Source: Kribbella sindirgiensis (GTDB lineage: Bacteria; Actinomycetota; Actinomycetes; Propionibacteriales; Kribbellaceae). From it: 64,000 bases of DNA. The position numbers and the translations under genes were made by a program. Every line of letters begins with the position of its first letter. Positions within the stretch are counted from its first letter, which is position 1. Positions 1 to 64,000 of the stretch are shown here, piece after piece. The notes below the pieces were generated by a model, which was not told where the DNA came from, made no database searches, and was given only the letters and a program-made list of their open reading frames with translations. Location of the stretch: positions 124,001-188,000 of the forward strand of contig NZ_SJKA01000007.1 of assembly GCF_004331435.1 (NCBI RefSeq), given 5' to 3'.

Positions 1-166
1 GAACGACCTGCCGTTCGACTCGGTGCAGGCTGCGGTTGTGGACCCGGTGAGCCTGGAGCGGACGGATTCTGTCGAGGTGCCGCTCGAGGGGGTTCGGTTC
101 GTTTACATCCGGCGGGCGGAGGGTGTTCCGGACGTCGAGGTACGGGCGATCGAGGCTTACGAATAG
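1..166 (+). CDS. C-terminal end of an unidentified protein (5' truncated by window edge)
   Basis: An open frame enters from the left edge and ends at TAG 164-166, giving about 54 residues that begin NDLPFDSVQAAVV and end VRAIEAYE. The alternating hydrophobic pattern (VRFVYIRR, VEVRAIEAY) suggests a beta-rich C-terminal domain. No catalytic motif is visible and the family cannot be named. A promoter follows about 20 bp downstream, so this gene closes the preceding transcription unit and is not part of the operon that starts at 306. Confidence 0.6.
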   Translation, partial: NDLPFDSVQAAVVDPVSLERTDSVEVPLEGVRFVYIRRAEGVPDVEVRAIEAYE

Positions 167-184
167 CTCGCCGGCTTCACGGTC

Positions 185-213
185 TTGACATGCGCGCGTA
201 ACGTTCGTAGGTT
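185..213 (+). promoter_or_regulatory. Promoter of the first ABC-transporter/GH5 operon
   Basis: A perfect -35 TTGACA (185-190) is followed after a 17-bp spacer by TAGGTT (208-213). This fits the housekeeping sigma-70 consensus. It predicts a start near 220 and an untranslated leader of about 85 nt that carries the palindromic sites described next. Confidence 0.65.
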
Positions 214-218
214 CCTGC

Positions 219-274
219 GCATACGTAAGAGCATCGATCAAATAGCTCATATATGAATGCTCATACGTATGAAC
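219..274 (+). promoter_or_regulatory. Cluster of three LacI-type operator candidates (CATACGTATG family)
   Basis: Three related sites lie just downstream of the promoter. GCATACGTAAG is centred at 224.5, the perfect palindrome TCATATATGA covers 247-256, and the perfect palindrome TCATACGTATGA covers 261-272. The first and third have the central CG usual for LacI-family operators. The operon encodes its own LacI regulator at 5746-6768, so autoregulation is the simplest reading. That link is inferred from position only. Confidence 0.5.
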
Positions 275-305
275 GTGCAGCCGCTCTAGTTCTGGGGTGA
301 GGGAT

Positions 306-1943
306 ATGCGCAGTCGGTGGCGGGTCTTGGTAGTGGTTGGTGCGCTGGTGCTGGCCGGGTGTTCAGGCCCCGCGAAGACGCCGGCCACCAACGCAGGTGC
401 GGCGGTCGTCTACGGCAAGACCGACGGCGGTACGACGTTCGTCCGCAACTACAACGTGATGGGCCCGGCGACGGACAAGGCGCCGAACATGGAGCTCGTG
501 TACGAGCCGCTGATGCGGGTCGACTACGGCGACGGCGGTGTCGTGAAGCCGTGGCTCGCGCAGAGCTGGGCGTTCTCGGACCAGGGCAAGGCGCTGACCA
601 TCAAGCTGCGCGGCGATGTCACCTGGTCGGACGGGCAGAAGTTCACCGCGGACGATGTCGTCTACTCGCTCGGTCTCCCGATCGAGAAGCCGGACTTCAG
701 CATCGCGGGTATCACCTACAAGTCGGTCGCGAAGGTCGACGCCACCACCGTGAAGGTCGTGTTCGCCGAGCCGTCGTACGCGACCCTGAACCAGTTCGCG
801 AACATCCTGCTCCCGATGGTCCCGAAGCACGTCTGGTCGAGCCAGAACCTGAACACCTGGACGAACCCGGATCCGATCGGCACCGGACCGTTCACGGTGC
901 AGGAGTTCAAGCCGCAGCAGATCACCCTGCAGGCCCGCTCCGACTACTGGGGCGGCAAGCTCCCGATGACGACGTACAAGATCATCCCGACCAGCGCCGA
1001 CGCGCTGAAAGCCCAACTGCTGAAGGGCGATATCGACTGGGCGTCGGCGAGCTGGCCGAACGGTGAGAAGGAGTACGTCGCCAAGGACCCGGACAAGCAC
1101 CTGTACCAGCTCTACTCCAACGGCGGCGCGATGTCCGTGCTCTTCAACACCGCGAAGGCACCGTTCGACGACGTCCATGTACGACGTGCGCTCGCCCTCA
1201 CGATCGACCGTACGGCGGTCGTCACCACGCTGCAGCGCCCCGGAACCGAGGCGGGGCCGACCGGTCTGTCCGAGCAGCTGTTCGCGGATTGGCTCGACCC
1301 GGCGTACAAGGGCAAGGTCCAGAAGGTCGACGCGACCGCGGCGAAGGCCGAGCTGGCCAAGGGCGGCTGGACGGTCGAGAACGGCGCGCTGGTCAAGGAC
1401 GGCAAGCGGTACCAGCCGAGCATCCTGTTCAACGCCGACTGGGGCTGGGGCAACTACGCCGACATCCTGATCAACACCTGGAAGCAGACGCTCGGGCTGC
1501 AGGTGAAGGGCGCCGGCCAGCCGAGCGCCGGGTACTACGACAAGCAGAACCTGGGCCAGTTCGACCTGGTCGCCGCGTCCACCGGCGGCTCCGGGGTGTA
1601 CGGCGTCTACCGCTTCCTCAGCAGCCGGTACCTGACCCCGGTCGGCAAGTCGGCCACGCTGAACCAGGGCCGGTGGAACGACCCGGAGACCGACAAGATC
1701 ATCGCCGCCATGCAGCGCACCGACAACGTCGACGAGCTGAAGACGCTCGGCCGGCAGCTGCAGAAGATCGTCGTCGACAAGACCCCGTTCAGCCCGATCT
1801 ACAACAACTTCTACTTCGTCGACATCAACGCGACCCGCTGGACCGGCTGGCCGACGCCGGACAACTTCGACCACATCCCGTTCGTCGGGATGGGGCCGGA
1901 CACCATCCTGACGATGCTGAAGCTTCAGCGCCGGGGGAGCTGA
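306..1943 (+). CDS. ABC transporter substrate-binding lipoprotein, family 5 (DppA/OppA-like)
   Basis: Extracytoplasmic binding protein for a peptide/nickel/oligosaccharide-type ABC importer, 545 residues, typical for SBP family 5. The N-terminus has a basic stretch, a hydrophobic core and a lipobox LAGC, so the mature protein should be lipid-anchored at Cys. Family 5 features are visible in the segments around EPLMRVDYGDGG, LRGDVTWSDGQKFTADDV and the RRALALTIDR region. ATG 306 is preferred over GTG 297 because the GGGGTGAGGG ribosome site overlaps the GTG. It heads an operon with two permeases and two ATPases. The linked GH5 and FAD genes suggest an oligosaccharide ligand rather than a peptide (inference). 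Confidence 0.88.
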   Translation: MRSRWRVLVVVGALVLAGCSGPAKTPATNAGAAVVYGKTDGGTTFVRNYNVMGPATDKAPNMELVYEPLMRVDYGDGGVVKPWLAQSWAFSDQGKALTIKLRGDVTWSDGQKFTADDVVYSLGLPIEKPDFSIAGITYKSVAKVDATTVKVVFAEPSYATLNQFANILLPMVPKHVWSSQNLNTWTNPDPIGTGPFTVQEFKPQQITLQARSDYWGGKLPMTTYKIIPTSADALKAQLLKGDIDWASASWPNGEKEYVAKDPDKHLYQLYSNGGAMSVLFNTAKAPFDDVHVRRALALTIDRTAVVTTLQRPGTEAGPTGLSEQLFADWLDPAYKGKVQKVDATAAKAELAKGGWTVENGALVKDGKRYQPSILFNADWGWGNYADILINTWKQTLGLQVKGAGQPSAGYYDKQNLGQFDLVAASTGGSGVYGVYRFLSSRYLTPVGKSATLNQGRWNDPETDKIIAAMQRTDNVDELKTLGRQLQKIVVDKTPFSPIYNNFYFVDINATRWTGWPTPDNFDHIPFVGMGPDTILTMLKLQRRGS

Positions 1944-1945
1944 CC

Positions 1946-2971
1946 GTGCTGACTGTGCTGACTGTGCTGACTGTGCGGTGGGCGTTCCTGGCCCGGCGGC
2001 TGGGTTTCTACCTGGCCGCCGCGGCCGCCGCGATCGGCCTCAACTTCCTGCTGCCCCGGTTGATGCCCGGTGATCCCTCGTCCGCGATCGTCGAGGAGCT
2101 GGAGCGTGTCAGCGGCCAGCAGGTGCCGGCCGAGACACTGCTGTCGATCCGCGCGATCTTCGGCAACCCGCACGCCAACCTGGCCCAGCAGTTCGCCGAC
2201 TACCTCCGCCAGTTGTCGCACGGCGATCTCGGCGTCTCCGTGGTCAACTTCCCGGTCCCGGTCGCCGACCTGGTCTGGCAGGCCCTGCCGTGGACCCTCT
2301 TGCTCGTCGGTACGACGACGGTCACCGCGTTCGCGATCGGCACCCTGCTCGGGGTCGTCGCGGGCTGGAAGGCGGGCAGCCGTCTCGACGCGATCCTCAC
2401 GCCGTTCACGACGTTCCTGAGCAGCGTCCCGTACTTCTGGGTCGCGCTCCTCGCCCTCTGGGTGTTCGGTTTCGTCCTCGGCTGGACGCCGCTGTCGGGC
2501 GGGTACGACGCCGACCTGCCGCAGGGCTTCAGCCTCGCGTACGCCGGCAGCGTGCTCCATCACGGGGTGTTGCCAGCAGCAACGATCGTGTTCTCGGCCT
2601 TCGGCGGCTGGCTGCTCGGGATGCGGAACATGACCGTCACCACGGTTCGCGAGGACTACGTTCTGCTCGCCCAGGCGAAAGGGTTGTCGCCGCGGCGGGT
2701 GATGTTCCGGTACGCCGCCCGGAACGCGATGCTGCCGAGCTTCACCGGATTCGCGATGGCGCTCGGCGGCGTCGTCGGCGGGGCGCTGCTCACGGAGATC
2801 GTGTTCAGCTACCCGGGCATCGGCTACCTGCTCTACGAGGCTCTCCAGAAACGGGACTACCCGATGATGCAAGGCGTCTTCCTGCTGATCACGCTCGCGG
2901 TCCTGCTCGCGAACCTGGTCGCCGATCTCGCGTACGTCCTGCTCGATCCACGGATCCGGGCGCGGGGGTGA
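1946..2971 (+). CDS. ABC transporter permease, DppB/OppB-type
   Basis: Integral membrane subunit with about six transmembrane segments and 341 residues. The EAA-type cytoplasmic loop that contacts the ATPase is at VREDYVLLAQAKGLSPRRV. It begins with four in-frame GTG codons spaced 9 bp apart (1946, 1955, 1964, 1973) inside a repeated GTGCTGACT. GTG 1946 is chosen because GGGGGAGC sits 5-6 bp upstream. This adds LTVLTVLTV ahead of the usual RWAFLARRLGFYL start. The gap to the binding-protein gene is 2 bp, so translation is probably coupled. Confidence 0.88.
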   Translation: MLTVLTVLTVRWAFLARRLGFYLAAAAAAIGLNFLLPRLMPGDPSSAIVEELERVSGQQVPAETLLSIRAIFGNPHANLAQQFADYLRQLSHGDLGVSVVNFPVPVADLVWQALPWTLLLVGTTTVTAFAIGTLLGVVAGWKAGSRLDAILTPFTTFLSSVPYFWVALLALWVFGFVLGWTPLSGGYDADLPQGFSLAYAGSVLHHGVLPAATIVFSAFGGWLLGMRNMTVTTVREDYVLLAQAKGLSPRRVMFRYAARNAMLPSFTGFAMALGGVVGGALLTEIVFSYPGIGYLLYEALQKRDYPMMQGVFLLITLAVLLANLVADLAYVLLDPRIRARG

Positions 2972-2973
2972 CC

Positions 2974-3834
2974 ATGCTCAAGAGCTGGAAGGTCCGGATC
3001 GGTCTGTCCATCCTGACGTTCTTCGTCCTGCTGGCCGTCTTCGGACCAGTGGTCGGCGGGGATCCCCGGGCGAACGACATCCAGGCGATCTCGCAAGCCC
3101 CGAGTTTTCAGCATCTCTTCGGCACCACCCAGTTCGGTCAGGACGTCCTCGCCCAGACCATCGCCGGCGCCCGCGGGTCGATGCTCGTCGGGATCCTGGC
3201 CGCCGTGATCGGTACGCTCATCGCGATCCTGGTCGGCGTACCGGCCGGGTACTTCGGCGGCGCGGTCGACAACGGCCTGAACTTCCTCACGAACCTGTTC
3301 CTGGTGATGCCGGTGCTCCCGCTGATCCTGATCGTGGCGGGTTACGTGCAGGGCACCGGGCCGTTCGTGATCGCGCTGATCATCGGCCTGTTCGGCTGGT
3401 CCGGCGGCGCGCGGACGCTGCGGGCGCAGGCGCTCAGTCTGAGCAGCCGTGACTTCGTGCTGGCGATGCGGATGGTCGGCGAACCGCATCGCCGGCTGAT
3501 CTTCTGCGAGGTCCTGCCGCACCTGACCGGATGGATCTCGGCGATGTTCCTGCACGGCATGATCGGCGGCGTGATGGCCGAGGCCGGCCTCGCGTTCCTC
3601 GGCATCACGGACTCCGGGTCGATCAGCTGGGGCACGATGATCCAGGCCGCGCAGCAGCAGAGCGCCGTACTGCGCGGGCTCTGGTGGTGGTTCGTACCGC
3701 CCGGGTTGTGTATCGCGCTGATCGGTACGGCGGCGACGCTGGTGAACTTCGGCGTCGACGAGGTGTCGAACCCGAAGTTGCGCATGGCTCGCCGTTCGGT
3801 CGTCGTACGGACGCGAAAGGTGGCGGAGGCATGA
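2974..3834 (+). CDS. ABC transporter permease, DppC/OppC-type
   Basis: Second membrane subunit, 286 residues. A transmembrane helix (LSILTFFVLLAVFGPVVGG) is followed by the DppC-like sequence HLFGTTQFGQDVLAQTIAGARGS, here slightly shortened. The core permease domain has an EAA-like loop SSRDFVLAMRMVGEPHRRL and the usual AEAGLAFLGI / SWGTMIQAA signature near the end. It starts 2 bp after the first permease and its last 4 bp overlap the following ATPase (ATGA). It is somewhat short for DppC because the N-terminal cytoplasmic extension is minimal. Confidence 0.88.
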   Translation: MLKSWKVRIGLSILTFFVLLAVFGPVVGGDPRANDIQAISQAPSFQHLFGTTQFGQDVLAQTIAGARGSMLVGILAAVIGTLIAILVGVPAGYFGGAVDNGLNFLTNLFLVMPVLPLILIVAGYVQGTGPFVIALIIGLFGWSGGARTLRAQALSLSSRDFVLAMRMVGEPHRRLIFCEVLPHLTGWISAMFLHGMIGGVMAEAGLAFLGITDSGSISWGTMIQAAQQQSAVLRGLWWWFVPPGLCIALIGTAATLVNFGVDEVSNPKLRMARRSVVVRTRKVAEA

Positions 3835-4802
3835 GTGTGCTGACGGTGGAAGGGCTGACGGTCGAGTACGTGACGGGCGATCGGCCCGTTCGCGCGTGCG
3901 ACGACGTGTCGTTCGAGCTGCGGCGCGGCGAGATCCTCGGCGTGGCGGGGGAGTCGGGGTCGGGGAAGTCGACGCTGATCACCGCGCTCACCAGACTCCA
4001 GCGGCCGCCTGCGGTGACCACGGCCGGCCGGATCGAGTTCCACGGCACCGACCTGGTCGGGTTGGCCCCAGATCAGCTCAGGAAGTTGCGCTGGACCTCG
4101 CTCGCGATCGTCCTGCAAAGTGCGATGGATGCCCTCAACCCGGTGATGCGGGTCGGCGCGCAGTTCGTCGACGTACTGCGCACCCATGACAAAACCCTGA
4201 ACTCCAAAGCTGCGTGGGCCCGGGCGGCCGAACTTCTCGGCATGGTCGGTATCTCGGCCGACCGCGTCCGCGCGTACCCGCACGAGCTGTCCGGCGGTAT
4301 GCGTCAACGCGCCAGTATCGCGCTCGCACTGGCCTGCGGTCCCGAGCTGGTGGTGATGGACGAGCCGACGACGGCCGTCGACGTGGTGATGCAACGCCAG
4401 ATCCTCGCGCAGGTACTACGGCTCCGGAAAGAGCTGGGGTTCGCGGTCGTCTTCGTCACGCACGACCTGTCGCTGCTCCTGGAGCTCGCCGACCGGATCG
4501 CGATCATGTACGGCGGCCGCATCGTCGAGATCGGCACCGCCGAGTCCCTGTACACGAAGCCCCGGCACCCGTACACGCGCGGTCTGCGCGACTCGTTCCC
4601 GCCGCTCCGCTCGGAACTGCGCACGCTGACCGGCATCCCGGGCAGTCCGCCGGACCTGCGCGACCCGCCGCCGGGGTGCGCGTTCCATCCCCGCTGCCCG
4701 GACCGGTTCGACGGTTGCGACCAGCAACGACCCGGCCTGGTGACGATCGAGGACCACGCCGTCGCCTGCCGTCTGTACCCGTCGGGAGATGATCAATCAT
4801 GA
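3831..4802 (+). CDS. ABC transporter ATP-binding protein, DppD/OppD-type
   Basis: Nucleotide-binding subunit, 323 residues. Walker A is GESGSGKST (about 40-48), the signature is LSGGM, Walker B is LVVMDEPT and the switch histidine is in VTHDLS. The C-terminal oligopeptide-transporter extension ends in the Cys-rich [12 protein letters not shown] motif, characteristic of DppD/OppD proteins that may bind an Fe-S cluster. ATG overlaps the preceding stop (ATGA). It would pair with the next gene to energise the two permeases. Confidence 0.9.
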
Positions 4803-5749
4803 GCCAACCCGTTCTCGAGGCCCGGGCGGTCTCGAAGCATTTCGCCGCCGGCCGGTCGACGGTGCGCGCGGTCGAGGACGCGACGCTGGCGCTGCTCCCG
4901 GGCCGGATCGTCGCGCTGGTCGGGGAGAGCGGCAGTGGGAAGACCACGCTGGCCCGGCTGCTCGCGCGCTTCTACGCGCCGACGTCCGGTGAGATCCGGC
5001 TGCACGGCGAGGCGGTGCAGGGCAAGCCGCGCGAGTACTACCGCGCCGTACAGCTGATCTTCCAGGACCCGTTCGGATCGCTGAACCCGCTGCATCGGGT
5101 GCGGTACAACCTGGAGCGCGCGGTCAAACTGCATCACGCCGTACGGTCCAAGGCCGATCTCGACGAGAAGGTCGTCGAGTTGATCGAGCGGGTCAGCCTG
5201 GCCGAGTCGTATCTCGACAAGTTCCCGCACGAGTTGTCCGGTGGGCAGCGCCAGCGGGTCGTGATCGCGCGGGCGCTGGCGGTCGAGCCGAAGGTGCTGC
5301 TCGGCGACGAGCCGATCTCGATGCTGGACGTGTCGATCCGGCTCGAGATGCTCAACCTGCTCGAGCGGCTGCGCGCCGAGGACGGCCTCGCGCTGCTGTA
5401 CATCACGCACGACATCGCGAGCGCGCGCTACCTGTGTGACGACATCGTCGTGATGTACGCCGGCCGGATGGTCGAAGGCGGCCCGAAGGAGGACGTGATC
5501 GCGGACCCGCTGCACCCGTACACGCAGCTGCTGATCGACTCGTCCCCCGATCCCGAGCGCGGTGACCGGAACAACCTCTTCGACGCCGAGGACCTCGGCG
5601 AACCACCGAGCCTGATCGACCCGCCGAGCGGCTGCCGGTTCCACCCGCGCTGCCCGGTCGCGATGGACATCTGCCGTACCCAAGCACCGCCACGGACCGA
5701 ACTGACCGACGGCCGCTGGACCCATTGCTGGTTGCAGGAGAAGAAATGA
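4799..5749 (+). CDS. ABC transporter ATP-binding protein, DppF/OppF-type
   Basis: Second ATPase, 316 residues, with Walker [10 protein letters not shown] (42-50), Q-loop [12 protein letters not shown], signature LSGGQRQR, Walker [13 protein letters not shown] and switch ITHDIAS. The C-terminal motif [15 protein letters not shown] is present. Walker B reads GDEPISML instead of the common DEPTSAL, but the Asp and Glu are kept, so ATP hydrolysis should be intact. It overlaps its neighbours on both sides by ATGA, a fully coupled operon. Confidence 0.9.
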
Positions 5750-6768
5750 AAGCACCACGACAGTCCGATGTCGCCCGGCTCGCGGGTGTCTCCCAGTCCG
5801 CTGTCTCCCGGGTGGTGAGCGGGGAGGTCGACCGGATCCCGGTGGAGACCCGGGACCGGATCCTGGCCGCGGTCAAGGAGCTCGGGTACGTACCGAACGC
5901 GGCCGCGCGGAACCTGCGCAACAAGCGCAACCGGCTGCTCGGCGTCCACACCTTCGAGGCCGTGTTCCCGCACGCCCGCGAGGACTTCTACTTCGAGTTC
6001 CTGCTCGGGATCGAGGAGCGCGCCGAGGAGATCGGGTACGACCTCGTGCTGTTCACCTCGACCGGCACGAGTGACGGCCGGCGCCGGATCTACCGCGACG
6101 GCACCAACCGGCTCAACCTCGCCGACGGGACCGTCCTGCTCGGTGCCGCGACCGATCGCGAGGAACTGGCCCGGCTCTGGCACGACGGGTACCTGTTCGT
6201 CCACATCGGCCGCCGCGAGGTGCCCGGCGCGGAGATCCCCTGCATCGTCCCGGACTACGTGACGGCCGCCGACCGGATCGTCGCGTCGCTGGCCGAGCGC
6301 GGCCATCGGCACCTCGCGTACCTGCACTCGGGGATCGACCAGGAGGCGTACGCCGATCGCCGGACGGGTTACCGCGCCGCTGTCGAACGGCTCGGTCTGC
6401 ACGACCGTTCGCCGGGGCTGCGCGGCGAGCCGGGGCTGACCGAAGAGTGGCTGGACGAACTGGCGTCCGGACCGGAGACCGCGGTCGTCGCCGAGAACAT
6501 CGGGCTGGCCGAACACCTCAGGTCCGGGCTGGCGGCGCGCGGGCTGAGCATTCCGGAGGACGTCTCGGTGGCGGTGCTGGAGGGCTCGGGTGACGAGCCC
6601 GGCCACCGCTGGGACTGCCTGGTGATCCCGCGCAAGGAGATCGGCCGGATCGCGATCGACGCCCTGGTGGCTCGGGTCGAGAACCCGGACGAGGAGCCCG
6701 TCAGCCAGTTGGTGGCCTGTGACCTGGTGGCCGGCGAAACCGTCGCCGACCCCCGACCGAAGGAGTGA
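5746..6768 (+). CDS. LacI-family transcriptional regulator (LacI-C)
   Basis: 340-residue regulator with an N-terminal helix-turn-helix ([21 protein letters not shown]), hinge [12 protein letters not shown] with the minor-groove leucine retained, and a periplasmic-binding-protein-like effector domain from about residue 60. ATG 5746 is preferred to the upstream in-frame start at 5725: it overlaps the ATPase stop (ATGA) and has GGAG 5 bp ahead. It is co-transcribed with the ABC importer and probably controls the operon through the palindromes at 219-274. The inducer would be the imported sugar or a derivative. Target and ligand are inferred. Confidence 0.88.
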
Positions 6769-6772
6769 ACGG

Positions 6773-8320
6773 GTGGAGACTGATGTTCTGGTAGTCGGCG
6801 GCGGACTGGGCGGGGTCGCCGCGGCGCTCACCGCGGTCCGGCTCGGGCGCCGCGTCGTACTGACCGAGTCGACCGACTGGCTGGGCGGTCAGCTGACCAG
6901 CCAGCTTGTGCCGCCGGACGAGCACCCGTGGATCGAGCAGTACGCCGCCAGCGGGTACGCCGAACTCCGCCGTCGCATCCGTGACTACTACCGGCGCAAC
7001 TACCCGCTGACGCCCGAGGCCGCGGCTGACCCGCTCCTCGATCCCGGTCTCGGCGTCGTCAGCCGCTTCTGCCACGAACCCCGCGTCGCCGCGGCCGTCC
7101 TGGCGGAGATGCTCGCCCCGTGGGAGGCGTCCGGCCGACTGGTGGTGTACCTCGAACACGAGCCGATCGCGGCGGCGACGACCGGTGACGAGATCGAGGC
7201 GGTGACGCTGCGGGATCTCAGGACCGGTGCCGAGCGGACGGTGTCGGCGACGTACGTCGTGGATGCGACCGAGCTGGGCGATCTGCTCGAGCTGGGAGGT
7301 GTCGAGCACGTGATCGGTGCGGAAGGTCGCTCGGAGACGGGAGAGCTGCACGCGCCGGACGTCGCGAATCCCCTTGATCAGCAGGCGTTCTCGTGGTGTT
7401 TCGCGCTGGAGCACCGGCCGGGGGAGGACCACACGATCGACCGGCCGGCCTCGTACGAGCACTGGCGGGACACGGTCGCGCCGTTCTGGCCTGGATCGCA
7501 GTTGTCCTGGACGGACGTCGTACCGGTGACGCTGGAGCAGCGGGAGTGGCGGCTGCTCGACGCGAACCCTGCGCAGCGGGCTCCGTTCTCGCTGTGGCGG
7601 TACCGGCAGATCCTTGCCAGTAGCAACTTTGTCGACAAGGCGATCCCGGATGTCACGGTGGTGAACTGGCCGCAGCTCGACTACTGGGAACAGCCGCTCC
7701 TCCCGGATCCCTCGGACGCGTTGGCCGCGAGCCGCGAGCTGTCGTTGTCCTTCCTGTACTGGATGCAGACCGAGGGCGGTTATCCCGGCCTGCGCTTGCG
7801 GCCGGACGTGACCGGTACCGCGGACGGTCTGGCCAAGGCGCCGTACATCCGGGAAGCTCGCCGGATCCAGGCCGAGTTCACCGTGCTCGAGCAGCATGTC
7901 GGTGTCGAGGCGCGGCCTGACGGTGCGGGCAGTGAGGTGTTCGCGGACAGCGTCGGGCTCGGGCGGTACCGGATCGACCTGCATCCTTCGACCGCCGGCC
8001 GGAGCTATGTCGACATCGAGGCGTACCCGTTCCAGATCCCGCTCGGCGCGCTGATCCCGGTCCGCGTCGACAACCTGCTCCCGGCGAACAAGAACATCGG
8101 GACCACGCACATCACCAACGGTTGTTACCGCCTGCACCCGGTCGAATGGAGTATCGGCGAGGCGGTCGGCGCACTGGTCAGCTTCTGCCTGACCGAAGGC
8201 CTGTCACCACGCAAGGTCCGTAACGATCCCACCCATCTGGCCGACTACCAGCGCCTCCTCACCGACACGCTGGGCACCCGGATTGCCTGGCCCGAGGAGA
8301 TCCGCACCCATCGCGACTGA
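6773..8320 (+). CDS. FAD-dependent oxidoreductase (FAD_oxidored family)
   Basis: 515 residues, no signal peptide, so cytosolic. The N-terminus carries the dinucleotide-binding motif VLVVGGGLGGVAAALTAVRLGR, then an acidic residue in VVLTES and the family hallmark DWLGGQLTSQ. The second FAD contact region near the C-terminus is around LLPANKNIGTTHITNGCYRLHP. Proteins of this family occur in bacterial polysaccharide clusters, some mis-named xanthan lyase, and their substrates are mostly unknown. GTG 6773 is supported by AGGAG seven bases upstream; the longer ATG frame starts inside lacI. It follows the regulator by 4 bp and precedes the GH5 gene. Confidence 0.8.
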   Translation: METDVLVVGGGLGGVAAALTAVRLGRRVVLTESTDWLGGQLTSQLVPPDEHPWIEQYAASGYAELRRRIRDYYRRNYPLTPEAAADPLLDPGLGVVSRFCHEPRVAAAVLAEMLAPWEASGRLVVYLEHEPIAAATTGDEIEAVTLRDLRTGAERTVSATYVVDATELGDLLELGGVEHVIGAEGRSETGELHAPDVANPLDQQAFSWCFALEHRPGEDHTIDRPASYEHWRDTVAPFWPGSQLSWTDVVPVTLEQREWRLLDANPAQRAPFSLWRYRQILASSNFVDKAIPDVTVVNWPQLDYWEQPLLPDPSDALAASRELSLSFLYWMQTEGGYPGLRLRPDVTGTADGLAKAPYIREARRIQAEFTVLEQHVGVEARPDGAGSEVFADSVGLGRYRIDLHPSTAGRSYVDIEAYPFQIPLGALIPVRVDNLLPANKNIGTTHITNGCYRLHPVEWSIGEAVGALVSFCLTEGLSPRKVRNDPTHLADYQRLLTDTLGTRIAWPEEIRTHRD

Positions 8321-8332
8321 AGGGACCCACCC

Positions 8333-9760
8333 GTGCTCCGAAAGTCTTTGGCCGCCCTGTGCGCTGCGCTCCTGTTGTCAAGCACCGCTCTGGTGAACGC
8401 AACAGCGCAGACCACCGCCCTCCCCGCCCTGCACACCGAAGGCAATCGCATCAAGAACAGCGCCGGCACCAACGTCACCCTCAAAGGTGTCTCCGTCATC
8501 GCGCCCGAGCAGAACGACGTCTGCACCGACTGCAACAACAAGCCGATCAACGACCTGATCGACATGACGGTCTCGAACGGCTGGAACTCGAAGGTCCTCC
8601 GCCTGCTCGTCACCGAGGCGATCGGCAAGGACCTGAACGCCTACGACGCGACGTACATCAAGCCGTACGTCGACCACGCGGTGGCCAAGGGTCTGTACGT
8701 GATCATCGACCTGCACGTGGTGCGCAACTACGGTGACGCGGCCGGCGCCGTACCGCAGGCGGACGTGAAGGGGTTCTGGGACTTCATCGCGCCGCGCTAC
8801 GCGAACAACCCGAACGTGTTGTTCGAGGTGTTCAACGAGCCGATCGCGCCGGACAACTGGGCCACCTGGAAGTCGTACATCCAGCCGGTCGTGACCTCGA
8901 TCCGCTCGGTCGCGTCGAACGTGATCCTGATGGGCAGCCCGTCCTGGAGCACCCGCCTGAACGGCGCGCTGACCGACCCGATCACCGGCGGCAACATCGC
9001 GTACGTCTACCACCTGTACCCGAACCAGGGTCCGGCGACCGCGGCCAATCTCGATCCCAAGTTCGGTACGGCGGCCGCGACGCTGCCCGTCGTCCTCACG
9101 GAGTTCGGCTGGGACCCGTCACCGTCGGCGAACCAGGTCACGGCCGGTACGACGTCCGGCTGGGGACTCCCGCTCCGCCAGTATCTGGACGCGCGTCCGC
9201 AGATCGGATGGATGGGATGGATCTTCGACAACTTCTGGGCGCCGGTGATGTTCGACAAGAACTGGAACCTGCTGTCCGGTGAGTACCAGGGCGCCTTCGT
9301 CCGCGACTGGCTGGCCGGTGCTCCGGCGACGTCGCCGTGCTCGAGTCACCTGGCCCGGGGCGCGACGGTGACCGCGTCGTCGACGTACGACGCGAACTCG
9401 GGCGCGCCGAAAGCGGTTGACGGGTCGTGTGCGGACAGCGGACGCTGGATGTCGGCCGTCGGCGACACGGCGCCGGTACTCACAGTGGATCTGGGGACCT
9501 ACAAGGATGTGAGTCAGGTGGACGTCTACAGCGGGTACGGGTACCCGAACGTTGCCACTGGCACCGTCCTGACCGCGTTCAAGGTCGAGGGCCACACCTC
9601 CGCCGGCTGGGTCCAGCTGGGCAGTTACACCGCCAACACGCGCGCTCTGGTCTCCACGCCGGTGACATCCGCGGCTCTCGACCAGATCCGGCTGACGATC
9701 ACCGACCCGTCCGGAACCACCCCTGACATCGCCCGCGTCTACGAGGTGGCCGCCCACTAG
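8333..9760 (+). CDS. Secreted GH5 glycoside hydrolase with C-terminal discoidin-like CBM
   Basis: 475 residues. A Sec signal (about 1-26, ending NATAQ) is followed by a GH5 (beta/alpha)8 domain to about 325. The acid/base is Glu169 in FEVFNEP and the nucleophile Glu257 in VVLTEFGW. The C-terminal 140 residues (SHLARGATVTASSTYDANSG, VDGS, WMSA, LTVDLGTY) form an F5/8-type-C (CBM32-like) sugar-binding module. The substrate is probably a beta-1,4-linked hemicellulose; GH5 covers cellulase, mannanase and others and the subfamily cannot be told here. GTG start, 12 bp after the FAD gene, same operon. Confidence 0.85.
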   Translation: MLRKSLAALCAALLLSSTALVNATAQTTALPALHTEGNRIKNSAGTNVTLKGVSVIAPEQNDVCTDCNNKPINDLIDMTVSNGWNSKVLRLLVTEAIGKDLNAYDATYIKPYVDHAVAKGLYVIIDLHVVRNYGDAAGAVPQADVKGFWDFIAPRYANNPNVLFEVFNEPIAPDNWATWKSYIQPVVTSIRSVASNVILMGSPSWSTRLNGALTDPITGGNIAYVYHLYPNQGPATAANLDPKFGTAAATLPVVLTEFGWDPSPSANQVTAGTTSGWGLPLRQYLDARPQIGWMGWIFDNFWAPVMFDKNWNLLSGEYQGAFVRDWLAGAPATSPCSSHLARGATVTASSTYDANSGAPKAVDGSCADSGRWMSAVGDTAPVLTVDLGTYKDVSQVDVYSGYGYPNVATGTVLTAFKVEGHTSAGWVQLGSYTANTRALVSTPVTSAALDQIRLTITDPSGTTPDIARVYEVAAH

Positions 9761-9768
9761 GAGGACTC

Positions 9769-11865
9769 GTGATCCGTTCCCGACCACTTCGGTTGCTCGT
9801 CGCGCTGCTCGCCGGTGCACTGGTTCTCCCCGCGGTTCCGGCGCTGGCGTCGCGGGAGGTGAAGCTGGAGATCCTGTCCGGCCGCCCGGACACGGTGACC
9901 GGCGGCGACGCGCTCGTGCATGTCGTCGCACCGGATGACCAGGTTCGCGTGACTCTCAACGGCAACGACGTGTCATCGGCGTTCACTGCCGACGGCGACG
10001 GTCTGACCGGACTGGTCGGGAACCTGCGGCTCGGTGCGAACCTCCTCCGGGCCGAGTCGGACGGGCGGCGTACGACGCTGGAGGTGCGGAACCACCCGCG
10101 GCAGGGGCCGGTGTTCTCGGGGCCGCACGAGCAGCCGTTCCTGTGTGAGACGGCCAAGTTCACGATCCCGGTGATCGGTAGCACGCTCGGCGCTCCGCTG
10201 GACGCGGACTGCACGGTCGCGCCGCGGGTCGACTACTTCTACCGGACCGCCGCGGGCCAGTTCGCGAAGTGGCCGGCAGGCGCGACGGCGTACCCGGCGG
10301 ATCTCGCGAAGACGGACTCTGGTGATCCGTTCATCGTGCGGATGGAGACCGGCAGCGCGAACCGGGCCGTCGTCCAGACCAGCATGCTGCACGACCCGCT
10401 GCGCTCGGCCGCACCGACCCCGACGCGGCGTTCGCCGAGCTGGAACGGCCGGGCGATCTTCACGCTCGGCGGTGGATGCGCCGGCGGCTGGTACCGGTCG
10501 GGTTCGACGACCGGTGGGGTCACGGACGCGTTCCTGCTCGGCCGCGGGTACGCGCTGATGTCGTCGTCGCTGAACGTGTTCGGGCAGAACTGCAACGACC
10601 TGACCGCGGCCGAGTCCGCGATGACGACGAAGGAACTGTTCGTCGAGCACTACGGACGCCCGGACTTCACGATCGGCTTCGGCTGCTCCGGCGGCTCGTA
10701 CCAGGCGCATCAGATCACCGACAACTACCCGGGCATCTTCGACGGCATCATCGTCGGCTGCTCGTTCCCGGAGGTCGGGTTCGGCACGGTCTCGTTCATC
10801 AGCGACTCGTGGCTGCTCGACGCGTACTTCAACCGGTCGCCGGTGCCGTGGACCCAGGAGCAGAAGCGTCGGGTGGCCGGCTTCCAGACGTACGCGACGC
10901 TGCCGAGTATGGCGGTGAGCGCCGCCCGGATCGACCCGCGGCAGAACTGTTCCCACCTTCCGCTTGCCCAGCGCTACGACCCCGTGACGAACCCGCGAGG
11001 CGCTCGCTGCGACGTCTTCGACCACACGATCAACGCGTACGGCGCCGATCCGTCGACCGGGTTCTCGCGGCGGCCGCTCGACAACGTCGGCGTGCAGTAC
11101 GGGCTGAAGGTGCTTCGGGCCGGCATCATCACTCCCGCGCAGTTCCTGGACCTGAACTCGTCGATCGGTGGCTTCGACGCGGACGCCAACCTGGTGCCGT
11201 CCCGTACCGTGGCGGATCCGCAGGCCACGCGGACGGCGTACCGGACCGGGCGGCTGACGAACGGTGGCGGTGGGCTGAAGGACGTGCCGATCATCGACTA
11301 CCGGGCGTACTACGACACCCAGTCGTACGGCGACATCCACGTCCGGTACCACACGTTCTCGATGCGCGCCCGGCTGCAGAAGGCGAACGGTACGGCGGCC
11401 AACCAGGTGAGCCTGCTCGAGGACGCGACGTACGGACTGTTCAGCACCGCGAGCCCACTGCTGCAGCACGCGATCGACTCGATGGACAGCTGGCTGACCG
11501 TACTGACCGCGGACACCACGTCCCGGCCGCGGATCGACAAGATCGTGGCGGCGCGGCCGTCCGAGCTGGTCGAAGGCTGCCGCACTCCCACTGGCTTCGT
11601 AGCGCAGGCTCTGAACCGGGACCCTGCCTCGCGCTGCGAGAAGCTGTTCCCGTCCGCGTCGTTCCCCCGCGAGGTGGCCGGTGCGGGCGTGGCAGCCGAC
11701 GTGATCAAGTGCAAGCTGCGTGAGCCGGTGCGTTCGGAGTACCCGGGTTTCACCGACGCCGACTGGCAGCGGCTGCTGACGATCTACCCCGGCGGCGTCT
11801 GCGACTGGTCCAAGCCGGGAGTCGACCAACAGCCGCTTGCCGGAACGTGGCTCAGCTTCAGCTGA
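9769..11865 (+). CDS. Secreted DUF6351 family protein (alpha/beta-hydrolase-like)
   Basis: 698 residues with a Sec signal ending in VPALAS. An N-terminal Ig-like segment (to about 110) precedes a large domain with a nucleophile-elbow-like GCSGGSYQAHQ in the sequence TIGFGCSGGSYQ, so Ser is the likely nucleophile. Overall resemblance is to the DUF6351 family, whose architecture recalls tannase/feruloyl-esterase-type hydrolases; no function has been established for it that I know of. Several Cys residues fit an extracellular protein. Last gene of the operon (9-bp gap, GAGGA ribosome site), so perhaps an esterase acting on the same polysaccharide as the GH5 (inference). Confidence 0.7.
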   Translation: MIRSRPLRLLVALLAGALVLPAVPALASREVKLEILSGRPDTVTGGDALVHVVAPDDQVRVTLNGNDVSSAFTADGDGLTGLVGNLRLGANLLRAESDGRRTTLEVRNHPRQGPVFSGPHEQPFLCETAKFTIPVIGSTLGAPLDADCTVAPRVDYFYRTAAGQFAKWPAGATAYPADLAKTDSGDPFIVRMETGSANRAVVQTSMLHDPLRSAAPTPTRRSPSWNGRAIFTLGGGCAGGWYRSGSTTGGVTDAFLLGRGYALMSSSLNVFGQNCNDLTAAESAMTTKELFVEHYGRPDFTIGFGCSGGSYQAHQITDNYPGIFDGIIVGCSFPEVGFGTVSFISDSWLLDAYFNRSPVPWTQEQKRRVAGFQTYATLPSMAVSAARIDPRQNCSHLPLAQRYDPVTNPRGARCDVFDHTINAYGADPSTGFSRRPLDNVGVQYGLKVLRAGIITPAQFLDLNSSIGGFDADANLVPSRTVADPQATRTAYRTGRLTNGGGGLKDVPIIDYRAYYDTQSYGDIHVRYHTFSMRARLQKANGTAANQVSLLEDATYGLFSTASPLLQHAIDSMDSWLTVLTADTTSRPRIDKIVAARPSELVEGCRTPTGFVAQALNRDPASRCEKLFPSASFPREVAGAGVAADVIKCKLREPVRSEYPGFTDADWQRLLTIYPGGVCDWSKPGVDQQPLAGTWLSFS

Positions 11866-11947
11866 CCCGCGTGTATACCTGCTTTTCGCATGTGGCGTGA
11901 TGTGATGTTTTCCCTTGTGGATAACGGGATTCGCCGCCTTCGGTGGT

Positions 11948-11976
11948 TTGCGAGTGGCGGTGAATCGCTGTAAGGT
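11948..11976 (+). promoter_or_regulatory. Promoter of the first DUF222 gene, leaderless type
   Basis: TTGCGA (11948-11953), a 17-bp spacer and TAAGGT (11971-11976) place the transcription start at or within a base of ATG 11984. No Shine-Dalgarno sequence is present, in keeping with a leaderless mRNA. Confidence 0.6.
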
Positions 11977-11983
11977 CGAACAC

Positions 11984-13756
11984 ATGTTCGAGTGTGATCT
12001 GTCCGAGTTGCCGACGGCCGACCTGCTGGAGTCGGCCGCCGCGCACCGCGCCGAGGCCAATCGCCTCGATGCGCAGCTGCTCGAACATGCCCAGACCTAC
12101 GCCGACCGGTTCCACCCGGATGTCTGCCCGGTGCGGCCCGGCCGGCGATCGTGCGACGGCCGCGAACGCGCGATTGTTCTCGGCGGCGACGGCTGCCCGG
12201 AGATCGCAGAGTTCGCGATCGCCGAGTTCGCCGCCGTCCTCGGCGTCTCGCCGGGGGTGGGCGCCAGGCTGCTCGGTGACGCGCTGGCGCTCCGGCGCCG
12301 GTTCCCGTTCACCTGGGCCCGGATCCTGTCCGGCGACGCGACCCCGTGGAAAGCCCGCCAGCTCGTCGCCGCCTGCGTAAAGCTGTCCCAGGAGGCCGCG
12401 GCCTACGTCGACCGACGGGTCGCGGCAGTGATCGACACGATCTCGCCGTACCGGCTGGAGAAGATCATCAAAGCCGCCAAGTTCCACGTCGCTCCTGACC
12501 TCGCCAGGGCCGAGGCCGACGAGAAGGCGCGGGAACGCGGTGTGTTCGTCGGCGAAACCGACGAGCACGGCACCAGGACCATGTACATCAAGGCATCCTC
12601 CGGCGCGGTCGCCCGCAACAACGCCACCCTCAACGCGATCGCCGACGCCCTGAAGATCTTCGGCGACCCCCGCGCCCTCCAACACCGCCGCGCCGAAGCC
12701 GTCGGCATCATCTCCGACCCCCTCTACACCCAAGAACTCCTCACCCAAGCCAGCCGCCACCCCAACGTCACCCCCACCGATCCCGCTCCCGCCGACCTCA
12801 AGCCCGCCCCCGCCACCACAGACGCTGCAGCCAACCCGCACCCTGCGCCCAACCTGGCCCACGCGGGCAGCCCTGGGACCCCGGCGAACGCAGAGAACGC
12901 AGGAGACGCGGGGGACGAGTGGAATGTGCGGCCTCGCATCGATCGGCGTGACGAGGATCTACTGGACGATTGGACCAGGGGCCACGACGACGAGCCCGGG
13001 TCGGACGACGCGGTCGATTGCGACGCACCCGACCTGAGTGGCGGCGAGCTGCCCGGGCCGCTCGACATCCGCCATGCCGAGGCGCTCGACCTCTCCGACC
13101 CGCTCGGGCCGTTCGGTTCCGGCCAACCGCCTGCTACCCACCAGGACGTCGGCACCGACGATGGCCAACCGCTGGACGACGGTGCCCTGCGCGAGCTGCA
13201 TACGCGGCTAGCGCAGATCAAACATGACGCCTACACCAATCCCACCAACACCGGACAGGTGCGTCCGGGGCAGACCGAGATCTACGTGCACCTCACCGAC
13301 CACACCCTCGCCACCGGCACCGGAGTCCTCCGCGCCGAAACCATCGGCCCGCTGCTGGCCAGCCAGCTTACAGAACTCGTCGGCCACGGACCGTACACCG
13401 TGAAGCCCGTCATCGACCTCAACGACGCCGTCAGCGTCAACGCCTACGAGATCCCCAACAGAATCCGCGAACGAGTCAAGCTCACGCATCCCGTCGAGCT
13501 GTTCCCATTCGGCACTCGCGAGACAACCCGTTCTGTGGACCTCGACCACCTCCGCCCGTACGACCCACTCGGACCACCAGGCCAGACCTCCACCACGAAC
13601 CTCGTACCGCTGGGCCGGTTCGGTCACCGGGTAAAGACCCACGCCCGCGGCTGGAGCGTGCGCCGCGTGGACTACAGGACCGTCGAGTGGACCACACCCC
13701 ACGGCTTCCGGTTCCGCGTCGACCCCACGGGCACCCACCGAGTGCCGGATCCGTGA
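11984..13756 (+). CDS. DUF222/HNH (13E12-type) family protein, first copy
   Basis: 590 residues. The N-terminal DUF222 helical domain begins MFECDLSELPTADLLESAAAHRAEA and runs to about 270. A low-complexity Pro/Ala/Asp-rich linker (about 275-420) follows, then an HNH-nuclease-like C-terminus with LDHLRPYDP, an Asn in TTNLVPLGRFGH and HRVKTHARGW. The usual CxxC zinc pair is absent, so this HNH domain is of the zinc-less type. ATG 11984 is preferred over the ORF start at 11915 because of the leaderless promoter and family alignment. Such genes are multicopy in actinomycetes and their role is unproven. It interrupts the polysaccharide cluster as a monocistronic unit. Confidence 0.75.
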   Translation: MFECDLSELPTADLLESAAAHRAEANRLDAQLLEHAQTYADRFHPDVCPVRPGRRSCDGRERAIVLGGDGCPEIAEFAIAEFAAVLGVSPGVGARLLGDALALRRRFPFTWARILSGDATPWKARQLVAACVKLSQEAAAYVDRRVAAVIDTISPYRLEKIIKAAKFHVAPDLARAEADEKARERGVFVGETDEHGTRTMYIKASSGAVARNNATLNAIADALKIFGDPRALQHRRAEAVGIISDPLYTQELLTQASRHPNVTPTDPAPADLKPAPATTDAAANPHPAPNLAHAGSPGTPANAENAGDAGDEWNVRPRIDRRDEDLLDDWTRGHDDEPGSDDAVDCDAPDLSGGELPGPLDIRHAEALDLSDPLGPFGSGQPPATHQDVGTDDGQPLDDGALRELHTRLAQIKHDAYTNPTNTGQVRPGQTEIYVHLTDHTLATGTGVLRAETIGPLLASQLTELVGHGPYTVKPVIDLNDAVSVNAYEIPNRIRERVKLTHPVELFPFGTRETTRSVDLDHLRPYDPLGPPGQTSTTNLVPLGRFGHRVKTHARGWSVRRVDYRTVEWTTPHGFRFRVDPTGTHRVPDP

Positions 13757-13760
13757 ACGG

Positions 13761-16592
13761 TCAGCCGAGGCTGAAGCGGAACCGGTGTCTCCGCGGCTGC
13801 AGGTCGTGCGGCGGGAGAATCGGTGCGCCGCTCGTCGGACTGCCGAGGCCGTGTTGCAGGGCATCCAGTGTGATCCAGACCCGGTCGCTCGGAGTCAGGT
13901 CCGCAGGGTGTTCGGCGGCGGCCAGCTCGGCTGTTGTCCAGCGGCGTACGGTCAGGGCGAAGTGTGGGGCGCCCGTTAGGCGGAGAGTGCCGGCGGTGCC
14001 GAAGAGCTCGGCCCAGCGGACGTCGCCGCGGGCGCCGTTCTCCTGCGGGTACAGGTACGGGATCTGGAAGTCGTCGATTGTGCTCGTGTAGCGGCCGATT
14101 CGCGCTGCTGAGCGGGAGTCCGGGTAGGCCTGCCCGGGGCCCAGCCCGAACCAGGTCAGGCCGTGGAATCCCGCCGGCACACCGAACGTCACTCCGAGCC
14201 GAGCCCAGGGCACCTTCCACTCACCCAACGGCTCGACCTCGACGTCCGCCGTCAGCCGACCGCCGTCGGTCCTCCAGGTGTACGTCGTCAGCACCCGAGC
14301 GTCCGTCGCCGCAGCCCCGACCATCGTCACCACGGTCAGCTCATCGCCAGCCGCGTCGACGGACACCGTCCGATACTGGAGTCGATCCAGCCCGGCATTC
14401 GCCCACCGGGCCTTCCGGTCCAGCGTGCTCGCGTCCCACGTCCGCGCATCATGCTGCGTAGGCGCCCGCCACAGTTCCAGCGGGACATGCGCGACTTCCC
14501 ACCCACCGAGCCCGACCAACCGCCCAGTCCGCCCGTCGAACCGCCCCGACCCAAGGACGAGGTCCTCAGCCTGCCTGATGGGCTGCTTCCCGGGGCGGGG
14601 TGCGGGGGCGTCGGTTGGTGTGGTGAGGAGGGATTGGGTGGAGGCGATCTCGTGGCCGGCAGGGGCCCAGGGGGTGTTGTTGGTGAGGACGGCGCGGATG
14701 GTCAGCCAGCGTTCGCGGTTCTGGAGTGGGGGGAGATCGGGGAGTTGGACGGTCGCGGACCGGCCGGGCGGGACGACCGGGAGGGTAAGAGGGCCGCGGG
14801 CAACTACTTCGCCCTCGTCGGCGATCTCCCAGTGCAGCGACAGGTGGGAGGTGTCGAGTACGGCGTACCTGTTGGTGATCGTGAGGACGTCGCCGGCGAC
14901 GGACAAGCGCACCGGCTCGTAGACCTTGCGGACCTCCGCGAGCACCGGTTGCGGAGTCAGATCAGGAAACACCAGACCGTCGAGGACGTACGTACCGTCG
15001 TGCAGTTCCTCGCCGAAGTCACCGCCGTATCCGTAGGAACCGTCCGGTCGCAGGATCCCGTGTTCCATCCACTCCCACAGGAACCCGCCCTGACACCGCT
15101 CGTACGTGTCGAACAGCGCCTCGTACTCCGGCAACCCACCAGGACCGTTGCCTCCAGCATGCGAATACTCACAGAGCACGAACGGCATCGACCGCCGCCG
15201 CGCATCCAGCGCCGGATCCTCCAGCGGCTTCTCCGCGCGCTTCCCGATCGCCTCGACCTCGGCATGCGACGCGTACATCCGGCTGTACACATCCACATCC
15301 GCACACGACAGATCGCCCTCGTAGTGCAACGGCCGCGACGGATCCCGGTCCCGCGTCCACTCCGCCATAGCGGTCAGGTTCGACCCGACACCGGCCTCGT
15401 TGCCCAGCGACCACATCACCACCGACGGATGGTTCTTGTCCCGCTCGACCGTCCGACGCATCCGATCAAGTGACGCATCCAGGAATCGCGGATCGTCGGC
15501 CGGGTTCCCCTTCCAGTCGATCAGCATGAACCCGTGCGACTCGTAGTCACACTCGTCCATCACCCAGAACCCGAGCTCGTCGCACAACTCCAGCAACCGG
15601 GTGTCCGGCGGGTAGTGGCTGGTCCGGATCGCGTTGATGTTGTGCCGCTTCATCACCAGCAACTCTTCGCGCATCCGCTCAGCAGGTACGGCGCGACCGA
15701 ACACGGGATCGTGCTCGTGCCGGTTCACGCCGTGGAACAGGACCCGCCGCCCGTTGACCCGCAGTACGCCGTCGACGATCTCCACCGTCCGGAACCCGAT
15801 CCGCAACTCCACCCGCTCACCGGGCAGCTCCACGACCGCGTCGTACAACCGCGGCACCTCGGCCGACCACGGCTCGACGCCCGGAATCGTGACCGTCTCC
15901 CCGCACGGCACCACCACATCCAGCGATGGGATCCGCACCACTGCACCCGGCGCCGACTCGACCATCAACACACCGGCGCCGTCAACATAGTCCGCATGCA
16001 CGAAGACGTCGGCGTCCACCGGGCGCGCGATCAGCGTGACGTCCCGGAAGATCCCCGGCAGCCACCACATGTCCTGGTCCTCGAGGTACGAACCGGACGA
16101 CCACTGGTGCACGCGCACCGCCAGCACGTTCCGCCCCGGCCGCAGTACGCCGCCGACCGCGAACTCGGCCGGCAGGCGCGAACCTCGCGTCACACCGAGC
16201 TCGACCCCGTTCAGCCAGACCCGGGCGCACGAGTCCACCCCGTCGAACCGCAGGACCGTCGACCCGCTCCACTCGGACGGCAGCTCGAAGACCAGCCGGT
16301 GGTCGCCGGTCGGGTTCTCGTCCGGCACGTACGGCGGGTCGACCGAGAACGGATACTTCTGATTCGTGTACGCCGGACTGCCGTGGCCGTGCATCGGCCA
16401 CGACGAAGGCACCGGCAACCAAGCCCAGTCCGAGTCGTCGAAGTCCACCTCCTCGAATCCGGTCGCACCCACCGAGGGAGACAACCGGAACCGCCACTGC
16501 CCGTTCAGGCTCAACCGAGGCGCGTCCGACCGCAGGGCCGCCCGCGGCGGCAGCACGCCGCACCCAGGACCCGGATCTTCCCAGTAGTTCAC
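13761..16592 (-). CDS. GH2 beta-galactosidase (LacZ-like), cytosolic
   Basis: 943 residues without a signal peptide. Domains in order: jelly-roll sugar-binding domain (about 30-190; RVHQWSSGSYLEDQDMWWLPG is diagnostic of LacZ-type GH2), Ig-like domain, TIM barrel with the acid/base region SLGNEAG (about residue 397) and nucleophile in VLCEYSHAGGNGPGG (about 474), then the beta-galactosidase small-chain domain ending RRHRFRFSLG. GTG 16592 is chosen: it overlaps the GH127 stop (GTGA) and has GGGAGG six bases upstream, better than ATG 16610. Probably removes beta-linked galactose from imported pectic galactan or arabinogalactan fragments. It has a paralogue at 58709. Confidence 0.9.
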   Translation of the reverse strand: MNYWEDPGPGCGVLPPRAALRSDAPRLSLNGQWRFRLSPSVGATGFEEVDFDDSDWAWLPVPSSWPMHGHGSPAYTNQKYPFSVDPPYVPDENPTGDHRLVFELPSEWSGSTVLRFDGVDSCARVWLNGVELGVTRGSRLPAEFAVGGVLRPGRNVLAVRVHQWSSGSYLEDQDMWWLPGIFRDVTLIARPVDADVFVHADYVDGAGVLMVESAPGAVVRIPSLDVVVPCGETVTIPGVEPWSAEVPRLYDAVVELPGERVELRIGFRTVEIVDGVLRVNGRRVLFHGVNRHEHDPVFGRAVPAERMREELLVMKRHNINAIRTSHYPPDTRLLELCDELGFWVMDECDYESHGFMLIDWKGNPADDPRFLDASLDRMRRTVERDKNHPSVVMWSLGNEAGVGSNLTAMAEWTRDRDPSRPLHYEGDLSCADVDVYSRMYASHAEVEAIGKRAEKPLEDPALDARRRSMPFVLCEYSHAGGNGPGGLPEYEALFDTYERCQGGFLWEWMEHGILRPDGSYGYGGDFGEELHDGTYVLDGLVFPDLTPQPVLAEVRKVYEPVRLSVAGDVLTITNRYAVLDTSHLSLHWEIADEGEVVARGPLTLPVVPPGRSATVQLPDLPPLQNRERWLTIRAVLTNNTPWAPAGHEIASTQSLLTTPTDAPAPRPGKQPIRQAEDLVLGSGRFDGRTGRLVGLGGWEVAHVPLELWRAPTQHDARTWDASTLDRKARWANAGLDRLQYRTVSVDAAGDELTVVTMVGAAATDARVLTTYTWRTDGGRLTADVEVEPLGEWKVPWARLGVTFGVPAGFHGLTWFGLGPGQAYPDSRSAARIGRYTSTIDDFQIPYLYPQENGARGDVRWAELFGTAGTLRLTGAPHFALTVRRWTTAELAAAEHPADLTPSDRVWITLDALQHGLGSPTSGAPILPPHDLQPRRHRFRFSLG

Positions 16593-18346
16593 GCGTCCTC
16601 CCGGATCCACACGGTCATCGGCCCGACCTCCCGGTTCGCCCAGGCGTAGTAGGGGATCGCGGTCAAGGTGCCGTCTCGCGTCGGTACGTCGACTGTCGTC
16701 ACACCGCCGAGCAGATCCGGCCGCTCCCGCTCGATCAGCTCGCCGCCGACCACGGCCGTCGAGTCGAGAACGGCGTCGGCGTCCTGCTGCTCGAAGCAGT
16801 ACACCAACGGGCCGCGCTCGATCGCGATGCAGCCACGGACCGAGTCGATCCGCTCGTCGGGCGTCGTACGGCGGGCCGCGATCGGCAGCTCCAGTACGAC
16901 CTCGTCACCCACCGCCCACACCCGCCGCAGCGGTCCCTCGAACCCGTTGACCGTCAGCCGATGACTCTCGGCCCACGCCGGGATCCGCAGCCCGAGCGTC
17001 CAGGGCGTGTCCGGCGTCGACGTGATCCGCACCTGGACAGTCCCGTGCCACGGATACTCGGTCTCGACCTCGAAGCCGATCGGGCCCACGTTCACCGAGG
17101 CCGGCGCATACAGCTGCACCTGTACCCCGTCGTCGTCCGAGGTCGCGACCAGCTGATCCAGCGAGGACAGCGTGCGCATCACGTTCGGCGGGCAGCACGC
17201 CGTACCGAACCACGGCTGCCGGCCACCCACCGCGGACCGCTGGTCGTCGGCGAAGGCGTTGTTCCGCACCTTCAACGTGTTGACGTAGAAGAACCGGTCA
17301 CCGTCGAGCGAGACCCCGGAGATCACCGCGTTGTAGAGCGTCCGCTCGATCAGGTCGGCGTACTTGCTCTCACCCGTCGCGAGCAGCAGCCGCCAGCTCC
17401 ACTGCACGCTGGCGATCGCGGCGCAGGTCTCGCAGTACGCCGCATCCGGCGGCAGCTCGAACGGGTCCCCGAACGCCTCGCCGTACCACCTCGCTCCGAC
17501 GCCACCGGTCAGGTACGTCTGGCTCTCGACCATCGTCGCCCAGGTCGCCTGCAACGCATCGAGCAGCTCGTTGTCGCCGGTCTCCACCGCGACGTCGGTC
17601 GCACCGGACGCGAGATAGAGCGCCCGGACCGCGTGCCCGGCGATCGTGCGGACCTCGCGCACCGGCAGGTGATCCTGGAAGTACGCCGGACCGTGGTGAC
17701 CCGGGGGAGTGAGCAGCCCACGACCGCGCGCCTCGACGAAGTACGACGCCAACTCCAGGTACGCCGTGGTACCGGTCTCGCGGTAGAGCTCGACGAGCGC
17801 CATCTCGATCAGCGGATGCCCGTCGACTCCCTCCAGCCGTCCGGGGCCGAACGTCTTGCACAGGTGGTCGGCGAACCGGGACGCGACGTCGAGCAACGTG
17901 CGATCGCCGGTCGCGCGGACCTGCGCGACGGCTGCCTGCAGCAGATGACCCGCGCAGTACAGCTCGTGTCCCTTCTCCAGGTCGCCGTACCGCTGCCCGT
18001 CGAGCGCGAGCCGCGTGTAGGTGTTGAGGTATCCGTCGGGGTCCTGCGCGGCCGTGACCAGCGCGCTCGCGGTCGACTGCCGGCCGGCGAGGTCGGCGGA
18101 CGGTTCGCGGGCCTGCTCCCAGGCGACGGCCTCGAGCCACTTGTAGACATCGGTGTCGGCGAACAGCTTCCCGGCGAAGGCTCCGGTCTGCTCGTCGGCG
18201 GCCCGGCGGAAGTTGCGGAGGGTGCCGACCTCTTCCAGCCGCTGGGCGGCGGCCGGGATGGTGGCGTCGCGGTTGATCCGCTGCCGCTCGAGCCAGAATC
18301 CGCCGCTGATCCTGGTGCTGCCGAGGGGGAGTGGGCGCAAAGGCAT
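16589..18346 (-). CDS. GH127 beta-L-arabinofuranosidase (DUF1680)
   Basis: 585 residues, no signal peptide. The protein begins RPLPLGSTRISGGFWLERQ and has the (alpha/alpha)6 fold motifs GTLRNFRRAADEQTG and YKWLEAVAW. The family's zinc/catalytic residues are present: Glu306 and Cys308 in YCETCAA and the Cys384-Cys385 pair in GTACCPPNVMR, one of which is the nucleophile in characterised GH127 enzymes. ATG 18346 is chosen because the ORF extension upstream covers two operators. It acts on beta-L-arabinofuranosides from arabinan side chains or rhamnogalacturonan II. First gene of the GH127-GH2 operon, divergent from the pectate-lyase operon. Confidence 0.88.
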   Translation of the reverse strand: MPLRPLPLGSTRISGGFWLERQRINRDATIPAAAQRLEEVGTLRNFRRAADEQTGAFAGKLFADTDVYKWLEAVAWEQAREPSADLAGRQSTASALVTAAQDPDGYLNTYTRLALDGQRYGDLEKGHELYCAGHLLQAAVAQVRATGDRTLLDVASRFADHLCKTFGPGRLEGVDGHPLIEMALVELYRETGTTAYLELASYFVEARGRGLLTPPGHHGPAYFQDHLPVREVRTIAGHAVRALYLASGATDVAVETGDNELLDALQATWATMVESQTYLTGGVGARWYGEAFGDPFELPPDAAYCETCAAIASVQWSWRLLLATGESKYADLIERTLYNAVISGVSLDGDRFFYVNTLKVRNNAFADDQRSAVGGRQPWFGTACCPPNVMRTLSSLDQLVATSDDDGVQVQLYAPASVNVGPIGFEVETEYPWHGTVQVRITSTPDTPWTLGLRIPAWAESHRLTVNGFEGPLRRVWAVGDEVVLELPIAARRTTPDERIDSVRGCIAIERGPLVYCFEQQDADAVLDSTAVVGGELIERERPDLLGGVTTVDVPTRDGTLTAIPYYAWANREVGPMTVWIREDA

Positions 18347-18390
18347 GGAGGCAAGGTAACCATCGGCGCGGACGTCGATGCAAGAGTTCG

Positions 18391-18436
18391 TGCAAACGAT
18401 TGCGGCCACGAAAATCACTGAGTGCAAACGATTGCG
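18391..18436. promoter_or_regulatory. Two LacI-type operators, type A (TGCAAACGATTGCG)
   Basis: Two identical 14-mers, 18391-18404 and 18423-18436, have centres 32 bp apart (about three helical turns), a geometry suited to cooperative binding or looping. The half-sites TGCAA/TTGCR surround a central CG, as in many LacI-family operators. The same motif recurs at 54070 and 56649, so a single regulator, probably LacI-A (55637-56638), could control both divergent operons here. Confidence 0.7.
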
Positions 18437-18455
18437 GTTTGTCGGTGTCACGCTC

Positions 18456-18485
18456 TTGACATCGGCTCGTAACCTCCATGACCAT
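18456..18485 (+). promoter_or_regulatory. Candidate promoter of the pectate-lyase/ABC operon
   Basis: TTGACA (18456-18461) lies 18 bp ahead of GACCAT (18480-18485), a weak but acceptable -10. This gives a leader of about 80 nt before ATG 18575. The type A operators lie 20-65 bp upstream of the -35, so repression here would need looping. They may instead act mainly on the GH127 side. Confidence 0.45.
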
Positions 18486-18574
18486 GAGGGCCGGTCGTTC
18501 CATTCGGACGTGACTAGATATTCAGACTGCGCAGTTCAGCAGCCGCCCACCGCACCGATTGCGAGGCATGGACG

Positions 18575-20956
18575 ATGACCGAAACTCCTCCAGGCGAATC
18601 CCCGGGCTGGTCCCGGCGTGGATTCGTCGGAACCACAGCGGCCGCCATCGGTGTCGCGTCGCTGGGGATCACGCCGACCGCGAGCGCCAAGACCACCCAG
18701 ACCGCTGCCGGCGCGAGCGTGAACGACGACCGGCTACCCGCCTTCCCCGGGGCCGAGGGCGCCGGCAAGTGGTCCAAGGGCGGCCGCGGCGGCTCGGTGT
18801 ACGAGGTGACCACGCTGGCCGATTCCGGACCCGGCTCGTTCCGGGACGCGGTCTCCGGCTCCGACCGGACCATCGTGTTCCGGGTCTCCGGCACGATCCA
18901 GCTGCAGTCGGGCCTGAAGATCGCCGGCAGCAACCTGACGATCGCCGGACAGACCGCGCCTGGTGGCGGGATCTGCGTGGCGGGCTACGGCACCAACATC
19001 GCCGGCGGCGCGCACGACATCGTGATGCGCTACCTGCGGTTCCGGCTCGGTGACGAGAACGCGGTCGCCGACGACGCCTTCAACACCAACGTGCCCGGCT
19101 CGGTCAGCCCGGAGATCCGCAACCTGATCATCGACCACTGCTCGTTCAGCTGGGCGGTCGACGAGTGCCTCTCGCCGTACGGGAACTTCGACGTCACCGT
19201 CCAGTGGTGCATCGTGTCCGAGGGCCTCGCGCTGTCGGCGCACCCGAAGAACCGGCACGGGTACGGCGGGATCTGGGGTGGTGAGCGGAACACGTACCAC
19301 CACAACCTGGTCGCCCACCAGGGCGGACGGCAACCGCGCTTCGGCTACACGGAGGGCATCACCCTCGAGGTCGACCACTACAACAACGTGATCTACGACC
19401 ACGGGTACACCTCGGTGTACGGCGGTGAGTGGGCCAACGGCATCAACATCATGAACAACTTCTACAAGCCGGGCCCGACCACGCTCGACGAGGTCGCACC
19501 GGTCGTGGTGAGCGCGAACCGCGGCGGCCAGTGGTACATCGCCGGCAACCAGGTCGACGGCCACCCGGACGTCACCGCGCACAACCGCCGCGGCATCCGG
19601 TACCCGATCGGCGGCATCGTCGAGCTGGCCGAACCGCAGCCGATCCCGGGCCGCGGCGACCTGCAGACGGCGAGCAAGGCGTACGACGCGGTGCTCGCCG
19701 GGGCCGGTGCGATCCTGCCGAAGCGTGACGCCGCCGACGCCCGCGTCGTCGAGGAGGCCCGCACCGGCACCGGCCGGCTGATCAACTCGCAGAAGCAGGT
19801 CGGCGGCTACCCGGAGCTCGTCCAGACCGAGGCGCCGGTGGACTCCGACCACGACGGCATCCCGGACTGGTGGGAGCAGGCCAACGGCCTCGACCCCAAC
19901 GACCCGTCCGACGCGCAGAAGATCGCTCCGAACGGCTACACCTACCTGGAGAACTACCTCAACTCGCTGGTCCCGGACCCGGTCGGGAACCCGGCCGTGC
20001 GGATCACCAGCCCGGCGCAGAACACGACGTTCGCCGGCCGCACCGCGCCGACCGTGACGATCAAGGCCGACGCGTCCGCCGCGAAGGGCGGTCAGCTCGC
20101 CAAGGTCGAGTTCTTCGCCGGTGACCAGGTGATCGGCGTCGCGACCCAGGCGCCGTACCAGGTGCAGTGGAAGAACGTTGCCGACGGCTCCTACTGGATC
20201 ACCGCGCGGGCCACCGACAAGAACGGTACGGCGACCCAGTCGATCGCGGTCCAAGTGCACGTCAACAAGCAGAACGGTACGACCGGCTGGACGTCGGCCG
20301 CGGTCGGGAAGCCGCCGGTGCCCGGCTCGGGCAGCCTGGACGGCGGGGTGCTGACGATCAAGGGCTCCGGCCGGATCTACGGGCGGACCAGCAACTTCCA
20401 CTACGTCTACCGCAAGCTCCAGGTGGGAGGGGTCGCGCAGATCACCGCGCGCCTGGACAAGATCAGCAAGATCGCCAACGGACTCACCGCGGGCCTGATG
20501 ATCCGCGACTCGCTGGACCCGGCCGCGCCGTTCATGTACGGCGGGATCGGCTTCGGTGTCGCCGGTGGGTACGGAACGGTCAACGACAATGCGAGCGCTG
20601 CGCCGACCGCCACCGACGACGGCGGCATGAAGGCACAGGCGATCCGGCTGCAGACCGACGGATCGGTGCCGAGTGTCGGCCCGTGGCCGTGGGACGACAG
20701 CTACCTGGACCCGACGAAGGTGTACTGGCTGCGGCTGCTCCGGCGCGAGCGCCCGCAGCAGTTCGGCGACGTCGAGTTCGAGGCGTTCATCTCGACGGAT
20801 CAAGTCAAGTGGGACCGCTTCGGCTACGAGAAGCTCGTCATGCCGAGCCGGACCTTCTACATCGGTTTCGCCATCGACGGCGGCCGCCTGGACGACAACG
20901 GTCTCATCGACTACGGGACCGCGCAGTTCAGCAACATCACGCTCGAGCAGCAGTGA
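18575..20956 (+). CDS. Secreted pectate lyase (PL1 type) with Ig-like and C-terminal modules
   Basis: 793 residues. A Tat signal with SRRGFVG at 13-19 leads to a right-handed parallel beta-helix of the pectate-lyase type from about 50 (LPAFPGAEGAGKWSKGGRGG) to about 410, with TIAGQTAPGG, IDHCSFSWAVDE and HNLVAHQGGRQPRFGY. A calcium-type acidic repeat follows (DSDHDGIPDWWEQANGLDPN, about 420-440), then a bacterial Ig-like domain (about 475-565) and a C-terminal sandwich domain of DUF1349 type (about 570-793). It should cleave polygalacturonan by beta-elimination outside the cell. It heads a 12-gene operon; the next start is 11 bp downstream. Confidence 0.87.
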   Translation: MTETPPGESPGWSRRGFVGTTAAAIGVASLGITPTASAKTTQTAAGASVNDDRLPAFPGAEGAGKWSKGGRGGSVYEVTTLADSGPGSFRDAVSGSDRTIVFRVSGTIQLQSGLKIAGSNLTIAGQTAPGGGICVAGYGTNIAGGAHDIVMRYLRFRLGDENAVADDAFNTNVPGSVSPEIRNLIIDHCSFSWAVDECLSPYGNFDVTVQWCIVSEGLALSAHPKNRHGYGGIWGGERNTYHHNLVAHQGGRQPRFGYTEGITLEVDHYNNVIYDHGYTSVYGGEWANGINIMNNFYKPGPTTLDEVAPVVVSANRGGQWYIAGNQVDGHPDVTAHNRRGIRYPIGGIVELAEPQPIPGRGDLQTASKAYDAVLAGAGAILPKRDAADARVVEEARTGTGRLINSQKQVGGYPELVQTEAPVDSDHDGIPDWWEQANGLDPNDPSDAQKIAPNGYTYLENYLNSLVPDPVGNPAVRITSPAQNTTFAGRTAPTVTIKADASAAKGGQLAKVEFFAGDQVIGVATQAPYQVQWKNVADGSYWITARATDKNGTATQSIAVQVHVNKQNGTTGWTSAAVGKPPVPGSGSLDGGVLTIKGSGRIYGRTSNFHYVYRKLQVGGVAQITARLDKISKIANGLTAGLMIRDSLDPAAPFMYGGIGFGVAGGYGTVNDNASAAPTATDDGGMKAQAIRLQTDGSVPSVGPWPWDDSYLDPTKVYWLRLLRRERPQQFGDVEFEAFISTDQVKWDRFGYEKLVMPSRTFYIGFAIDGGRLDDNGLIDYGTAQFSNITLEQQ

Positions 20957-20967
20957 GGTAGAAGACC

Positions 20968-22959
20968 ATGTCAAAAAGGTCAGAACGCATGATCGACCGG
21001 CGCAAGCTGCTGCAGGGCGGCCTCGGCCTCCTGGCCGTGGCAACGATCCCCGGCTGCGGCTTCTTCGACACCAAGCCGGCCGGCTCCGGTGCCCAGGCCG
21101 CCGCGGCCGGCGAGAAGGAATCGCCGATGCTGAAAGCCCTGGTGGACAAGGGCTCCCTGCCCCCGCTGGCGGACCGGTTGCCGAAGAACCCGCCGGTGAT
21201 CAAGCCGCTCGCGGGCAAGGCGATGTACGGCGGAACCTGGCGGTCGGCGATGCTGACCCAGGAGGACACCCAGTGGCTGTGGTACGCGATGCGCTACGAG
21301 CCGCTGCTGCGCTGGAAGCCCGACAAGGTCGGCAAGCCCGGGTACGACGAGATCGAGGCGAACACCTGCGAGTACACGGTCGATGCCGAGAGCAAGGTCT
21401 ACACCTTCACGCTCCGCGACGGCCTGAAGTGGTCCGACGGGAAGCCGTGTACGGCGGACGACCTGATCTTCACGATCCTCGAGGTGCAGTGCGACGAGGG
21501 TCTGCACCCGGACGGGCTGTACGACGCGTTCACCTCGCCGGACACCGGCAAGATCGCGAAGGTCGAGAAGGTCGACGCGCGCACCATCAAGATGACCTAC
21601 AGCTCGCCGCAGCCGTCACTGCTGGTCCAGATCGCCGACGGCATCTTCGAGCGTGAAGGCGCCTACGGGATGCTGCTGCCGAAGCACTACTTCCAGCAGT
21701 TCCACCTGAAGTACAACAAGTCCGCGAACGCGCTGGCGAAGAAGGCCGGCGTCGGCAGCTGGACCGACCTGTTCGCGCAGAAGCAGAACCCGTGGACCAA
21801 CCCGGAGCAGCCGACGCTGGCGCCGTGGAAGGTGACCACGCCGCTCGGCAAGGGCTCCGCGGTCACCCTGACCCGGAACCCGTACTACTGGAAGGTCGAC
21901 GACGCCGGCCGCCAGCTGCCGTACATCGACAACTGCCGCGTCGAGGTCGTGCAGGACGCCCAGGTCGAGCTGCTCAAGGTGATGAACGGCGAGTTCGGCA
22001 TGCAGTACCGGAACTTCGGGACGCCGCAGAACAAGCCGGTCGTCGCGCAGAACCGGGAGAAGGCCGGCTACAAGATCTTCGAGGTGCCGACCCAGCTGAC
22101 CAACACGATGGTCCTCGGCCTCAACATGACGCACAAGGACCCGGTCAAGCGGGCGCTGTTCGCGAACAAGGAGTTCCGGGCCGGTCTCTCGCACGCGATC
22201 AACCGCAAGGAGGTCATCGACGCGGTCTACGCCGGTCAGGGTGAGCCCTGGCAGGGCGCGCCGCCGAAGGACTCGCCGTACTACAACGAGCAGCTGGCCA
22301 CGCAGTTCCTGGAGTTCGACGCCGCGAAGGCGAACCAGCACCTGGACGCGGCCGGGCTGACGAAGAAGTCACCGGCCGGCAAGCGGCTCGGCGCGGACGG
22401 CAAGCCGGTCTCGGTCGCCGTCCTGGTCAGCGAGTCGTTCCCGGACCACGTCGAGGCGATCGAGTTCATCAAGAAGCGCTGGGCCGCGGTCGGGATCGAG
22501 CTGCGCACCCAGGCGGTCAGCGAGGACCTCTACAAGGAACGGGTCAAGGCGAACGACCACGACGCCGGGACCTGGACCTGCGGCACGTTCGTGCTGCCGA
22601 CCGGTACCGGTGGCGACCACTACTGGGTGCCGACCAACGACGGCAGCGCGCGCTACGGCATCGGCTGGGCGCAGTGGTACCAGTCGGAGGGCGAGGAAGG
22701 CGTGAAGCCGCCGGCCGAAATACAGAAGCAGATGGAGCTGTTCACCCAGGCGCGGCAGGAGCCGGACCCGGCGAAGACGCTCGACCTCGGCAAGCAGATC
22801 CTGCAGATCGCCGCCGACCAGTTCTACTACATCGGCGTCAGCTCGGTGCCGAACACGTACGGCGTCGTCAAGAACGACTTCCACAACGTGCCGGACAAGA
22901 TGAGCGAGTCGGTCGCCCCGGGCATCGTCCACCCCGAGCAGTTCGCGATCGGTCAGTAA
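20968..22959 (+). CDS. ABC transporter substrate-binding lipoprotein, family 5 (large form)
   Basis: 663 residues, longer than the usual 530-550 of family 5. The Tat-like signal DRRKLLQGGLG ends in an IPGC lipobox, so it is probably a Tat-exported lipoprotein. The core features are MYGGTWRSAM, YEPLLRW, LRDGLKWSDGKPCTADDLIFT and LFANKEFRAGLSHAINRKEV. Large binding proteins of this type often accompany plant-polysaccharide enzymes. It follows a pectate lyase by 11 bp, so an (unsaturated) oligogalacturonide or other pectic oligosaccharide is the likely ligand (inference). ATG 20968 has GAGG about 10 bases upstream; ATG 20989 is an alternative. Confidence 0.85.
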   Translation: MSKRSERMIDRRKLLQGGLGLLAVATIPGCGFFDTKPAGSGAQAAAAGEKESPMLKALVDKGSLPPLADRLPKNPPVIKPLAGKAMYGGTWRSAMLTQEDTQWLWYAMRYEPLLRWKPDKVGKPGYDEIEANTCEYTVDAESKVYTFTLRDGLKWSDGKPCTADDLIFTILEVQCDEGLHPDGLYDAFTSPDTGKIAKVEKVDARTIKMTYSSPQPSLLVQIADGIFEREGAYGMLLPKHYFQQFHLKYNKSANALAKKAGVGSWTDLFAQKQNPWTNPEQPTLAPWKVTTPLGKGSAVTLTRNPYYWKVDDAGRQLPYIDNCRVEVVQDAQVELLKVMNGEFGMQYRNFGTPQNKPVVAQNREKAGYKIFEVPTQLTNTMVLGLNMTHKDPVKRALFANKEFRAGLSHAINRKEVIDAVYAGQGEPWQGAPPKDSPYYNEQLATQFLEFDAAKANQHLDAAGLTKKSPAGKRLGADGKPVSVAVLVSESFPDHVEAIEFIKKRWAAVGIELRTQAVSEDLYKERVKANDHDAGTWTCGTFVLPTGTGGDHYWVPTNDGSARYGIGWAQWYQSEGEEGVKPPAEIQKQMELFTQARQEPDPAKTLDLGKQILQIAADQFYYIGVSSVPNTYGVVKNDFHNVPDKMSESVAPGIVHPEQFAIGQ

Positions 22960-23957
22960 TGCTGCGGTTCGTGGCCCGGCGGCTGGTCTGGATGGTCATC
23001 ACGCTGGCGGCGATCTCGTTCGTCACCTTCGTGGTCATCAAACTGCCGCCGGGCGACTACACCACCACGGTGATCGCGAACGCGGAGGCCCGCGGCCAGG
23101 ACATCCCGGACTCGCAGATCGCCGAGCTGAAGCGGCACTACGGGCTCGACAAGCCGTTCATCGTGCAGTACCTCACCTGGATCAAGGGCGTCGTACTGCA
23201 CGGTGACCTCGGGCAGTCGTTCGCCTGGAACCAGTCGGTGGCCAGCCTGATCGGCAACCGGGTGCTGCTCTCGATGGTGCTGTCGATCGCCAGTCTGCTG
23301 TTCGTCTGGTCGATCGCGTTCCCGATCGGCATCTACAGCGCGCTGCGGCAGTACTCCGGCGGCGACTACCTCGCCTCGTTCCTCGGCTTCATCGGGATGG
23401 CCGTCCCGGAGTTCATGCTCGCGCTGGTGATGATGTACATCGGGTTCCGGTACTTCGGCCAGAGCGTCGGCGGACTGTTCTCACCCGAGTACGCCGACGC
23501 GGCCTGGAACCTGGGCAAGCTGCTCGACCTGATCTCGCATCTGTGGATCCCGATCGTGGTGGTCGGGGTCGCGGGGACGGCCGGGCTGATCCGGATCACC
23601 CGGGCGAACCTGCTCGACGAGCTGCACAAGCCGTACGTCGCGACCGCCCGGGCGAAGGGCCTGCCGGAGTGGAAGCTGCTGCTCAAGTACCCGGTCCGGA
23701 TGTCGCTCAGCCCGTTCTTCAGCACCGTCGGCTGGCTGCTGCCCGGCCTGATCAGCGGCGAGACGATCGTGTCGGTTGTGATGAGCCTGCCGACCAGCGG
23801 CCCGCTGCTGCTCGGCGCGGTGAAGAGCCAGGACATGTACCTGGTCGGCAGCTTCGTGCTGATCCTCAGCACGCTGACGGTGATCGGCACGATGCTCAGC
23901 GACCTCGCACTGGCCTGGTGGGATCCGCGGATCCGCACCCGGTTCCAGAAGGGATAG
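22959..23957 (+). CDS. ABC transporter permease, DppB/OppB-type
   Basis: 332 residues, six predicted membrane segments starting LRFVARRLVWMVITLAAISFVT. The EAA-type loop is KPYVATARAKGLPEWKLL and the protein ends ALAWWDPRIRTRF as in DppB. Stop and start overlap with the binding-protein gene (TAATG). The family-typical periplasmic insert KRHYGLDKPFIVQYLTWI is present. It pairs with the next gene. Confidence 0.9.
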   Translation: MLRFVARRLVWMVITLAAISFVTFVVIKLPPGDYTTTVIANAEARGQDIPDSQIAELKRHYGLDKPFIVQYLTWIKGVVLHGDLGQSFAWNQSVASLIGNRVLLSMVLSIASLLFVWSIAFPIGIYSALRQYSGGDYLASFLGFIGMAVPEFMLALVMMYIGFRYFGQSVGGLFSPEYADAAWNLGKLLDLISHLWIPIVVVGVAGTAGLIRITRANLLDELHKPYVATARAKGLPEWKLLLKYPVRMSLSPFFSTVGWLLPGLISGETIVSVVMSLPTSGPLLLGAVKSQDMYLVGSFVLILSTLTVIGTMLSDLALAWWDPRIRTRFQKG

Positions 23958-23963
23958 ATCCGC

Positions 23964-25106
23964 ATGGTCCAGCAGACCGAGGTGATGGCCACCGGTACTC
24001 AGCACGAGGCCCAGGAGGAGGTGGTGAAGAGCCTGCGCGACCACGGCGCGCTGCCGCAGTGGCGGCTGATGTGGCGGCAGTTCCGCCGGCACCGGCTGGC
24101 GCTGATCGGGTTGATCGTGCTGATCCCGATCTACTTCATGGCGGTCTTCGCCGGGTTCTTCGCGCCGGCCAGCGCCGACACCGCGCACACCGAGCTGCCG
24201 TACGCCCCGCCGCAGCGGGTGCACGTCTCGGCCGAGCACGGGATGTTCGTGTACGGGTACTCGTCGACGCGCAACCAGGAGACGTTCGAGCAGACGTTCA
24301 CCGTCGACAAGTCGAAGATCGTCGACATCGGGTGGTTCGTCCGCGGCGACGAGTACTCGATCCTGGGCCCGATCAAGTCGAACATCCACCTGATCGGGCC
24401 GGCGAAGGCCGGCGAGGCGTTCTTCCTGGTCGGCGCCGACCAGTCCGGCCGGGACCTGCTGTCCCGGCTGATCCACGGCGCCCGGGTCTCGCTGTCGATC
24501 GGTCTGGTCGGCGTCTTCGCGAGCTTCGTGCTCGGCATGCTGATCGGCGGCATCTCCGGCTATGTGGGCGGCCGGGTCGACAACATCATCCAGCGGATCA
24601 TCGAGTTCATCATGTCGGTGCCGACCCTGCCGCTGTGGATGGCGCTGTCGGCGGCTTTGCCCGGCAGCTGGGGTCCGTTGACGCGGTACTTCGCGATCAC
24701 GGTGATCCTGTCGCTGATCGGCTGGACCGGACTGGCGCGGGACGTCCGCGGCCGGTTCCTCAGCCTGCGCGAGGAGGACTTCGTGATGGCGGCCCGGCTC
24801 GACGGCGTCAGCCGGACCGGGATCATCTTCGGCCACATGGTGCCGTCGTTCGCCAGCCACATCATCGCGTCGATCTCGATGGCGGTACCGCGGATGATCC
24901 TGGCCGAGACCAGCCTGTCGTTCCTCGGCCTCGGTCTGCAGCCGCCCGCGGTCAGTTGGGGTGTGCTGCTCGAGGGCGCGCAGAACATCCGCGCGGTCGC
25001 CACCGCCCCGTGGCTGCTCACCCCGGGCCTCGCGGTCGTGGTCGTCGTACTCGCCATGAACTTCGTCGGCGACGGTCTCCGCGACGCCGCGGATCCGTAC
25101 AAGTGA
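23964..25106 (+). CDS. ABC transporter permease, DppC/OppC-type with enlarged periplasmic insert
   Basis: 380 residues. A cytosolic N-terminus of about 45 residues and TM1 (LALIGLIVLIPIYFMAVFAGF) are followed by a periplasmic stretch of about 95 residues before the FLVGADQSGRDLLSRLI sequence, where classical DppC has roughly 30-40. The insert is rich in aromatic and charged residues and could interact with the unusually large binding protein. The EAA-like loop is EEDFVMAARLDGVSRTGI and the C-terminal signature AETSLSFLGLGLQPPAVSWG. It starts 6 bp after the partner permease. Confidence 0.9.
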   Translation: MVQQTEVMATGTQHEAQEEVVKSLRDHGALPQWRLMWRQFRRHRLALIGLIVLIPIYFMAVFAGFFAPASADTAHTELPYAPPQRVHVSAEHGMFVYGYSSTRNQETFEQTFTVDKSKIVDIGWFVRGDEYSILGPIKSNIHLIGPAKAGEAFFLVGADQSGRDLLSRLIHGARVSLSIGLVGVFASFVLGMLIGGISGYVGGRVDNIIQRIIEFIMSVPTLPLWMALSAALPGSWGPLTRYFAITVILSLIGWTGLARDVRGRFLSLREEDFVMAARLDGVSRTGIIFGHMVPSFASHIIASISMAVPRMILAETSLSFLGLGLQPPAVSWGVLLEGAQNIRAVATAPWLLTPGLAVVVVVLAMNFVGDGLRDAADPYK

Positions 25107-25116
25107 GGACTCTTTG

Positions 25117-26112
25117 ATGCAACCTTTGTTGGAAGTGCGCTCGTTGAGGACTCACTTCGAGCTCGGCGACGGTGTCGTGAAGGCGGTCGACGGCGTCAGC
25201 CTGTCGGTGCCGCGCGGCCGCACGCTGGCCGTGGTCGGCGAGTCCGGGTGCGGCAAGAGCGTCACCGCGCGCTCGATCCTGCGGCTGGTGGAGAAGCCGG
25301 CCAGGATCGTCGGCGGCGAGATCCTGCTCCACCCCGACTCCGACGGGGAGCCTCTCGACCTGCTGGCCGCCAAGGACAAGCGGCTGCGCCAGGTCCGCTG
25401 GGCCGATATCGCGATGGTGTTCCAGGAGCCGATGGCCTCGCTCAGCCTGGTGCACACGATCGGTGACCAGATCATCGAGGCGGTCCGGCTGCACGAGAAC
25501 GTCGGCAAGCAGGCCGCCCGGGAACGCGCGATCGAGATGCTCGGCCGGGTCGGTATCCCGGACCCGCAGCGCCGCGTCGACTCGTACCCGTTCCAGTTCA
25601 GTGGCGGTATGCGGCAACGCGCCATGATCGCGATGGCGCTGTCCTGCCGCCCGCGGCTGCTGATCGCGGACGAGCCGACGACCGCGCTCGACGTCACCAC
25701 GCAGGCGCAGATCCTGGACCTGCTGCAGGATCTCCAGCAGGAGTTCGGGATGGCGATCATGCTGATCACCCACGACCTCGGGGTCGCGGCGCAGGTCGCC
25801 GACGAAGTCGCGGTGATGTACCTCGGCGAAGTCGTCGAGCAGGGGCCCGCATCCGCCGTACTGAGTCATCCCAAACACCCTTATACACAAGCACTTGTGC
25901 GCTCGGTGCCGAGGCTCGGTGCGCGGGGGCAGGACCGGCTGGTCGCCGTACGGGGGACTGTGCCGCCGCCGTACGAGCGTCCGACCGGATGTCGCTTCCA
26001 CCCGCGGTGTGACGCGTTCATGGCGGGCAAGTGCGACGTGACCGTGCCCACGAGGGTCCGCAGCGACGAGATCGACGTCGCCTGTCTGCTGTACGGCGAG
26101 GAGAAGTCATGA
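25117..26112 (+). CDS. ABC transporter ATP-binding protein, DppD/OppD-type
   Basis: 331 residues with Walker A GESGCGKSV (41-49), Q-loop MVFQEPMASLSL, signature FSGGMRQR, Walker B LLIADEPTTALD and switch ITHDLG. The C-terminal Cys motif is [19 protein letters not shown] 25117 is used with GAGGA eight bases upstream rather than the TTG just before it. It overlaps the second ATPase by ATGA. Confidence 0.9.
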   Translation: MQPLLEVRSLRTHFELGDGVVKAVDGVSLSVPRGRTLAVVGESGCGKSVTARSILRLVEKPARIVGGEILLHPDSDGEPLDLLAAKDKRLRQVRWADIAMVFQEPMASLSLVHTIGDQIIEAVRLHENVGKQAARERAIEMLGRVGIPDPQRRVDSYPFQFSGGMRQRAMIAMALSCRPRLLIADEPTTALDVTTQAQILDLLQDLQQEFGMAIMLITHDLGVAAQVADEVAVMYLGEVVEQGPASAVLSHPKHPYTQALVRSVPRLGARGQDRLVAVRGTVPPPYERPTGCRFHPRCDAFMAGKCDVTVPTRVRSDEIDVACLLYGEEKS

Positions 26113-27116
26113 CGTTGCTGGAGACGCGCGGACTGACCATGCACTTCCCGCTGCACGGCGGGTTTCTCGGGCGGAACCGCGGCTTCGTGAAGGCGGTCGA
26201 CGGTGTCGACCTGTCGATCAAGGCCGGCCGGACGCTCGGTCTGGTGGGTGAGTCGGGCTGCGGCAAGACGACCCTCGGCCGGTGCATCGTCCGCGCGTAC
26301 GAGCCGACGTCGGGCAGCATCATGTTCGACGGCGTCGACCTGGCGCCGCTCAGCGAGAAGCAGCTGAAGCCGTACCGCGCGCAGGTCCGGCTGATCTTCC
26401 AGGACCCGCACTCGTCGCTCGACCCGCGTAAAACGCTGCGCGACATCATCGCCGAACCGCTGCGGGTCCAGGAGTCGGGTTCGCGCGACGAGATCGACGA
26501 CAAGGTCGCCGCGTTGCTGCGGCGCGTCGGGCTGCGGGCGGAGTACGCGCACCGCTACCCGCACGCGTTCAGCGGCGGCGAGCGGCAGCGCGTCGTGATC
26601 GCGCGGGCGCTCGCCACCGAGCCGCGGCTGGTGGTCGCGGACGAGGCGGTCAGCGCGCTCGACGTCTCGGTCCGGGCCCAGATCCTCAACCTGCTGCGCG
26701 ATCTGCAGGAGGAGTCCGGCCTCACCTACCTGTTCGTGTCCCACGACCTCGGCATCGTCGAGCACGTCGCCGACGACGTCGCGGTGATGTACGTCGGCAA
26801 GCTCGTCGAGAGCGCCTCGACCGAAGAGCTCTACTCCAAGCCCCTGCACCCGTACACCGAGGCGCTGCTGAGCGCCGTACCGGATCCCGACCCCGCCTCC
26901 CGCGGGCAACGCGAGCGGATCAAGCTGCTCGGCGAGATCGCGGATCCGTCCAAGGTGCCGGCCGGCTGCCCGTTCCATCCCCGGTGCGGGTACGCCGAAG
27001 CCCGGTGTGCGACCGAAGTCCCGCAGTTGCGCGAGATCGGGGGCCGCAAAGTCGCGTGCCACCTGGCCGAGCAGCTGGATCTGAAGGGTGTCCTCACGGC
27101 CACCACCGCCCCGTAA
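26109..27116 (+). CDS. ABC transporter ATP-binding protein, DppF/OppF-type
   Basis: 335 residues. Walker A GESGCGKTT (about 47-55), Q-loop LIFQDPHSSLDPRKT, signature FSGGERQR, Walker B LVVADEAVSALD and switch VSHDLG are intact, with the C-terminal GCPFHPRCGYAEARC motif. Completes the second peptide-type importer. ATGA overlap with the preceding ATPase. Confidence 0.9.
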   Translation: MTLLETRGLTMHFPLHGGFLGRNRGFVKAVDGVDLSIKAGRTLGLVGESGCGKTTLGRCIVRAYEPTSGSIMFDGVDLAPLSEKQLKPYRAQVRLIFQDPHSSLDPRKTLRDIIAEPLRVQESGSRDEIDDKVAALLRRVGLRAEYAHRYPHAFSGGERQRVVIARALATEPRLVVADEAVSALDVSVRAQILNLLRDLQEESGLTYLFVSHDLGIVEHVADDVAVMYVGKLVESASTEELYSKPLHPYTEALLSAVPDPDPASRGQRERIKLLGEIADPSKVPAGCPFHPRCGYAEARCATEVPQLREIGGRKVACHLAEQLDLKGVLTATTAP

Positions 27117-27129
27117 GAGAGGTCTTCTC

Positions 27130-28632
27130 ATGTCCGAAGGAAACATGTCCCGCCGTGGACTGTTACGCAACGGTGCACTGATCGGTGGACTGGCCGCGTT
27201 CGGCGGCGCACTGCAAACGGCTCCCGCGGCCGCCAGTTCGACGAGTGCGATCCCGCGCGCCGCCGCGCAGTCCGCGGCCGGTGTCGTGGACATTCCGAAC
27301 AAGTACAACGTGCCGTTCTCGGTCGCCGACGACGAGCTGTTCGTGTTCGCCGCCAACTTCAAGCCGTTCGAGCTCGGCGGCAACGACGACGGCCGGGAGG
27401 CGCACCGGTACTTCGATGCCGTGTTCGGCGACGCGATCCGGGCCAAGTTCCCGAACATCAAGGTGAAGTACGCGACCTGGGACTACCCGATCCGGTACGA
27501 GGACATCGCGAAGGCCGGCCGGGTGCCGGACCTGATCCTGGAGGACCCGCGGCTGCGGATCGACCGGGACCTCGAGCCGCTCGGCTGGACGCAGGACATC
27601 ACGTCGCTGATCCAGGGCGCCGGCATCGACCTCACCAAGCTGAACGTCGGCTCGGTCGAGCAGATCAAGTCCCGCTCCGACGGCGGCCTGTACGGCGTCC
27701 CGCTGTGGATCGACGAGAGCCTGCTGTTCTACAACAAGAAGATCTTCGACAAGTTCGGTGTGCGGTACCCGGGCGTCGGGTCGACGTACGACGACGTCTA
27801 CAAGCTGGCCCAGAAGCTCACGCAGCAGGTCGGGATCGACCACTACAAGGGCTACATGCAGCACCCGGACAACTACCTCGCGATGAACCAGCTCGGGCTC
27901 TACCCGTTCGTGCCCGGTTCGAGCGAGCAGCCGGCGCCCGAGGACGTGAAGGTCAACCTGACGAGCCCGGAGTGGAAGTCGGTCGCGAACAACCTGCACC
28001 GGTTCCTGATGATCCCGCGGAACAACTTCACCACGGTGGACGACTTCTTCAAGGGCGACATGAGCTTCCCCGGCCACCTCGCGATGGCCGTGAACAACCT
28101 GTCGAAGCTGAACGCGTACGCGCTCAGCTCCTACTACATCGAGGAGGACGACGCCGCGCAGTTCGCCGAGTGGGCGAAGAGCGTGAAGATCGGCGTCACC
28201 TCGATGCCGGTGCTGTCCCGCGGCTCGAAGACGATCTACCAGCCGGACACCCGCGCGGCGTTCATCCCGCCGCAGTCGAAGCTTCAGGCCCAGGCGCTCG
28301 ACGTGGTCAAGTACCTGGTGTCGGAGGAGATGCAGACCCGCATCTCGTCGTACGGCATGAAGGCGGTGCTGAAGACGGACGCCGTCGTGAACGCGTTCGG
28401 TACGTCGATCCCGGAGCTGGCAGCCATCGACACGTCGGCTGTGTACTGGGGCGAGAACGCGGTGATCAAGAACTACCAGAACACCGAGTACTGGGACATC
28501 CCGCTGTACAAGGTGTTCCGGCAGCACGTGCTCAAGGACGGCATGGACGTCGACTCGTCGCTGCTGGTCACCGAGACGCAGGACATTCCCGACTACATCA
28601 AGGCGCAGGTCGCCCGCGGGCTGACGTGGTGA
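27130..28632 (+). CDS. Orphan extracellular sugar-binding protein (SBP family 1), Tat signal
   Basis: 500 residues. The N-terminus MSRRGLLRNGALIGGLAAFGG is a Tat-type signal without a lipobox Cys, so the protein may be released or held by other means. The body has family-1 features: GGLYGVPLWIDESLLFYNKKIFDKFG, a hinge, and QALDVVKYLVSEEMQ near the end. Its usual MalF/MalG-type permeases are not encoded in the window. ATG 27130 has AGAGAGG about 8 bases upstream; ATG 27145 with GAAGG is nearly as good. It may feed a remote carbohydrate transporter or act as a sugar-binding accessory. Confidence 0.78.
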   Translation: MSEGNMSRRGLLRNGALIGGLAAFGGALQTAPAAASSTSAIPRAAAQSAAGVVDIPNKYNVPFSVADDELFVFAANFKPFELGGNDDGREAHRYFDAVFGDAIRAKFPNIKVKYATWDYPIRYEDIAKAGRVPDLILEDPRLRIDRDLEPLGWTQDITSLIQGAGIDLTKLNVGSVEQIKSRSDGGLYGVPLWIDESLLFYNKKIFDKFGVRYPGVGSTYDDVYKLAQKLTQQVGIDHYKGYMQHPDNYLAMNQLGLYPFVPGSSEQPAPEDVKVNLTSPEWKSVANNLHRFLMIPRNNFTTVDDFFKGDMSFPGHLAMAVNNLSKLNAYALSSYYIEEDDAAQFAEWAKSVKIGVTSMPVLSRGSKTIYQPDTRAAFIPPQSKLQAQALDVVKYLVSEEMQTRISSYGMKAVLKTDAVVNAFGTSIPELAAIDTSAVYWGENAVIKNYQNTEYWDIPLYKVFRQHVLKDGMDVDSSLLVTETQDIPDYIKAQVARGLTW

Positions 28633-28636
28633 TGGC

Positions 28637-29704
28637 ATGGTGAACGACCCCAGGTTCGACGGCCGCATCCGCGAGGGTGCGGCCCTCCTGCCCACCATTC
28701 ATCCGGGCGACAGCCACGCCGCGACGCTCGTCGAGACCGGTGCCGGTGACCTGTTGTGCGCCTGGTTCAACGGCCCGGGCGAGGGCGAGCCGGACACCAA
28801 CATCGTCCTGTCCCGCCTCCCGGCCGGATCGGACACCTGGACCGAGCCGGTGCAGCTGTCCTCCGACGCCCAGCGCTCCGAACAGAACCCGCTGTTGTTC
28901 GTTACTCCGGACGATGACGTTTGGTTGCTGCACACGTCGAACGAGCCGCATGATCAGTCGACCTCGCGCGTGATCCGCCGGGTGTCGCACGACGGCGGAC
29001 TGACCTGGGAACGGTCCGAGGTGCTGTTCGACCACCTCGGTTCGTTCATCCGCAACCCGGTGCTCGTGCTGAGCAACGGCGACTGGCTGCTGCCGGCGTA
29101 CGACTGTGACAAGACGGCCGAGCGGACGGTCCTGAAGCTCAGCACCGACCGCGGCGAGACGTGGTCGACGGTGGAACTGCCGGACGCGGTCGGCCAGGTA
29201 CAGATGAGCGTCGTCGAACTGTCGCCCGGCGAACTCGTCGGGTACTTCCGCAGCCGCGCCGCCGACCGCATCCACCGGTCGGTGTCGAAGGACAACGGCC
29301 GCACCTGGACCTCACCGGAGCGCACCGCGCTGCCGAACAACAACTCGGCGGTCCAGGTGCTCCGGCTGGCCGACGGCCGACTCGTCCTGGTGTTCAACGA
29401 CTCGTCGGCGGAGCGCGACCAGTTCCGCTGGGTCGACGACGGGAAGGGCGGCGTACGCCGGAAGACCCTGCGGACCCCGCTGACGCTGGCGCTGTCCGAG
29501 GACGACGGCGCCACCTGGCCGTACTGGCGGAACCTGCAGGTGCAGGACGAGGAGTACCGCGACAACGAGTTCGGCTACTCGTACCCGACGTTGCTGCAGA
29601 CGCGGGACGGGCAGTTGCACGTCGCGTACTCGTACCTGCGCAAGACCATCAAGCACGTGACCCTGGCGCCCGAGTGGATCCAGGCAGGAGACCGATTGCC
29701 ATGA
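28637..29704 (+). CDS. Sialidase-fold (BNR/Asp-box) exo-hydrolase-like protein, cytosolic
   Basis: 355 residues without a signal peptide. Four Asp-box motifs of the form S-x-D-x-G-x-T-W mark the blades of a six-bladed beta-propeller: SHDGGLTW, STDRGETW, SKDNGRTW and SEDDGATW. PNNNSAVQVLRLADGR between blades is typical of the bacterial BNR_2 branch. Sialidase-fold families include GH33, GH93 and GH143 and some lyases. In a pectin operon a non-sialic substrate, such as a rhamnogalacturonan II ulosonic acid or an arabino-oligosaccharide, is more likely (inference). It overlaps the next gene by ATGA. Confidence 0.72.
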   Translation: MVNDPRFDGRIREGAALLPTIHPGDSHAATLVETGAGDLLCAWFNGPGEGEPDTNIVLSRLPAGSDTWTEPVQLSSDAQRSEQNPLLFVTPDDDVWLLHTSNEPHDQSTSRVIRRVSHDGGLTWERSEVLFDHLGSFIRNPVLVLSNGDWLLPAYDCDKTAERTVLKLSTDRGETWSTVELPDAVGQVQMSVVELSPGELVGYFRSRAADRIHRSVSKDNGRTWTSPERTALPNNNSAVQVLRLADGRLVLVFNDSSAERDQFRWVDDGKGGVRRKTLRTPLTLALSEDDGATWPYWRNLQVQDEEYRDNEFGYSYPTLLQTRDGQLHVAYSYLRKTIKHVTLAPEWIQAGDRLP

Positions 29705-31098
29705 GTATCGAGAAGTGGGGCTTGCACGAGCTCACCCTGACTGGACCCTCCGAGGGCAACCCGTTCGCGGATGTCGAGTTCCAGGTCAGCTACCAGTTCC
29801 GGAACCGGATGGTCACCGTCGACGGTTTTTACGACGGCGACGGTGTCTATCGCGCGCGGTTCTCTCCGGACCGCGAGGGGGAGTGGTCGTACATCACGTC
29901 GAGCTCCGCACCTGAGCTCGACGGCCAGTGCGGGACCTTCGTGTGCTCCCCGCCGGGGCCCGGGAACCACGGGCCGGTCGACGTACTCGGCAAGCACCAC
30001 TTCTCCTACACCGACGGCACCCGCTACGACTGCGTCGGCACGACCTGCTACCACTGGACGTACGAGACCAAGGAGCTCCAGGAGCTGACCCTGGAATCGT
30101 TGCGCTCGGCACCGTTCGACAAGGTCCGCATGTGCCTGCTGCCCACGGACGGGATGCGCCCCGAGCGCACCCCGTTCGCGGGCAACACGCCGGGCTCCGT
30201 CGACGTCGAGCGGTACGACCCGGAGTTCTTCCGGCACTTCGAGTCCCGCGTCGCCGACCTCCTCGCGCTCGGGATCCAGGCGGACCTGATCCTGTTCCAC
30301 CCGTACGACCGCGGCGTGTGGGGCTTCGACCGGATGAGCCCGGCGCAGGACGCGGCGTATCTGCGGTACGTCGTCGCGCGGCTGGCGGCGTACCGGAATG
30401 TGTGGTGGTCGCTGTCGAACGAGTACGACTTCAACCACGAGAAGACGATCGCGGACTGGGATCGGCTGCTGCAGTTGGTGCAGCGGTACGACCCGTACCA
30501 GCGGCTGCGGTCGATCCACAACGGAACCAAGATGTACGAGGTCTTCACGCCGTACGACTTCGGCAAGCCGTGGATCACCCACCAGAGCGTGCAGCACTGG
30601 GACGGCGCCGAGGTCGCCTCCTGGCGCGACTGCCCGAAACCGGTCGTCATCGACGAGATCGGGTACGAGGGAAACGCCGGCCGCCGCTGGGGGAACCTGA
30701 CCGCGGACGAGATGGTGCACCGGTTCTGGCAGGGCATGGCGCTCGGCGGGTACGTCGGGCACGGAGAGTCGTTCGTCGACCGGGAGACCCGCGCGTGGAT
30801 CTCGATCGGTGGCCGGCTGTACGGCGACAGTCCGGAGCGGATCGACTTCCTCCGGGCCGTGTTCGCCGGACTGCCGCGGCAGTCCGACGGTGAGGTCGAC
30901 GCGGACCGCTGCGTCCTGCACTACCTCGGCGACCGTCAGCCGTCCGCTGTCGAGCTGGACCTGCCGGACGGCTCGCCGTTCCACTTCGACCTGATCGACA
31001 CGCGGGCGATGACCATCACCCCGCTGGCCGAGTACTCCGGCCCGAGCCACATCCCACTGCCCGCCACCCCGTACCTCGCCCTGAGAGGGACCCGATGA
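29701..31098 (+). CDS. DUF5060/DUF4038 (GH140-like, apiosidase-type) glycosidase
   Basis: 465 residues, no signal peptide. N-terminal DUF5060-like beta-sandwich (about 1-80: EKWGLHELTLTGPSEGNPFADVEF, DREGEWSYITSSS), then a TIM barrel of the DUF4038 type and a DUF5605-like C-terminal sandwich. Candidate catalytic residues are Glu241 in WWSLSNEYDFN and Glu319 in VVIDEIGYEGN, on strands 4 and 7 as in clan GH-A. DUF4038 includes the GH140 apiosidase of rhamnogalacturonan II. With a RuBisCO-like protein and DUF1537 kinase nearby, an apiosidase role is plausible but unproven. ATG overlaps the previous stop. Confidence 0.7.
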   Translation: MSIEKWGLHELTLTGPSEGNPFADVEFQVSYQFRNRMVTVDGFYDGDGVYRARFSPDREGEWSYITSSSAPELDGQCGTFVCSPPGPGNHGPVDVLGKHHFSYTDGTRYDCVGTTCYHWTYETKELQELTLESLRSAPFDKVRMCLLPTDGMRPERTPFAGNTPGSVDVERYDPEFFRHFESRVADLLALGIQADLILFHPYDRGVWGFDRMSPAQDAAYLRYVVARLAAYRNVWWSLSNEYDFNHEKTIADWDRLLQLVQRYDPYQRLRSIHNGTKMYEVFTPYDFGKPWITHQSVQHWDGAEVASWRDCPKPVVIDEIGYEGNAGRRWGNLTADEMVHRFWQGMALGGYVGHGESFVDRETRAWISIGGRLYGDSPERIDFLRAVFAGLPRQSDGEVDADRCVLHYLGDRQPSAVELDLPDGSPFHFDLIDTRAMTITPLAEYSGPSHIPLPATPYLALRGTR

Positions 31099-32285
31099 CG
31101 TCAGTAGCACGCTGGGACGTGCTCGAACTACCTGTGCCGGGTCCCGGCGGCGTGCTGTTCCGCCACACGTCCGGCGCCACCGCGTACGCCGAACCGTTTC
31201 AGTCGGGTGACGAGTGGATCGTCCGCTACAGCCCCGACCTGGAAGGCATCTGGTCGTACGATGGCGGGAATCTGGAGTGCACGCCCGCGACCTCGCGTGG
31301 TCCCGTCCGTCGCTCCGGCACCACACTGCGCTGGGCGGACGGAACGACGTACCACCCACTCACGACCGCCTGGTTCGGCGATCCGCAGCAGTGGGCCGCC
31401 GCCCGCGCGGCGCTCGCGGCCTCGCCGTTCAACCGGGTCCGCATTCGGATGGCGGAGGCCACCGAGCAACAGGTCCGCGACTTGCTGGCTGTCGACATCG
31501 TCGCCGACGTGCTCCTGCCGATGGACGAGGCCGTCGTCCGCGACGCGGTGAACCGCCTGGCGGCGTACCGCAACGTCAACTGGTGCTTGTCGCCTGAGCC
31601 CGACACGGCAGCCTCTGACGTGCGGCGGCTCGCTGAGCTGATCGCCGAGCTCGACCCCAGCCACCACCTGATCTCGATGCATGAGGCAACCGACCCGGGA
31701 CCGCCCTGGCTGACACACCTGAGCGTCCGCCTCGAGAATCTCCGCGGTGTATCGGTCTTGCGCCGCGACTACGCCAAGCCGGTCTTCGTCGACGCCTGCG
31801 GCCACGAAGGCAACGGCACAACCCCGGACACGAGCCTCCGCCCGGAAGAGATGCTGACCCGCATCTGGGAAGGCACGGTGCGCGGGGCCTACGTGACGCA
31901 CGGCGAGTGGTACGTCGACCCGTCGTCGGCGAGCGTGGTGCCCTGGTCGGACGGAGGCAGCCGGCCCACCGGTGTCGTCGCGCAACGGTTGCGGCTGCTG
32001 CGGGAGGTACTGGACGAGCTGCCTGACGGTGTAGAGCCGATCGACGACTACCGTGACGCTCCGACGCTCGCGGTGCCTGGCTCGTACTACCTCCAGTACC
32101 TCGGCGAACACCAGTTCCCGGACCGCACGTTCTCCTTGCCCGAGGGCGAGTATGACGTCGACGTACTGGACGTCTGGAACCACTCGGCACGCCGTACCCG
32201 CGAGAGCGTCACCGGTGCCGGCACGTTGACGGTTCGGCTGCCCGGCACGCAGTACCAGGCCATTCAGATCCGCCGGACCTCCTGA
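31095..32285 (+). CDS. Degenerate DUF4038-like paralogue lacking the nucleophile
   Basis: 396 residues, clearly related to the preceding protein along its length (AAYRNVNWCLSPEPD against AAYRNVWWSLSNEYD; KPVFVDACGHEGN against KPVVIDEIGYEGN). The first Glu is kept (Glu168), but the residue aligned with the second, putative nucleophile Glu is Ala234. The DUF5060 domain is trimmed and the active-site Asn before the first Glu is Pro. It is therefore likely inactive as a retaining glycosidase and may bind sugar or support its neighbour; a changed mechanism is the alternative. The reading frame is intact and translationally coupled (ATGA both ends), arguing against a decaying pseudogene. Confidence 0.65.
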   Translation: MTSVARWDVLELPVPGPGGVLFRHTSGATAYAEPFQSGDEWIVRYSPDLEGIWSYDGGNLECTPATSRGPVRRSGTTLRWADGTTYHPLTTAWFGDPQQWAAARAALAASPFNRVRIRMAEATEQQVRDLLAVDIVADVLLPMDEAVVRDAVNRLAAYRNVNWCLSPEPDTAASDVRRLAELIAELDPSHHLISMHEATDPGPPWLTHLSVRLENLRGVSVLRRDYAKPVFVDACGHEGNGTTPDTSLRPEEMLTRIWEGTVRGAYVTHGEWYVDPSSASVVPWSDGGSRPTGVVAQRLRLLREVLDELPDGVEPIDDYRDAPTLAVPGSYYLQYLGEHQFPDRTFSLPEGEYDVDVLDVWNHSARRTRESVTGAGTLTVRLPGTQYQAIQIRRTS

Positions 32286-34345
32286 TGCCCGCGCTCACGT
32301 CCGGGTCGCGCCAGGCCTCGTTGCGTCGCACCCCAGACGGTGTGGTGCTGGAGCTCGGTCTGGCCGACGGTCCGCTCTACCTGGAACGCCCGCTCGGCGA
32401 TCTCCTCACCTGCTCGGCCGGTCGCCCCTGGCAGCCCAGCCCACTGACGTCTCCCGACGGGTGGTGGATCTCGCGGCGGCCAGGGGAGCACCGGGCGGGC
32501 TGCCGGACCGGACCGCTCGCGGTCGAGGTGCGATTGGCGTTCGACGACGGCGACCGGCTGGGCGTCGAACTCCGCTGGCGCAACACCAGCAAGCAGCGCG
32601 TCGCCGACCTCGCTGTCGGACTGCTGCTCGACCTCGGCCGGGTGAAGGACAGCCAGCTCACCGTCCCCGGCCTGATCTACAACGACAACCCGTCCGCCGA
32701 CCCGGCCCGCGCCGTACCGCGCATCGGCCCGACCCCCGGCGGCGGCTTCGTCGCCGAGGAGGACCGGCTGCCGATCCCCGGCGTCAACCTCGAATGGCGT
32801 GACGGCCGCGAACGCCGTTGGCTGTCCGTCTTCTCGCGCCCACAAGCACGGCGTTCTGGCGACGGGCAGGTCCGATACGGTTCGCTCGGCACGATCCGGC
32901 AGGACGGGCCGGTGATCGCGGCGCTCAGCGGCGTACTGATGTTCGACGGCAAGCAGGACGTCCGCTACGTCAGCAAGGCCGAGACCGAGACGACCGAGGA
33001 CGGGTACCTGACGCTGCGGCCCGGTGAGGTCTACACCCAGCACCTGGTCCTGGACTGGGGACCGCAGGAACTCCGCGGGCACGCGTTCCGGAACCTTGTC
33101 GAGAGTGCCCGCACGCTCTTCACCGCCGCCGGCGCGCGCGGCCTGGCGCTGGACGAGCTGATCAGCTTGAAGACGGTTGCCTTGGACAACCGGTGGTACC
33201 AGTCCGGGACCGTGGCCGGGTACACCAAGTTCAGCGACATCCCCGGCAACGGGCCGCGCAAGCCCCGGCACTTCCTGTACGGCTGGACCGGTCAGGCGCT
33301 GAAGCTCGCCTGGTGTGACGCGCAGATCGGGTTCAACACCCGGGACCGGCTGCGCATCGACCGCTGCCGTGCGGCCGTCGAGTTCTACCTGGCCGGCAGC
33401 CCGACGCCGACGCCTGGGCTGCGTCATAACGCGTACCAGGTCAGCACGCGGCGTTGGACCAGCTTCCGCGCCGGCAACCGGCCGATGGTCTCCAGCCGAG
33501 CGTACGGCGAGACGATCAGCGACCTGGCCGACGTCATCACGCTCTTCCGTGACCACGACGAACCCGTCCCGCCGTCCTGGCTCAACGCCCTCGAAGAAGC
33601 GATGATCTTCCTCCGCGGCACCGCCCAGTTGGCTGACGGGACCTTTCCGGTGGGATGGCGACTCGACGGTACGCCGGCCGCGACGACGGTGTCCGCAGCG
33701 GGCATCCCGTGCGTACTGGCTGCTCTCAAGGCGTCGTCGGTGCTCGCCTCTGCCGAGCTGTTGTCGGACGCAACCATCTGGCTGTCCCGGTATCACGACC
33801 AGCACGCGCGTACCTTCGACCGCCCGTTCTCTCGCTCCACGCTGGACGCGGCCTGCGAGGACAAAGAAGCCGGCATGTACTACTTCATGGCCGCCTACGA
33901 GCTCTTCCGCCGCACCGGCGACCCGCTCTACGCGACTTGGTGCGAAGTAGCTGCCGATTGGCTCCTGACCTGGGTGTACGTCTGGTCCCCGGAGCAGGAC
34001 GAGGACTCACCGCTGCACGTCGCCGGGTTCAACGCGATCGGGTGGCCGACCGTCAGCGTCCAGAACCACCACCTCGACACCTTCTTCCCGACGTACGAGC
34101 TCCTGTCCTTCGGTCTGACCACGAATCGCCCCGCCTATGTGAAGGCTGCCCGCACCACCCTCCAAGCCCTCACCCAAGGTGTCGCGACCGCTCCGAACGA
34201 CTGGAACTTCCCCTTGCCTGGCGAACAAGGCGAAGCCGTCTTCCAGACGCACTGGCAACGCCGAGGACACACCAACACCTGGAACCCCAGCTGGGTCATA
34301 GCCGTCCCCCTCGCCAACGCCCTACGCACCCAACAGCTCCAATGA
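32285..34345 (+). CDS. Unassigned large protein, probable (alpha/alpha) barrel glycosidase
   Basis: 686 residues, cytosolic. I do not recognise the family. The first 250 residues are beta-rich (LELGLADGPLYLERPLGDLL, VEVRLAFDDGDRLGVELRWRN), like the N-terminal sandwich of many six-hairpin enzymes. Residues about 290-680 are helical, with repeating aromatic/acidic motifs: FLYGWTGQALKLAWCDAQI, FPVGWRLDG, LDAACEDKEAGMYYFMAAYELFRRTG and VSVQNHHLDTFF. The architecture resembles GH families with a toroid of paired helices such as GH78, GH88/105, GH127 and GH142. Candidate acids are in ACEDKEAG and WSPEQDEDS. It overlaps its neighbours by 1 and 4 bp, so it works with the DUF4038 and GH28 enzymes. Confidence 0.6.
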   Translation: MPALTSGSRQASLRRTPDGVVLELGLADGPLYLERPLGDLLTCSAGRPWQPSPLTSPDGWWISRRPGEHRAGCRTGPLAVEVRLAFDDGDRLGVELRWRNTSKQRVADLAVGLLLDLGRVKDSQLTVPGLIYNDNPSADPARAVPRIGPTPGGGFVAEEDRLPIPGVNLEWRDGRERRWLSVFSRPQARRSGDGQVRYGSLGTIRQDGPVIAALSGVLMFDGKQDVRYVSKAETETTEDGYLTLRPGEVYTQHLVLDWGPQELRGHAFRNLVESARTLFTAAGARGLALDELISLKTVALDNRWYQSGTVAGYTKFSDIPGNGPRKPRHFLYGWTGQALKLAWCDAQIGFNTRDRLRIDRCRAAVEFYLAGSPTPTPGLRHNAYQVSTRRWTSFRAGNRPMVSSRAYGETISDLADVITLFRDHDEPVPPSWLNALEEAMIFLRGTAQLADGTFPVGWRLDGTPAATTVSAAGIPCVLAALKASSVLASAELLSDATIWLSRYHDQHARTFDRPFSRSTLDAACEDKEAGMYYFMAAYELFRRTGDPLYATWCEVAADWLLTWVYVWSPEQDEDSPLHVAGFNAIGWPTVSVQNHHLDTFFPTYELLSFGLTTNRPAYVKAARTTLQALTQGVATAPNDWNFPLPGEQGEAVFQTHWQRRGHTNTWNPSWVIAVPLANALRTQQLQ

Positions 34346-35481
34346 CCGACTACCTGATCACGGACTACGTCGAGCGTGCTGGTGTGGAGTGGACAGCTGC
34401 GATTGAGAGGGCGATTGACGCGTGTGCGGTGACCGGCGGGCGGGTGGTTGTGCCTGATGGTGTGTTCGTCACCGGGCCGATTCGGCTGCGAAGCAACGTC
34501 GAACTGCACCTGTCGGCCGGTGCGACGCTCCGGTTCCGCACCGACCCGGCGGCGTACCCGATCGTCCGCACCCGCTGGCAAGGCATCGAGTGCTTCAGCC
34601 ACTCACCGCTGATCTACGCATACGACGAAGCAGACCTCGCGATCACCGGCACCGGCACCCTCGACGGCGGCGCAAGTACGGACAACTGGTGGAGCAGCAC
34701 CCGCCCACGCACCGACTGGGAACGTCTCCTCCGCATGGTCGAGGCCGACGTACCCGTCGAGGACCGCATCTTCGAACCCGGTCACGGCTTCCGCCCGAGC
34801 TTCATCCAGCCGCACACCTCCCGTCGCGTACGCATCGAAGACGTCCGCATCGTCAACGCCCCGATGTGGGTGGTGCACCCGGTGTTCTGCACCGACGTCC
34901 TCGTCCGCGGGATCACCGTCGACTCCCTCGGCCCGAACAACGACGGCTGCAACCCCGACTCCTGCGAGAACGTCGTCATCACCGGCTGCTCGTTCACCAC
35001 CGGCGACGACTGCATCGCGATCAAGTCCGGCCGCGACGCCGACGGCCGCCGCGTCGGCCGCCCGTCCCGCAACATCCTGATCGAGTCCTGCCGCTTCGCC
35101 GCCGGCCACGGCGCCCTGACCATCGGCAGCGAAGCCTCCGCCGGAGCATCCGGCATCCACGCCCGGGACCTCCACATCACCCCGCCCGCGGGCGGATCGG
35201 GAGTCGACTACGCGCTGCGGATCAAGACGAACTCCTCGCGCGGCGGCGTGATCGAGCACGTCACCGTCGAGAACGTCGTCGTCGACGCGGTCACGACCTC
35301 CGCGATCCTGATCACCACCCGGCACGCGGAACCGGAGCAGTTCGGCGGCCACGCGCCCGTCGTCCGCGACGTCACCGTCACCAACCTCGCCGTACGCTCA
35401 GCGCCCCGAACCGTCGAGATCCACGACACTCCCCAGGCACCGGTCGAATCCTTCACCCTGACCACCTCTGAAACTCCGTGA
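34342..35481 (+). CDS. GH28 family glycosidase (polygalacturonase-like), cytosolic
   Basis: 379 residues, no signal peptide. A parallel beta-helix with all four GH28 motifs: NND at 199-201, GDD at 221-223, GHG at 255-257 and RIK at 293-295. Of the five GH28 proteins in the window it is the only one with the canonical GHG histidine. The preceding sequence VHPVFCTDVLVRGITVDSL is typical of bacterial exo-type members. It probably trims imported galacturonides from the non-reducing end. ATG overlaps the previous stop (ATGA). It closes the operon, and its 3' end overlaps the oppositely oriented DUF1537 gene by 29 bp. Confidence 0.85.
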   Translation: MTDYLITDYVERAGVEWTAAIERAIDACAVTGGRVVVPDGVFVTGPIRLRSNVELHLSAGATLRFRTDPAAYPIVRTRWQGIECFSHSPLIYAYDEADLAITGTGTLDGGASTDNWWSSTRPRTDWERLLRMVEADVPVEDRIFEPGHGFRPSFIQPHTSRRVRIEDVRIVNAPMWVVHPVFCTDVLVRGITVDSLGPNNDGCNPDSCENVVITGCSFTTGDDCIAIKSGRDADGRRVGRPSRNILIESCRFAAGHGALTIGSEASAGASGIHARDLHITPPAGGSGVDYALRIKTNSSRGGVIEHVTVENVVVDAVTTSAILITTRHAEPEQFGGHAPVVRDVTVTNLAVRSAPRTVEIHDTPQAPVESFTLTTSETP

Positions 35482-36685
35482 ACAGCTCGACGCCGCCCAA
35501 CTGCCCCGGCTTCAGCAACACCTCCAGACCGTCAACCCCCGGCACCGCCGAAGCAGCCCGACACCGATGCACCCCCGGCGAGATCGGCGCCGGACCACCC
35601 GCAAGCTCGAGCGCACCTACGTCAAGCTGCCGCAACACCTGCCCCGACGTATCCCCACCAGCAACAACAACTCGCCGTACGCCGACCCCCGCCGCCATCC
35701 GAACTACCTCGGCCAACGCCCCCGGCACCCACCCAAGCTTCGCAGGCGCGACCTCATTCGTGTGCACGACGACGCCACCAACACCCGCCGAAAACGCAGC
35801 CACCACCCGCTCCGCCACCTCGTCGGCGAGCGGTAGCACCGTCCACCCGGCGAGGCGGGCATGTTCGATCTGCTCGGCCGTGCGCGGCGACTGACTACCA
35901 GACACGACCAGCACCGGACCACCGGCACCCGACGTACCCGAGCCGACAACCTCACCCTCCGGCCGAAGCGCCAGCCCCAACGCCCGGGACAGCCCACCCG
36001 ACCCAATCGCAAACCGCACCTCACCCGCGGACCCGTCCCGCAGAATCACACCCCCGAGCGTCCGCAGATCCTCATCCGTCAACGCATCCAGCACCACCGC
36101 ACCAACCCCACCGGGCATAACCGTGGCGTCGGGGTAGCTGGTCAGGTGGACGGCAGCCAGGGGGAGGGAGGTTTGGTGCGAGAGGTGCCGGCGGAGATCG
36201 GACTCGTGCATGGGGGTGGAGGGGTGGGTGGACATGGTGGGTTGGCGATCGAGGCGGTGGATGGTGCCGGCTTCGGCGGCGAAGTGGTGGCTGAAGACTG
36301 TGTACCGACCGAGCTCCGGTTGCGCGACGAGAATCGGGACAACCGCCGGCCCGCAGACCTCACGACCGATCTCCAGCGCTCGTCCGATACTTCCGCGGGT
36401 AGGGGAGGAGTCCGCGGTCGAACAGACCTTGTACTGCAGCACCCGCGGCCCAAGCTCCCGCAACGCCTCCAGCACCGGTCGGACCTCGACCTCCTGCTCG
36501 TCCGGCGGCAGCGACCGTGCGATCCCCGCGACCCCGATCACGTCGTACCGCACGGCCAGCTCCCGCAACTCAGATGCCGACAGCAACGTCACGAGCAACA
36601 CCGCCCGCAACCCAACCCGCGCAAACTGCACCATCGCATCCGTCGACCCCGTGAAGTCGTCCCCGTAAAACGCCGCCTCAACCAT
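35453..36685 (-). CDS. DUF1537 (four-carbon acid sugar kinase family) protein
   Basis: 410 residues. The N-terminal domain opens with the family motif FYGDDFTGSTDAM, which binds the acid-sugar substrate. The C-terminal nucleotide-binding part contains VLVVSGSQSPRTAEQI and VVVAGGDTSGQVLR. Characterised members phosphorylate threonate/erythronate-type acids, and one subgroup phosphorylates 3-oxo-isoapionate in apionate catabolism. It follows the RuBisCO-like gene by 2 bp (ATG 36685 with GGAG in the end of that gene), the pairing known from apionate pathways. The substrate is inferred from this pairing and the nearby GH140-like gene. Confidence 0.8.
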   Translation of the reverse strand: MVEAAFYGDDFTGSTDAMVQFARVGLRAVLLVTLLSASELRELAVRYDVIGVAGIARSLPPDEQEVEVRPVLEALRELGPRVLQYKVCSTADSSPTRGSIGRALEIGREVCGPAVVPILVAQPELGRYTVFSHHFAAEAGTIHRLDRQPTMSTHPSTPMHESDLRRHLSHQTSLPLAAVHLTSYPDATVMPGGVGAVVLDALTDEDLRTLGGVILRDGSAGEVRFAIGSGGLSRALGLALRPEGEVVGSGTSGAGGPVLVVSGSQSPRTAEQIEHARLAGWTVLPLADEVAERVVAAFSAGVGGVVVHTNEVAPAKLGWVPGALAEVVRMAAGVGVRRVVVAGGDTSGQVLRQLDVGALELAGGPAPISPGVHRCRAASAVPGVDGLEVLLKPGQLGGVELFTEFQRWSG

Positions 36686-36687
36686 GC

Positions 36688-37971
36688 CTACTCCCCGGGC
36701 GTGCCGGCGTACGGTGAGCCGAACCTGTCCAGCGCTTCTTGTAGTGCGGGGACTTGCGCAGCAGCTGCGTCCAGGGTTGTGCCGGAGGTTGCTGCGGACC
36801 AGGCGGCTCGCATTGCCGTCACGCCCGCGCTTGGGCCGCTCGGGTGGCCGTGGATGCCGCCGCCGGCGAGAACGAGGAGATCAGTGGTGTTGGTGCGCCG
36901 GTAGGTCTCCGGGGCCAGCCCAGGCGTCTGTCCGGACGACAACACCGGCAGCGTTTCGTACCCGCCCAGGAGCGGCGTACGTACGGCGGTAATGGACCGC
37001 AGCACCTCCTCATCGGTCTCGTAGAACTTGTTGGACAGCCCGTTGGTATGCAGGTGATCCGCCCCGGCCAGGCGGGCGAGTTTGGACCAGGCGACGTAGT
37101 CGATGCCGAGCTGCGGCGCACGGGTGTACACACCGGTCATCGCGCGATGACCGTGGATCGGCAGGACGCACCGCGCCCGCAGCCAGGCGAGCGCGCTGAA
37201 GCCGACGAGGTTCACACACACCATCACGCAGGTGCCGCCGGCCGCGTGGACCAGGTCGTGGTTGGCGGCCATCCGGTCGAGGTCGTCGGTGATGTTGAAC
37301 GCGTACATGGGGCGCCGGCCGGTGCGGGCGGCGACTTTGCCGAGCTCTTCGGTGACGACCGCGACCCGCTCGGCGAGTGGCGAATGCGGCGGACTGCCCA
37401 TCAGTTCGTCGTCCTTGATGAAGTCGATCCCCGCCTCGGCGAGCTCGCGTACGACGAGACGAAGCTCGTCGGGAGGCAGCCCGATACTCGGTTTCACGAT
37501 CGTGCCGAGCAGGACGCCGTCCGGCCGGTCGAGCAGCTCGCGAGTGCCGCGAACGCCGTACTGCGGACCGGGGTAACGCTCGGCGAACGGCGCCGGGAGG
37601 TCGAGGTCGAGGAGCCGGATGCCGGCGAGTTGCCGCAGCTCGAACAAGTTGCCGGCCACCGCGGCGAGCAGGTTGGGCAGCGACGGCCCGAAATTGTCGA
37701 GGCCGAACGCGATCCGCACCCGAGCGCTCCGCTTCCCGGCACCCCGCGAGGCGTCGTGGGTGCTGCCGGGGAGATCGGCGTTGCCGGTGGGCGGGAGTTG
37801 TTCGACCGAGAGGACGCGAGCGGCGAACCGTTCGCGGAGCTCGGGGGTCTCCCGGGCGACGGCCGTGAAGGTGCCTGTCGACTGCTCACCGGCGATGGCT
37901 TCGGCGGCCTGCTCGAGCGGGAGGTACGTCTCGACCAGGTACGTCGCGACGACCTCTGAGGATGTTGTCAC
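36688..37971 (-). CDS. RuBisCO-like protein (RLP), possible 3-oxo-isoapionate-phosphate enzyme
   Basis: 427 residues, a RuBisCO large-subunit-fold protein that is not a carbon-fixing RuBisCO. The active-site set of a working family member is retained: Lys160 in GTIVKPSIGL, the carbamylation motif DFIKDDE with Lys186, Asp188 and Glu189, and a loop-6-like Lys in NGLSNKFYE. Start GTG 37971 is chosen for its AAGGAGAG ribosome site; ATG 38022 has none. RLPs next to DUF1537 kinases act as transcarboxylase/hydrolase or decarboxylase on 3-oxo-isoapionate 4-phosphate. The alternative, an enolase-type RLP of methionine salvage, fits the context poorly. First gene of a two-gene operon. Confidence 0.82.
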   Translation of the reverse strand: MTTSSEVVATYLVETYLPLEQAAEAIAGEQSTGTFTAVARETPELRERFAARVLSVEQLPPTGNADLPGSTHDASRGAGKRSARVRIAFGLDNFGPSLPNLLAAVAGNLFELRQLAGIRLLDLDLPAPFAERYPGPQYGVRGTRELLDRPDGVLLGTIVKPSIGLPPDELRLVVRELAEAGIDFIKDDELMGSPPHSPLAERVAVVTEELGKVAARTGRRPMYAFNITDDLDRMAANHDLVHAAGGTCVMVCVNLVGFSALAWLRARCVLPIHGHRAMTGVYTRAPQLGIDYVAWSKLARLAGADHLHTNGLSNKFYETDEEVLRSITAVRTPLLGGYETLPVLSSGQTPGLAPETYRRTNTTDLLVLAGGGIHGHPSGPSAGVTAMRAAWSAATSGTTLDAAAAQVPALQEALDRFGSPYAGTPGE

Positions 37972-38077
37972 CGGAACTCTCCTTTGCTCGGGGTCCGACA
38001 AGTCTCCGCCAGTAAACCTCAAGAAAACAAGGCGGATCGGCCAGCCTGTGGATAGCCGGTTGACTTCGCAGTCGGAG

Positions 38078-38095
38078 GAGGCAAAGGTTTACCTC
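38078..38095. promoter_or_regulatory. LacI-type operator, type B (GAGGCAAAGGTTTACCTC), abutting a start codon
   Basis: An 18-bp near-palindrome ends directly at ATG 38096. Related sequences lie upstream of LacI-B (45746-45758) and upstream of GH28/LacI-A (54170-54183). The position between the divergent RLP/kinase and GH127-like/GH78 operons would allow control of both. A TTGACT at 38060-38065 could be a -35, but no good -10 follows. Confidence 0.6.
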
Positions 38096-39808
38096 ATGGC
38101 GACGATCCCTGCGACCCTGCTGCTCGAGGACCGGGCCGCGCTGGCGATGAACGCGGTGACCGGCCTGGCCGACGACGACCTGGACGGCATCCCGTTCTTC
38201 AGTGCGAACCTGCTGGCCCGTCCTGCCCGCATGGACCACGGAGACTGGGACTACGGCTCCAGTCACGGACGGCTCACCGACGCGATCCTGCTGACCCGCC
38301 AGATGACCGGCGGCAAGGACTGGGACCCGCGCTGGGACACGATCGCCGACCGCTACCGGCAGCGGCTGTTCGCACTGCTCGCCGACGACGGCCTCACCTA
38401 CCGCCAGACGCACCCCAAAGGCCACTGGCTGCCGAATGCCAACCTGATCGACCAGCGCGCCACGCTGCTCGCCATGACGACCGCGGTGGTCGCCGCCGAC
38501 GATCCACAGGCCCAGCGTGCCGCGGACCGCCAGGTGGCCGCGCTGAAACGGATCGCGATCAAGGAGCGCGACGTCTGGTTCTACCCGGCATCGGAGTACA
38601 CGACAGCCGGCTGGCCGTCGTCGAACGCGATCGACCTGCACCTCGCGCCCGACCCCGCCTCGTTCTCCGGCCGCCTGATCATGCCGCTGCTGCGCTACCA
38701 CCAGGCGACCGGTAACACCGACGCACTGGAGCTGTGCGAGTGGTTCGCCCGGCTGATCGTCGAGAAGAGCGGTGTCTTCAACGCCGACGGGAGCTTCAAC
38801 CCGGCCCGTGCGTACCGCAGCGGTCACTTCCACACGCGAGTCGGGACACTGGAGGGACTGGCCCGGCTGGCGCGGCACACCGGTGACCACGGGCTGACCC
38901 AGTTCGTGCGTCGCAGCTACGACTGGGTGCTCGGCGAAGCGACCCGGTTCGGCTGGACGCCTGGTGACCTTGCCGATCAACAGTACGAGCACGAGACCTG
39001 TTCACTCGTCGACCTCATCGGCCTGGGGACGACGCTGGCGGGCAACGGCCTCACGGAGTACTGGGCGGTCGTCGAGCGCTTCGTTCGTAACCACCTGGCC
39101 GCGTCGCAGCTGCAGGACGTCAGCTGGGTGGAGTCCGCACCGGACCGCTCGCAGGACGAGCCCGGTTGGCGGACGTACGTCGACGTGGGCGAGCGCGTCC
39201 TCGGCGCCTTCTGCGGGTACGGTGCTCCGAACGACTACGTGTCCGACGTACCGCTGGGGCGCGGCCACACCAATGACGTCCAGGCGTGCTGTGTCGGTTC
39301 TGGCGTCCGTGGACTGTTCTGGGCGTGGAACAGCATCGTCACCGGTGACCACCGGGTGACCCGAGTCAACCTGCTGCTCACGCGCGGCCACCACGCGGTC
39401 GACGTCATCAGCCACCTGCCGGTCGAGGGCAAGGTCGAGCTGCACGTCAACGAGCCGATGGACGAGCTCCGCGTGCGCATCCCCGACTGGGCTGGGTACG
39501 CGCGGCTGAGGTTGCAGCGTGGGGCCGACGAGTGGACCGGCGCCGAGCGGATCTGGGCGCCGGACGGGTACCTGTCGATTCCGAAGCCGCAGCCGGGGGA
39601 GCGCATCACGGTGACGTTCCCGATGGTCGAGCAGACCACCACAGAGCTTGCGGCCGGCAACGAGTTCCGGACCACCTGGCGCGGCGACGACGTCATCGCG
39701 ATCGACCCGCCCGGCACGTCCCGCCCGATGTACGGCGACCGCCCGGAGCACGCCGGCGGCCTCCGCGAGTACGACCTCCACCGACCCGAGACGGAGTGGT
39801 CCTGGTGA
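38096..39808 (+). CDS. GH127-like (DUF1680-related) six-hairpin glycosidase
   Basis: 570 residues, no signal peptide. The helical barrel includes DQQYEHETCSLVDLIGLG and NDVQACCVGSGVRGLFWAWN, followed by a beta-domain with LRVRIPDWAGYARLRLQ. The Glu-x-Cys (Glu300, Cys302) and Cys398-Cys399 pair match the spacing logic of the GH127 zinc/thiolate centre, though the CCPPN context is changed to CCVGSG. It is therefore probably an arabinofuranosidase-superfamily enzyme of unassigned substrate, perhaps acting on rhamnogalacturonan II. There is no close Shine-Dalgarno: GGAGGAG lies about 15 bases up and the operator fills the gap. The 3' end overlaps the GH78 gene (GTGA). Confidence 0.7.
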   Translation: MATIPATLLLEDRAALAMNAVTGLADDDLDGIPFFSANLLARPARMDHGDWDYGSSHGRLTDAILLTRQMTGGKDWDPRWDTIADRYRQRLFALLADDGLTYRQTHPKGHWLPNANLIDQRATLLAMTTAVVAADDPQAQRAADRQVAALKRIAIKERDVWFYPASEYTTAGWPSSNAIDLHLAPDPASFSGRLIMPLLRYHQATGNTDALELCEWFARLIVEKSGVFNADGSFNPARAYRSGHFHTRVGTLEGLARLARHTGDHGLTQFVRRSYDWVLGEATRFGWTPGDLADQQYEHETCSLVDLIGLGTTLAGNGLTEYWAVVERFVRNHLAASQLQDVSWVESAPDRSQDEPGWRTYVDVGERVLGAFCGYGAPNDYVSDVPLGRGHTNDVQACCVGSGVRGLFWAWNSIVTGDHRVTRVNLLLTRGHHAVDVISHLPVEGKVELHVNEPMDELRVRIPDWAGYARLRLQRGADEWTGAERIWAPDGYLSIPKPQPGERITVTFPMVEQTTTELAAGNEFRTTWRGDDVIAIDPPGTSRPMYGDRPEHAGGLREYDLHRPETEWSW

Positions 39809-42528
39809 AAACTGAATGGGTGCTGCCCGAGCTGCCGAGTGCGGCAGAGCTGTCAGGGCTGACGGCGTACGACCTGCGCTGTGAGCACCGTGTCGATCCG
39901 CTCGGGATCGGTACGGCGCGACCGCGGCTGAGCTGGCGACTGACGTCGCCGACTCGCGGCGATCGACAGGACGCGTTCCGGGTGCAGATGCTGCGTGACG
40001 GCGTACAGGTGTGGGACAGCGGATGGCGGAGTGAGTCGGCCACCTACGTCGACCACGGTGGTGCTCCGCTGACGTCGCAGACCGACCATGTTTGGCAGCT
40101 CTCGGTGCGGGATGCAGCCGGTGAGGTGTCGTCAGCGGAGGCGACCTTTGCGACCGGCCTCTTCCACCAGGACGAGTGGGAAGCGCACTGGATCGAGCAC
40201 GACTACGAGACCGATCCGTACTTCGAGCCGCCGGTGGACCGCGCGGAGCCGCGGACGGTGCGGCAGGCAACCATCGCGCCGCCGCGCCATTACCGGCGCT
40301 CGTTCGAGCTGACCCAGCCGGTCACCAGAGCGCGGGTCTACGTGACGGCTCACGGTCTCTATCAGTTCAGCGCCAACGGTCAGCGGATCGGCAACGACGA
40401 GCTGACGCCGGGCTGGACGGACTATCGGGAGCGCGTCGCCTATCAGACGTACGACGTGACCGACGTGCTGCACGAGGGCGAGAACGTGATCGGCGCCGTC
40501 CTCGGTGAGGGCTGGTGGTCCGGGTACGTCGGATGGGACACGCGAAGCCACGCGCACCACTACGGCAAGAAACCGCAGCTGCTCGCGCAACTCGTCGTCG
40601 ATCACCCGGACGGCTCGCGGACCGTGGTCGCGACTGACGGCCGCTGGGTGGAGCACGTCGGGCCGATCAGGTTCGCCGACCTGCTGATGGGCGAGTCGTA
40701 CGACGCCAGGCACGAGCTCGGCGCGTGGTCCAGCCCGGGGTACGACGCCGGCGACTGGGCGCCTGCTGGTGACCTCGGCGGTGACGTGTCGACGCTCATC
40801 GCGGCGACGACGGACCCGGTGCGGGTGACCGAGGACGTGCCGGCGACCGCGGTCACCGCGCTCGCGCCAGGACGTTTCATCGTCGACCTCGGGCAGAACC
40901 TCGCCGGCCGCGTGCGCCTGCGGGTGCGCGGCGCCCAGGCCGGGGACCGGATTCGGCTGCGGCACGGCGAGATGCTGCAGGCGGACGGCGAGTTGTACAC
41001 GGCCAACCTCCGCACCGCCGACGCCACCGACTACTTCGTCAGCGCCGGCGCGGGCGAGGAGTTCTTCGAGCCGATCTTCACCGTGCACGGCTTCCGGTAC
41101 GTCGAGGTCGACGGCTACCCGGGTGAGCTGACCACGGCGGACGTCACCGGGCGGGCGCTGCATTCGGACACGCCGGTCGCGGGGCGGTTCGAGTGTTCGG
41201 ACCCGGGCGTCAACCAGCTGCTCAGCAACATCCGGTGGGGGCAGCGCGGCAACTTCGTCAGCGTGCCGACGGACTGCCCGCAGCGCGACGAGCGGCTCGG
41301 GTGGACGGCGGACGCGCAGATCTTCCTGCCCACCGCGGCGTACCAGGCCGACGTGCTGACGTTCTTCGAGAACTGGTTCGCGGATCTCGCGGTCGCGCAG
41401 ACCGACGAAGGCGCGATCCCCGATGTGATTCCCCACGTCATCACCGGCCGGCACGGCACACCGGCCTGGGCGGACGCGGCGACGATCGTGCCGTGGACCC
41501 TGTACCGGATCTACGGCGACGAGCGCGTCCTGCGGACCGCGTGGCCGGTGATGCGACGCTGGGTCGACTACGTGCACCGCGCCAACCCTGACCTGATCTG
41601 GCGGAAGCGGACGAGCGGTCACTACGGCGACTGGCTGCAGGTCGGCGTACAGACCGATCGGGACGTTCTCGCGACCGCGTACTTCGCACGGAGCGTGGAG
41701 TTCACGGCGGCAGCCGCCCAGGTGCTGGGGCTGGCCGACGAAGCAGCGGCGTACGGCGAACTGCGGGACAAGATCGCGGCGGCGTTCGTGGCGGAGTTCG
41801 TCGATGCCGAGGGCAAGGTTCGCGGCGAGACCCAGACCGGGTACCTGTTGCCGTTGGCGTTCGGGTTGCTGCCGGAGCAGACCGAGCAGGCGGCGGTGAA
41901 GCATCTGGTCGCGGATCTCGAGCTGCGCGGGCGATCGCTGACGACCGGGTTCGCCGGAGTCGCGCTGCTGTGCCCGATCCTGACGAAGTACGGGTACGCC
42001 GAGCTGGCGTACGACCTGCTGCACGACGATCGGTACCCCTCGTGGGGGTACTCGATCAAACACGGCGCGACGACGATCTGGGAGCGCTGGGACGGGTGGA
42101 CCGAGGAGAACGGGTTCGGGCCGGTCGCGATGAACTCGTTCAACCACTACTCACTCGGCTCGGTCGGCGAATGGCTGTACGGCGATGTCGCCGGCATCAG
42201 CCAGTCACCCGAGTCCGTCGGCTTCCGGGACCTCGTCATCAAACCCAGCCCCGGCGGCCGCCTGAACTGGGCCGAGGCGTCGTACGACACCCCGACCGGC
42301 CGAGTCACCACCCGCTGGCAACAGTCCGACGGCACCCTGACCCTCGACGTCACCATCCCACCCGGCGCCACCGCCACCATCCACATCCCCACCACAAACC
42401 CCAACGCCACCAAGGAATCCGGCCACCCCCTGTCCCAGTCGAAGGACGTCACCCTCCTCGACCCCACCCCCGACACCACCATCTGCCGAATCTCATCCGG
42501 CACCTACCACTTCACCACCCCCGCCTAA
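39805..42528 (+). CDS. GH78 alpha-L-rhamnosidase
   Basis: 907 residues, cytosolic. Domains: N-terminal fibronectin-like domain (YDLRCEHRVDPLGIGTARPR), rhamnose-binding beta-sandwich (about 150-340, RVYVTAHGLYQFSANGQRIG), the conserved-domain sandwich, (alpha/alpha)6 catalytic barrel with TDCPQRDERLGWTADAQIF (about 488-506, containing the acid) and the distal Glu region WERWDGWTEENGF (about 759-771), then a C-terminal sandwich. It releases alpha-L-rhamnose from rhamnogalacturonan or related oligosaccharides. GTG 39805 overlaps the previous stop. Confidence 0.92.
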   Translation: MKTEWVLPELPSAAELSGLTAYDLRCEHRVDPLGIGTARPRLSWRLTSPTRGDRQDAFRVQMLRDGVQVWDSGWRSESATYVDHGGAPLTSQTDHVWQLSVRDAAGEVSSAEATFATGLFHQDEWEAHWIEHDYETDPYFEPPVDRAEPRTVRQATIAPPRHYRRSFELTQPVTRARVYVTAHGLYQFSANGQRIGNDELTPGWTDYRERVAYQTYDVTDVLHEGENVIGAVLGEGWWSGYVGWDTRSHAHHYGKKPQLLAQLVVDHPDGSRTVVATDGRWVEHVGPIRFADLLMGESYDARHELGAWSSPGYDAGDWAPAGDLGGDVSTLIAATTDPVRVTEDVPATAVTALAPGRFIVDLGQNLAGRVRLRVRGAQAGDRIRLRHGEMLQADGELYTANLRTADATDYFVSAGAGEEFFEPIFTVHGFRYVEVDGYPGELTTADVTGRALHSDTPVAGRFECSDPGVNQLLSNIRWGQRGNFVSVPTDCPQRDERLGWTADAQIFLPTAAYQADVLTFFENWFADLAVAQTDEGAIPDVIPHVITGRHGTPAWADAATIVPWTLYRIYGDERVLRTAWPVMRRWVDYVHRANPDLIWRKRTSGHYGDWLQVGVQTDRDVLATAYFARSVEFTAAAAQVLGLADEAAAYGELRDKIAAAFVAEFVDAEGKVRGETQTGYLLPLAFGLLPEQTEQAAVKHLVADLELRGRSLTTGFAGVALLCPILTKYGYAELAYDLLHDDRYPSWGYSIKHGATTIWERWDGWTEENGFGPVAMNSFNHYSLGSVGEWLYGDVAGISQSPESVGFRDLVIKPSPGGRLNWAEASYDTPTGRVTTRWQQSDGTLTLDVTIPPGATATIHIPTTNPNATKESGHPLSQSKDVTLLDPTPDTTICRISSGTYHFTTPA

Positions 42529-42715
42529 CCACCGCCACGCACCACACCACCCACCCCCACCTGCGCCGCATGTCCAGCCGACGCGCCCAGACAGCCCCAG
42601 CGGAACGCGCTCACGTTCCAGTTCCCGTCGTCGCCGGCGTCCCTTGGGACGCGGGCGATCACCACCGGGTTGTCCGTCGTTGGTGTCACGTTGAAGTCCT
42701 GGCCGCGCCGCCGGA
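42525..42715 (-). other. Possible residual 3' coding fragment downstream of the MFS gene
   Basis: On the minus strand, one frame shifted from the end of the MFS gene, an open stretch reads FNVTPTTDNPVVIARVPRD and continues with NWNVSAFRWG before a stop at 42525. Its amino-acid texture resembles the C-terminus of a real protein more than chance antisense. No start or upstream part survives. It could be the tail of a gene displaced when the MFS/ArsR pair arrived, or coincidence. Confidence 0.2.
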
Positions 42716-44149
42716 GGACGTTTCGCGTTGCGCGTCGGCCGCGGACGCCGCCGCGGTCCGGATCAGGACCGTGACCAAGGCGGTCATCGCGAGAATGATG
42801 CAGAGCGCTAGCCAAGCGGCCAGTTCGGCGGCGGAAGCGTAGGCGGCTGGGCCTGGGTGGTCGCCGAGTTTGGTGAAGAAGATGGCACCCAGGGCGGCCA
42901 CGCCGGTCACGCTGGCGAACTGTTGCGTGGTGGAGAGCATGCCCGAGGCGATACCAGCCTGGGCGGGTTTGACGCCGGCCATCGGAGCACCGATCAGGGA
43001 CGGCAGGATGAGGCCGTTGCCGATGCCCATCAGGGCGGTGGAGACCAGCAGCACGGCCTGGGAGATCCCGCTGCCCTGGACCTGTAGGCCGACCGCAGCG
43101 ATCAGCACGCTGACCGCGGTGACCAGCGAGCCGATGGTCAGCACCCGCAGACCGTACCTGGCGACCAGGCCCTTACCGGACAGCGAGGCGACCATCGCGA
43201 GAACTGCGGTGGGCGCGAAGATCAGGCCCGCATGCAGTGCGCTGAACTGGAGCCCAGACTGCAACAGCAGACTGAGGCAGAACACGTAGCTGGTGAAGAA
43301 GGCCATGAACGCCGCATTGATGGCAAGCCCAGCGTTGAAGACTTTGCTGCGGAACAGCGTCAGGTCCAGCAGCGGCTGTCCGCCGGTCCGCGCTATGCGA
43401 CGTTCCCACAGCAGGGCGGCGGTCATGGCCGGGACCGATGCCACGAGCATCGCCCAGGCCCATATCGGCCAGCCGGTCTGGCGGCCCAGGACCAGCGGCA
43501 CCAGCGCCAGCGCGAGAGACCCGGAAATGCCGAGGACGCCCAGGCCGTCCAGGCTCGGCCGCCGTCCCGACGTGGTGCTGGGCAGCAGGCGCAATGCGAA
43601 GGCGAGGACGACGACGCCGACTGGAACATTGACGAAGAAGATCACCCGCCAGCCCAAGCCGAACAGGTTGGACACCAGCAGCAGCCCGCCCACGACCTGG
43701 CCGCAAATGCCGCTCAGACCGCCGGTCACGCCAAACCAGGCGAGCGCGCGAGGGCGCTGCTCAGGCGCGAACGTGGCGGTGATCAGCGCGAGCACCTGCG
43801 GCACCATGCCGGCCGCTGTCAGGCCCTGCAGCATCCTGAAGATCACCAGCTCGGTGGGGTTCTGCGCGAGGCCGCACAGCACGGAGGCGACGGTGAAGCT
43901 CGTCATGCCGAGCAGGAACATGCGCCGGTAGCCGAACAGATCGCCCAAGCGCCCGCCGAGCACGAGTCCGGCCGCGTACGTGAAGACGTAGCCGCCCACG
44001 ACCAGCTCCAGGGCCGCCTCACCGGCGCCGAGGTTCGCCTGGAGCGACGGGATCGTCACGTTCACGACATTGCCGTCGAAGCCGTACATGAAGAAGGCGG
44101 CCAGGACTACCGGCAGCATCAGCCATCGTCGGTCGTCGGTGCTGCTCAT
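42686..44149 (-). CDS. MFS transporter, DHA2/EmrB-QacA type (14 TM)
   Basis: 487 residues. A hydrophobic protein beginning RWLMLPVVLAAFFMYGFDGNVVNVTIPSLQANLG, with motif A GGRLGDLFGYRRMFLLG and the antiporter-type motif C region FGVTGGLSGICGQVVGGLL. Family members are proton-driven drug or metabolite exporters. ATG 44149 is chosen for GGGGAG seven bases upstream and for its fit with the promoter; the ORF extends a further 38 codons through the operator repeats. It is controlled by the divergent ArsR-type gene. It has no evident pectin role and is probably an exporter for an inhibitor or dedicated compound. Confidence 0.87.
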   Translation of the reverse strand: MSSTDDRRWLMLPVVLAAFFMYGFDGNVVNVTIPSLQANLGAGEAALELVVGGYVFTYAAGLVLGGRLGDLFGYRRMFLLGMTSFTVASVLCGLAQNPTELVIFRMLQGLTAAGMVPQVLALITATFAPEQRPRALAWFGVTGGLSGICGQVVGGLLLVSNLFGLGWRVIFFVNVPVGVVVLAFALRLLPSTTSGRRPSLDGLGVLGISGSLALALVPLVLGRQTGWPIWAWAMLVASVPAMTAALLWERRIARTGGQPLLDLTLFRSKVFNAGLAINAAFMAFFTSYVFCLSLLLQSGLQFSALHAGLIFAPTAVLAMVASLSGKGLVARYGLRVLTIGSLVTAVSVLIAAVGLQVQGSGISQAVLLVSTALMGIGNGLILPSLIGAPMAGVKPAQAGIASGMLSTTQQFASVTGVAALGAIFFTKLGDHPGPAAYASAAELAAWLALCIILAMTALVTVLIRTAAASAADAQRETSSGGAARTST

Positions 44150-44159
44150 CCCACTCCCC

Positions 44160-44198
44160 AGTATGTCGAAAATCATCGAACGTCGAAAGTCATCGAAC
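44160..44198 (-). promoter_or_regulatory. MFS promoter overlapped by tandem operator repeats
   Basis: Two abutting 17-bp repeats with one mismatch, GTCGAAAATCATCGAAC (44165-44181) and GTCGAAAGTCATCGAAC (44182-44198), each contain a TCGA...TCGA inverted pair. On the minus strand they cover a TTTCGA -35 (44183-44188) and a CATACT -10 (44160-44165) spaced by 17 bp. A repressor bound to the repeats would block the MFS promoter. Confidence 0.6.
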
Positions 44199-44227
44199 AG
44201 TATCACGGGATTCGACATTGACCTATC

Positions 44228-44569
44228 ATGGAACTCATGACTGTCCTGCTGGAGCAAGCTCACCCGCCCGTCACGGAGCTGCGGTTGTCCAAGGTGCTCG
44301 CCGCACTGGCCGACCCCGGCCGCCTGGCGACCGTCCGGGCCCTGGCGCAGAAGGGCGAATCACCGTGCACGCGGCTACAACACGACGCCGGGCTCCAGAT
44401 CAGCAGGTCCACGTTCTCGCATCACCAGAAGGTGCTCCGTGAAGCCGGGATCCTCCTGGTCCGCGTCCGTGGGGCGGAGCGAATCCTGTCACTGCGCCGG
44501 GACGACCTCGACTCGTGCTTTCCCGGACTACTGGACCTCGTGCTCAACACACCAGAGAAGCAGACCTGA
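44228..44569 (+). CDS. ArsR-family winged-helix regulator
   Basis: 113 residues. The winged-helix domain has SKVLAALADPGRLATVRALAQ followed by a recognition helix in ISRSTFSHHQKVLREAGILLV and a wing (VRGAERILSLRRDDL), the HTH_5/HTH_20 pattern. There is no metal-binding Cys cluster, so it is unlikely to be a metal sensor; members of this sort often govern adjacent MFS exporters. ATG 44228 or 44237 could be used and neither has a clear ribosome site. Divergent from the MFS gene, with the tandem operators between them. Confidence 0.82.
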   Translation: MELMTVLLEQAHPPVTELRLSKVLAALADPGRLATVRALAQKGESPCTRLQHDAGLQISRSTFSHHQKVLREAGILLVRVRGAERILSLRRDDLDSCFPGLLDLVLNTPEKQT

Positions 44570-44685
44570 TCAGATTGGGCCGTTTGCACAACCCGGGGCG
44601 GTCCGCTGCCTATGGACGACTGGCGCGTCTCAAGTCTGAGTGGTGGGTGTGTGCGTGCGTGTGCTGCGATGCGTGCGGGGGAGGG

Positions 44686-45696
44686 TCAGCGGCGGGGGCG
44701 GTGGGGTGGGCGGGCGGTTGAGGCGCGGATGACCAGTTCGCCTTGGACGTGGGTGGTGGCGGTGCTGACGCGCGGGGTGAAGCGTTCCCAGGCTTGGCGG
44801 CCCAGTTCGACGGTGGAGACGGCGTAGGTCGTGAGGCCGGGGTCGGTGTGGGCGCTCATCGGGGCGTTGTCGATCCCGGCGACCGAGATGTCGCCGGGGA
44901 CGGAGAGGCCGAGTTCGCGGAGACGGCTGAGGACGCCCACGGCGACGTGGTCGTTGAAGCAGATCATCGCGGTGGGCTTGTACGTCAGCGCCTCGTCCAC
45001 CGCGTCCCGCCCGTCGACGAGTGTCGAGCCGCAGGGGACCCGGAAGATCGTGAGACCGGCGGCCTCGGGCGAGCGGAACCCGCGTTGGCGTTGCTGATCG
45101 GACCATGCGGCGGTCGGACCCTGGAGGTACGCGATCCGCTTGTGACCGAGGTCCGCGAGGTGTTCGCAGAGCGCGCGGACGCCGAGGTGGTAGTCGACCA
45201 CGACCGCGCCGACCGCGGCGTGCCGCAGTACCCGGTTGATCAGGACGAGCCGGCGCGCGGCCTCGGCGACCTCGCGCAGGCGGGGCGTACTCATCCGCGG
45301 CGCGCACAGCAGCAGCCCGTCGACCCAGCGGGCGAGCTCGATCGCGGACCGGTACTCCTGCTCCGGGTCCTCCTCGGTGCCGGCGACCAGCGTGTGATGG
45401 TCGGTCGCGGCGGCCTCGGCGGCGACACCCTTGAGGATCTCGGCGAAGTACGGGTTGCCGAGGTCCGGTACGACGACGCCGACCGTCCGGCTGCTGCCGC
45501 GCAACAACGTCTGGGCGGCCGGGTTCGGCCGGTACCCGACGTCCTGGGCCGCGACGCGGACGCGGTCGGCGACCTCCGGCGAGACCGGCTTGCCGCCGCT
45601 CAGCACCCGCGACACGGTCGCCGTCGACACCTCGGCCAGCCGCGCCACGTCATGGATGGTGGCCCGGGCGCCTCGGTCGGGAACAGACTTTCTCAC
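44686..45696 (-). CDS. LacI-family transcriptional regulator (LacI-B)
   Basis: 336 residues. Helix-turn-helix TIHDVARLAEVSTATVSRVLSG, hinge NPAAQTLLRGSSRTVGVVVPDLGNPYFAEI with the minor-groove leucine, and an effector domain with LVLINR and AGIDNAPMSAHTDPGLTTY. GTG 45696 is the first plausible start giving the conserved N-terminus; its ribosome site is weak. A type B operator lies 50 bp upstream, so it probably represses its own gene and the divergent esterase operon, and by motif sharing the operons at 38 kb and 54 kb. The effector is likely a galacturonate-, rhamnose- or arabinose-derived molecule (inference). Confidence 0.88.
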   Translation of the reverse strand: MRKSVPDRGARATIHDVARLAEVSTATVSRVLSGGKPVSPEVADRVRVAAQDVGYRPNPAAQTLLRGSSRTVGVVVPDLGNPYFAEILKGVAAEAAATDHHTLVAGTEEDPEQEYRSAIELARWVDGLLLCAPRMSTPRLREVAEAARRLVLINRVLRHAAVGAVVVDYHLGVRALCEHLADLGHKRIAYLQGPTAAWSDQQRQRGFRSPEAAGLTIFRVPCGSTLVDGRDAVDEALTYKPTAMICFNDHVAVGVLSRLRELGLSVPGDISVAGIDNAPMSAHTDPGLTTYAVSTVELGRQAWERFTPRVSTATTHVQGELVIRASTARPPHRPRR

Positions 45697-45745
45697 CGGC
45701 CCATTGGACCACGACCACGGCGCGGATCGCTGCCGAGAGAGCGAT

Positions 45746-45807
45746 GTAAACCTTTGCCCGATTTGCCCGACCGAACTCTTGACGGCACCCAGCCTGCCTG
45801 CGAATGT
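45746..45807 (+). promoter_or_regulatory. Type B operator and promoter of the pectin-esterase operon
   Basis: GTAAACCTTTGCC at 45746-45758 is the reverse orientation of the type B operator. Downstream, TTGACG (45779-45784) and GAATGT (45802-45807), 17 bp apart, form the likely plus-strand promoter, with a leader of about 60 nt to GTG 45876. The operator lies upstream of this -35 and close to the start of lacI-B, so it may act mainly on lacI-B transcription. Confidence 0.5.
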
Positions 45808-45875
45808 AGCGAGGAAAAGGATTACCCGCCCACCGCCCCGGGCTCTGTTGCGGCGGTCCGCGCGAGGAGACCGCC

Positions 45876-48314
45876 GTGCGCAATCGCCTGTTGAGCCTGC
45901 TTCTGGTCGTGCTCGCGGGAGCAACCCTGCTCACCCTCTCGGCCGGTACGGCGACGGCCGCGAACCCGGCGACGTACGGACCGTTCGACCCACGGATCGA
46001 GCTCGACGGGCACTGGGGCCGTGACGACGACGTCGCGATCACCGTGAACTCGGGCTCGTCGGTCCGGCTGCGGTTCACCGGCTCGCATCTCGGCGTACTG
46101 CTCGACACCGCGTCGATCACCGTCCCGGCGCAGCTGTACGTCGCGATCGACGGCCAGGAGCCGGTGCTGCACAAGGCGGACGCGGACCACAAGGTGTTCG
46201 CCGACGACCTCGATCCGACGGTGGCGCACACCGCGGAGATCGTGGTCAAGGACGTCGACGAGTACGTGAACCGCTGGAACGTCCCGCTGCAGACCGGCGT
46301 CGTGCTGGAGAAGATCGAGCTCGCGCCGGACGCCAAGCTGATCCCGCTGCCGACGACCGCGGAGCACCGCATCGAGTTCTACGGCGACTCGATCACGCAG
46401 GGCGTGATGGCGCTGTGTGCCGAGCTCGGGACCGACTGCGCGGACGGCACCAAGGCGTACCCGCACCTGGTCGGGGCGGCGTTCGGCGCCGACACGAACC
46501 AGGTCGGCTTCGGCAAGCAGGGCATCATTCAGCCTGGTCACGGCAACGTCGGTACGGCGTCCGAGTCGTTCGGCTGGAACCTCGCCGGCTTCCCGGCCGC
46601 ACCGTTCGATCCGGGCGCGGTCGTGGTCAACTTCGGGACGAACGACGCGGCGTCGACGAGCGCGGAGTTCACCCCGGCGTACCTGGCCTACCTGCGGAAG
46701 ATCCGCGCCGCGGACCCGCAGGCGCTGATCGTTGCCCTGCGCCCCTTCAACGGCACGCACGCCGACGACATCAGGGCGGCGGTCGCGGCCGCGAAGGATC
46801 ATCGCATTTTGTACGTCGACACGACGGGCTGGCTCGGACCGGGCGACTTCAACGGCAGTACGCATCCGAACGTCCAAGGTCACCAGGTCGCCGCGACCAA
46901 ACTCACCGCGGTGCTCAAACGTCTGACCGGCTGGGCTACCGGCCCCAGCGGTACGCCGAAACTCGCGCCGCTGGGACTCGAGGACGCGACCTGCTCGGAC
47001 ACCCCGCTGAGCCTCACGTACCAAGGCCCGGTCCGTCTCGGCGTCACCGGCAAACTCACCATCCACGCGGCGAACGGGGAAGTCGTCGACACGATCAGCC
47101 TGGCGGACCTCACGTCGTACCACCGGACCGTCGGCGACGCCCGTACTGACTACGGCGAGCTGCACACGTGGACCTACCAGGCGGTCGTGGTCGACGGGCG
47201 GACCGTGAAGATCTACCCACACCAGCGGCTCAAACCCGGCCAGGTGTACTACGTCACGGTCGATCCCGGGTTCGTGCATGGCGATCCAGGCATCACGAAG
47301 GCCGACGGCTGGCGGATCCGCACGCGACAGGATCCGCAGAGCGACGGCTATCTGACCGTAGGACGCGGCCGGGACTTCTGCACGGTGCAGGCGGCGATCG
47401 ACTTTGTCGGCGAGGGGCACCAGGCGACGATCGACGTCGCGCCCGGTCTCTACCGCGAGCTCGTCTGGGTGCCGCCGACCAAGCCCGGTCTCACGATCCG
47501 CGGTGCGGGCGCCGGCAGGACCGTGATCGGGTACCCGAACAACAACCTGCTCAACGGCGACTCCGCGATGGGCAGTGTCCCGATCGAGCAGTCGTACTGC
47601 CAGCGTCGCGTGATCCCGCAGTCGGACCGGTTCAACTGCTGGCGGTCCGCGATGGGCGTGTTCGCCGACGACTTCACGATGACGGACGTGACCGTGCAGA
47701 ACCTCACGCCGTACCGCGGGTCGCAGGCCGAGGCGTTCTTCGGCAACGGGAACCGGATCGTGCTGGCGCGGGTTCGCATCCTCGGGTACCAGGACAGCCT
47801 CCGCCTGCAAGGACAGGCGTTCGTGACGAACAGCTACGTCGAGGGTGACGTGGACTTCGTCTGGGGCACCGGCGGTGTGTTCATGCAGGATTCGGAGCTG
47901 AAGGCGCTGCACGAGGGCTACTACAACCAGGTCCGGAACATCGACAACGGGCCGGGCAACATCTTCGTGCGGGTGCGGCTGACCCGCGCGCCGGAGGTGG
48001 CCGACGACAGCGTGTTCCTGGCTCGGGCGGAGCTCAGCCGGTTCCCGACCAGCCAGGCCGTGTTCATCGACTCCGCGATGGACAGCCACGTGAAGAAGAC
48101 CGGCTGGCAGATCACCAGCCCCAACGACTGCGCGGCCGCCGGCCAGATCCGGTTCTGGGAGTACCACAGCACCGACCTGGCCGGTCAGCCGCTCGACACC
48201 AGCACACGACTCGCGTGCTCCCGGCAGCTCGGCGACGACGAGGCGGCGCAGCTGCGCGACCCGGCGTTCGTGTTCGGCGGCTGGCACCCGATCGTTCCCC
48301 GCCTCGAAAGGTGA
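45876..48314 (+). CDS. Secreted fusion: CE2-like/SGNH esterase plus pectin methylesterase (CE8)
   Basis: 812 residues with a Sec signal ending TATAA. An N-terminal CE2-type jelly roll (about 35-150) precedes an SGNH hydrolase with the nucleophile Ser in FYGDSITQG (about 172), the block NFGTND (about 251) and THPNVQGHQ carrying the Asp/His pair. A linking Ig-like region (about 365-490) follows. The C-terminal pectinesterase beta-helix starts near 500 (TVQAAIDFVGEGHQATIDV) and has the CE8 residues in GYQDSLRLQ (about 639) and GDVDFVWGTGG (about 658). It would deacetylate and demethylate pectin outside the cell, preparing it for lyases and GH28. RBS GAGGAG supports GTG 45876. Confidence 0.87.
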   Translation: MRNRLLSLLLVVLAGATLLTLSAGTATAANPATYGPFDPRIELDGHWGRDDDVAITVNSGSSVRLRFTGSHLGVLLDTASITVPAQLYVAIDGQEPVLHKADADHKVFADDLDPTVAHTAEIVVKDVDEYVNRWNVPLQTGVVLEKIELAPDAKLIPLPTTAEHRIEFYGDSITQGVMALCAELGTDCADGTKAYPHLVGAAFGADTNQVGFGKQGIIQPGHGNVGTASESFGWNLAGFPAAPFDPGAVVVNFGTNDAASTSAEFTPAYLAYLRKIRAADPQALIVALRPFNGTHADDIRAAVAAAKDHRILYVDTTGWLGPGDFNGSTHPNVQGHQVAATKLTAVLKRLTGWATGPSGTPKLAPLGLEDATCSDTPLSLTYQGPVRLGVTGKLTIHAANGEVVDTISLADLTSYHRTVGDARTDYGELHTWTYQAVVVDGRTVKIYPHQRLKPGQVYYVTVDPGFVHGDPGITKADGWRIRTRQDPQSDGYLTVGRGRDFCTVQAAIDFVGEGHQATIDVAPGLYRELVWVPPTKPGLTIRGAGAGRTVIGYPNNNLLNGDSAMGSVPIEQSYCQRRVIPQSDRFNCWRSAMGVFADDFTMTDVTVQNLTPYRGSQAEAFFGNGNRIVLARVRILGYQDSLRLQGQAFVTNSYVEGDVDFVWGTGGVFMQDSELKALHEGYYNQVRNIDNGPGNIFVRVRLTRAPEVADDSVFLARAELSRFPTSQAVFIDSAMDSHVKKTGWQITSPNDCAAAGQIRFWEYHSTDLAGQPLDTSTRLACSRQLGDDEAAQLRDPAFVFGGWHPIVPRLER

Positions 48315-48320
48315 TCCATC

Positions 48321-49544
48321 ATGAAGAACGTCAACCGTCGGACCATTCTCGGAGGTGCTCTCGCTGTGAGCGCTACCGGCTGGCCTCTCAAGGCGTCGGC
48401 CACGGAGGTCCCGGCGGGCGGTGTGCAGCCGCGTCCGGCGCCGCGGCCCGTTGCGCCGGTGAACGCTGAGATCGCGGCCGCCCACGCGGCGACGTACAAG
48501 ACGCTGCCGCAGGTCGTCGTCGGGGTGGACGTCGAGGAGCTGATGAAGATCCACACAGCGGCGGACGCCGACGCACTGCGTCCACAGCTCGTCGCACAGG
48601 TGTGGAAGGACACCGGCGTGCTGCCGACCGATCTGCCCACGGTGACGCGTGACATCGGTGTGCCGGCCGCGCTGCCGGAGTTCACCGGCGTACGGCGCTA
48701 CGACCAAATCGACGTGGCGATGCCGTTCGGGTACGTCGCCACGGTGTTCGTACTTGAGCCGACGCAGAGCACGCACCGGCGGGTCGCGTTCTACCACAAC
48801 GGGCACGGTGAGGGTCTGGACACGATGCAGCGGGTCGCACAGGGCCTGCTCGACCACGGGTACACCGTGCTGCTGTTCGCCATGCCGTTCTACCACTGGA
48901 ACCCGAAGACGCTGCAGGACCCGGCCGACCCCACCAAGCAGCTACAGCCGTCGCACAACGACCTGCCGCAGTGGGCCTCGGACACGTACTCGCCGCTCGC
49001 GCTGTTCCTCACACCGCTGGCCGTGGCGATGAACTACGTGCAGGCGACGTACCGTCCGTCGTCGGTGCAGATGATCGGGCTGTCCGGCGGTGGCTGGGCG
49101 ACGAGTGTGTACCCGGCGCTCGACACGCGGATCACCCGGTCGTACCCGACCGCCGGCTCGCTGCCGTTCTTCGTCCGGCCGGGGTCGCCGAAGCCGAGCC
49201 CGACGCGCGGTGACTGGGAGCAGCGGTTGGACATGCAGCCCGGGTTCTACGGGCTGGCCGACTTCCCGGACTTCTACGCGCTCGCGTCCGTCGGGCGGAA
49301 CCGGCGGCAGATCCAGATCCTCAACCGGTTCGACGAGTGCTGCTTCAACGGCGTCGGGCACCGGTCGTACGAGGCGGCTGTGCGGCAGCGGATCGCCGTG
49401 ATCGGGACCGATGCGGTGAGCAACGAGTCGAACGGCCACTGGGAGCTGCTGGAGGACGCGACCCACGGCGACCACACGATCAGCCCGTACGCGCTGTCGG
49501 TGATCCTGTGGGATCTCGACGTCCACTGCGCGCACCTGCCCTAG
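48321..49544 (+). CDS. Tat-exported alpha/beta-hydrolase (probable carbohydrate esterase)
   Basis: 407 residues. The signal NRRTILGGALAVSATG is Tat-like. The catalytic domain has the nucleophile elbow GLSGGGW (Ser255), an oxyanion-type region FYHNGHGEG (about 158-166), a probable acid in the FDECCFNGVGH segment and a late His in DATHGDHTIS. The architecture suggests an acetyl- or feruloyl-esterase, but the CE family cannot be fixed. It begins 6 bp after the esterase fusion and is surely co-transcribed, so it likely shares pectin as substrate. Its TAG stop lies in the terminal CTAG of the adjoining palindrome. Confidence 0.75.
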   Translation: MKNVNRRTILGGALAVSATGWPLKASATEVPAGGVQPRPAPRPVAPVNAEIAAAHAATYKTLPQVVVGVDVEELMKIHTAADADALRPQLVAQVWKDTGVLPTDLPTVTRDIGVPAALPEFTGVRRYDQIDVAMPFGYVATVFVLEPTQSTHRRVAFYHNGHGEGLDTMQRVAQGLLDHGYTVLLFAMPFYHWNPKTLQDPADPTKQLQPSHNDLPQWASDTYSPLALFLTPLAVAMNYVQATYRPSSVQMIGLSGGGWATSVYPALDTRITRSYPTAGSLPFFVRPGSPKPSPTRGDWEQRLDMQPGFYGLADFPDFYALASVGRNRRQIQILNRFDECCFNGVGHRSYEAAVRQRIAVIGTDAVSNESNGHWELLEDATHGDHTISPYALSVILWDLDVHCAHLP

Positions 49545-49993
49545 TGTCCTGAGTCGAAAGGTCGCGATATAAGTCCAGGCTCGAAGCCCTCATCATGGCC
49601 GGCCGGCAGCACGTTCCCCAGCACGACCAGCGCCGACGGCATCTTTGTGCACCCACCAACCCAATCCCGGCCGTTTGCGTGGTCGAGCCGTGCACAAAGA
49701 AGCGCCGCGCCGCGACGCGACGCGGCGCGACGCGACCGGGCTTTGGGGAGGTTTACCCTCCCGAAATGGGCTGTAGAGCTCCCCGGTTCCGTCCACGGAC
49801 CTCCCCAAACCGGTTTGGGGGGGTGCCTCTTCGTCTTTGTGCACGGCTCGACCAGAAACCGGCCGGAAAAATGGTTGGTGGGTGCACAAAGATGCCGTCG
49901 GCGCTGGCTGTGCTGGATGAGGTGCCGCGGGCCGGCCGTGATGACGTCTTCGGGCCTGGACTTAGCTCACGAACTTCGGGCGCAGGACACTAG
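49541..49993. repeat. Long imperfect palindrome (about 450 bp), MITE-like intergenic element
   Basis: The whole gap between two convergent genes is one large inverted repeat. Outer ends are CTAGTGTCCTG (49541-49551) and CAGGACACTAG (49983-49993). A perfect 35-bp arm pair lies at 49627-49661 and 49873-49907, a perfect 20-bp pair at 49681-49700 and 49834-49853, and an 11-bp pair at 49742-49752 and 49799-49809. CTTTGTGCAC and its complement GTGCACAAAG occur twice each, so each arm can also fold on itself. Both flanking genes end with TAG inside the terminal CTAG. It has no convincing coding capacity. It may be a non-autonomous transposable element with a CTAG duplication, or a bidirectional terminator-like structure. 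Confidence 0.85.
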
Positions 49994-51264
49994 CGGATCT
50001 GGTGAACGTCCTTCACCGGACGGCGGTTGACAGTGACGTTGTCGAAGGTCAGCGCTGCGTGCTGGACGGTGCTCGGCTGGTCGACGGTGAACGTGCAGTC
50101 GACCAGCCGGAAGTCCTCGATTCGGGAGTTCCGGTAGCCGCGGAGCAGGAGCGCGTTGCGCGCGTGCTCGACCTTCACCCCGCGCAGCTCGACGTTCCGC
50201 ACGGACGGCGTGAGCGGGCCGGCCTCGCCCTCACCGCGGTGGAAGTTGCACTGGACAACTTCCTTCAGAACGTCGGAGACCGTGATGTCGCGCAGGTAGA
50301 CGTTCTCCACGAAACCGCCCCGCACCGCATTGGTCTTGATGTACAAGGCGAAGTACGGGCCGCCGATCCGGCAGTTGCGGACGTACACGTTGCGGATACC
50401 GCCGGTCAGGTCCGAACCGAGCGTGATCGCGCCGTACTTGACCCGCAGCTCGCAGTCCTCGATCAGCACGTCCTCGGTCGGTACGTCGACCCGCAGGCCG
50501 TCCGCCTCACGCCCGGACTTGAGCGCGATGCAGTCGTCGCCGGCGTCGATCACGCAACCGGAGACGACGACCGAGCGGCACGACTCGAGGTCGATGCCGT
50601 CGTTGTTCGGTCCCTGCGAGTCGATGATCAGATCGCGGATCGTCACGTTGCTGCAGAGCACCGGGTGGATCTGCCAGAACGGTGAACGGACGACGGTGAC
50701 GCCCTCGATCAGCACGTTGGTGCAGTTGTACGGCTGCACGAAGCTGGATCGCAGCCGGTTGCCCCGCAGCCGGTCCGCGAGTGGCACGCCGTACCAGCTC
50801 TGTTCGCGGAGTGTCGTGAACTCCTCGTCGCACTCGTGGAACCACTGCCACCAGTTGTCCCACGAGCCTTGCCCGTCGAGCATCCCGGTGCCGGTGATCG
50901 CGATGTCGGTGCAGCCGTTCGCGTAGATCATCGGCGCGTGATTCAGTACGTCGAGACCTTCGTAGCGCGTCTCGACGAGCGGGAGGTAGTCGGCCGGGTC
51001 GGTGCTGAACAGGAGCGTGGCGCCCTCGCTGACGTGCAGCTCGACCGACGACAGCAGGCGGATCCCGGTGGTGTGCCAGCGCCCGGGTGGTACGACGACA
51101 CGCCCGCCGCCGGCCTGATGGCATGCCTGGATGGCGGCCGCGATACCGGGACCGGCGTCGTCCTCGACCGCGCCGTACGAGGTGATCGGGAAGTCGACGG
51201 CGGGAAAGACAGGCGGCCGGGCATCGGCGAGGATGCGGTCGGCGTCGGCCCAACCGGCGGTCAC
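49990..51264 (-). CDS. GH28 family glycosidase, no signal peptide
   Basis: 424 residues. Beta-helix with GPNNDGIDLESC and AGDDCIALKSG, so the N-x-D and DD residues are kept. At the GHG position it has VKYGAITLGSD, and RIK is replaced by YIK in FALYIKTNAVRGG. It lacks a signal, so it acts on imported oligosaccharides. It is closest to the next protein (51261) and arose by duplication. GTG 51264 overlaps the upstream stop (GTGA). It is the last gene of the three-gene GH28 operon and its stop abuts the palindromic element. Confidence 0.85.
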   Translation of the reverse strand: MTAGWADADRILADARPPVFPAVDFPITSYGAVEDDAGPGIAAAIQACHQAGGGRVVVPPGRWHTTGIRLLSSVELHVSEGATLLFSTDPADYLPLVETRYEGLDVLNHAPMIYANGCTDIAITGTGMLDGQGSWDNWWQWFHECDEEFTTLREQSWYGVPLADRLRGNRLRSSFVQPYNCTNVLIEGVTVVRSPFWQIHPVLCSNVTIRDLIIDSQGPNNDGIDLESCRSVVVSGCVIDAGDDCIALKSGREADGLRVDVPTEDVLIEDCELRVKYGAITLGSDLTGGIRNVYVRNCRIGGPYFALYIKTNAVRGGFVENVYLRDITVSDVLKEVVQCNFHRGEGEAGPLTPSVRNVELRGVKVEHARNALLLRGYRNSRIEDFRLVDCTFTVDQPSTVQHAALTFDNVTVNRRPVKDVHQIR

Positions 51265-52652
51265 GTGAGCTGTGCCGGGTCCGTGATGAGCTGACCGTTG
51301 ACGTGGAAGTTCTGGAACGTCAGCTCGGTGTCCTGGATCGAGCTCGCGGCGTCGATGCTGGTGTACGTGCAGTCGATCAGCCGGAAGTCCTGGATCGGCG
51401 ACCGCGGGTACCCGAAGATCGAGAACGCGTTCCGGGCGTGGCCGACGTTCACGTTGCGCAGCTCGACGTTCCGCACCCGCGGTGTCAGTGGGCCGACGTC
51501 GCCCTCGCTGCGGTAGAAGTTGCAGGACACGACTTCCTTGGTCAGGTTCGAGATGTCGAGGTCGCGCAGGTAGATGTTCTCGGCGAAGCCGCCGCGGACC
51601 GAGTTCGTCTTGATGTACAGGCCGAAGTACAGGTTCGGGCTGCCGATCGTGCAGTTCCGGACGAACACGTTCCGGACGCCGCCGGTCATCTCGCTGCCGA
51701 TCGTGATCGCGCCGTACCGGATGTTCAGCGTGCAGTTCTCGATCAGGATGTTCTCCGACGGCAGGTTGATCCGCAGGCCGTCGGCGCCCTTGCCGGACTT
51801 GATCGCGATGCAGTCGTCACCGCAGTTGAACGTGCAGTCGTGGATGTGGACGTACTGCGAACTCTCCGGGTTGACGCCGTCGTTGTTCGGCCCGCGGCTG
51901 TCGATGTTGAGGCCGCGCACGGTGATGTTGCGCGACAGCACCGGGTGCACCTCCCAGAACGGCGACCGGAGGATCGTGACGCCCTCGATCAGCACGTTGC
52001 GGCAGGACTGGGTCTCGATGAACGCGGCGCGCAGGTGGTGGCCGTCGCCGAACACGCGGTCCGCGACCGGTACGCCGTCGGCCGCCATCTGCTGCAGCGC
52101 CTGGGCGTCGGGGCCGGACGGGGTGACCCAGGACCACCAGTTGTCCCAGGTCGCGCCGCCGTCGAGGGTGCCGGTGCCGGTGACGGCGATGTTCTCGCAG
52201 TCGCGGGCGTAGATGAGCGGCGAGTAGTTCATGCATTCCTGACCCTCGAAACGGGTCAGCACGACTGGGAGGTACTGCGCGGGGTCGGTGCTGAAGAGCA
52301 GCGTCGCGCCGTCGGAGACGTGCAGGTTGACGTTGGACTTCAGGTGGATCGCGCCGGTCAGGAAGGTGCCGGCCGGTACGACGACCCGCCCGCCGCCGGC
52401 CCGATGACAGGCGTCGATCGCCTTCGCGATCGCGTCCGTCGCGAGGGTCGTACCGTCGGCGACCGCCCCGAAGGTCGTGATCGAGAAGTCGTGGGCACGA
52501 AACCGCGGCGGGACCGTCCTGCGCAGGATCTCGCCCGCCTGCGCCCAGCCGGGACCGGGGTCCAGGGGACTTGCTTGCGCAACAGTTGGAACGAGAGAAG
52601 ACGCGAGCGTGGTGCCTGCCGTCAGTTTGAGGAAGGTCTTGCGCGTGAGCAT
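51261..52652 (-). CDS. Secreted GH28 family glycosidase (exo-polygalacturonase/rhamnogalacturonase-like)
   Basis: 463 residues. The signal peptide LTRKTFLKLTAGTTLASSLVPTVAQA (written here as its two halves LTRKTFLKLTAG and TTLASSLVPTVAQA) ends near residue 27. GH28 motifs: GPNNDGVNPESS, CGDDCIAIKSG, then IRYGAITIGSE instead of GHG, and YIKTNSVRGG instead of RIK. The missing His resembles rhamnogalacturonan- or xylogalacturonan-type members more than classic endo-polygalacturonases. GGAG precedes ATG 52652, and there is a 10-bp gap from the upstream gene. Confidence 0.86.
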   Translation of the reverse strand: MLTRKTFLKLTAGTTLASSLVPTVAQASPLDPGPGWAQAGEILRRTVPPRFRAHDFSITTFGAVADGTTLATDAIAKAIDACHRAGGGRVVVPAGTFLTGAIHLKSNVNLHVSDGATLLFSTDPAQYLPVVLTRFEGQECMNYSPLIYARDCENIAVTGTGTLDGGATWDNWWSWVTPSGPDAQALQQMAADGVPVADRVFGDGHHLRAAFIETQSCRNVLIEGVTILRSPFWEVHPVLSRNITVRGLNIDSRGPNNDGVNPESSQYVHIHDCTFNCGDDCIAIKSGKGADGLRINLPSENILIENCTLNIRYGAITIGSEMTGGVRNVFVRNCTIGSPNLYFGLYIKTNSVRGGFAENIYLRDLDISNLTKEVVSCNFYRSEGDVGPLTPRVRNVELRNVNVGHARNAFSIFGYPRSPIQDFRLIDCTYTSIDAASSIQDTELTFQNFHVNGQLITDPAQLT

Positions 52653-52662
52653 GGAGGCTCCT

Positions 52663-54054
52663 TCAGTTGTCGACGCGGGTGCCGTTGATCCAGACCTGGT
52701 TCAGGCGCAGGCCTTCGACGTTCTCGATCACGTTGTCCTCGGTGATCGCGTCGAAGCGGCACTGGTGCAGGTGGATGTCGCGCAGCGGGTCGTCGGTGAG
52801 GCCGAGCAGGTTGAGGGCGCGCGGCGCGGACGCCACGGTGAGCTGGCTGATCGTGATGCCGTGCACGTCCGGCGGATACGCCCCGGTCGTCACGTTCGCG
52901 TAGTTGAGCACGATCTCGATCGCCGAGTCGGCGGCCTGCCCGACCGTCACCCGGCGGACGTCGATGTTCGTGATCGTCCCGCCGCGGTCCGGGTTGCTCT
53001 TGATCCGGATCGCGCGCTCGAGATGCGGGCTGCTCATCCGGCAGTCGCGGACGAAGATGTCCATCACGCCGCCGCTGGTCTCGCTGCCCGCGGTCACGCC
53101 GCCGTTCCCGTCGGCCATCTCGCAGTTCCGCACGACGGCGTACCGGGCCGGCACGTTCACCCGCCGGCCGTCGGCGTCCTTCCCGGACTTGAAGGCGATG
53201 CAGTCGTCGCCGGTGGAGATCGTGCAGTTCTCGATCAGGACGTCGGTACACGACTCCGCGTCGATACCGTCGTTGTTCGGCCCGTCGGGGCTGTCGACGG
53301 TGACGCCGCGGATCGTGACGTTGCGGCAGAGCACCGGGTGGATGTTCCACATCGGCGAGTCCTTGACCGTGATGCCGTCGAGCAGCACGTTCTCGCAGCG
53401 GTTGAACTGCAGCAGGTTCGGCCGCAGGGTGTGACCCGCGCCGAAGACCCGCTGCTCCACCGGAACACCCGCCGCGGCCATCTGGATCAGTAGCGTCTTG
53501 TCCGGTCCCTCGTTCGGCGGCGGCCCGCCGGTCCAGTCCCACCAGTGCGTCGCGTCGGCGCGCCCGTCGAGCACGCCCTGACCGGTGACCGCGATGTCGC
53601 GCTGACCGTACGCGTAGACGAACGCGGAGTAGTTGTAGCACTCCGTCCCCTCGTAGCGCGTCGCGACGACCGGGAGGTACGCCGCGGGGTCCTGACTGAA
53701 CGCCAGCCGCGCTCCGGCCGCCAGGTGCAGGTCGACGCGACTGAGCAGATGTACGGCGCCGGTCCGGTAGTCACCCGCCGGTACCACGACGTGTCCGCCG
53801 CCGCGCCGGTGACAGGTCTCGATCGCCGCGCGGAGCGCCGCCGTACAGTCGGTCGCGTCGTCGCCGACGGCGCCGAAGTCGGTCACGTCGTACCAGCGGT
53901 CCGGGAACCGCGGCGGGCGGATCCTGCGCAGGATCGCGGCCACTTGCGCGTCCGGTGCGGTTTCGGCGGCGGCCGGGGCGGTACCGCCGCCGAGAAGGGA
54001 CAGAACAGCTCCACCGGCGAACAGGACGGTACGGCGACTAACTGGGGCGGTCAT
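52663..54054 (-). CDS. Secreted GH28 family glycosidase, Tat signal
   Basis: 463 residues. Tat signal VSRRTVLFAGGAVLSLLGGG with cleavage after APAAA. GH28 motifs: GPNNDGIDAESC and TGDDCIAFKSG; at the third position NGGVTAGSE lacks the His, while IRIKSN keeps the RIK motif. ATG 54054 is chosen for AAGGAG seven bases upstream; the ORF continues 40 codons further into the promoter. First gene of the GH28 operon, controlled by a type A operator overlapping its start of transcription. Confidence 0.86.
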   Translation of the reverse strand: MTAPVSRRTVLFAGGAVLSLLGGGTAPAAAETAPDAQVAAILRRIRPPRFPDRWYDVTDFGAVGDDATDCTAALRAAIETCHRRGGGHVVVPAGDYRTGAVHLLSRVDLHLAAGARLAFSQDPAAYLPVVATRYEGTECYNYSAFVYAYGQRDIAVTGQGVLDGRADATHWWDWTGGPPPNEGPDKTLLIQMAAAGVPVEQRVFGAGHTLRPNLLQFNRCENVLLDGITVKDSPMWNIHPVLCRNVTIRGVTVDSPDGPNNDGIDAESCTDVLIENCTISTGDDCIAFKSGKDADGRRVNVPARYAVVRNCEMADGNGGVTAGSETSGGVMDIFVRDCRMSSPHLERAIRIKSNPDRGGTITNIDVRRVTVGQAADSAIEIVLNYANVTTGAYPPDVHGITISQLTVASAPRALNLLGLTDDPLRDIHLHQCRFDAITEDNVIENVEGLRLNQVWINGTRVDN

Positions 54055-54069
54055 CCGCGGCTCCTTGCG

Positions 54070-54116
54070 TGCAAACGATTGCAACCGATCGTGCCTGCCA
54101 CGTGCGGGACTGTCAA
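54070..54116 (-). promoter_or_regulatory. Promoter and type A operator of the GH28 triplet operon
   Basis: On the minus strand TTGACA (54116-54111), a 17-bp spacer and CACGAT (54093-54088) predict a start near 54081. This lies within the operator TGCAAACGATTGCA (54070-54083). A repressor there would block initiation directly. Confidence 0.7.
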
Positions 54117-54137
54117 CGGCTGGCTGTGGACGAAGGG

Positions 54138-54183
54138 TTGACCGGCCTGAAATCTCTTGGATACTTGCGGGCAAAGCTTTACC
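54138..54183 (+). promoter_or_regulatory. Promoter and type B operator of the GH28/lacI-A operon
   Basis: TTGACC (54138-54143) and GATACT (54160-54165), spaced 16 bp, place the start near 54172. The operator GGCAAAGCTTTACC (54170-54183), the most symmetric of the three type B sites, covers this start. Confidence 0.7.
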
Positions 54184-54211
54184 TCATCCGTCCCTGAGGA
54201 AGGTTGGATCC

Positions 54212-55597
54212 ATGCGCCCCACTCGTCGTCAGCTGCTCGGCGTCACCCTCGGAGGAGTGGTTGCTGCAGGCATCGGACTGCCCGCGGCCGCCGCCGATCA
54301 GGAGGCTCTCGTCAGATCGCGGATCCGCCCACCGCGGTTCCGGGACGCCTGGTTCCCGATCACGGCGTACGGCGCGACGCCCGACGACGCGACCGCGGGG
54401 ATCGCGGCGGCCGTCTCCGCCTGTCATCACGCCGGCGGCGGGCATGTCGTCGTACCGCCGGGAGTGTGGCAGACCGGTGCGATCAACCTGCTGAGTCACG
54501 TCGACCTGCACCTGGAGGAAGGCGCGACGCTCCGGTTCAGCACCGACCCGGCGGCGTACCTGCCGGTCGTGCGGACGCGGTGGCAGAGCGTCGAGGTGTA
54601 CAACTACTCGTCGCTGATCCGCGCCGAGGGTCAGACCGACATCGGCATCACCGGCAAGGGCGTCCTCGACGGCGCCGGCGACAACGAGCACTGGTGGTAC
54701 CTGATCGGCAGCGGTCAGTACGGCTGGCATTCCGGCCTGCCGAACCAGCGCGCCGACTGGGGCGAGCTGGAGCGGATGAACAACGAGCAGGTCCCGGTCG
54801 AGCAGCGGGTCTTCGGTGCCGGGCACTACCTCCGTCCGAGCTTCATCCAGCCGTTCCGCTGCCAGAACGTCCTGATCGAGGGCGTGACGGTCAAGGATTC
54901 GCCGATGTGGACGATCCACCCGCTCGAGTGCCGCAACGTGACCGTCCGCGGCGTCACGGTCAGCAACCTGGGGCCGAACGGCGACGGCTGCAACCCGGAG
55001 TCCTGCACCGACGTGCTGATCCGCGACTGCACGTTCGCGACCCATGACGACTGCATCGCGATCAAGTCCGGCCGGGACGCCGACGGCCGCCGGCTCGGGC
55101 TGCCGTCGCGCGGGATCATCGTGGAGGACTGCACGTTCCTCAGCGGTGGCGCCGCGGTGGCTGTCGGTAGCGAGATGAGCGGTGGCGTCGAGGATGTCTT
55201 CGTACGCCGTTTGCACGCGCCTGCCGACCCGGCTGCGGACGAGGCGTACCTGCAGTGGGTGCTCTGCGTGAAGTCGACCTCGACCCGTGGTGGCCATGTG
55301 CACAATGTCGATGTCCGCGACGTGGATTCGCGGGCCTGGATGTATCGTCCTTTGGAGGTTACTTTCAGCTACCAGGGAGGTGGCGACCAGTCGTTGTTCC
55401 CGGACGTGCGCGGCATCCGCTTCGACCGGGTCCGGGTGGCCCGCGCCGAGCGGGCGTACCGCATCGTGGGAGCGGAGACGAAGCACATCACCTCGGTGGC
55501 GATCACCGACAGCCGGTTCGACGAGGTCGCGGCGGAAGCTGTCGTACAGTACGCCGACGACGTGACGATCCGGAACGTGCGGATCGGCCAGACGTAA
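54212..55597 (+). CDS. Secreted GH28-like protein with altered catalytic motifs
   Basis: 461 residues with a Tat-type signal RPTRRQLLGVTLGGVV ending PAAAA. The beta-helix is clear, but motifs drift further than in the paralogues. N-x-D is NGDGCNPESC, GDD reads HDD in ATHDDCIAIKSG, the GHG position is GGAAVAVGSE, and RIK becomes CVKSTSTRGG. The catalytic Asp residues remain, so activity is possible but substrate preference is probably different. ATG 54212 follows GAGGAAGG at about 9 bases. First gene of an operon with LacI-A (39-bp gap). Confidence 0.82.
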   Translation: MRPTRRQLLGVTLGGVVAAGIGLPAAAADQEALVRSRIRPPRFRDAWFPITAYGATPDDATAGIAAAVSACHHAGGGHVVVPPGVWQTGAINLLSHVDLHLEEGATLRFSTDPAAYLPVVRTRWQSVEVYNYSSLIRAEGQTDIGITGKGVLDGAGDNEHWWYLIGSGQYGWHSGLPNQRADWGELERMNNEQVPVEQRVFGAGHYLRPSFIQPFRCQNVLIEGVTVKDSPMWTIHPLECRNVTVRGVTVSNLGPNGDGCNPESCTDVLIRDCTFATHDDCIAIKSGRDADGRRLGLPSRGIIVEDCTFLSGGAAVAVGSEMSGGVEDVFVRRLHAPADPAADEAYLQWVLCVKSTSTRGGHVHNVDVRDVDSRAWMYRPLEVTFSYQGGGDQSLFPDVRGIRFDRVRVARAERAYRIVGAETKHITSVAITDSRFDEVAAEAVVQYADDVTIRNVRIGQT

Positions 55598-55636
55598 GGC
55601 CAGAGGTGAAGGATCGACAGGGCTGAGGGGACGACA

Positions 55637-56638
55637 GTGGCGGAACGGGTTCGGTTGATCGACGTGGCACGCGAGGCCGGCACCTCGGTCTCCACGGTGT
55701 CGCGGGCGCTGAACGGTTCGGACCTGATCTCGCCCGAGGTGGTCGCGCATGTGCGCGCAGTGGCCGGCCAGCTGGGATACCGCGCCGACAAGCGGGCGCA
55801 GGAGTTCAAGCTCGGCCGTCCGCTGACGGTCGGCGTGACGGTGCCGGATCTGACGAACCCGTTCTTCTCCGAGGTCCTGAAGGGCCTGAACGCCTCCGCT
55901 CGCGCCGGTGGGTACCGGTTGCTGATCGGCGAGAGCAGCGAGGACCCGGCCGAGGAGCTGCGCCTGGTCGACGAGCTCGTCGACTACTCGGGCGCGCTGG
56001 TGCTGTGCAGTTCGCGACTGACCCGCGCCGGCCTGGAGAAGGCGCTGGCCCAGCCGGTGCCCGTGGTCTGTATCAACCGCACCGTGAAGAACGCGGGCGT
56101 GGTCGCGATCGACTACCGCGCCGCCTCGCGACTGCTGCTCGAGCATCTCACCGGCCTCGGTCATCGCCGGGTGCTGTACGTCGGCGGTCCGGCCACGTCC
56201 TGGTCCGACGGGGAGCGGCGCCGGACGTTGCGTCGTACGGCGCGAGCGCTTGATGTGACGTTGGACGAGATCGACGGCGGCTGGTCCGGCAACCACGGGT
56301 ACGACGCCGGCCCGACCGTGCTGCACAGTCGAGCGACCGCCGTGATCACGTTCAACGACCTGGTCGGGATCGGCTTGCTGAGCTGGATGTACGACAACGG
56401 CGTCGAGGTGCCGTCCGAGCTGTCGGTCGCGTCGTACGACGACATTCCGATCGCGGCGTACTCGCGCCCGCCGTTGACCTCGCTGCGCAACGAGCGGGCC
56501 AAGCTGGGCGAGCTGGCGTGGGAGCAGCTGACCAAGCGGCTCGGTGGCGCCGACTGGCCCGCGCCGGACCTGCTCACCCCGGAGCTCGTCGTGCGCGCCA
56601 GCACCGGCCCGGCGAGGCGGCGCGCCCGCATTCGTTGA
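55637..56638 (+). CDS. LacI-family transcriptional regulator (LacI-A)
   Basis: 333 residues. Helix-turn-helix RLIDVAREAGTSVSTVSRALNG, then a hinge RADKRAQEFKLGRPLTVGVTVPDLTNPFF in which the residue at the minor-groove leucine position is Phe. The effector domain contains CINRT, FNDLVGIGLL and ASYDDIPIAAYSRPPLTS. GTG 55637 is preceded by a GGGGACG-like site. It is transcribed after a GH28 gene under a type B site, and a type A operator lies 11 bp after its stop, ahead of GH42. It is therefore the most likely repressor for all type A sites (inference from position). Confidence 0.88.
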   Translation: MAERVRLIDVAREAGTSVSTVSRALNGSDLISPEVVAHVRAVAGQLGYRADKRAQEFKLGRPLTVGVTVPDLTNPFFSEVLKGLNASARAGGYRLLIGESSEDPAEELRLVDELVDYSGALVLCSSRLTRAGLEKALAQPVPVVCINRTVKNAGVVAIDYRAASRLLLEHLTGLGHRRVLYVGGPATSWSDGERRRTLRRTARALDVTLDEIDGGWSGNHGYDAGPTVLHSRATAVITFNDLVGIGLLSWMYDNGVEVPSELSVASYDDIPIAAYSRPPLTSLRNERAKLGELAWEQLTKRLGGADWPAPDLLTPELVVRASTGPARRRARIR

Positions 56639-56648
56639 AATCCCTGCA

Positions 56649-56687
56649 TGCAAACGATTGCACGGGCGCGGTGGCGTCAGCTAGCGT
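56649..56687 (+). promoter_or_regulatory. Type A operator overlapping a leaderless promoter for GH42
   Basis: The operator TGCAAACGATTGCA (56649-56662) overlaps the -35 TTGCAC (56658-56663). After 18 bp, TAGCGT (56682-56687) is the -10, which puts the transcription start at ATG 56694 itself. Repressor and RNA polymerase would compete for the same DNA. Confidence 0.65.
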
Positions 56688-56693
56688 TGACGC

Positions 56694-58712
56694 ATGCTGC
56701 CGCCACATGTCGTGCTGGGGACGGCCTACTACCCGGAGTACCTGCCGCGCTCGCTCGGTGATCGGGTCCCGGCCGACCTGGATCTGATGGCCGCGGCCGG
56801 CATCACCGCCATCCGTGTCGGTGAGTCGGTCTGGTCGACCTGGGAACCACGGGACGGCGTCTTCGACCTCGAATGGATCCGCCCGGTTCTCGACGGGGCC
56901 CACGACCGTGGGATCGGCGTCATCCTCGGTACGCCGACGTACGCCGTACCGCCGTGGCTGCAACGCGCGCACCCGGAGATCGCGGCCGAGCGGCAGACCG
57001 GCGTACCGGTGCCGTGGGGGATCCGGCAGGAGATCGACTACGGCCAGCCTGCGTTCCTGTTCCACGCGGAGCGGGTGGTGCGGCGGATCGTGGAGCGATA
57101 CCGCGATCATCCGGCGGTCATCGGGTACCAGGTCGACAACGAGCCTGGTGTGCTGCTGGCGCACAACCCATCCGCGTTCTCGGAGTTCGTGGCGCGGCTG
57201 CGCCGGACGTACGGCGATGTCGAGGCGCTGAACGAGGCGTGGGGATTGACGTACTGGTCGCACCGGTTGAGCGACTGGTCCGAGCTGTGGCGGCCGGACG
57301 GAAACAGTACGCCGTCGTACGACCTGGCCTGGCGGCGGTTCCAGGCGGCGCGGACGTCCGAGTTCATCGGGTGGCAGGCGTCGTTGCTGCGGGGGATGCG
57401 GCGGCCGGGGCAGTTCGTGACGACGTGTCTGGCGTACGACCGGCCGGCGGTGGCCGACGTACCGCTGACGTCGCAGCTGGACGTTGCTGCGGGCAACATT
57501 TATGTCGACGTACAGGACGGGCTGGGGCGGCCTCCGCGGCCTTCGCTGTTGGAGCCGGGGTGGATCGGGCGGAGTGTTTCCGAGCTGTTCCTGGCCGCGG
57601 ATCGGATCTACGGGTCGCGCGGAGAGCCGTTCCTGGTGACCGAGACGAACGCGACGTCGATCGGCGGTTCGCACCAGAACAAGCCGCCGTACGACGGGCA
57701 GCTTCGGCAGCTCGCGTGGGCGATGGTGGCGCGTGGTGCGCGGATGGTCGAGTACTGGCATTGGCATTCGATCCATCACGGGGCGGAGACGTTCTGGGGC
57801 GGGATTCTCGGGCACGGTCTGGAGCCGGGCCGGGTCTACCGCGAGGTCGCTGCGATCGGCGCCGAGCTGGCGGCGGCCGGTTCGTCGGTGGTCGATCTGA
57901 CGCCTGATGTGGACGTCGCTGTGCTGTGGTCTCAGGAGTGCGATTGGGCGATGCAGTGCCAGCCGCCGCTGGCGACGCCGGGTGGTATACCGGACAAAGC
58001 GTCGTACCGGACGATCGTTGAGGCCTTCTACTCGGGGATTCTGGACGCCGGACTGCGACCTGGGGTCGTTCCGGTCGAGCGGCTCGAGGCTGCGTTGTCG
58101 GCTCCGGTGCTTGTTGCTGCAGGGCTTTACGTCGCGTCGGACGCGGTGCTGGATCAGTTGGTCGCGTATGCGCGGGACGGCGGGCACTTGATCGTCGGGC
58201 CGCGCACCGGGTACGCAGATCCGGAGGCCCGGCCGCGTGCCGAGGTCGCGCCGCCGCGGTTGCGGGAGGCGGCCGGTTTGGCATACCAGGAGTTCGAGAA
58301 CCTCGATTCCGCGATGCCGGTACGCGGGCTGGACGGGCATGCGACGCGCTGGGCGGAGACGTTGCTCGTCGACGATGCCGACGTACTGGCGTCGTACGAG
58401 CATCCGACCGGGCGCCGGCCGATCGTCACCAGCAAGCGGTTCGGCGCGGGGCGGGTGACGTACGTCGGGACGGTGCCGGACCGTGCGCTGGCCGCGGCGC
58501 TGTACGGGGAATCGCGATTGTGGGCGCCGTCGGTGACCGCGCTGTCTGCGGTGAACGCGGCGGGGGAGCGCTTGTGGTTCGTCCACAACTGGTCCGGGAC
58601 GGCCGTGGCCGTCGAACCGCCGATCGCTGTTGTGCCGATGGCTGGGGAGGGCGCGTTGGCGCGAGTTGAGTTGGGGCCGTGGGACGTTCGGGTGCTCAAG
58701 GAGGCGCAGTGA
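56694..58712 (+). CDS. GH42 beta-galactosidase
   Basis: 672 residues, cytosolic. The TIM barrel starts GTAYYPEYLPRSLGDRVPADLDLMAAAGI. The acid/base is Glu150 in YQVDNEPGVLLAHN and the nucleophile Glu317 in FLVTETNATSIGG. A trimerisation domain (about 400-610) and a small C-terminal beta domain ending GPWDVRVLKEAQ follow, the standard GH42 layout. It probably takes galactose from pectic galacto-oligosaccharides after import. It has a leaderless start, and its stop overlaps the GH2 start (GTGA). Confidence 0.92.
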   Translation: MLPPHVVLGTAYYPEYLPRSLGDRVPADLDLMAAAGITAIRVGESVWSTWEPRDGVFDLEWIRPVLDGAHDRGIGVILGTPTYAVPPWLQRAHPEIAAERQTGVPVPWGIRQEIDYGQPAFLFHAERVVRRIVERYRDHPAVIGYQVDNEPGVLLAHNPSAFSEFVARLRRTYGDVEALNEAWGLTYWSHRLSDWSELWRPDGNSTPSYDLAWRRFQAARTSEFIGWQASLLRGMRRPGQFVTTCLAYDRPAVADVPLTSQLDVAAGNIYVDVQDGLGRPPRPSLLEPGWIGRSVSELFLAADRIYGSRGEPFLVTETNATSIGGSHQNKPPYDGQLRQLAWAMVARGARMVEYWHWHSIHHGAETFWGGILGHGLEPGRVYREVAAIGAELAAAGSSVVDLTPDVDVAVLWSQECDWAMQCQPPLATPGGIPDKASYRTIVEAFYSGILDAGLRPGVVPVERLEAALSAPVLVAAGLYVASDAVLDQLVAYARDGGHLIVGPRTGYADPEARPRAEVAPPRLREAAGLAYQEFENLDSAMPVRGLDGHATRWAETLLVDDADVLASYEHPTGRRPIVTSKRFGAGRVTYVGTVPDRALAAALYGESRLWAPSVTALSAVNAAGERLWFVHNWSGTAVAVEPPIAVVPMAGEGALARVELGPWDVRVLKEAQ

Positions 58713-61576
58713 GGTACTTCGAGGATCTGACGCCGAGCACGGGGACGCGGGAACCGCGGGCGTGGTTGCGGTCGTCACGGCCGCGGATCAGCCTGAACGG
58801 CCGCTGGAACTTCAAGCTCTGGGACAGTGCGCCGGATGGTATGCCAAAAGTCGACGCTGATTGGGGCGAGCTCACCGTTCCCGGGCACTGGGTGCTCCAG
58901 GGACACGACCGGCCGCGGTATACCAACACCGCGTTCCCCTTCCCGATCGATCCGCCGTACGCGCCGGACGCGAACCCGACAGGCGATCACGTCCGTATGT
59001 TCGAGCTCGCGGACTTTCCGCTCGACGGTGCGGTGTTGCGGTTCGAGGGCGTCGACTCATGCTTCAAGGTCTGGGTGAACGGCACCGAGGCCGGGACCGC
59101 GAAGGGGAGCCGGCTGCCGAGCGAGTTCACGGTCGGCCACCTGCTGCGGCCGGGCCGGAACACGCTGGCCGTGCGGGTCCACCAGTGGTCGTCCGGTTCG
59201 TACCTCGAAGACCAGGACATGTGGTGGTTGCCGGGCATCTTCCGGGACGTGACCCTGCTCGCGCGCCCGTTGATCGACGACGTGTTCGTCCACGCGTCGT
59301 ACGACCATGTGACGGGCGCCGGGACACTGCGGGTCGACGTCTTGGCTTTGTCTGACGCGGTTGTGCGGGTGCCGGAGCTCGGGCTGGTCGTCGAGCCCGG
59401 GGTGCCGGTGACGATCAGTGCGGTCGAGCCGTGGTCGGCGGAACTGCCGCGGCTGTACGACGCGACGGTCGAGGTGCCGGGGGAGACGGTCGAGCTGCGG
59501 ATCGGGTTCCGGACCGTGGCGATGGTCGACGGGCAGTTCACCGCGAACGGGCGGCCGTTGTTCTTCCGCGGCGTGAACCGGCACGAACACGACGAGCGGC
59601 GCGGCCGGGCACTCTCGGTCGAGGCGATGCGGCAGGACCTCGTGCTGATGAAGCAGCACAACATCAACGCCGTACGGACCGCGCACTATCCGCCGCATCC
59701 CGCGTTCCTGGACCTGTGCGACGAACTGGGACTGTGGGTCATCGACGAGTGCGACATCGAGACCCACGGCTTCATCTACACCGACTGGCGCGGCAACCCC
59801 GCCGACGACCCGGACTGGGCGCCGATGCTGCTCGACCGGATGCGCAGGATGGTCGAACGCGACAAGAACCACCCGAGCGTCGTGATCTGGTCGCTCGCCA
59901 ACGAGAGCCACCGCGGCCGGAACTTCGGCGATCTGGCGGCCTGGACGCGGCAGCGGGATCCCGGGCGCGCGGTGTTCTACGAGCGGGACCGGACGTACGA
60001 GTTCTCGGACTTCTACAGCCTGATGTACCCGCCGCTGGAGGACCTCGAGGCGATCGGGACGCGCACCGAGGACGTACCGGAGGAGACCGCGGAACATCCC
60101 GCGCTCGAGGCGCGGCGGCGGGCGTTGCCGTTCATCCTGGCCGAGTACGCACATGCCATGGGCAACGGTCCCGGCGGGCTGGCCGACTATCAGCGCATCC
60201 TGGAACACTACCCACGCCTGCAGGGCGGCTTCCTCTGGGAATGGATCGACCACGGCCTACTGTTGCCCGGAGCAACCGACCATGTCTACGGCGGCGACTT
60301 CGGCGAACGACTGCACGGCACCAACTTCTGCATCGACGGCCTACTCTTCCCCAACCGAACCCCGTCTCCCGGCCTCGCCGAATACAAAAAGGTCCTGGAA
60401 CCAGTACGCATCACCGGCCCTGACCCCCTAACCATCCACAACCACCGAACCCACACAGACACCACCGACCTTCAATTCCACTGGACCCTCGAGGAAGACG
60501 GGATAGAACAAGCCGCCGGCCACCTCCCGCTCCCACCAATTCCTCCGGGCCAATCCACGACTGTCCCGCTCCCACCTGCTTCACCTTCTCGTGGAGAGCG
60601 AGTGCTAACCGTGCGCGCGGTGCTGGCGAAGGACGAACCGTGGGCTACCGCGGGACATGAGATCGCCTGGACGCAGTTTGTGCTCGACCAACCCGCTGGG
60701 GAACCTGCTCCGCCGGGAGCTCCTGTGGTGGCCGTCGGAGACGTACTGACTCTCGGTGGAGGCGAGTTCGACCGCAAAACTGGCCGGCTGACCCGACTGT
60801 TCGGACAGCTGGTCGACGGACCTGAGCTGGACCTGTGGCGTGCCCCCACCGACAACGACAACGGCCAGGGCGGCCGCAACGGCGTCACCCAGGAGTGGCG
60901 CGCCGCCGGCCTGGACCGCCTCCTCCACCGAGTCGAAACCGTAGGCGTCCACGACAACGCACTCGTCGTACGCACCCGAGTCGCCCCCGAAGGCCTTGGC
61001 GTCAGCGCGCGTACGACGTACCACTGGACCGCCAACGACAACACCCTCCAGCTGACCGTCGACGTACAGCCAGAGGGCGAGTGGTCCGGCACAGCCGTAA
61101 CACCACGCTGCGGCAGCTGGCCCCGCGTCGGTGTACGCCTTACGGTACCCAAGGCGTTGGAGAACGTGCAGTGGTACGGCGGCGGCCCAGGCGAGGCGTA
61201 CGCCGACAGCCGCGAGGCAGCCCGAGTGGGCCGCTTCGCACGCACCGTCGACGAGCTGCAGACCCCATACGTCGTACCGCAGGAGAACGGCTCCCGCATC
61301 GACGTACGCTGGGCCGAACTAACCGATGCTCAAGGCAACGGATTCCGAGTAACCGGCGCCCCGCACTTCCAACTGACCGCCCGCCGCTGGACCACCGAAG
61401 ACCTGGAACGCGCCCGCCACCGCTCGGACCTCACCCCCCGCGACCACATCTACCTGAACCTCGACCTGGCCCAGAACGGCCTCGGCTCAGCCTCCTGTGG
61501 CCCACCCGCTACCCAGCAACACACCCTCGAAGTAGCTCCCTACACGTTCACCCTCACCTTCCACCCATACAGTTGA
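58709..61576 (+). CDS. GH2 beta-galactosidase (LacZ-like), second copy
   Basis: 955 residues without a signal. Same layout as the 13761-16592 protein: jelly roll with VHQWSSGSYLEDQDMWWLPGI, Ig-like domain, TIM barrel with IWSLANESHRG (about 395) and the nucleophile in ILAEYAHAMGNGPGG (about 477), and a small-chain domain. Note NESH where most LacZ enzymes have NEAG/NESG, as a possible subsite difference. Codon texture changes after about 60180 toward more A and C, as in the 3' parts of several genes here. GTG 58709 overlaps the GH42 stop and has GGAGG just upstream. Confidence 0.9.
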   Translation: MRYFEDLTPSTGTREPRAWLRSSRPRISLNGRWNFKLWDSAPDGMPKVDADWGELTVPGHWVLQGHDRPRYTNTAFPFPIDPPYAPDANPTGDHVRMFELADFPLDGAVLRFEGVDSCFKVWVNGTEAGTAKGSRLPSEFTVGHLLRPGRNTLAVRVHQWSSGSYLEDQDMWWLPGIFRDVTLLARPLIDDVFVHASYDHVTGAGTLRVDVLALSDAVVRVPELGLVVEPGVPVTISAVEPWSAELPRLYDATVEVPGETVELRIGFRTVAMVDGQFTANGRPLFFRGVNRHEHDERRGRALSVEAMRQDLVLMKQHNINAVRTAHYPPHPAFLDLCDELGLWVIDECDIETHGFIYTDWRGNPADDPDWAPMLLDRMRRMVERDKNHPSVVIWSLANESHRGRNFGDLAAWTRQRDPGRAVFYERDRTYEFSDFYSLMYPPLEDLEAIGTRTEDVPEETAEHPALEARRRALPFILAEYAHAMGNGPGGLADYQRILEHYPRLQGGFLWEWIDHGLLLPGATDHVYGGDFGERLHGTNFCIDGLLFPNRTPSPGLAEYKKVLEPVRITGPDPLTIHNHRTHTDTTDLQFHWTLEEDGIEQAAGHLPLPPIPPGQSTTVPLPPASPSRGERVLTVRAVLAKDEPWATAGHEIAWTQFVLDQPAGEPAPPGAPVVAVGDVLTLGGGEFDRKTGRLTRLFGQLVDGPELDLWRAPTDNDNGQGGRNGVTQEWRAAGLDRLLHRVETVGVHDNALVVRTRVAPEGLGVSARTTYHWTANDNTLQLTVDVQPEGEWSGTAVTPRCGSWPRVGVRLTVPKALENVQWYGGGPGEAYADSREAARVGRFARTVDELQTPYVVPQENGSRIDVRWAELTDAQGNGFRVTGAPHFQLTARRWTTEDLERARHRSDLTPRDHIYLNLDLAQNGLGSASCGPPATQQHTLEVAPYTFTLTFHPYS

Positions 61577-61586
61577 GAGCTGCATC

Positions 61587-61611
61587 GAATCTCCTTGAAA
61601 ATAAGGGGTTC
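61587..61611. terminator. Hairpin after the GH42-GH2 operon
   Basis: GAATCTCCTT and AAGGGGTTC can pair (one bulge, one G-U) around the loop GAAAAT. It sits 10 bp past the GH2 stop. No U-run follows, so if it terminates it does so as a Rho-independent variant typical of high-GC genomes, or it only stabilises the mRNA end. Confidence 0.35.
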
Positions 61612-61616
61612 TGGCT

Positions 61617-61646
61617 TTGGAAACTGTCGGTGGGGGTGTCTAGGCT
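61617..61646 (+). promoter_or_regulatory. Promoter of the second DUF222 gene, leaderless type
   Basis: TTGGAA (61617-61622), an 18-bp spacer and TAGGCT (61641-61646) predict transcription to start at ATG 61654. There is no ribosome site. The arrangement matches that of the first DUF222 gene. Confidence 0.6.
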
Positions 61647-61653
61647 TTGATGC

Positions 61654-63420
61654 ATGGACAGGCCGCCGGAGTTGATGAGCGACGCCGAGCTGGCGCACGC
61701 TCTCGACCAGGCCGACGCGGACCTGGCGCGTATCGAGACCCGCCGGCTGCGTCTCATCGCGGCCATGGACAACTCCGGTTACGCCGAACGGGTCGGTGCC
61801 CGCGACACGGTCCAGTACATAGAATTCCGCTACCGGCTCGACCACTCACGTGCCTACCGCGACGTTCGCCTGGCCCGCGCTCTGCCCAAGTACGCGGCGG
61901 TTGTTGCGGCGCTGCCCGATCCCGAGCTGGCCGAGGACGGGGAGGTTCCTGTCGTGGTGTTGCGGCCGGCGCAGGCCGAAGCGATCGTGACCGCCCTGGA
62001 AAAGGTCCCGACGACCGTGCCGGTCGCCGACTTGGAGTTCGCCGAACAAGAACTGGTCCGCCTCGCCCGCCACCTGGCCCCCGCCGATCTGCGCAAGGCC
62101 GCCGAGCAGTCTCGCGACATCCTCGACACCGACGGCCCCGAACCCGACGAACACAAAGCCGCCGCCCGCGAAACCCTCACCCTCAAAACCGCCGACCACG
62201 GCGTGAGGTTCACCGGTTACCTGGCCAACGAGAACGCCGAACTGTTCCGCACCCTGATCACCACCGGCGCCCGCCCGCACAAGACCGTCGATGGTGAGCG
62301 TGATCCGCGCTCTCGTGAGAAGCGCCAAGCCGACGCCCTCGCCACCACGCTAACCCTGGCCGCGACGGCCCTCGACGCAGGCACCCCGTCTCCCACGATG
62401 CCGCGCCCTACCAGCAAGCCAGCCAGCTCCACGGAGACCAGCACGCCGGAGACCGGCTCCACGGAGGATGACTCCGCAGGGACTGGTTCTACGGCGTCAG
62501 GCTCCGCGGAGGCCGGTTCACTGGCGACGGACCAACAGCCGGTTGTGGTCGCTGGCTCGGGTACTGGTTCGAGTGGGGATGTGGGTAGGGATGTGGTGCC
62601 TGGGTTCGGGGCGAAGGCGAACCTCACCGTCACCATCGACTTCCAGGACCTGAAGGCGGCCACCGCGGACGCGATCGGGCACACCGTCTACAGCAACGGA
62701 CTGTCCGCAGCCACCATCCGCCGCCTGGCCTGCGACGCAGGCGTCATCCCGATCGTGCTCGGCTCCAACTCCGAGCCGCTGGACGTCGGCCGCCGCGAAC
62801 GCCTCGTCACCAAGGCCATCCGCCGCGCCCTGAACACCCGCGACCACGGCTGCGTCGTCTGCGGAGCCCCACCGGTCATGTGCGACGCCCATCACCTCAT
62901 CTCCTGGATCGACGGCGGCGAAACCAAGGTCGAGAACCTCGTGCTCTTGTGCCGCCGCGACCACACCGACCTGCACCACGGCCACTGGACCATCACCATC
63001 ACCAACGGCCAAGTCCACGTCACCAGACCCACCTGGGCAGACCCACCACCCCGTCCACACAAACCACCAACCGACCCACCCCGGGCACACAAGCCACCGG
63101 GTCAACGCCCCATGCCAATGGTTCCACTGGACGAAGCGCCCCGGGTGCACGAGCCGGGTAAACGCCTCACGCCCTCGGGCCTACCGGACGGCGGCATCAC
63201 GTCCACCGGAAATCCGGGACGTCGAATCTCAACCCCAGCAGACGATCCGTGGGGTGAGACCGACGCGCCCGCCGTACCGGCAGCCGGCGCATCGGGTGTC
63301 AGATCGAGCCGCTGGCAGGCCGACGAGTCGACGCGCGCGGAAGCGGCCCGGTTCGCGGTTTGGGGTGAGCGTGCACCGAACGACTCCGACACCGGCCCGC
63401 CCTCCTTCGCCACGATCTGA
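61654..63420 (+). CDS. DUF222/HNH (13E12-type) family protein, second copy
   Basis: 588 residues. The DUF222 domain (about 1-240) starts RPPELMSDAELAHALDQADADLARIE. A Ser/Thr/Gly/Glu-rich linker (about 250-315) is followed by a zinc-type HNH domain: CVVCGAPP, then DAHHLISWIDGGETKVENLVLLCRRDH. The two CxxC pairs and catalytic His are intact, unlike the copy at 11984. A Pro-rich tail (about 450-588) follows, whose coding sequence is partly duplicated just downstream. The family is multicopy and recombinogenic in actinomycetes; a nuclease role is expected but undemonstrated. Confidence 0.82.
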   Translation: MDRPPELMSDAELAHALDQADADLARIETRRLRLIAAMDNSGYAERVGARDTVQYIEFRYRLDHSRAYRDVRLARALPKYAAVVAALPDPELAEDGEVPVVVLRPAQAEAIVTALEKVPTTVPVADLEFAEQELVRLARHLAPADLRKAAEQSRDILDTDGPEPDEHKAAARETLTLKTADHGVRFTGYLANENAELFRTLITTGARPHKTVDGERDPRSREKRQADALATTLTLAATALDAGTPSPTMPRPTSKPASSTETSTPETGSTEDDSAGTGSTASGSAEAGSLATDQQPVVVAGSGTGSSGDVGRDVVPGFGAKANLTVTIDFQDLKAATADAIGHTVYSNGLSAATIRRLACDAGVIPIVLGSNSEPLDVGRRERLVTKAIRRALNTRDHGCVVCGAPPVMCDAHHLISWIDGGETKVENLVLLCRRDHTDLHHGHWTITITNGQVHVTRPTWADPPPRPHKPPTDPPRAHKPPGQRPMPMVPLDEAPRVHEPGKRLTPSGLPDGGITSTGNPGRRISTPADDPWGETDAPAVPAAGASGVRSSRWQADESTRAEAARFAVWGERAPNDSDTGPPSFATI

Positions 63421-63768
63421 CTCATCGGGCCTGCACGAGCTGCGGGCAGCCCGTCAGCCTCGCCGCGCATGCCTCTGTCCGCACGGCACCCGGACGGCGG
63501 ACCCACGCCCACAGGCAACCCAAGGCCCCAAGTCTCAACCCCACAAGACGATCCGTGGGGTGGTACCGCGGTGCCCGCAGTTGCTGCGTCGGGTGTGAGG
63601 CCGAGCCGTTGGCGCGCCGATGAGTTCACGCGCGCGCAAGCGGCCCGGTGGCGGTCTGGGGCGACCGCGCCACTGACGAGTGCGACACCGACCCACCGTC
63701 CTTCGCCACGATCTGATCCCACCGGATCTGCGCGATCCTTGGCCTGCCGCAGATGTCACGCGAGCCTG
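63421..63768 (+). pseudogene. Intergenic stretch holding a decayed duplicate of the DUF222 3' end
   Basis: About 63492-63736 repeats the last part of the DUF222 gene (about 63186-63440) in the same order. Shared landmarks are GGACGGCGG, TCTCAACCCCA, GACGATCCGTGGGGT and the final CCTTCGCCACGATCTGA (63700-63716 in the copy), with point changes and small indels that break the frame. No start or nuclease domain is present, so it is a remnant, not a gene. The rest of the gap shows nothing recognisable. Confidence 0.65.
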
Positions 63769-64000
63769 TCAGTTGCTGAGCACCCCGCGGAGGCGATCGA
63801 TGTAGGGAGCTCGTTGGTCGGGAGTTGCGCGGGTTTCGAGGTGGCGGGTGTTGTAGAGGTTGTCGTTGGGATAGCGGGGGAAGACGTGCACGTGGTAGTG
63901 CCAGGCGTCTTGGTAGCCGGCGGGTTCGTTGTGCTGGCGGGTGGAGATGCCTTCGCAGTTGTAGGTGCTGCGGATGGCGATCGCGACTTCTCGTACGACG
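63769..64000 (-). CDS. HIT (histidine triad) family protein, C-terminal part
   Basis: A minus-strand frame runs in from the right edge and stops at TGA (63771-63769), giving about 76 residues. It includes GYQDAWHYHVHVFPRYPND, where H-x-H-x-H is the histidine-triad active site of HIT nucleotide hydrolases/transferases, with the expected aromatic/hydrophobic spacers. The protein ends RLRGVLSN. Such enzymes cleave nucleoside phosphoramidates or dinucleotide polyphosphates; the exact type cannot be told from this part. Not related to the pectin genes. Confidence 0.8.
   Translation of the reverse strand, partial: VVREVAIAIRSTYNCEGISTRQHNEPAGYQDAWHYHVHVFPRYPNDNLYNTRHLETRATPDQRAPYIDRLRGVLSN

Follow-up and report, generated by a model that had tools for sequence, protein, structure and literature searches.

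A probable IS630-type miniature transposon of Kribbella, inserted at a CTAG where two converging genes end

IS870 of Agrobacterium, an autonomous element of another insertion sequence (IS) family, needs CTAG as its target, from which its own frame obtains its stop codon. IS630 (Shigella), also autonomous, reportedly prefers the TA in CTAG, a preference credited to the title of a paper by Tenzen and Ohtsubo of 1991. For ISY100, an autonomous member of the IS630 family, duplication of TA in vitro is described in the available part of PMC2170065. Two dispersed repeats of pneumococci are also comparable with the locus described here, as far as the accessible portion of PMC3049150 goes. RUP (Streptococcus pneumoniae, with IS630-Spn1) is a small repeat of 107 bp with IS630-family-type ends that is over-represented between convergent genes, and SPRITE is a terminator-like dispersed hairpin enriched near gene 3' ends.

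The window, that is, the whole stretch of 64,000 nucleotides analysed here, is C52:124001-188000 of the Kribbella sindirgiensis genome (G000; 8.9 Mb, 54 contigs). Between two convergent genes in this window lies a palindrome of 453 bp (49541-49993), which is very probably a non-coding IS630-type miniature transposon of Kribbella, inserted at a CTAG where the two genes end. The element has several copies, terminal repeats shared with IS630-type transposons, CTAG at the ends of its full-length copies, and empty orthologous sites. It is also short and has no transposase gene inside, which together with the foregoing are among the properties of an IS630-associated MITE. In its small size, IS630-type ends and position between convergent genes it is like RUP. 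Unlike RUP, it is 453 bp long (with an additional group of 167-168 bp), uses CTAG targets, and is palindromic and modular inside, with its ends on stop codons. It is classed as a new family of IS630-associated MITEs, RUP-like in its anatomy and not counted as RUP, the two being compared by description and not by sequence. Unlike IS630 and ISY100 it is without a transposase, and the TA duplication proposed for it is that of ISY100. The likeness to IS870 concerns its putative partner, because the transposase frame of the Kribbella IS630-type transposon seems to take its stop from the CTAG target too. The likeness of its core module to SPRITE is likewise one of description, not of sequence, and, unlike SPRITE, this module is also carried within a transposable element. 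Among the matches listed (titles and abstract starts) from the literature on IS630, MITEs, convergent genes, bidirectional terminators and Kribbella, there is no report of this element family.

The original prediction, made from the letters of the window, described the whole intergenic space as an inverted repeat. This is confirmed for the 453 bp, with the refinement that it is an imperfect palindrome of composite build, in which terminal repeats enclose hairpin modules of two kinds. The outer arms measure 121 nt and are 83% complementary, and the inner pair measures 21 nt and is perfect. The longest perfect inverted pair, of 35 bp as predicted, joins 49627-49661 (+ strand) with 49873-49907 (- strand), compared with a maximum of 18 in 200 mononucleotide shuffles. 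The predicted internal repeats are present as well, GTGCACAAAG or its complement occurring four times. As RNA, the palindrome has a predicted folding energy of -344.2 kcal/mol, against -191.4 (S. D. 5.9) in 100 dinucleotide shuffles (z -25.8).

The predicted CTAG is found at both ends (49541-49544 and 49990-49993), and each contains the TAG stop of a flanking gene: 49542-49544 is the stop of the + strand gene, which ends at 49544, and 49990-49992 (CTA) is that of the - strand gene, which ends at 49990. The TA at 49542-49543 and that at 49991-49992 would be the two copies of the duplication, and under this TA model the miniature element proper (G...C, 447 bp) would span 49544-49990. Its left terminal repeat (GTGTCCTGAGTC..., 49544-49579, + strand) resembles the end of IS630-family insertion sequences, and the right one (49955-49990, - strand) reads GTGTCCTGCGCC... 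in reverse complement. The interior consists of a left arm-hairpin module (TCTTTGTGCAC...GTGCACAAAG, 49637-49703, + strand), a G+C-rich stem of 13 pairs followed by TTCTTTGT on the - strand (49702-49733), which is the best terminator-like site, a core module (49737-49822, + strand) containing the exact palindrome CCCCAAACCGGTTTGGGG at 49803-49820, and a right arm-hairpin module (49834-49903, - strand).

That no transposase or open reading frame explains the palindrome, as had been claimed, is correct locally, since the reading frames inside it (mechanical list) match no Pfam family at E ≤ 1, but it does not extend to the genome, which contains IS630-type transposons with the same ends. The start of contig C51 lies inside one of them. 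The 139-residue fragment encoded there has matches in Pfam (DDE_3, E 3.5e-13) and in NCBIfam (transpos_IS630, E 5.9e-25; 88.3 bits, below the whole-protein cut-off of 100), and the element that carries it has the end CTAGTGTCCTG, identical to MITE ends. At four other contig ends (C2, C15, C19, and C30) the assembly breaks 99 bases into an IS630 end of this kind, and a complete relative, 92% identical and flanked by CTAGs, is present in G016. Transposase relatives (E ≤ 1e-20) occur in 12 of the 38 genomes of the genus, the own one included; G031 and G032 have MITEs with these ends, yet no transposase hit at this threshold. The terminal repeat of the window copy is 77% identical to the IS630 end over 39 bases, and other copies reach up to 85%. 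No similarity to the IS was seen past the terminal repeats, the match extending no further than about base 39 in an IS end of 99 bases (the IS interior in G000 is unassembled, so the comparison is one of ends). Derivation of the MITE by internal deletion of the IS is thus not supported by the IS ends compared. In each of the seven IS copies whose right end was located, the stop codon of the transposase frame is the TAG within the CTAG on that side (three further loci, L120, L122, and L129, are without both ends visible). Therefore, the CTAG target would appear to supply or complete the transposon's own stop as well.

The proposed search for other copies of the ends and arms gave three more full-length copies in the own genome (C22:464795, C10:49153, and C50:391795) and ends elsewhere in the genus. 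These three are 86-90% identical to the window copy, and all four full-length copies have CTAG at both ends; shorter or mosaic relatives in G000 have the same ends. Among the 38 genomes of the genus, the full element is found in the own genome only (E ≤ 1e-20, 17 candidates scored per genome). The 168-bp copies at different loci on C22 and C44 are mutually identical. Of the four copies in G031, three are identical and the other, which is inverted, has two differences; of the five in G032, four are identical (one of them inverted) and the last differs at one base. The identical 168-bp copies at separate loci are a sign of recent movement. A relaxed end pattern occurs in 11 of the 38 genomes, with no match for the reversed control, and a stricter one in 13 of 391 genomes drawn from the order, eight of the 13 being in Kribbella.

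The preferred reading entails the following course. An IS630-family transposase would cut the element out and insert it at the TA of a CTAG, duplicating the TA. Since G is the first base of the element whichever strand is read, TA followed by this G would read TAG on both flanks, and a gene ending in TAG (or TAA) at the target would therefore keep its stop and its full length. Insertions elsewhere would mostly be lost, so that most survivors would lie at the 3' ends of genes; CTAG is scarce in this G+C-rich genome, and the few such sites at gene ends would mostly be stop codons. By this fit of target rule, terminal base, and stop codon, a transposon could spread in a compact genome without coding loss, and the scarcity of CTAG would steer the surviving insertions to gene ends.

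The baseline frequency of CTAG was determined in 1.2 Mb of G000, in 60 stretches of 20 kb (L160-L219) spaced for the most part at 100-kb intervals along the larger contigs. The steps at C22:130000, where there is an element, and at C52:130000, inside the window, were omitted; genes in G000 stretches were called by our own script. CTAG occurs 356 times, a tenth of the expectation from base composition. With 21 element-like ends removed, there are 335 ordinary sites, of which 96 are in genes, 58 on one stop, 19 on two stops, and 162 elsewhere intergenic. The elements compared are the 30 with two ends (14 in G000 and 16 in five other genomes), their stop contacts being tallied by hand. Copies with a single end scoring above the threshold were excluded, both in G000 (L046, L078, L081-L083, L085, L089, L090, L100, L102-L104, L109, and L157) and in other genomes (L275-L278). 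The end model, built partly from the same copies, places the ends and is no independent test of them.

Both ends contact a stop in nine elements, one end in 14, and neither in seven. At least one end lies on a stop in 23 of the 30 elements, compared with 77 of the 335 ordinary CTAG sites (p 5.6e-9), and both in 9 of 30 compared with 19 of 335 (p 1.2e-4); in these comparisons the baseline covers G000 only, while 16 of the 30 elements come from other genomes, and copies that share a genome are not entirely independent of one another. The elements are also concentrated between convergent genes (21 of 30, with two that have a missing neighbour scored as not convergent), compared with 190 of 1010 gene neighbours (p 3e-9). 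Within convergent 3' zones, the numbers on both stops, one stop, and none are 19, 28, and 21 for the baseline CTAG sites and 9, 9, and 3 for the elements (p 0.11 for at least one, p 0.15 for both). Since the elements are no more on stops than CTAG sites in these zones, special targeting of stop codons is rejected; the coincidence with stops thus follows from the CTAG rule and survival at convergent 3' ends. A truncation artefact, with the TAG cutting a gene short, is ruled out at three loci: the window, where the + strand gene keeps its C-terminal residues, L114, and the right gene of L113.

The convergent setting of 21 of the 30 two-ended elements is also consistent with another explanation, namely that, however the element arose, it is retained because its hairpins terminate transcription in both directions, or act as an insulator, between convergent genes with overlapping stops and no room for a terminator. 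This is possible, if rather doubtful. The interior modules are also found alone, for the most part at the 3' ends of genes. Copies of the core palindrome CCCCAAACCGGTTTGGGG number 48 in G000, 41 in G022, 20 in G025, 14 in G001, six in G023, four in G017, and one each in G004 and G019; it is absent from 30 of the 38 genomes, and the reversed control is also without a match. Where it lacks a terminal repeat, its neighbouring genes converge in 14 of 25 cases (p 5e-5, one contig-edge site set aside), and between tandem genes it is nearer the upstream stop in eight of nine cases, the ninth being a tie. The first ten palindrome sites of G022 include four convergent, one divergent, and one inside a called gene, and all four tandem sites are nearer the upstream stop (12 of 13 in the two genomes). 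The arm hairpin occurs without terminal repeats at four G000 sites (C9:56600, C7:85771, C2:236534, and C4:34207), three of them convergent. The interior looks like 3'-end hairpins taken up by the MITE, or a MITE interior outliving its ends.

The very strong folding also speaks for a terminator, as do five terminator-like sites found on both strands of the element (mean 0.7 in shuffles), the best being the 13-pair G+C stem followed by TTCTTTGT. All four full-length copies retain the G+C-rich run with its TTCTTTGT tail and, on the opposite strand, a TCTTTG tail. However, the runs of T are short, are broken by other bases, and lead into the following hairpin, and outside the palindrome the copies (51 in G000, 15 in G022) show no clear covariation. 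At ten G000 offsets the observed pairing is reached by at least 29 of 300 shuffles, save at a nearly invariant offset (8 of 300), so that selection on the hairpin is unsupported by covariation. Moreover, the same positional bias follows from the loss of insertions in genes and promoters, an explanation also offered for pneumococcal repeats in the available part of PMC3049150. It is conceivable, and in our estimate unlikely, that the element serves as a portable insulator working in both directions, a MITE driven by IS630 and built from host 3'-end hairpins that slips in between convergent genes at a shared CTAG stop, restores both stops via its terminal G, and gives a terminator to gene pairs without space for one.

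As for the duplication, the original prediction of a non-autonomous element flanked by a 4-bp CTAG duplication was right about an element at CTAG, in view of the copies, the empty sites, and the matching IS, whereas the duplication is better read as TA inside the CTAG target. TA within CTAG is present on both sides of copies, together with empty CTAG sites, and a CTAG duplication would look alike at the copies with CTAG at both ends, which are most of them. One copy, L084, with CTAG on the left and CTAA on the right, favours TA. One end is no longer CTAG in five of the 14 two-ended G000 elements (L047, L084, L091, L093, and L105). That the element makes a 4-bp CTAG duplication and was moved by another transposase family (IS5-like or IS427-like) would agree with the CTAG at both ends and has a precedent in MITEPsy1 of Pseudomonas syringae, possibly IS5-related, which duplicates 4 nt at CTAG or YTAA according to the part of PMC3189936 available; it is very improbable, however, because the terminal repeats match those of IS630-family transposons present in this genome and elsewhere in Kribbella.

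The window site is empty in all eight named Kribbella loci that have both flanking genes, with 5-134 bases between the gene alignments and nothing element-like, so that the suggested comparison of orthologous sites agrees with insertion. The + strand gene in these orthologues ends in TGA (seven) or TAA (one), and the pre-insertion CTAG is absent from the site in all eight. For the 168-bp relative at C44:43754, empty sites were found by script-joined flanks in four of the four genomes found. Each of these genomes has an overlap of exactly four bases between the two genes. It reads CTAG in three of them, where it holds the stops of both genes, and CTAA in the fourth. Such overlapping convergent genes, and the same genes separated by the element, form a before-and-after pair that allows the effects of repeats on convergent transcription to be tested. 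The joined-flank query for L113 gave no contiguous empty site, and comparison of the core palindrome sites of G022 (15 loci, 10 distinct sites) with 60 loci of G000 gave two weak flank matches (L221/L105 and L227/L145). With other copies elsewhere and empty orthologous sites, the sequence is neither unique nor shared by the orthologues, in keeping with the mobility suggested for it. That the palindrome is instead a fixed, immobile host RNA or regulatory structure, for which the strong predicted fold might speak, is scarcely credible given the several copies at unrelated loci, the empty sites, and an Rfam 15 scan with no family at the gathering score (one hit, 22.2 bits against 47).

The + strand flanking gene (48321-49544) encodes a 407-aa protein that has no match to Pfam or NCBIfam at E 0.001 and has the same C-terminus as its orthologues; the - strand gene (49990-51264) encodes a glycosyl hydrolase of family 28. 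Relatives of the 407-aa protein occur in Kribbella and other actinobacteria (53-96% identity, 16 named loci), and the neighbours of its gene are pectinesterase-like and family-28 hydrolase genes.

In the 60 G000 stretches (L160-L219), the overlap is of exactly four bases in 27 of the 190 pairs of convergent neighbours, and CTAG is the stop of both genes at 20 sites, one of them element-like. In G018, two elements of about 540 bp (C1:420717-421259 and 8146213-8146749) bear the same IS630-type ends. At L105 (G000:C52, 2325-2372) the left end is present in two tandem copies, 24 bases apart, and at L079 (G000:C5, 2417-2447) there is a 31-bp relic with two terminal repeats back to back, from CTAG to CTAG, adjoining another element end. 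At G000:C2:278107-278150 (L082, 2728-2731), one CTAG is common to the right end of a MITE and the left end of an IS630-type element, the end of one element having apparently served the next as a target.
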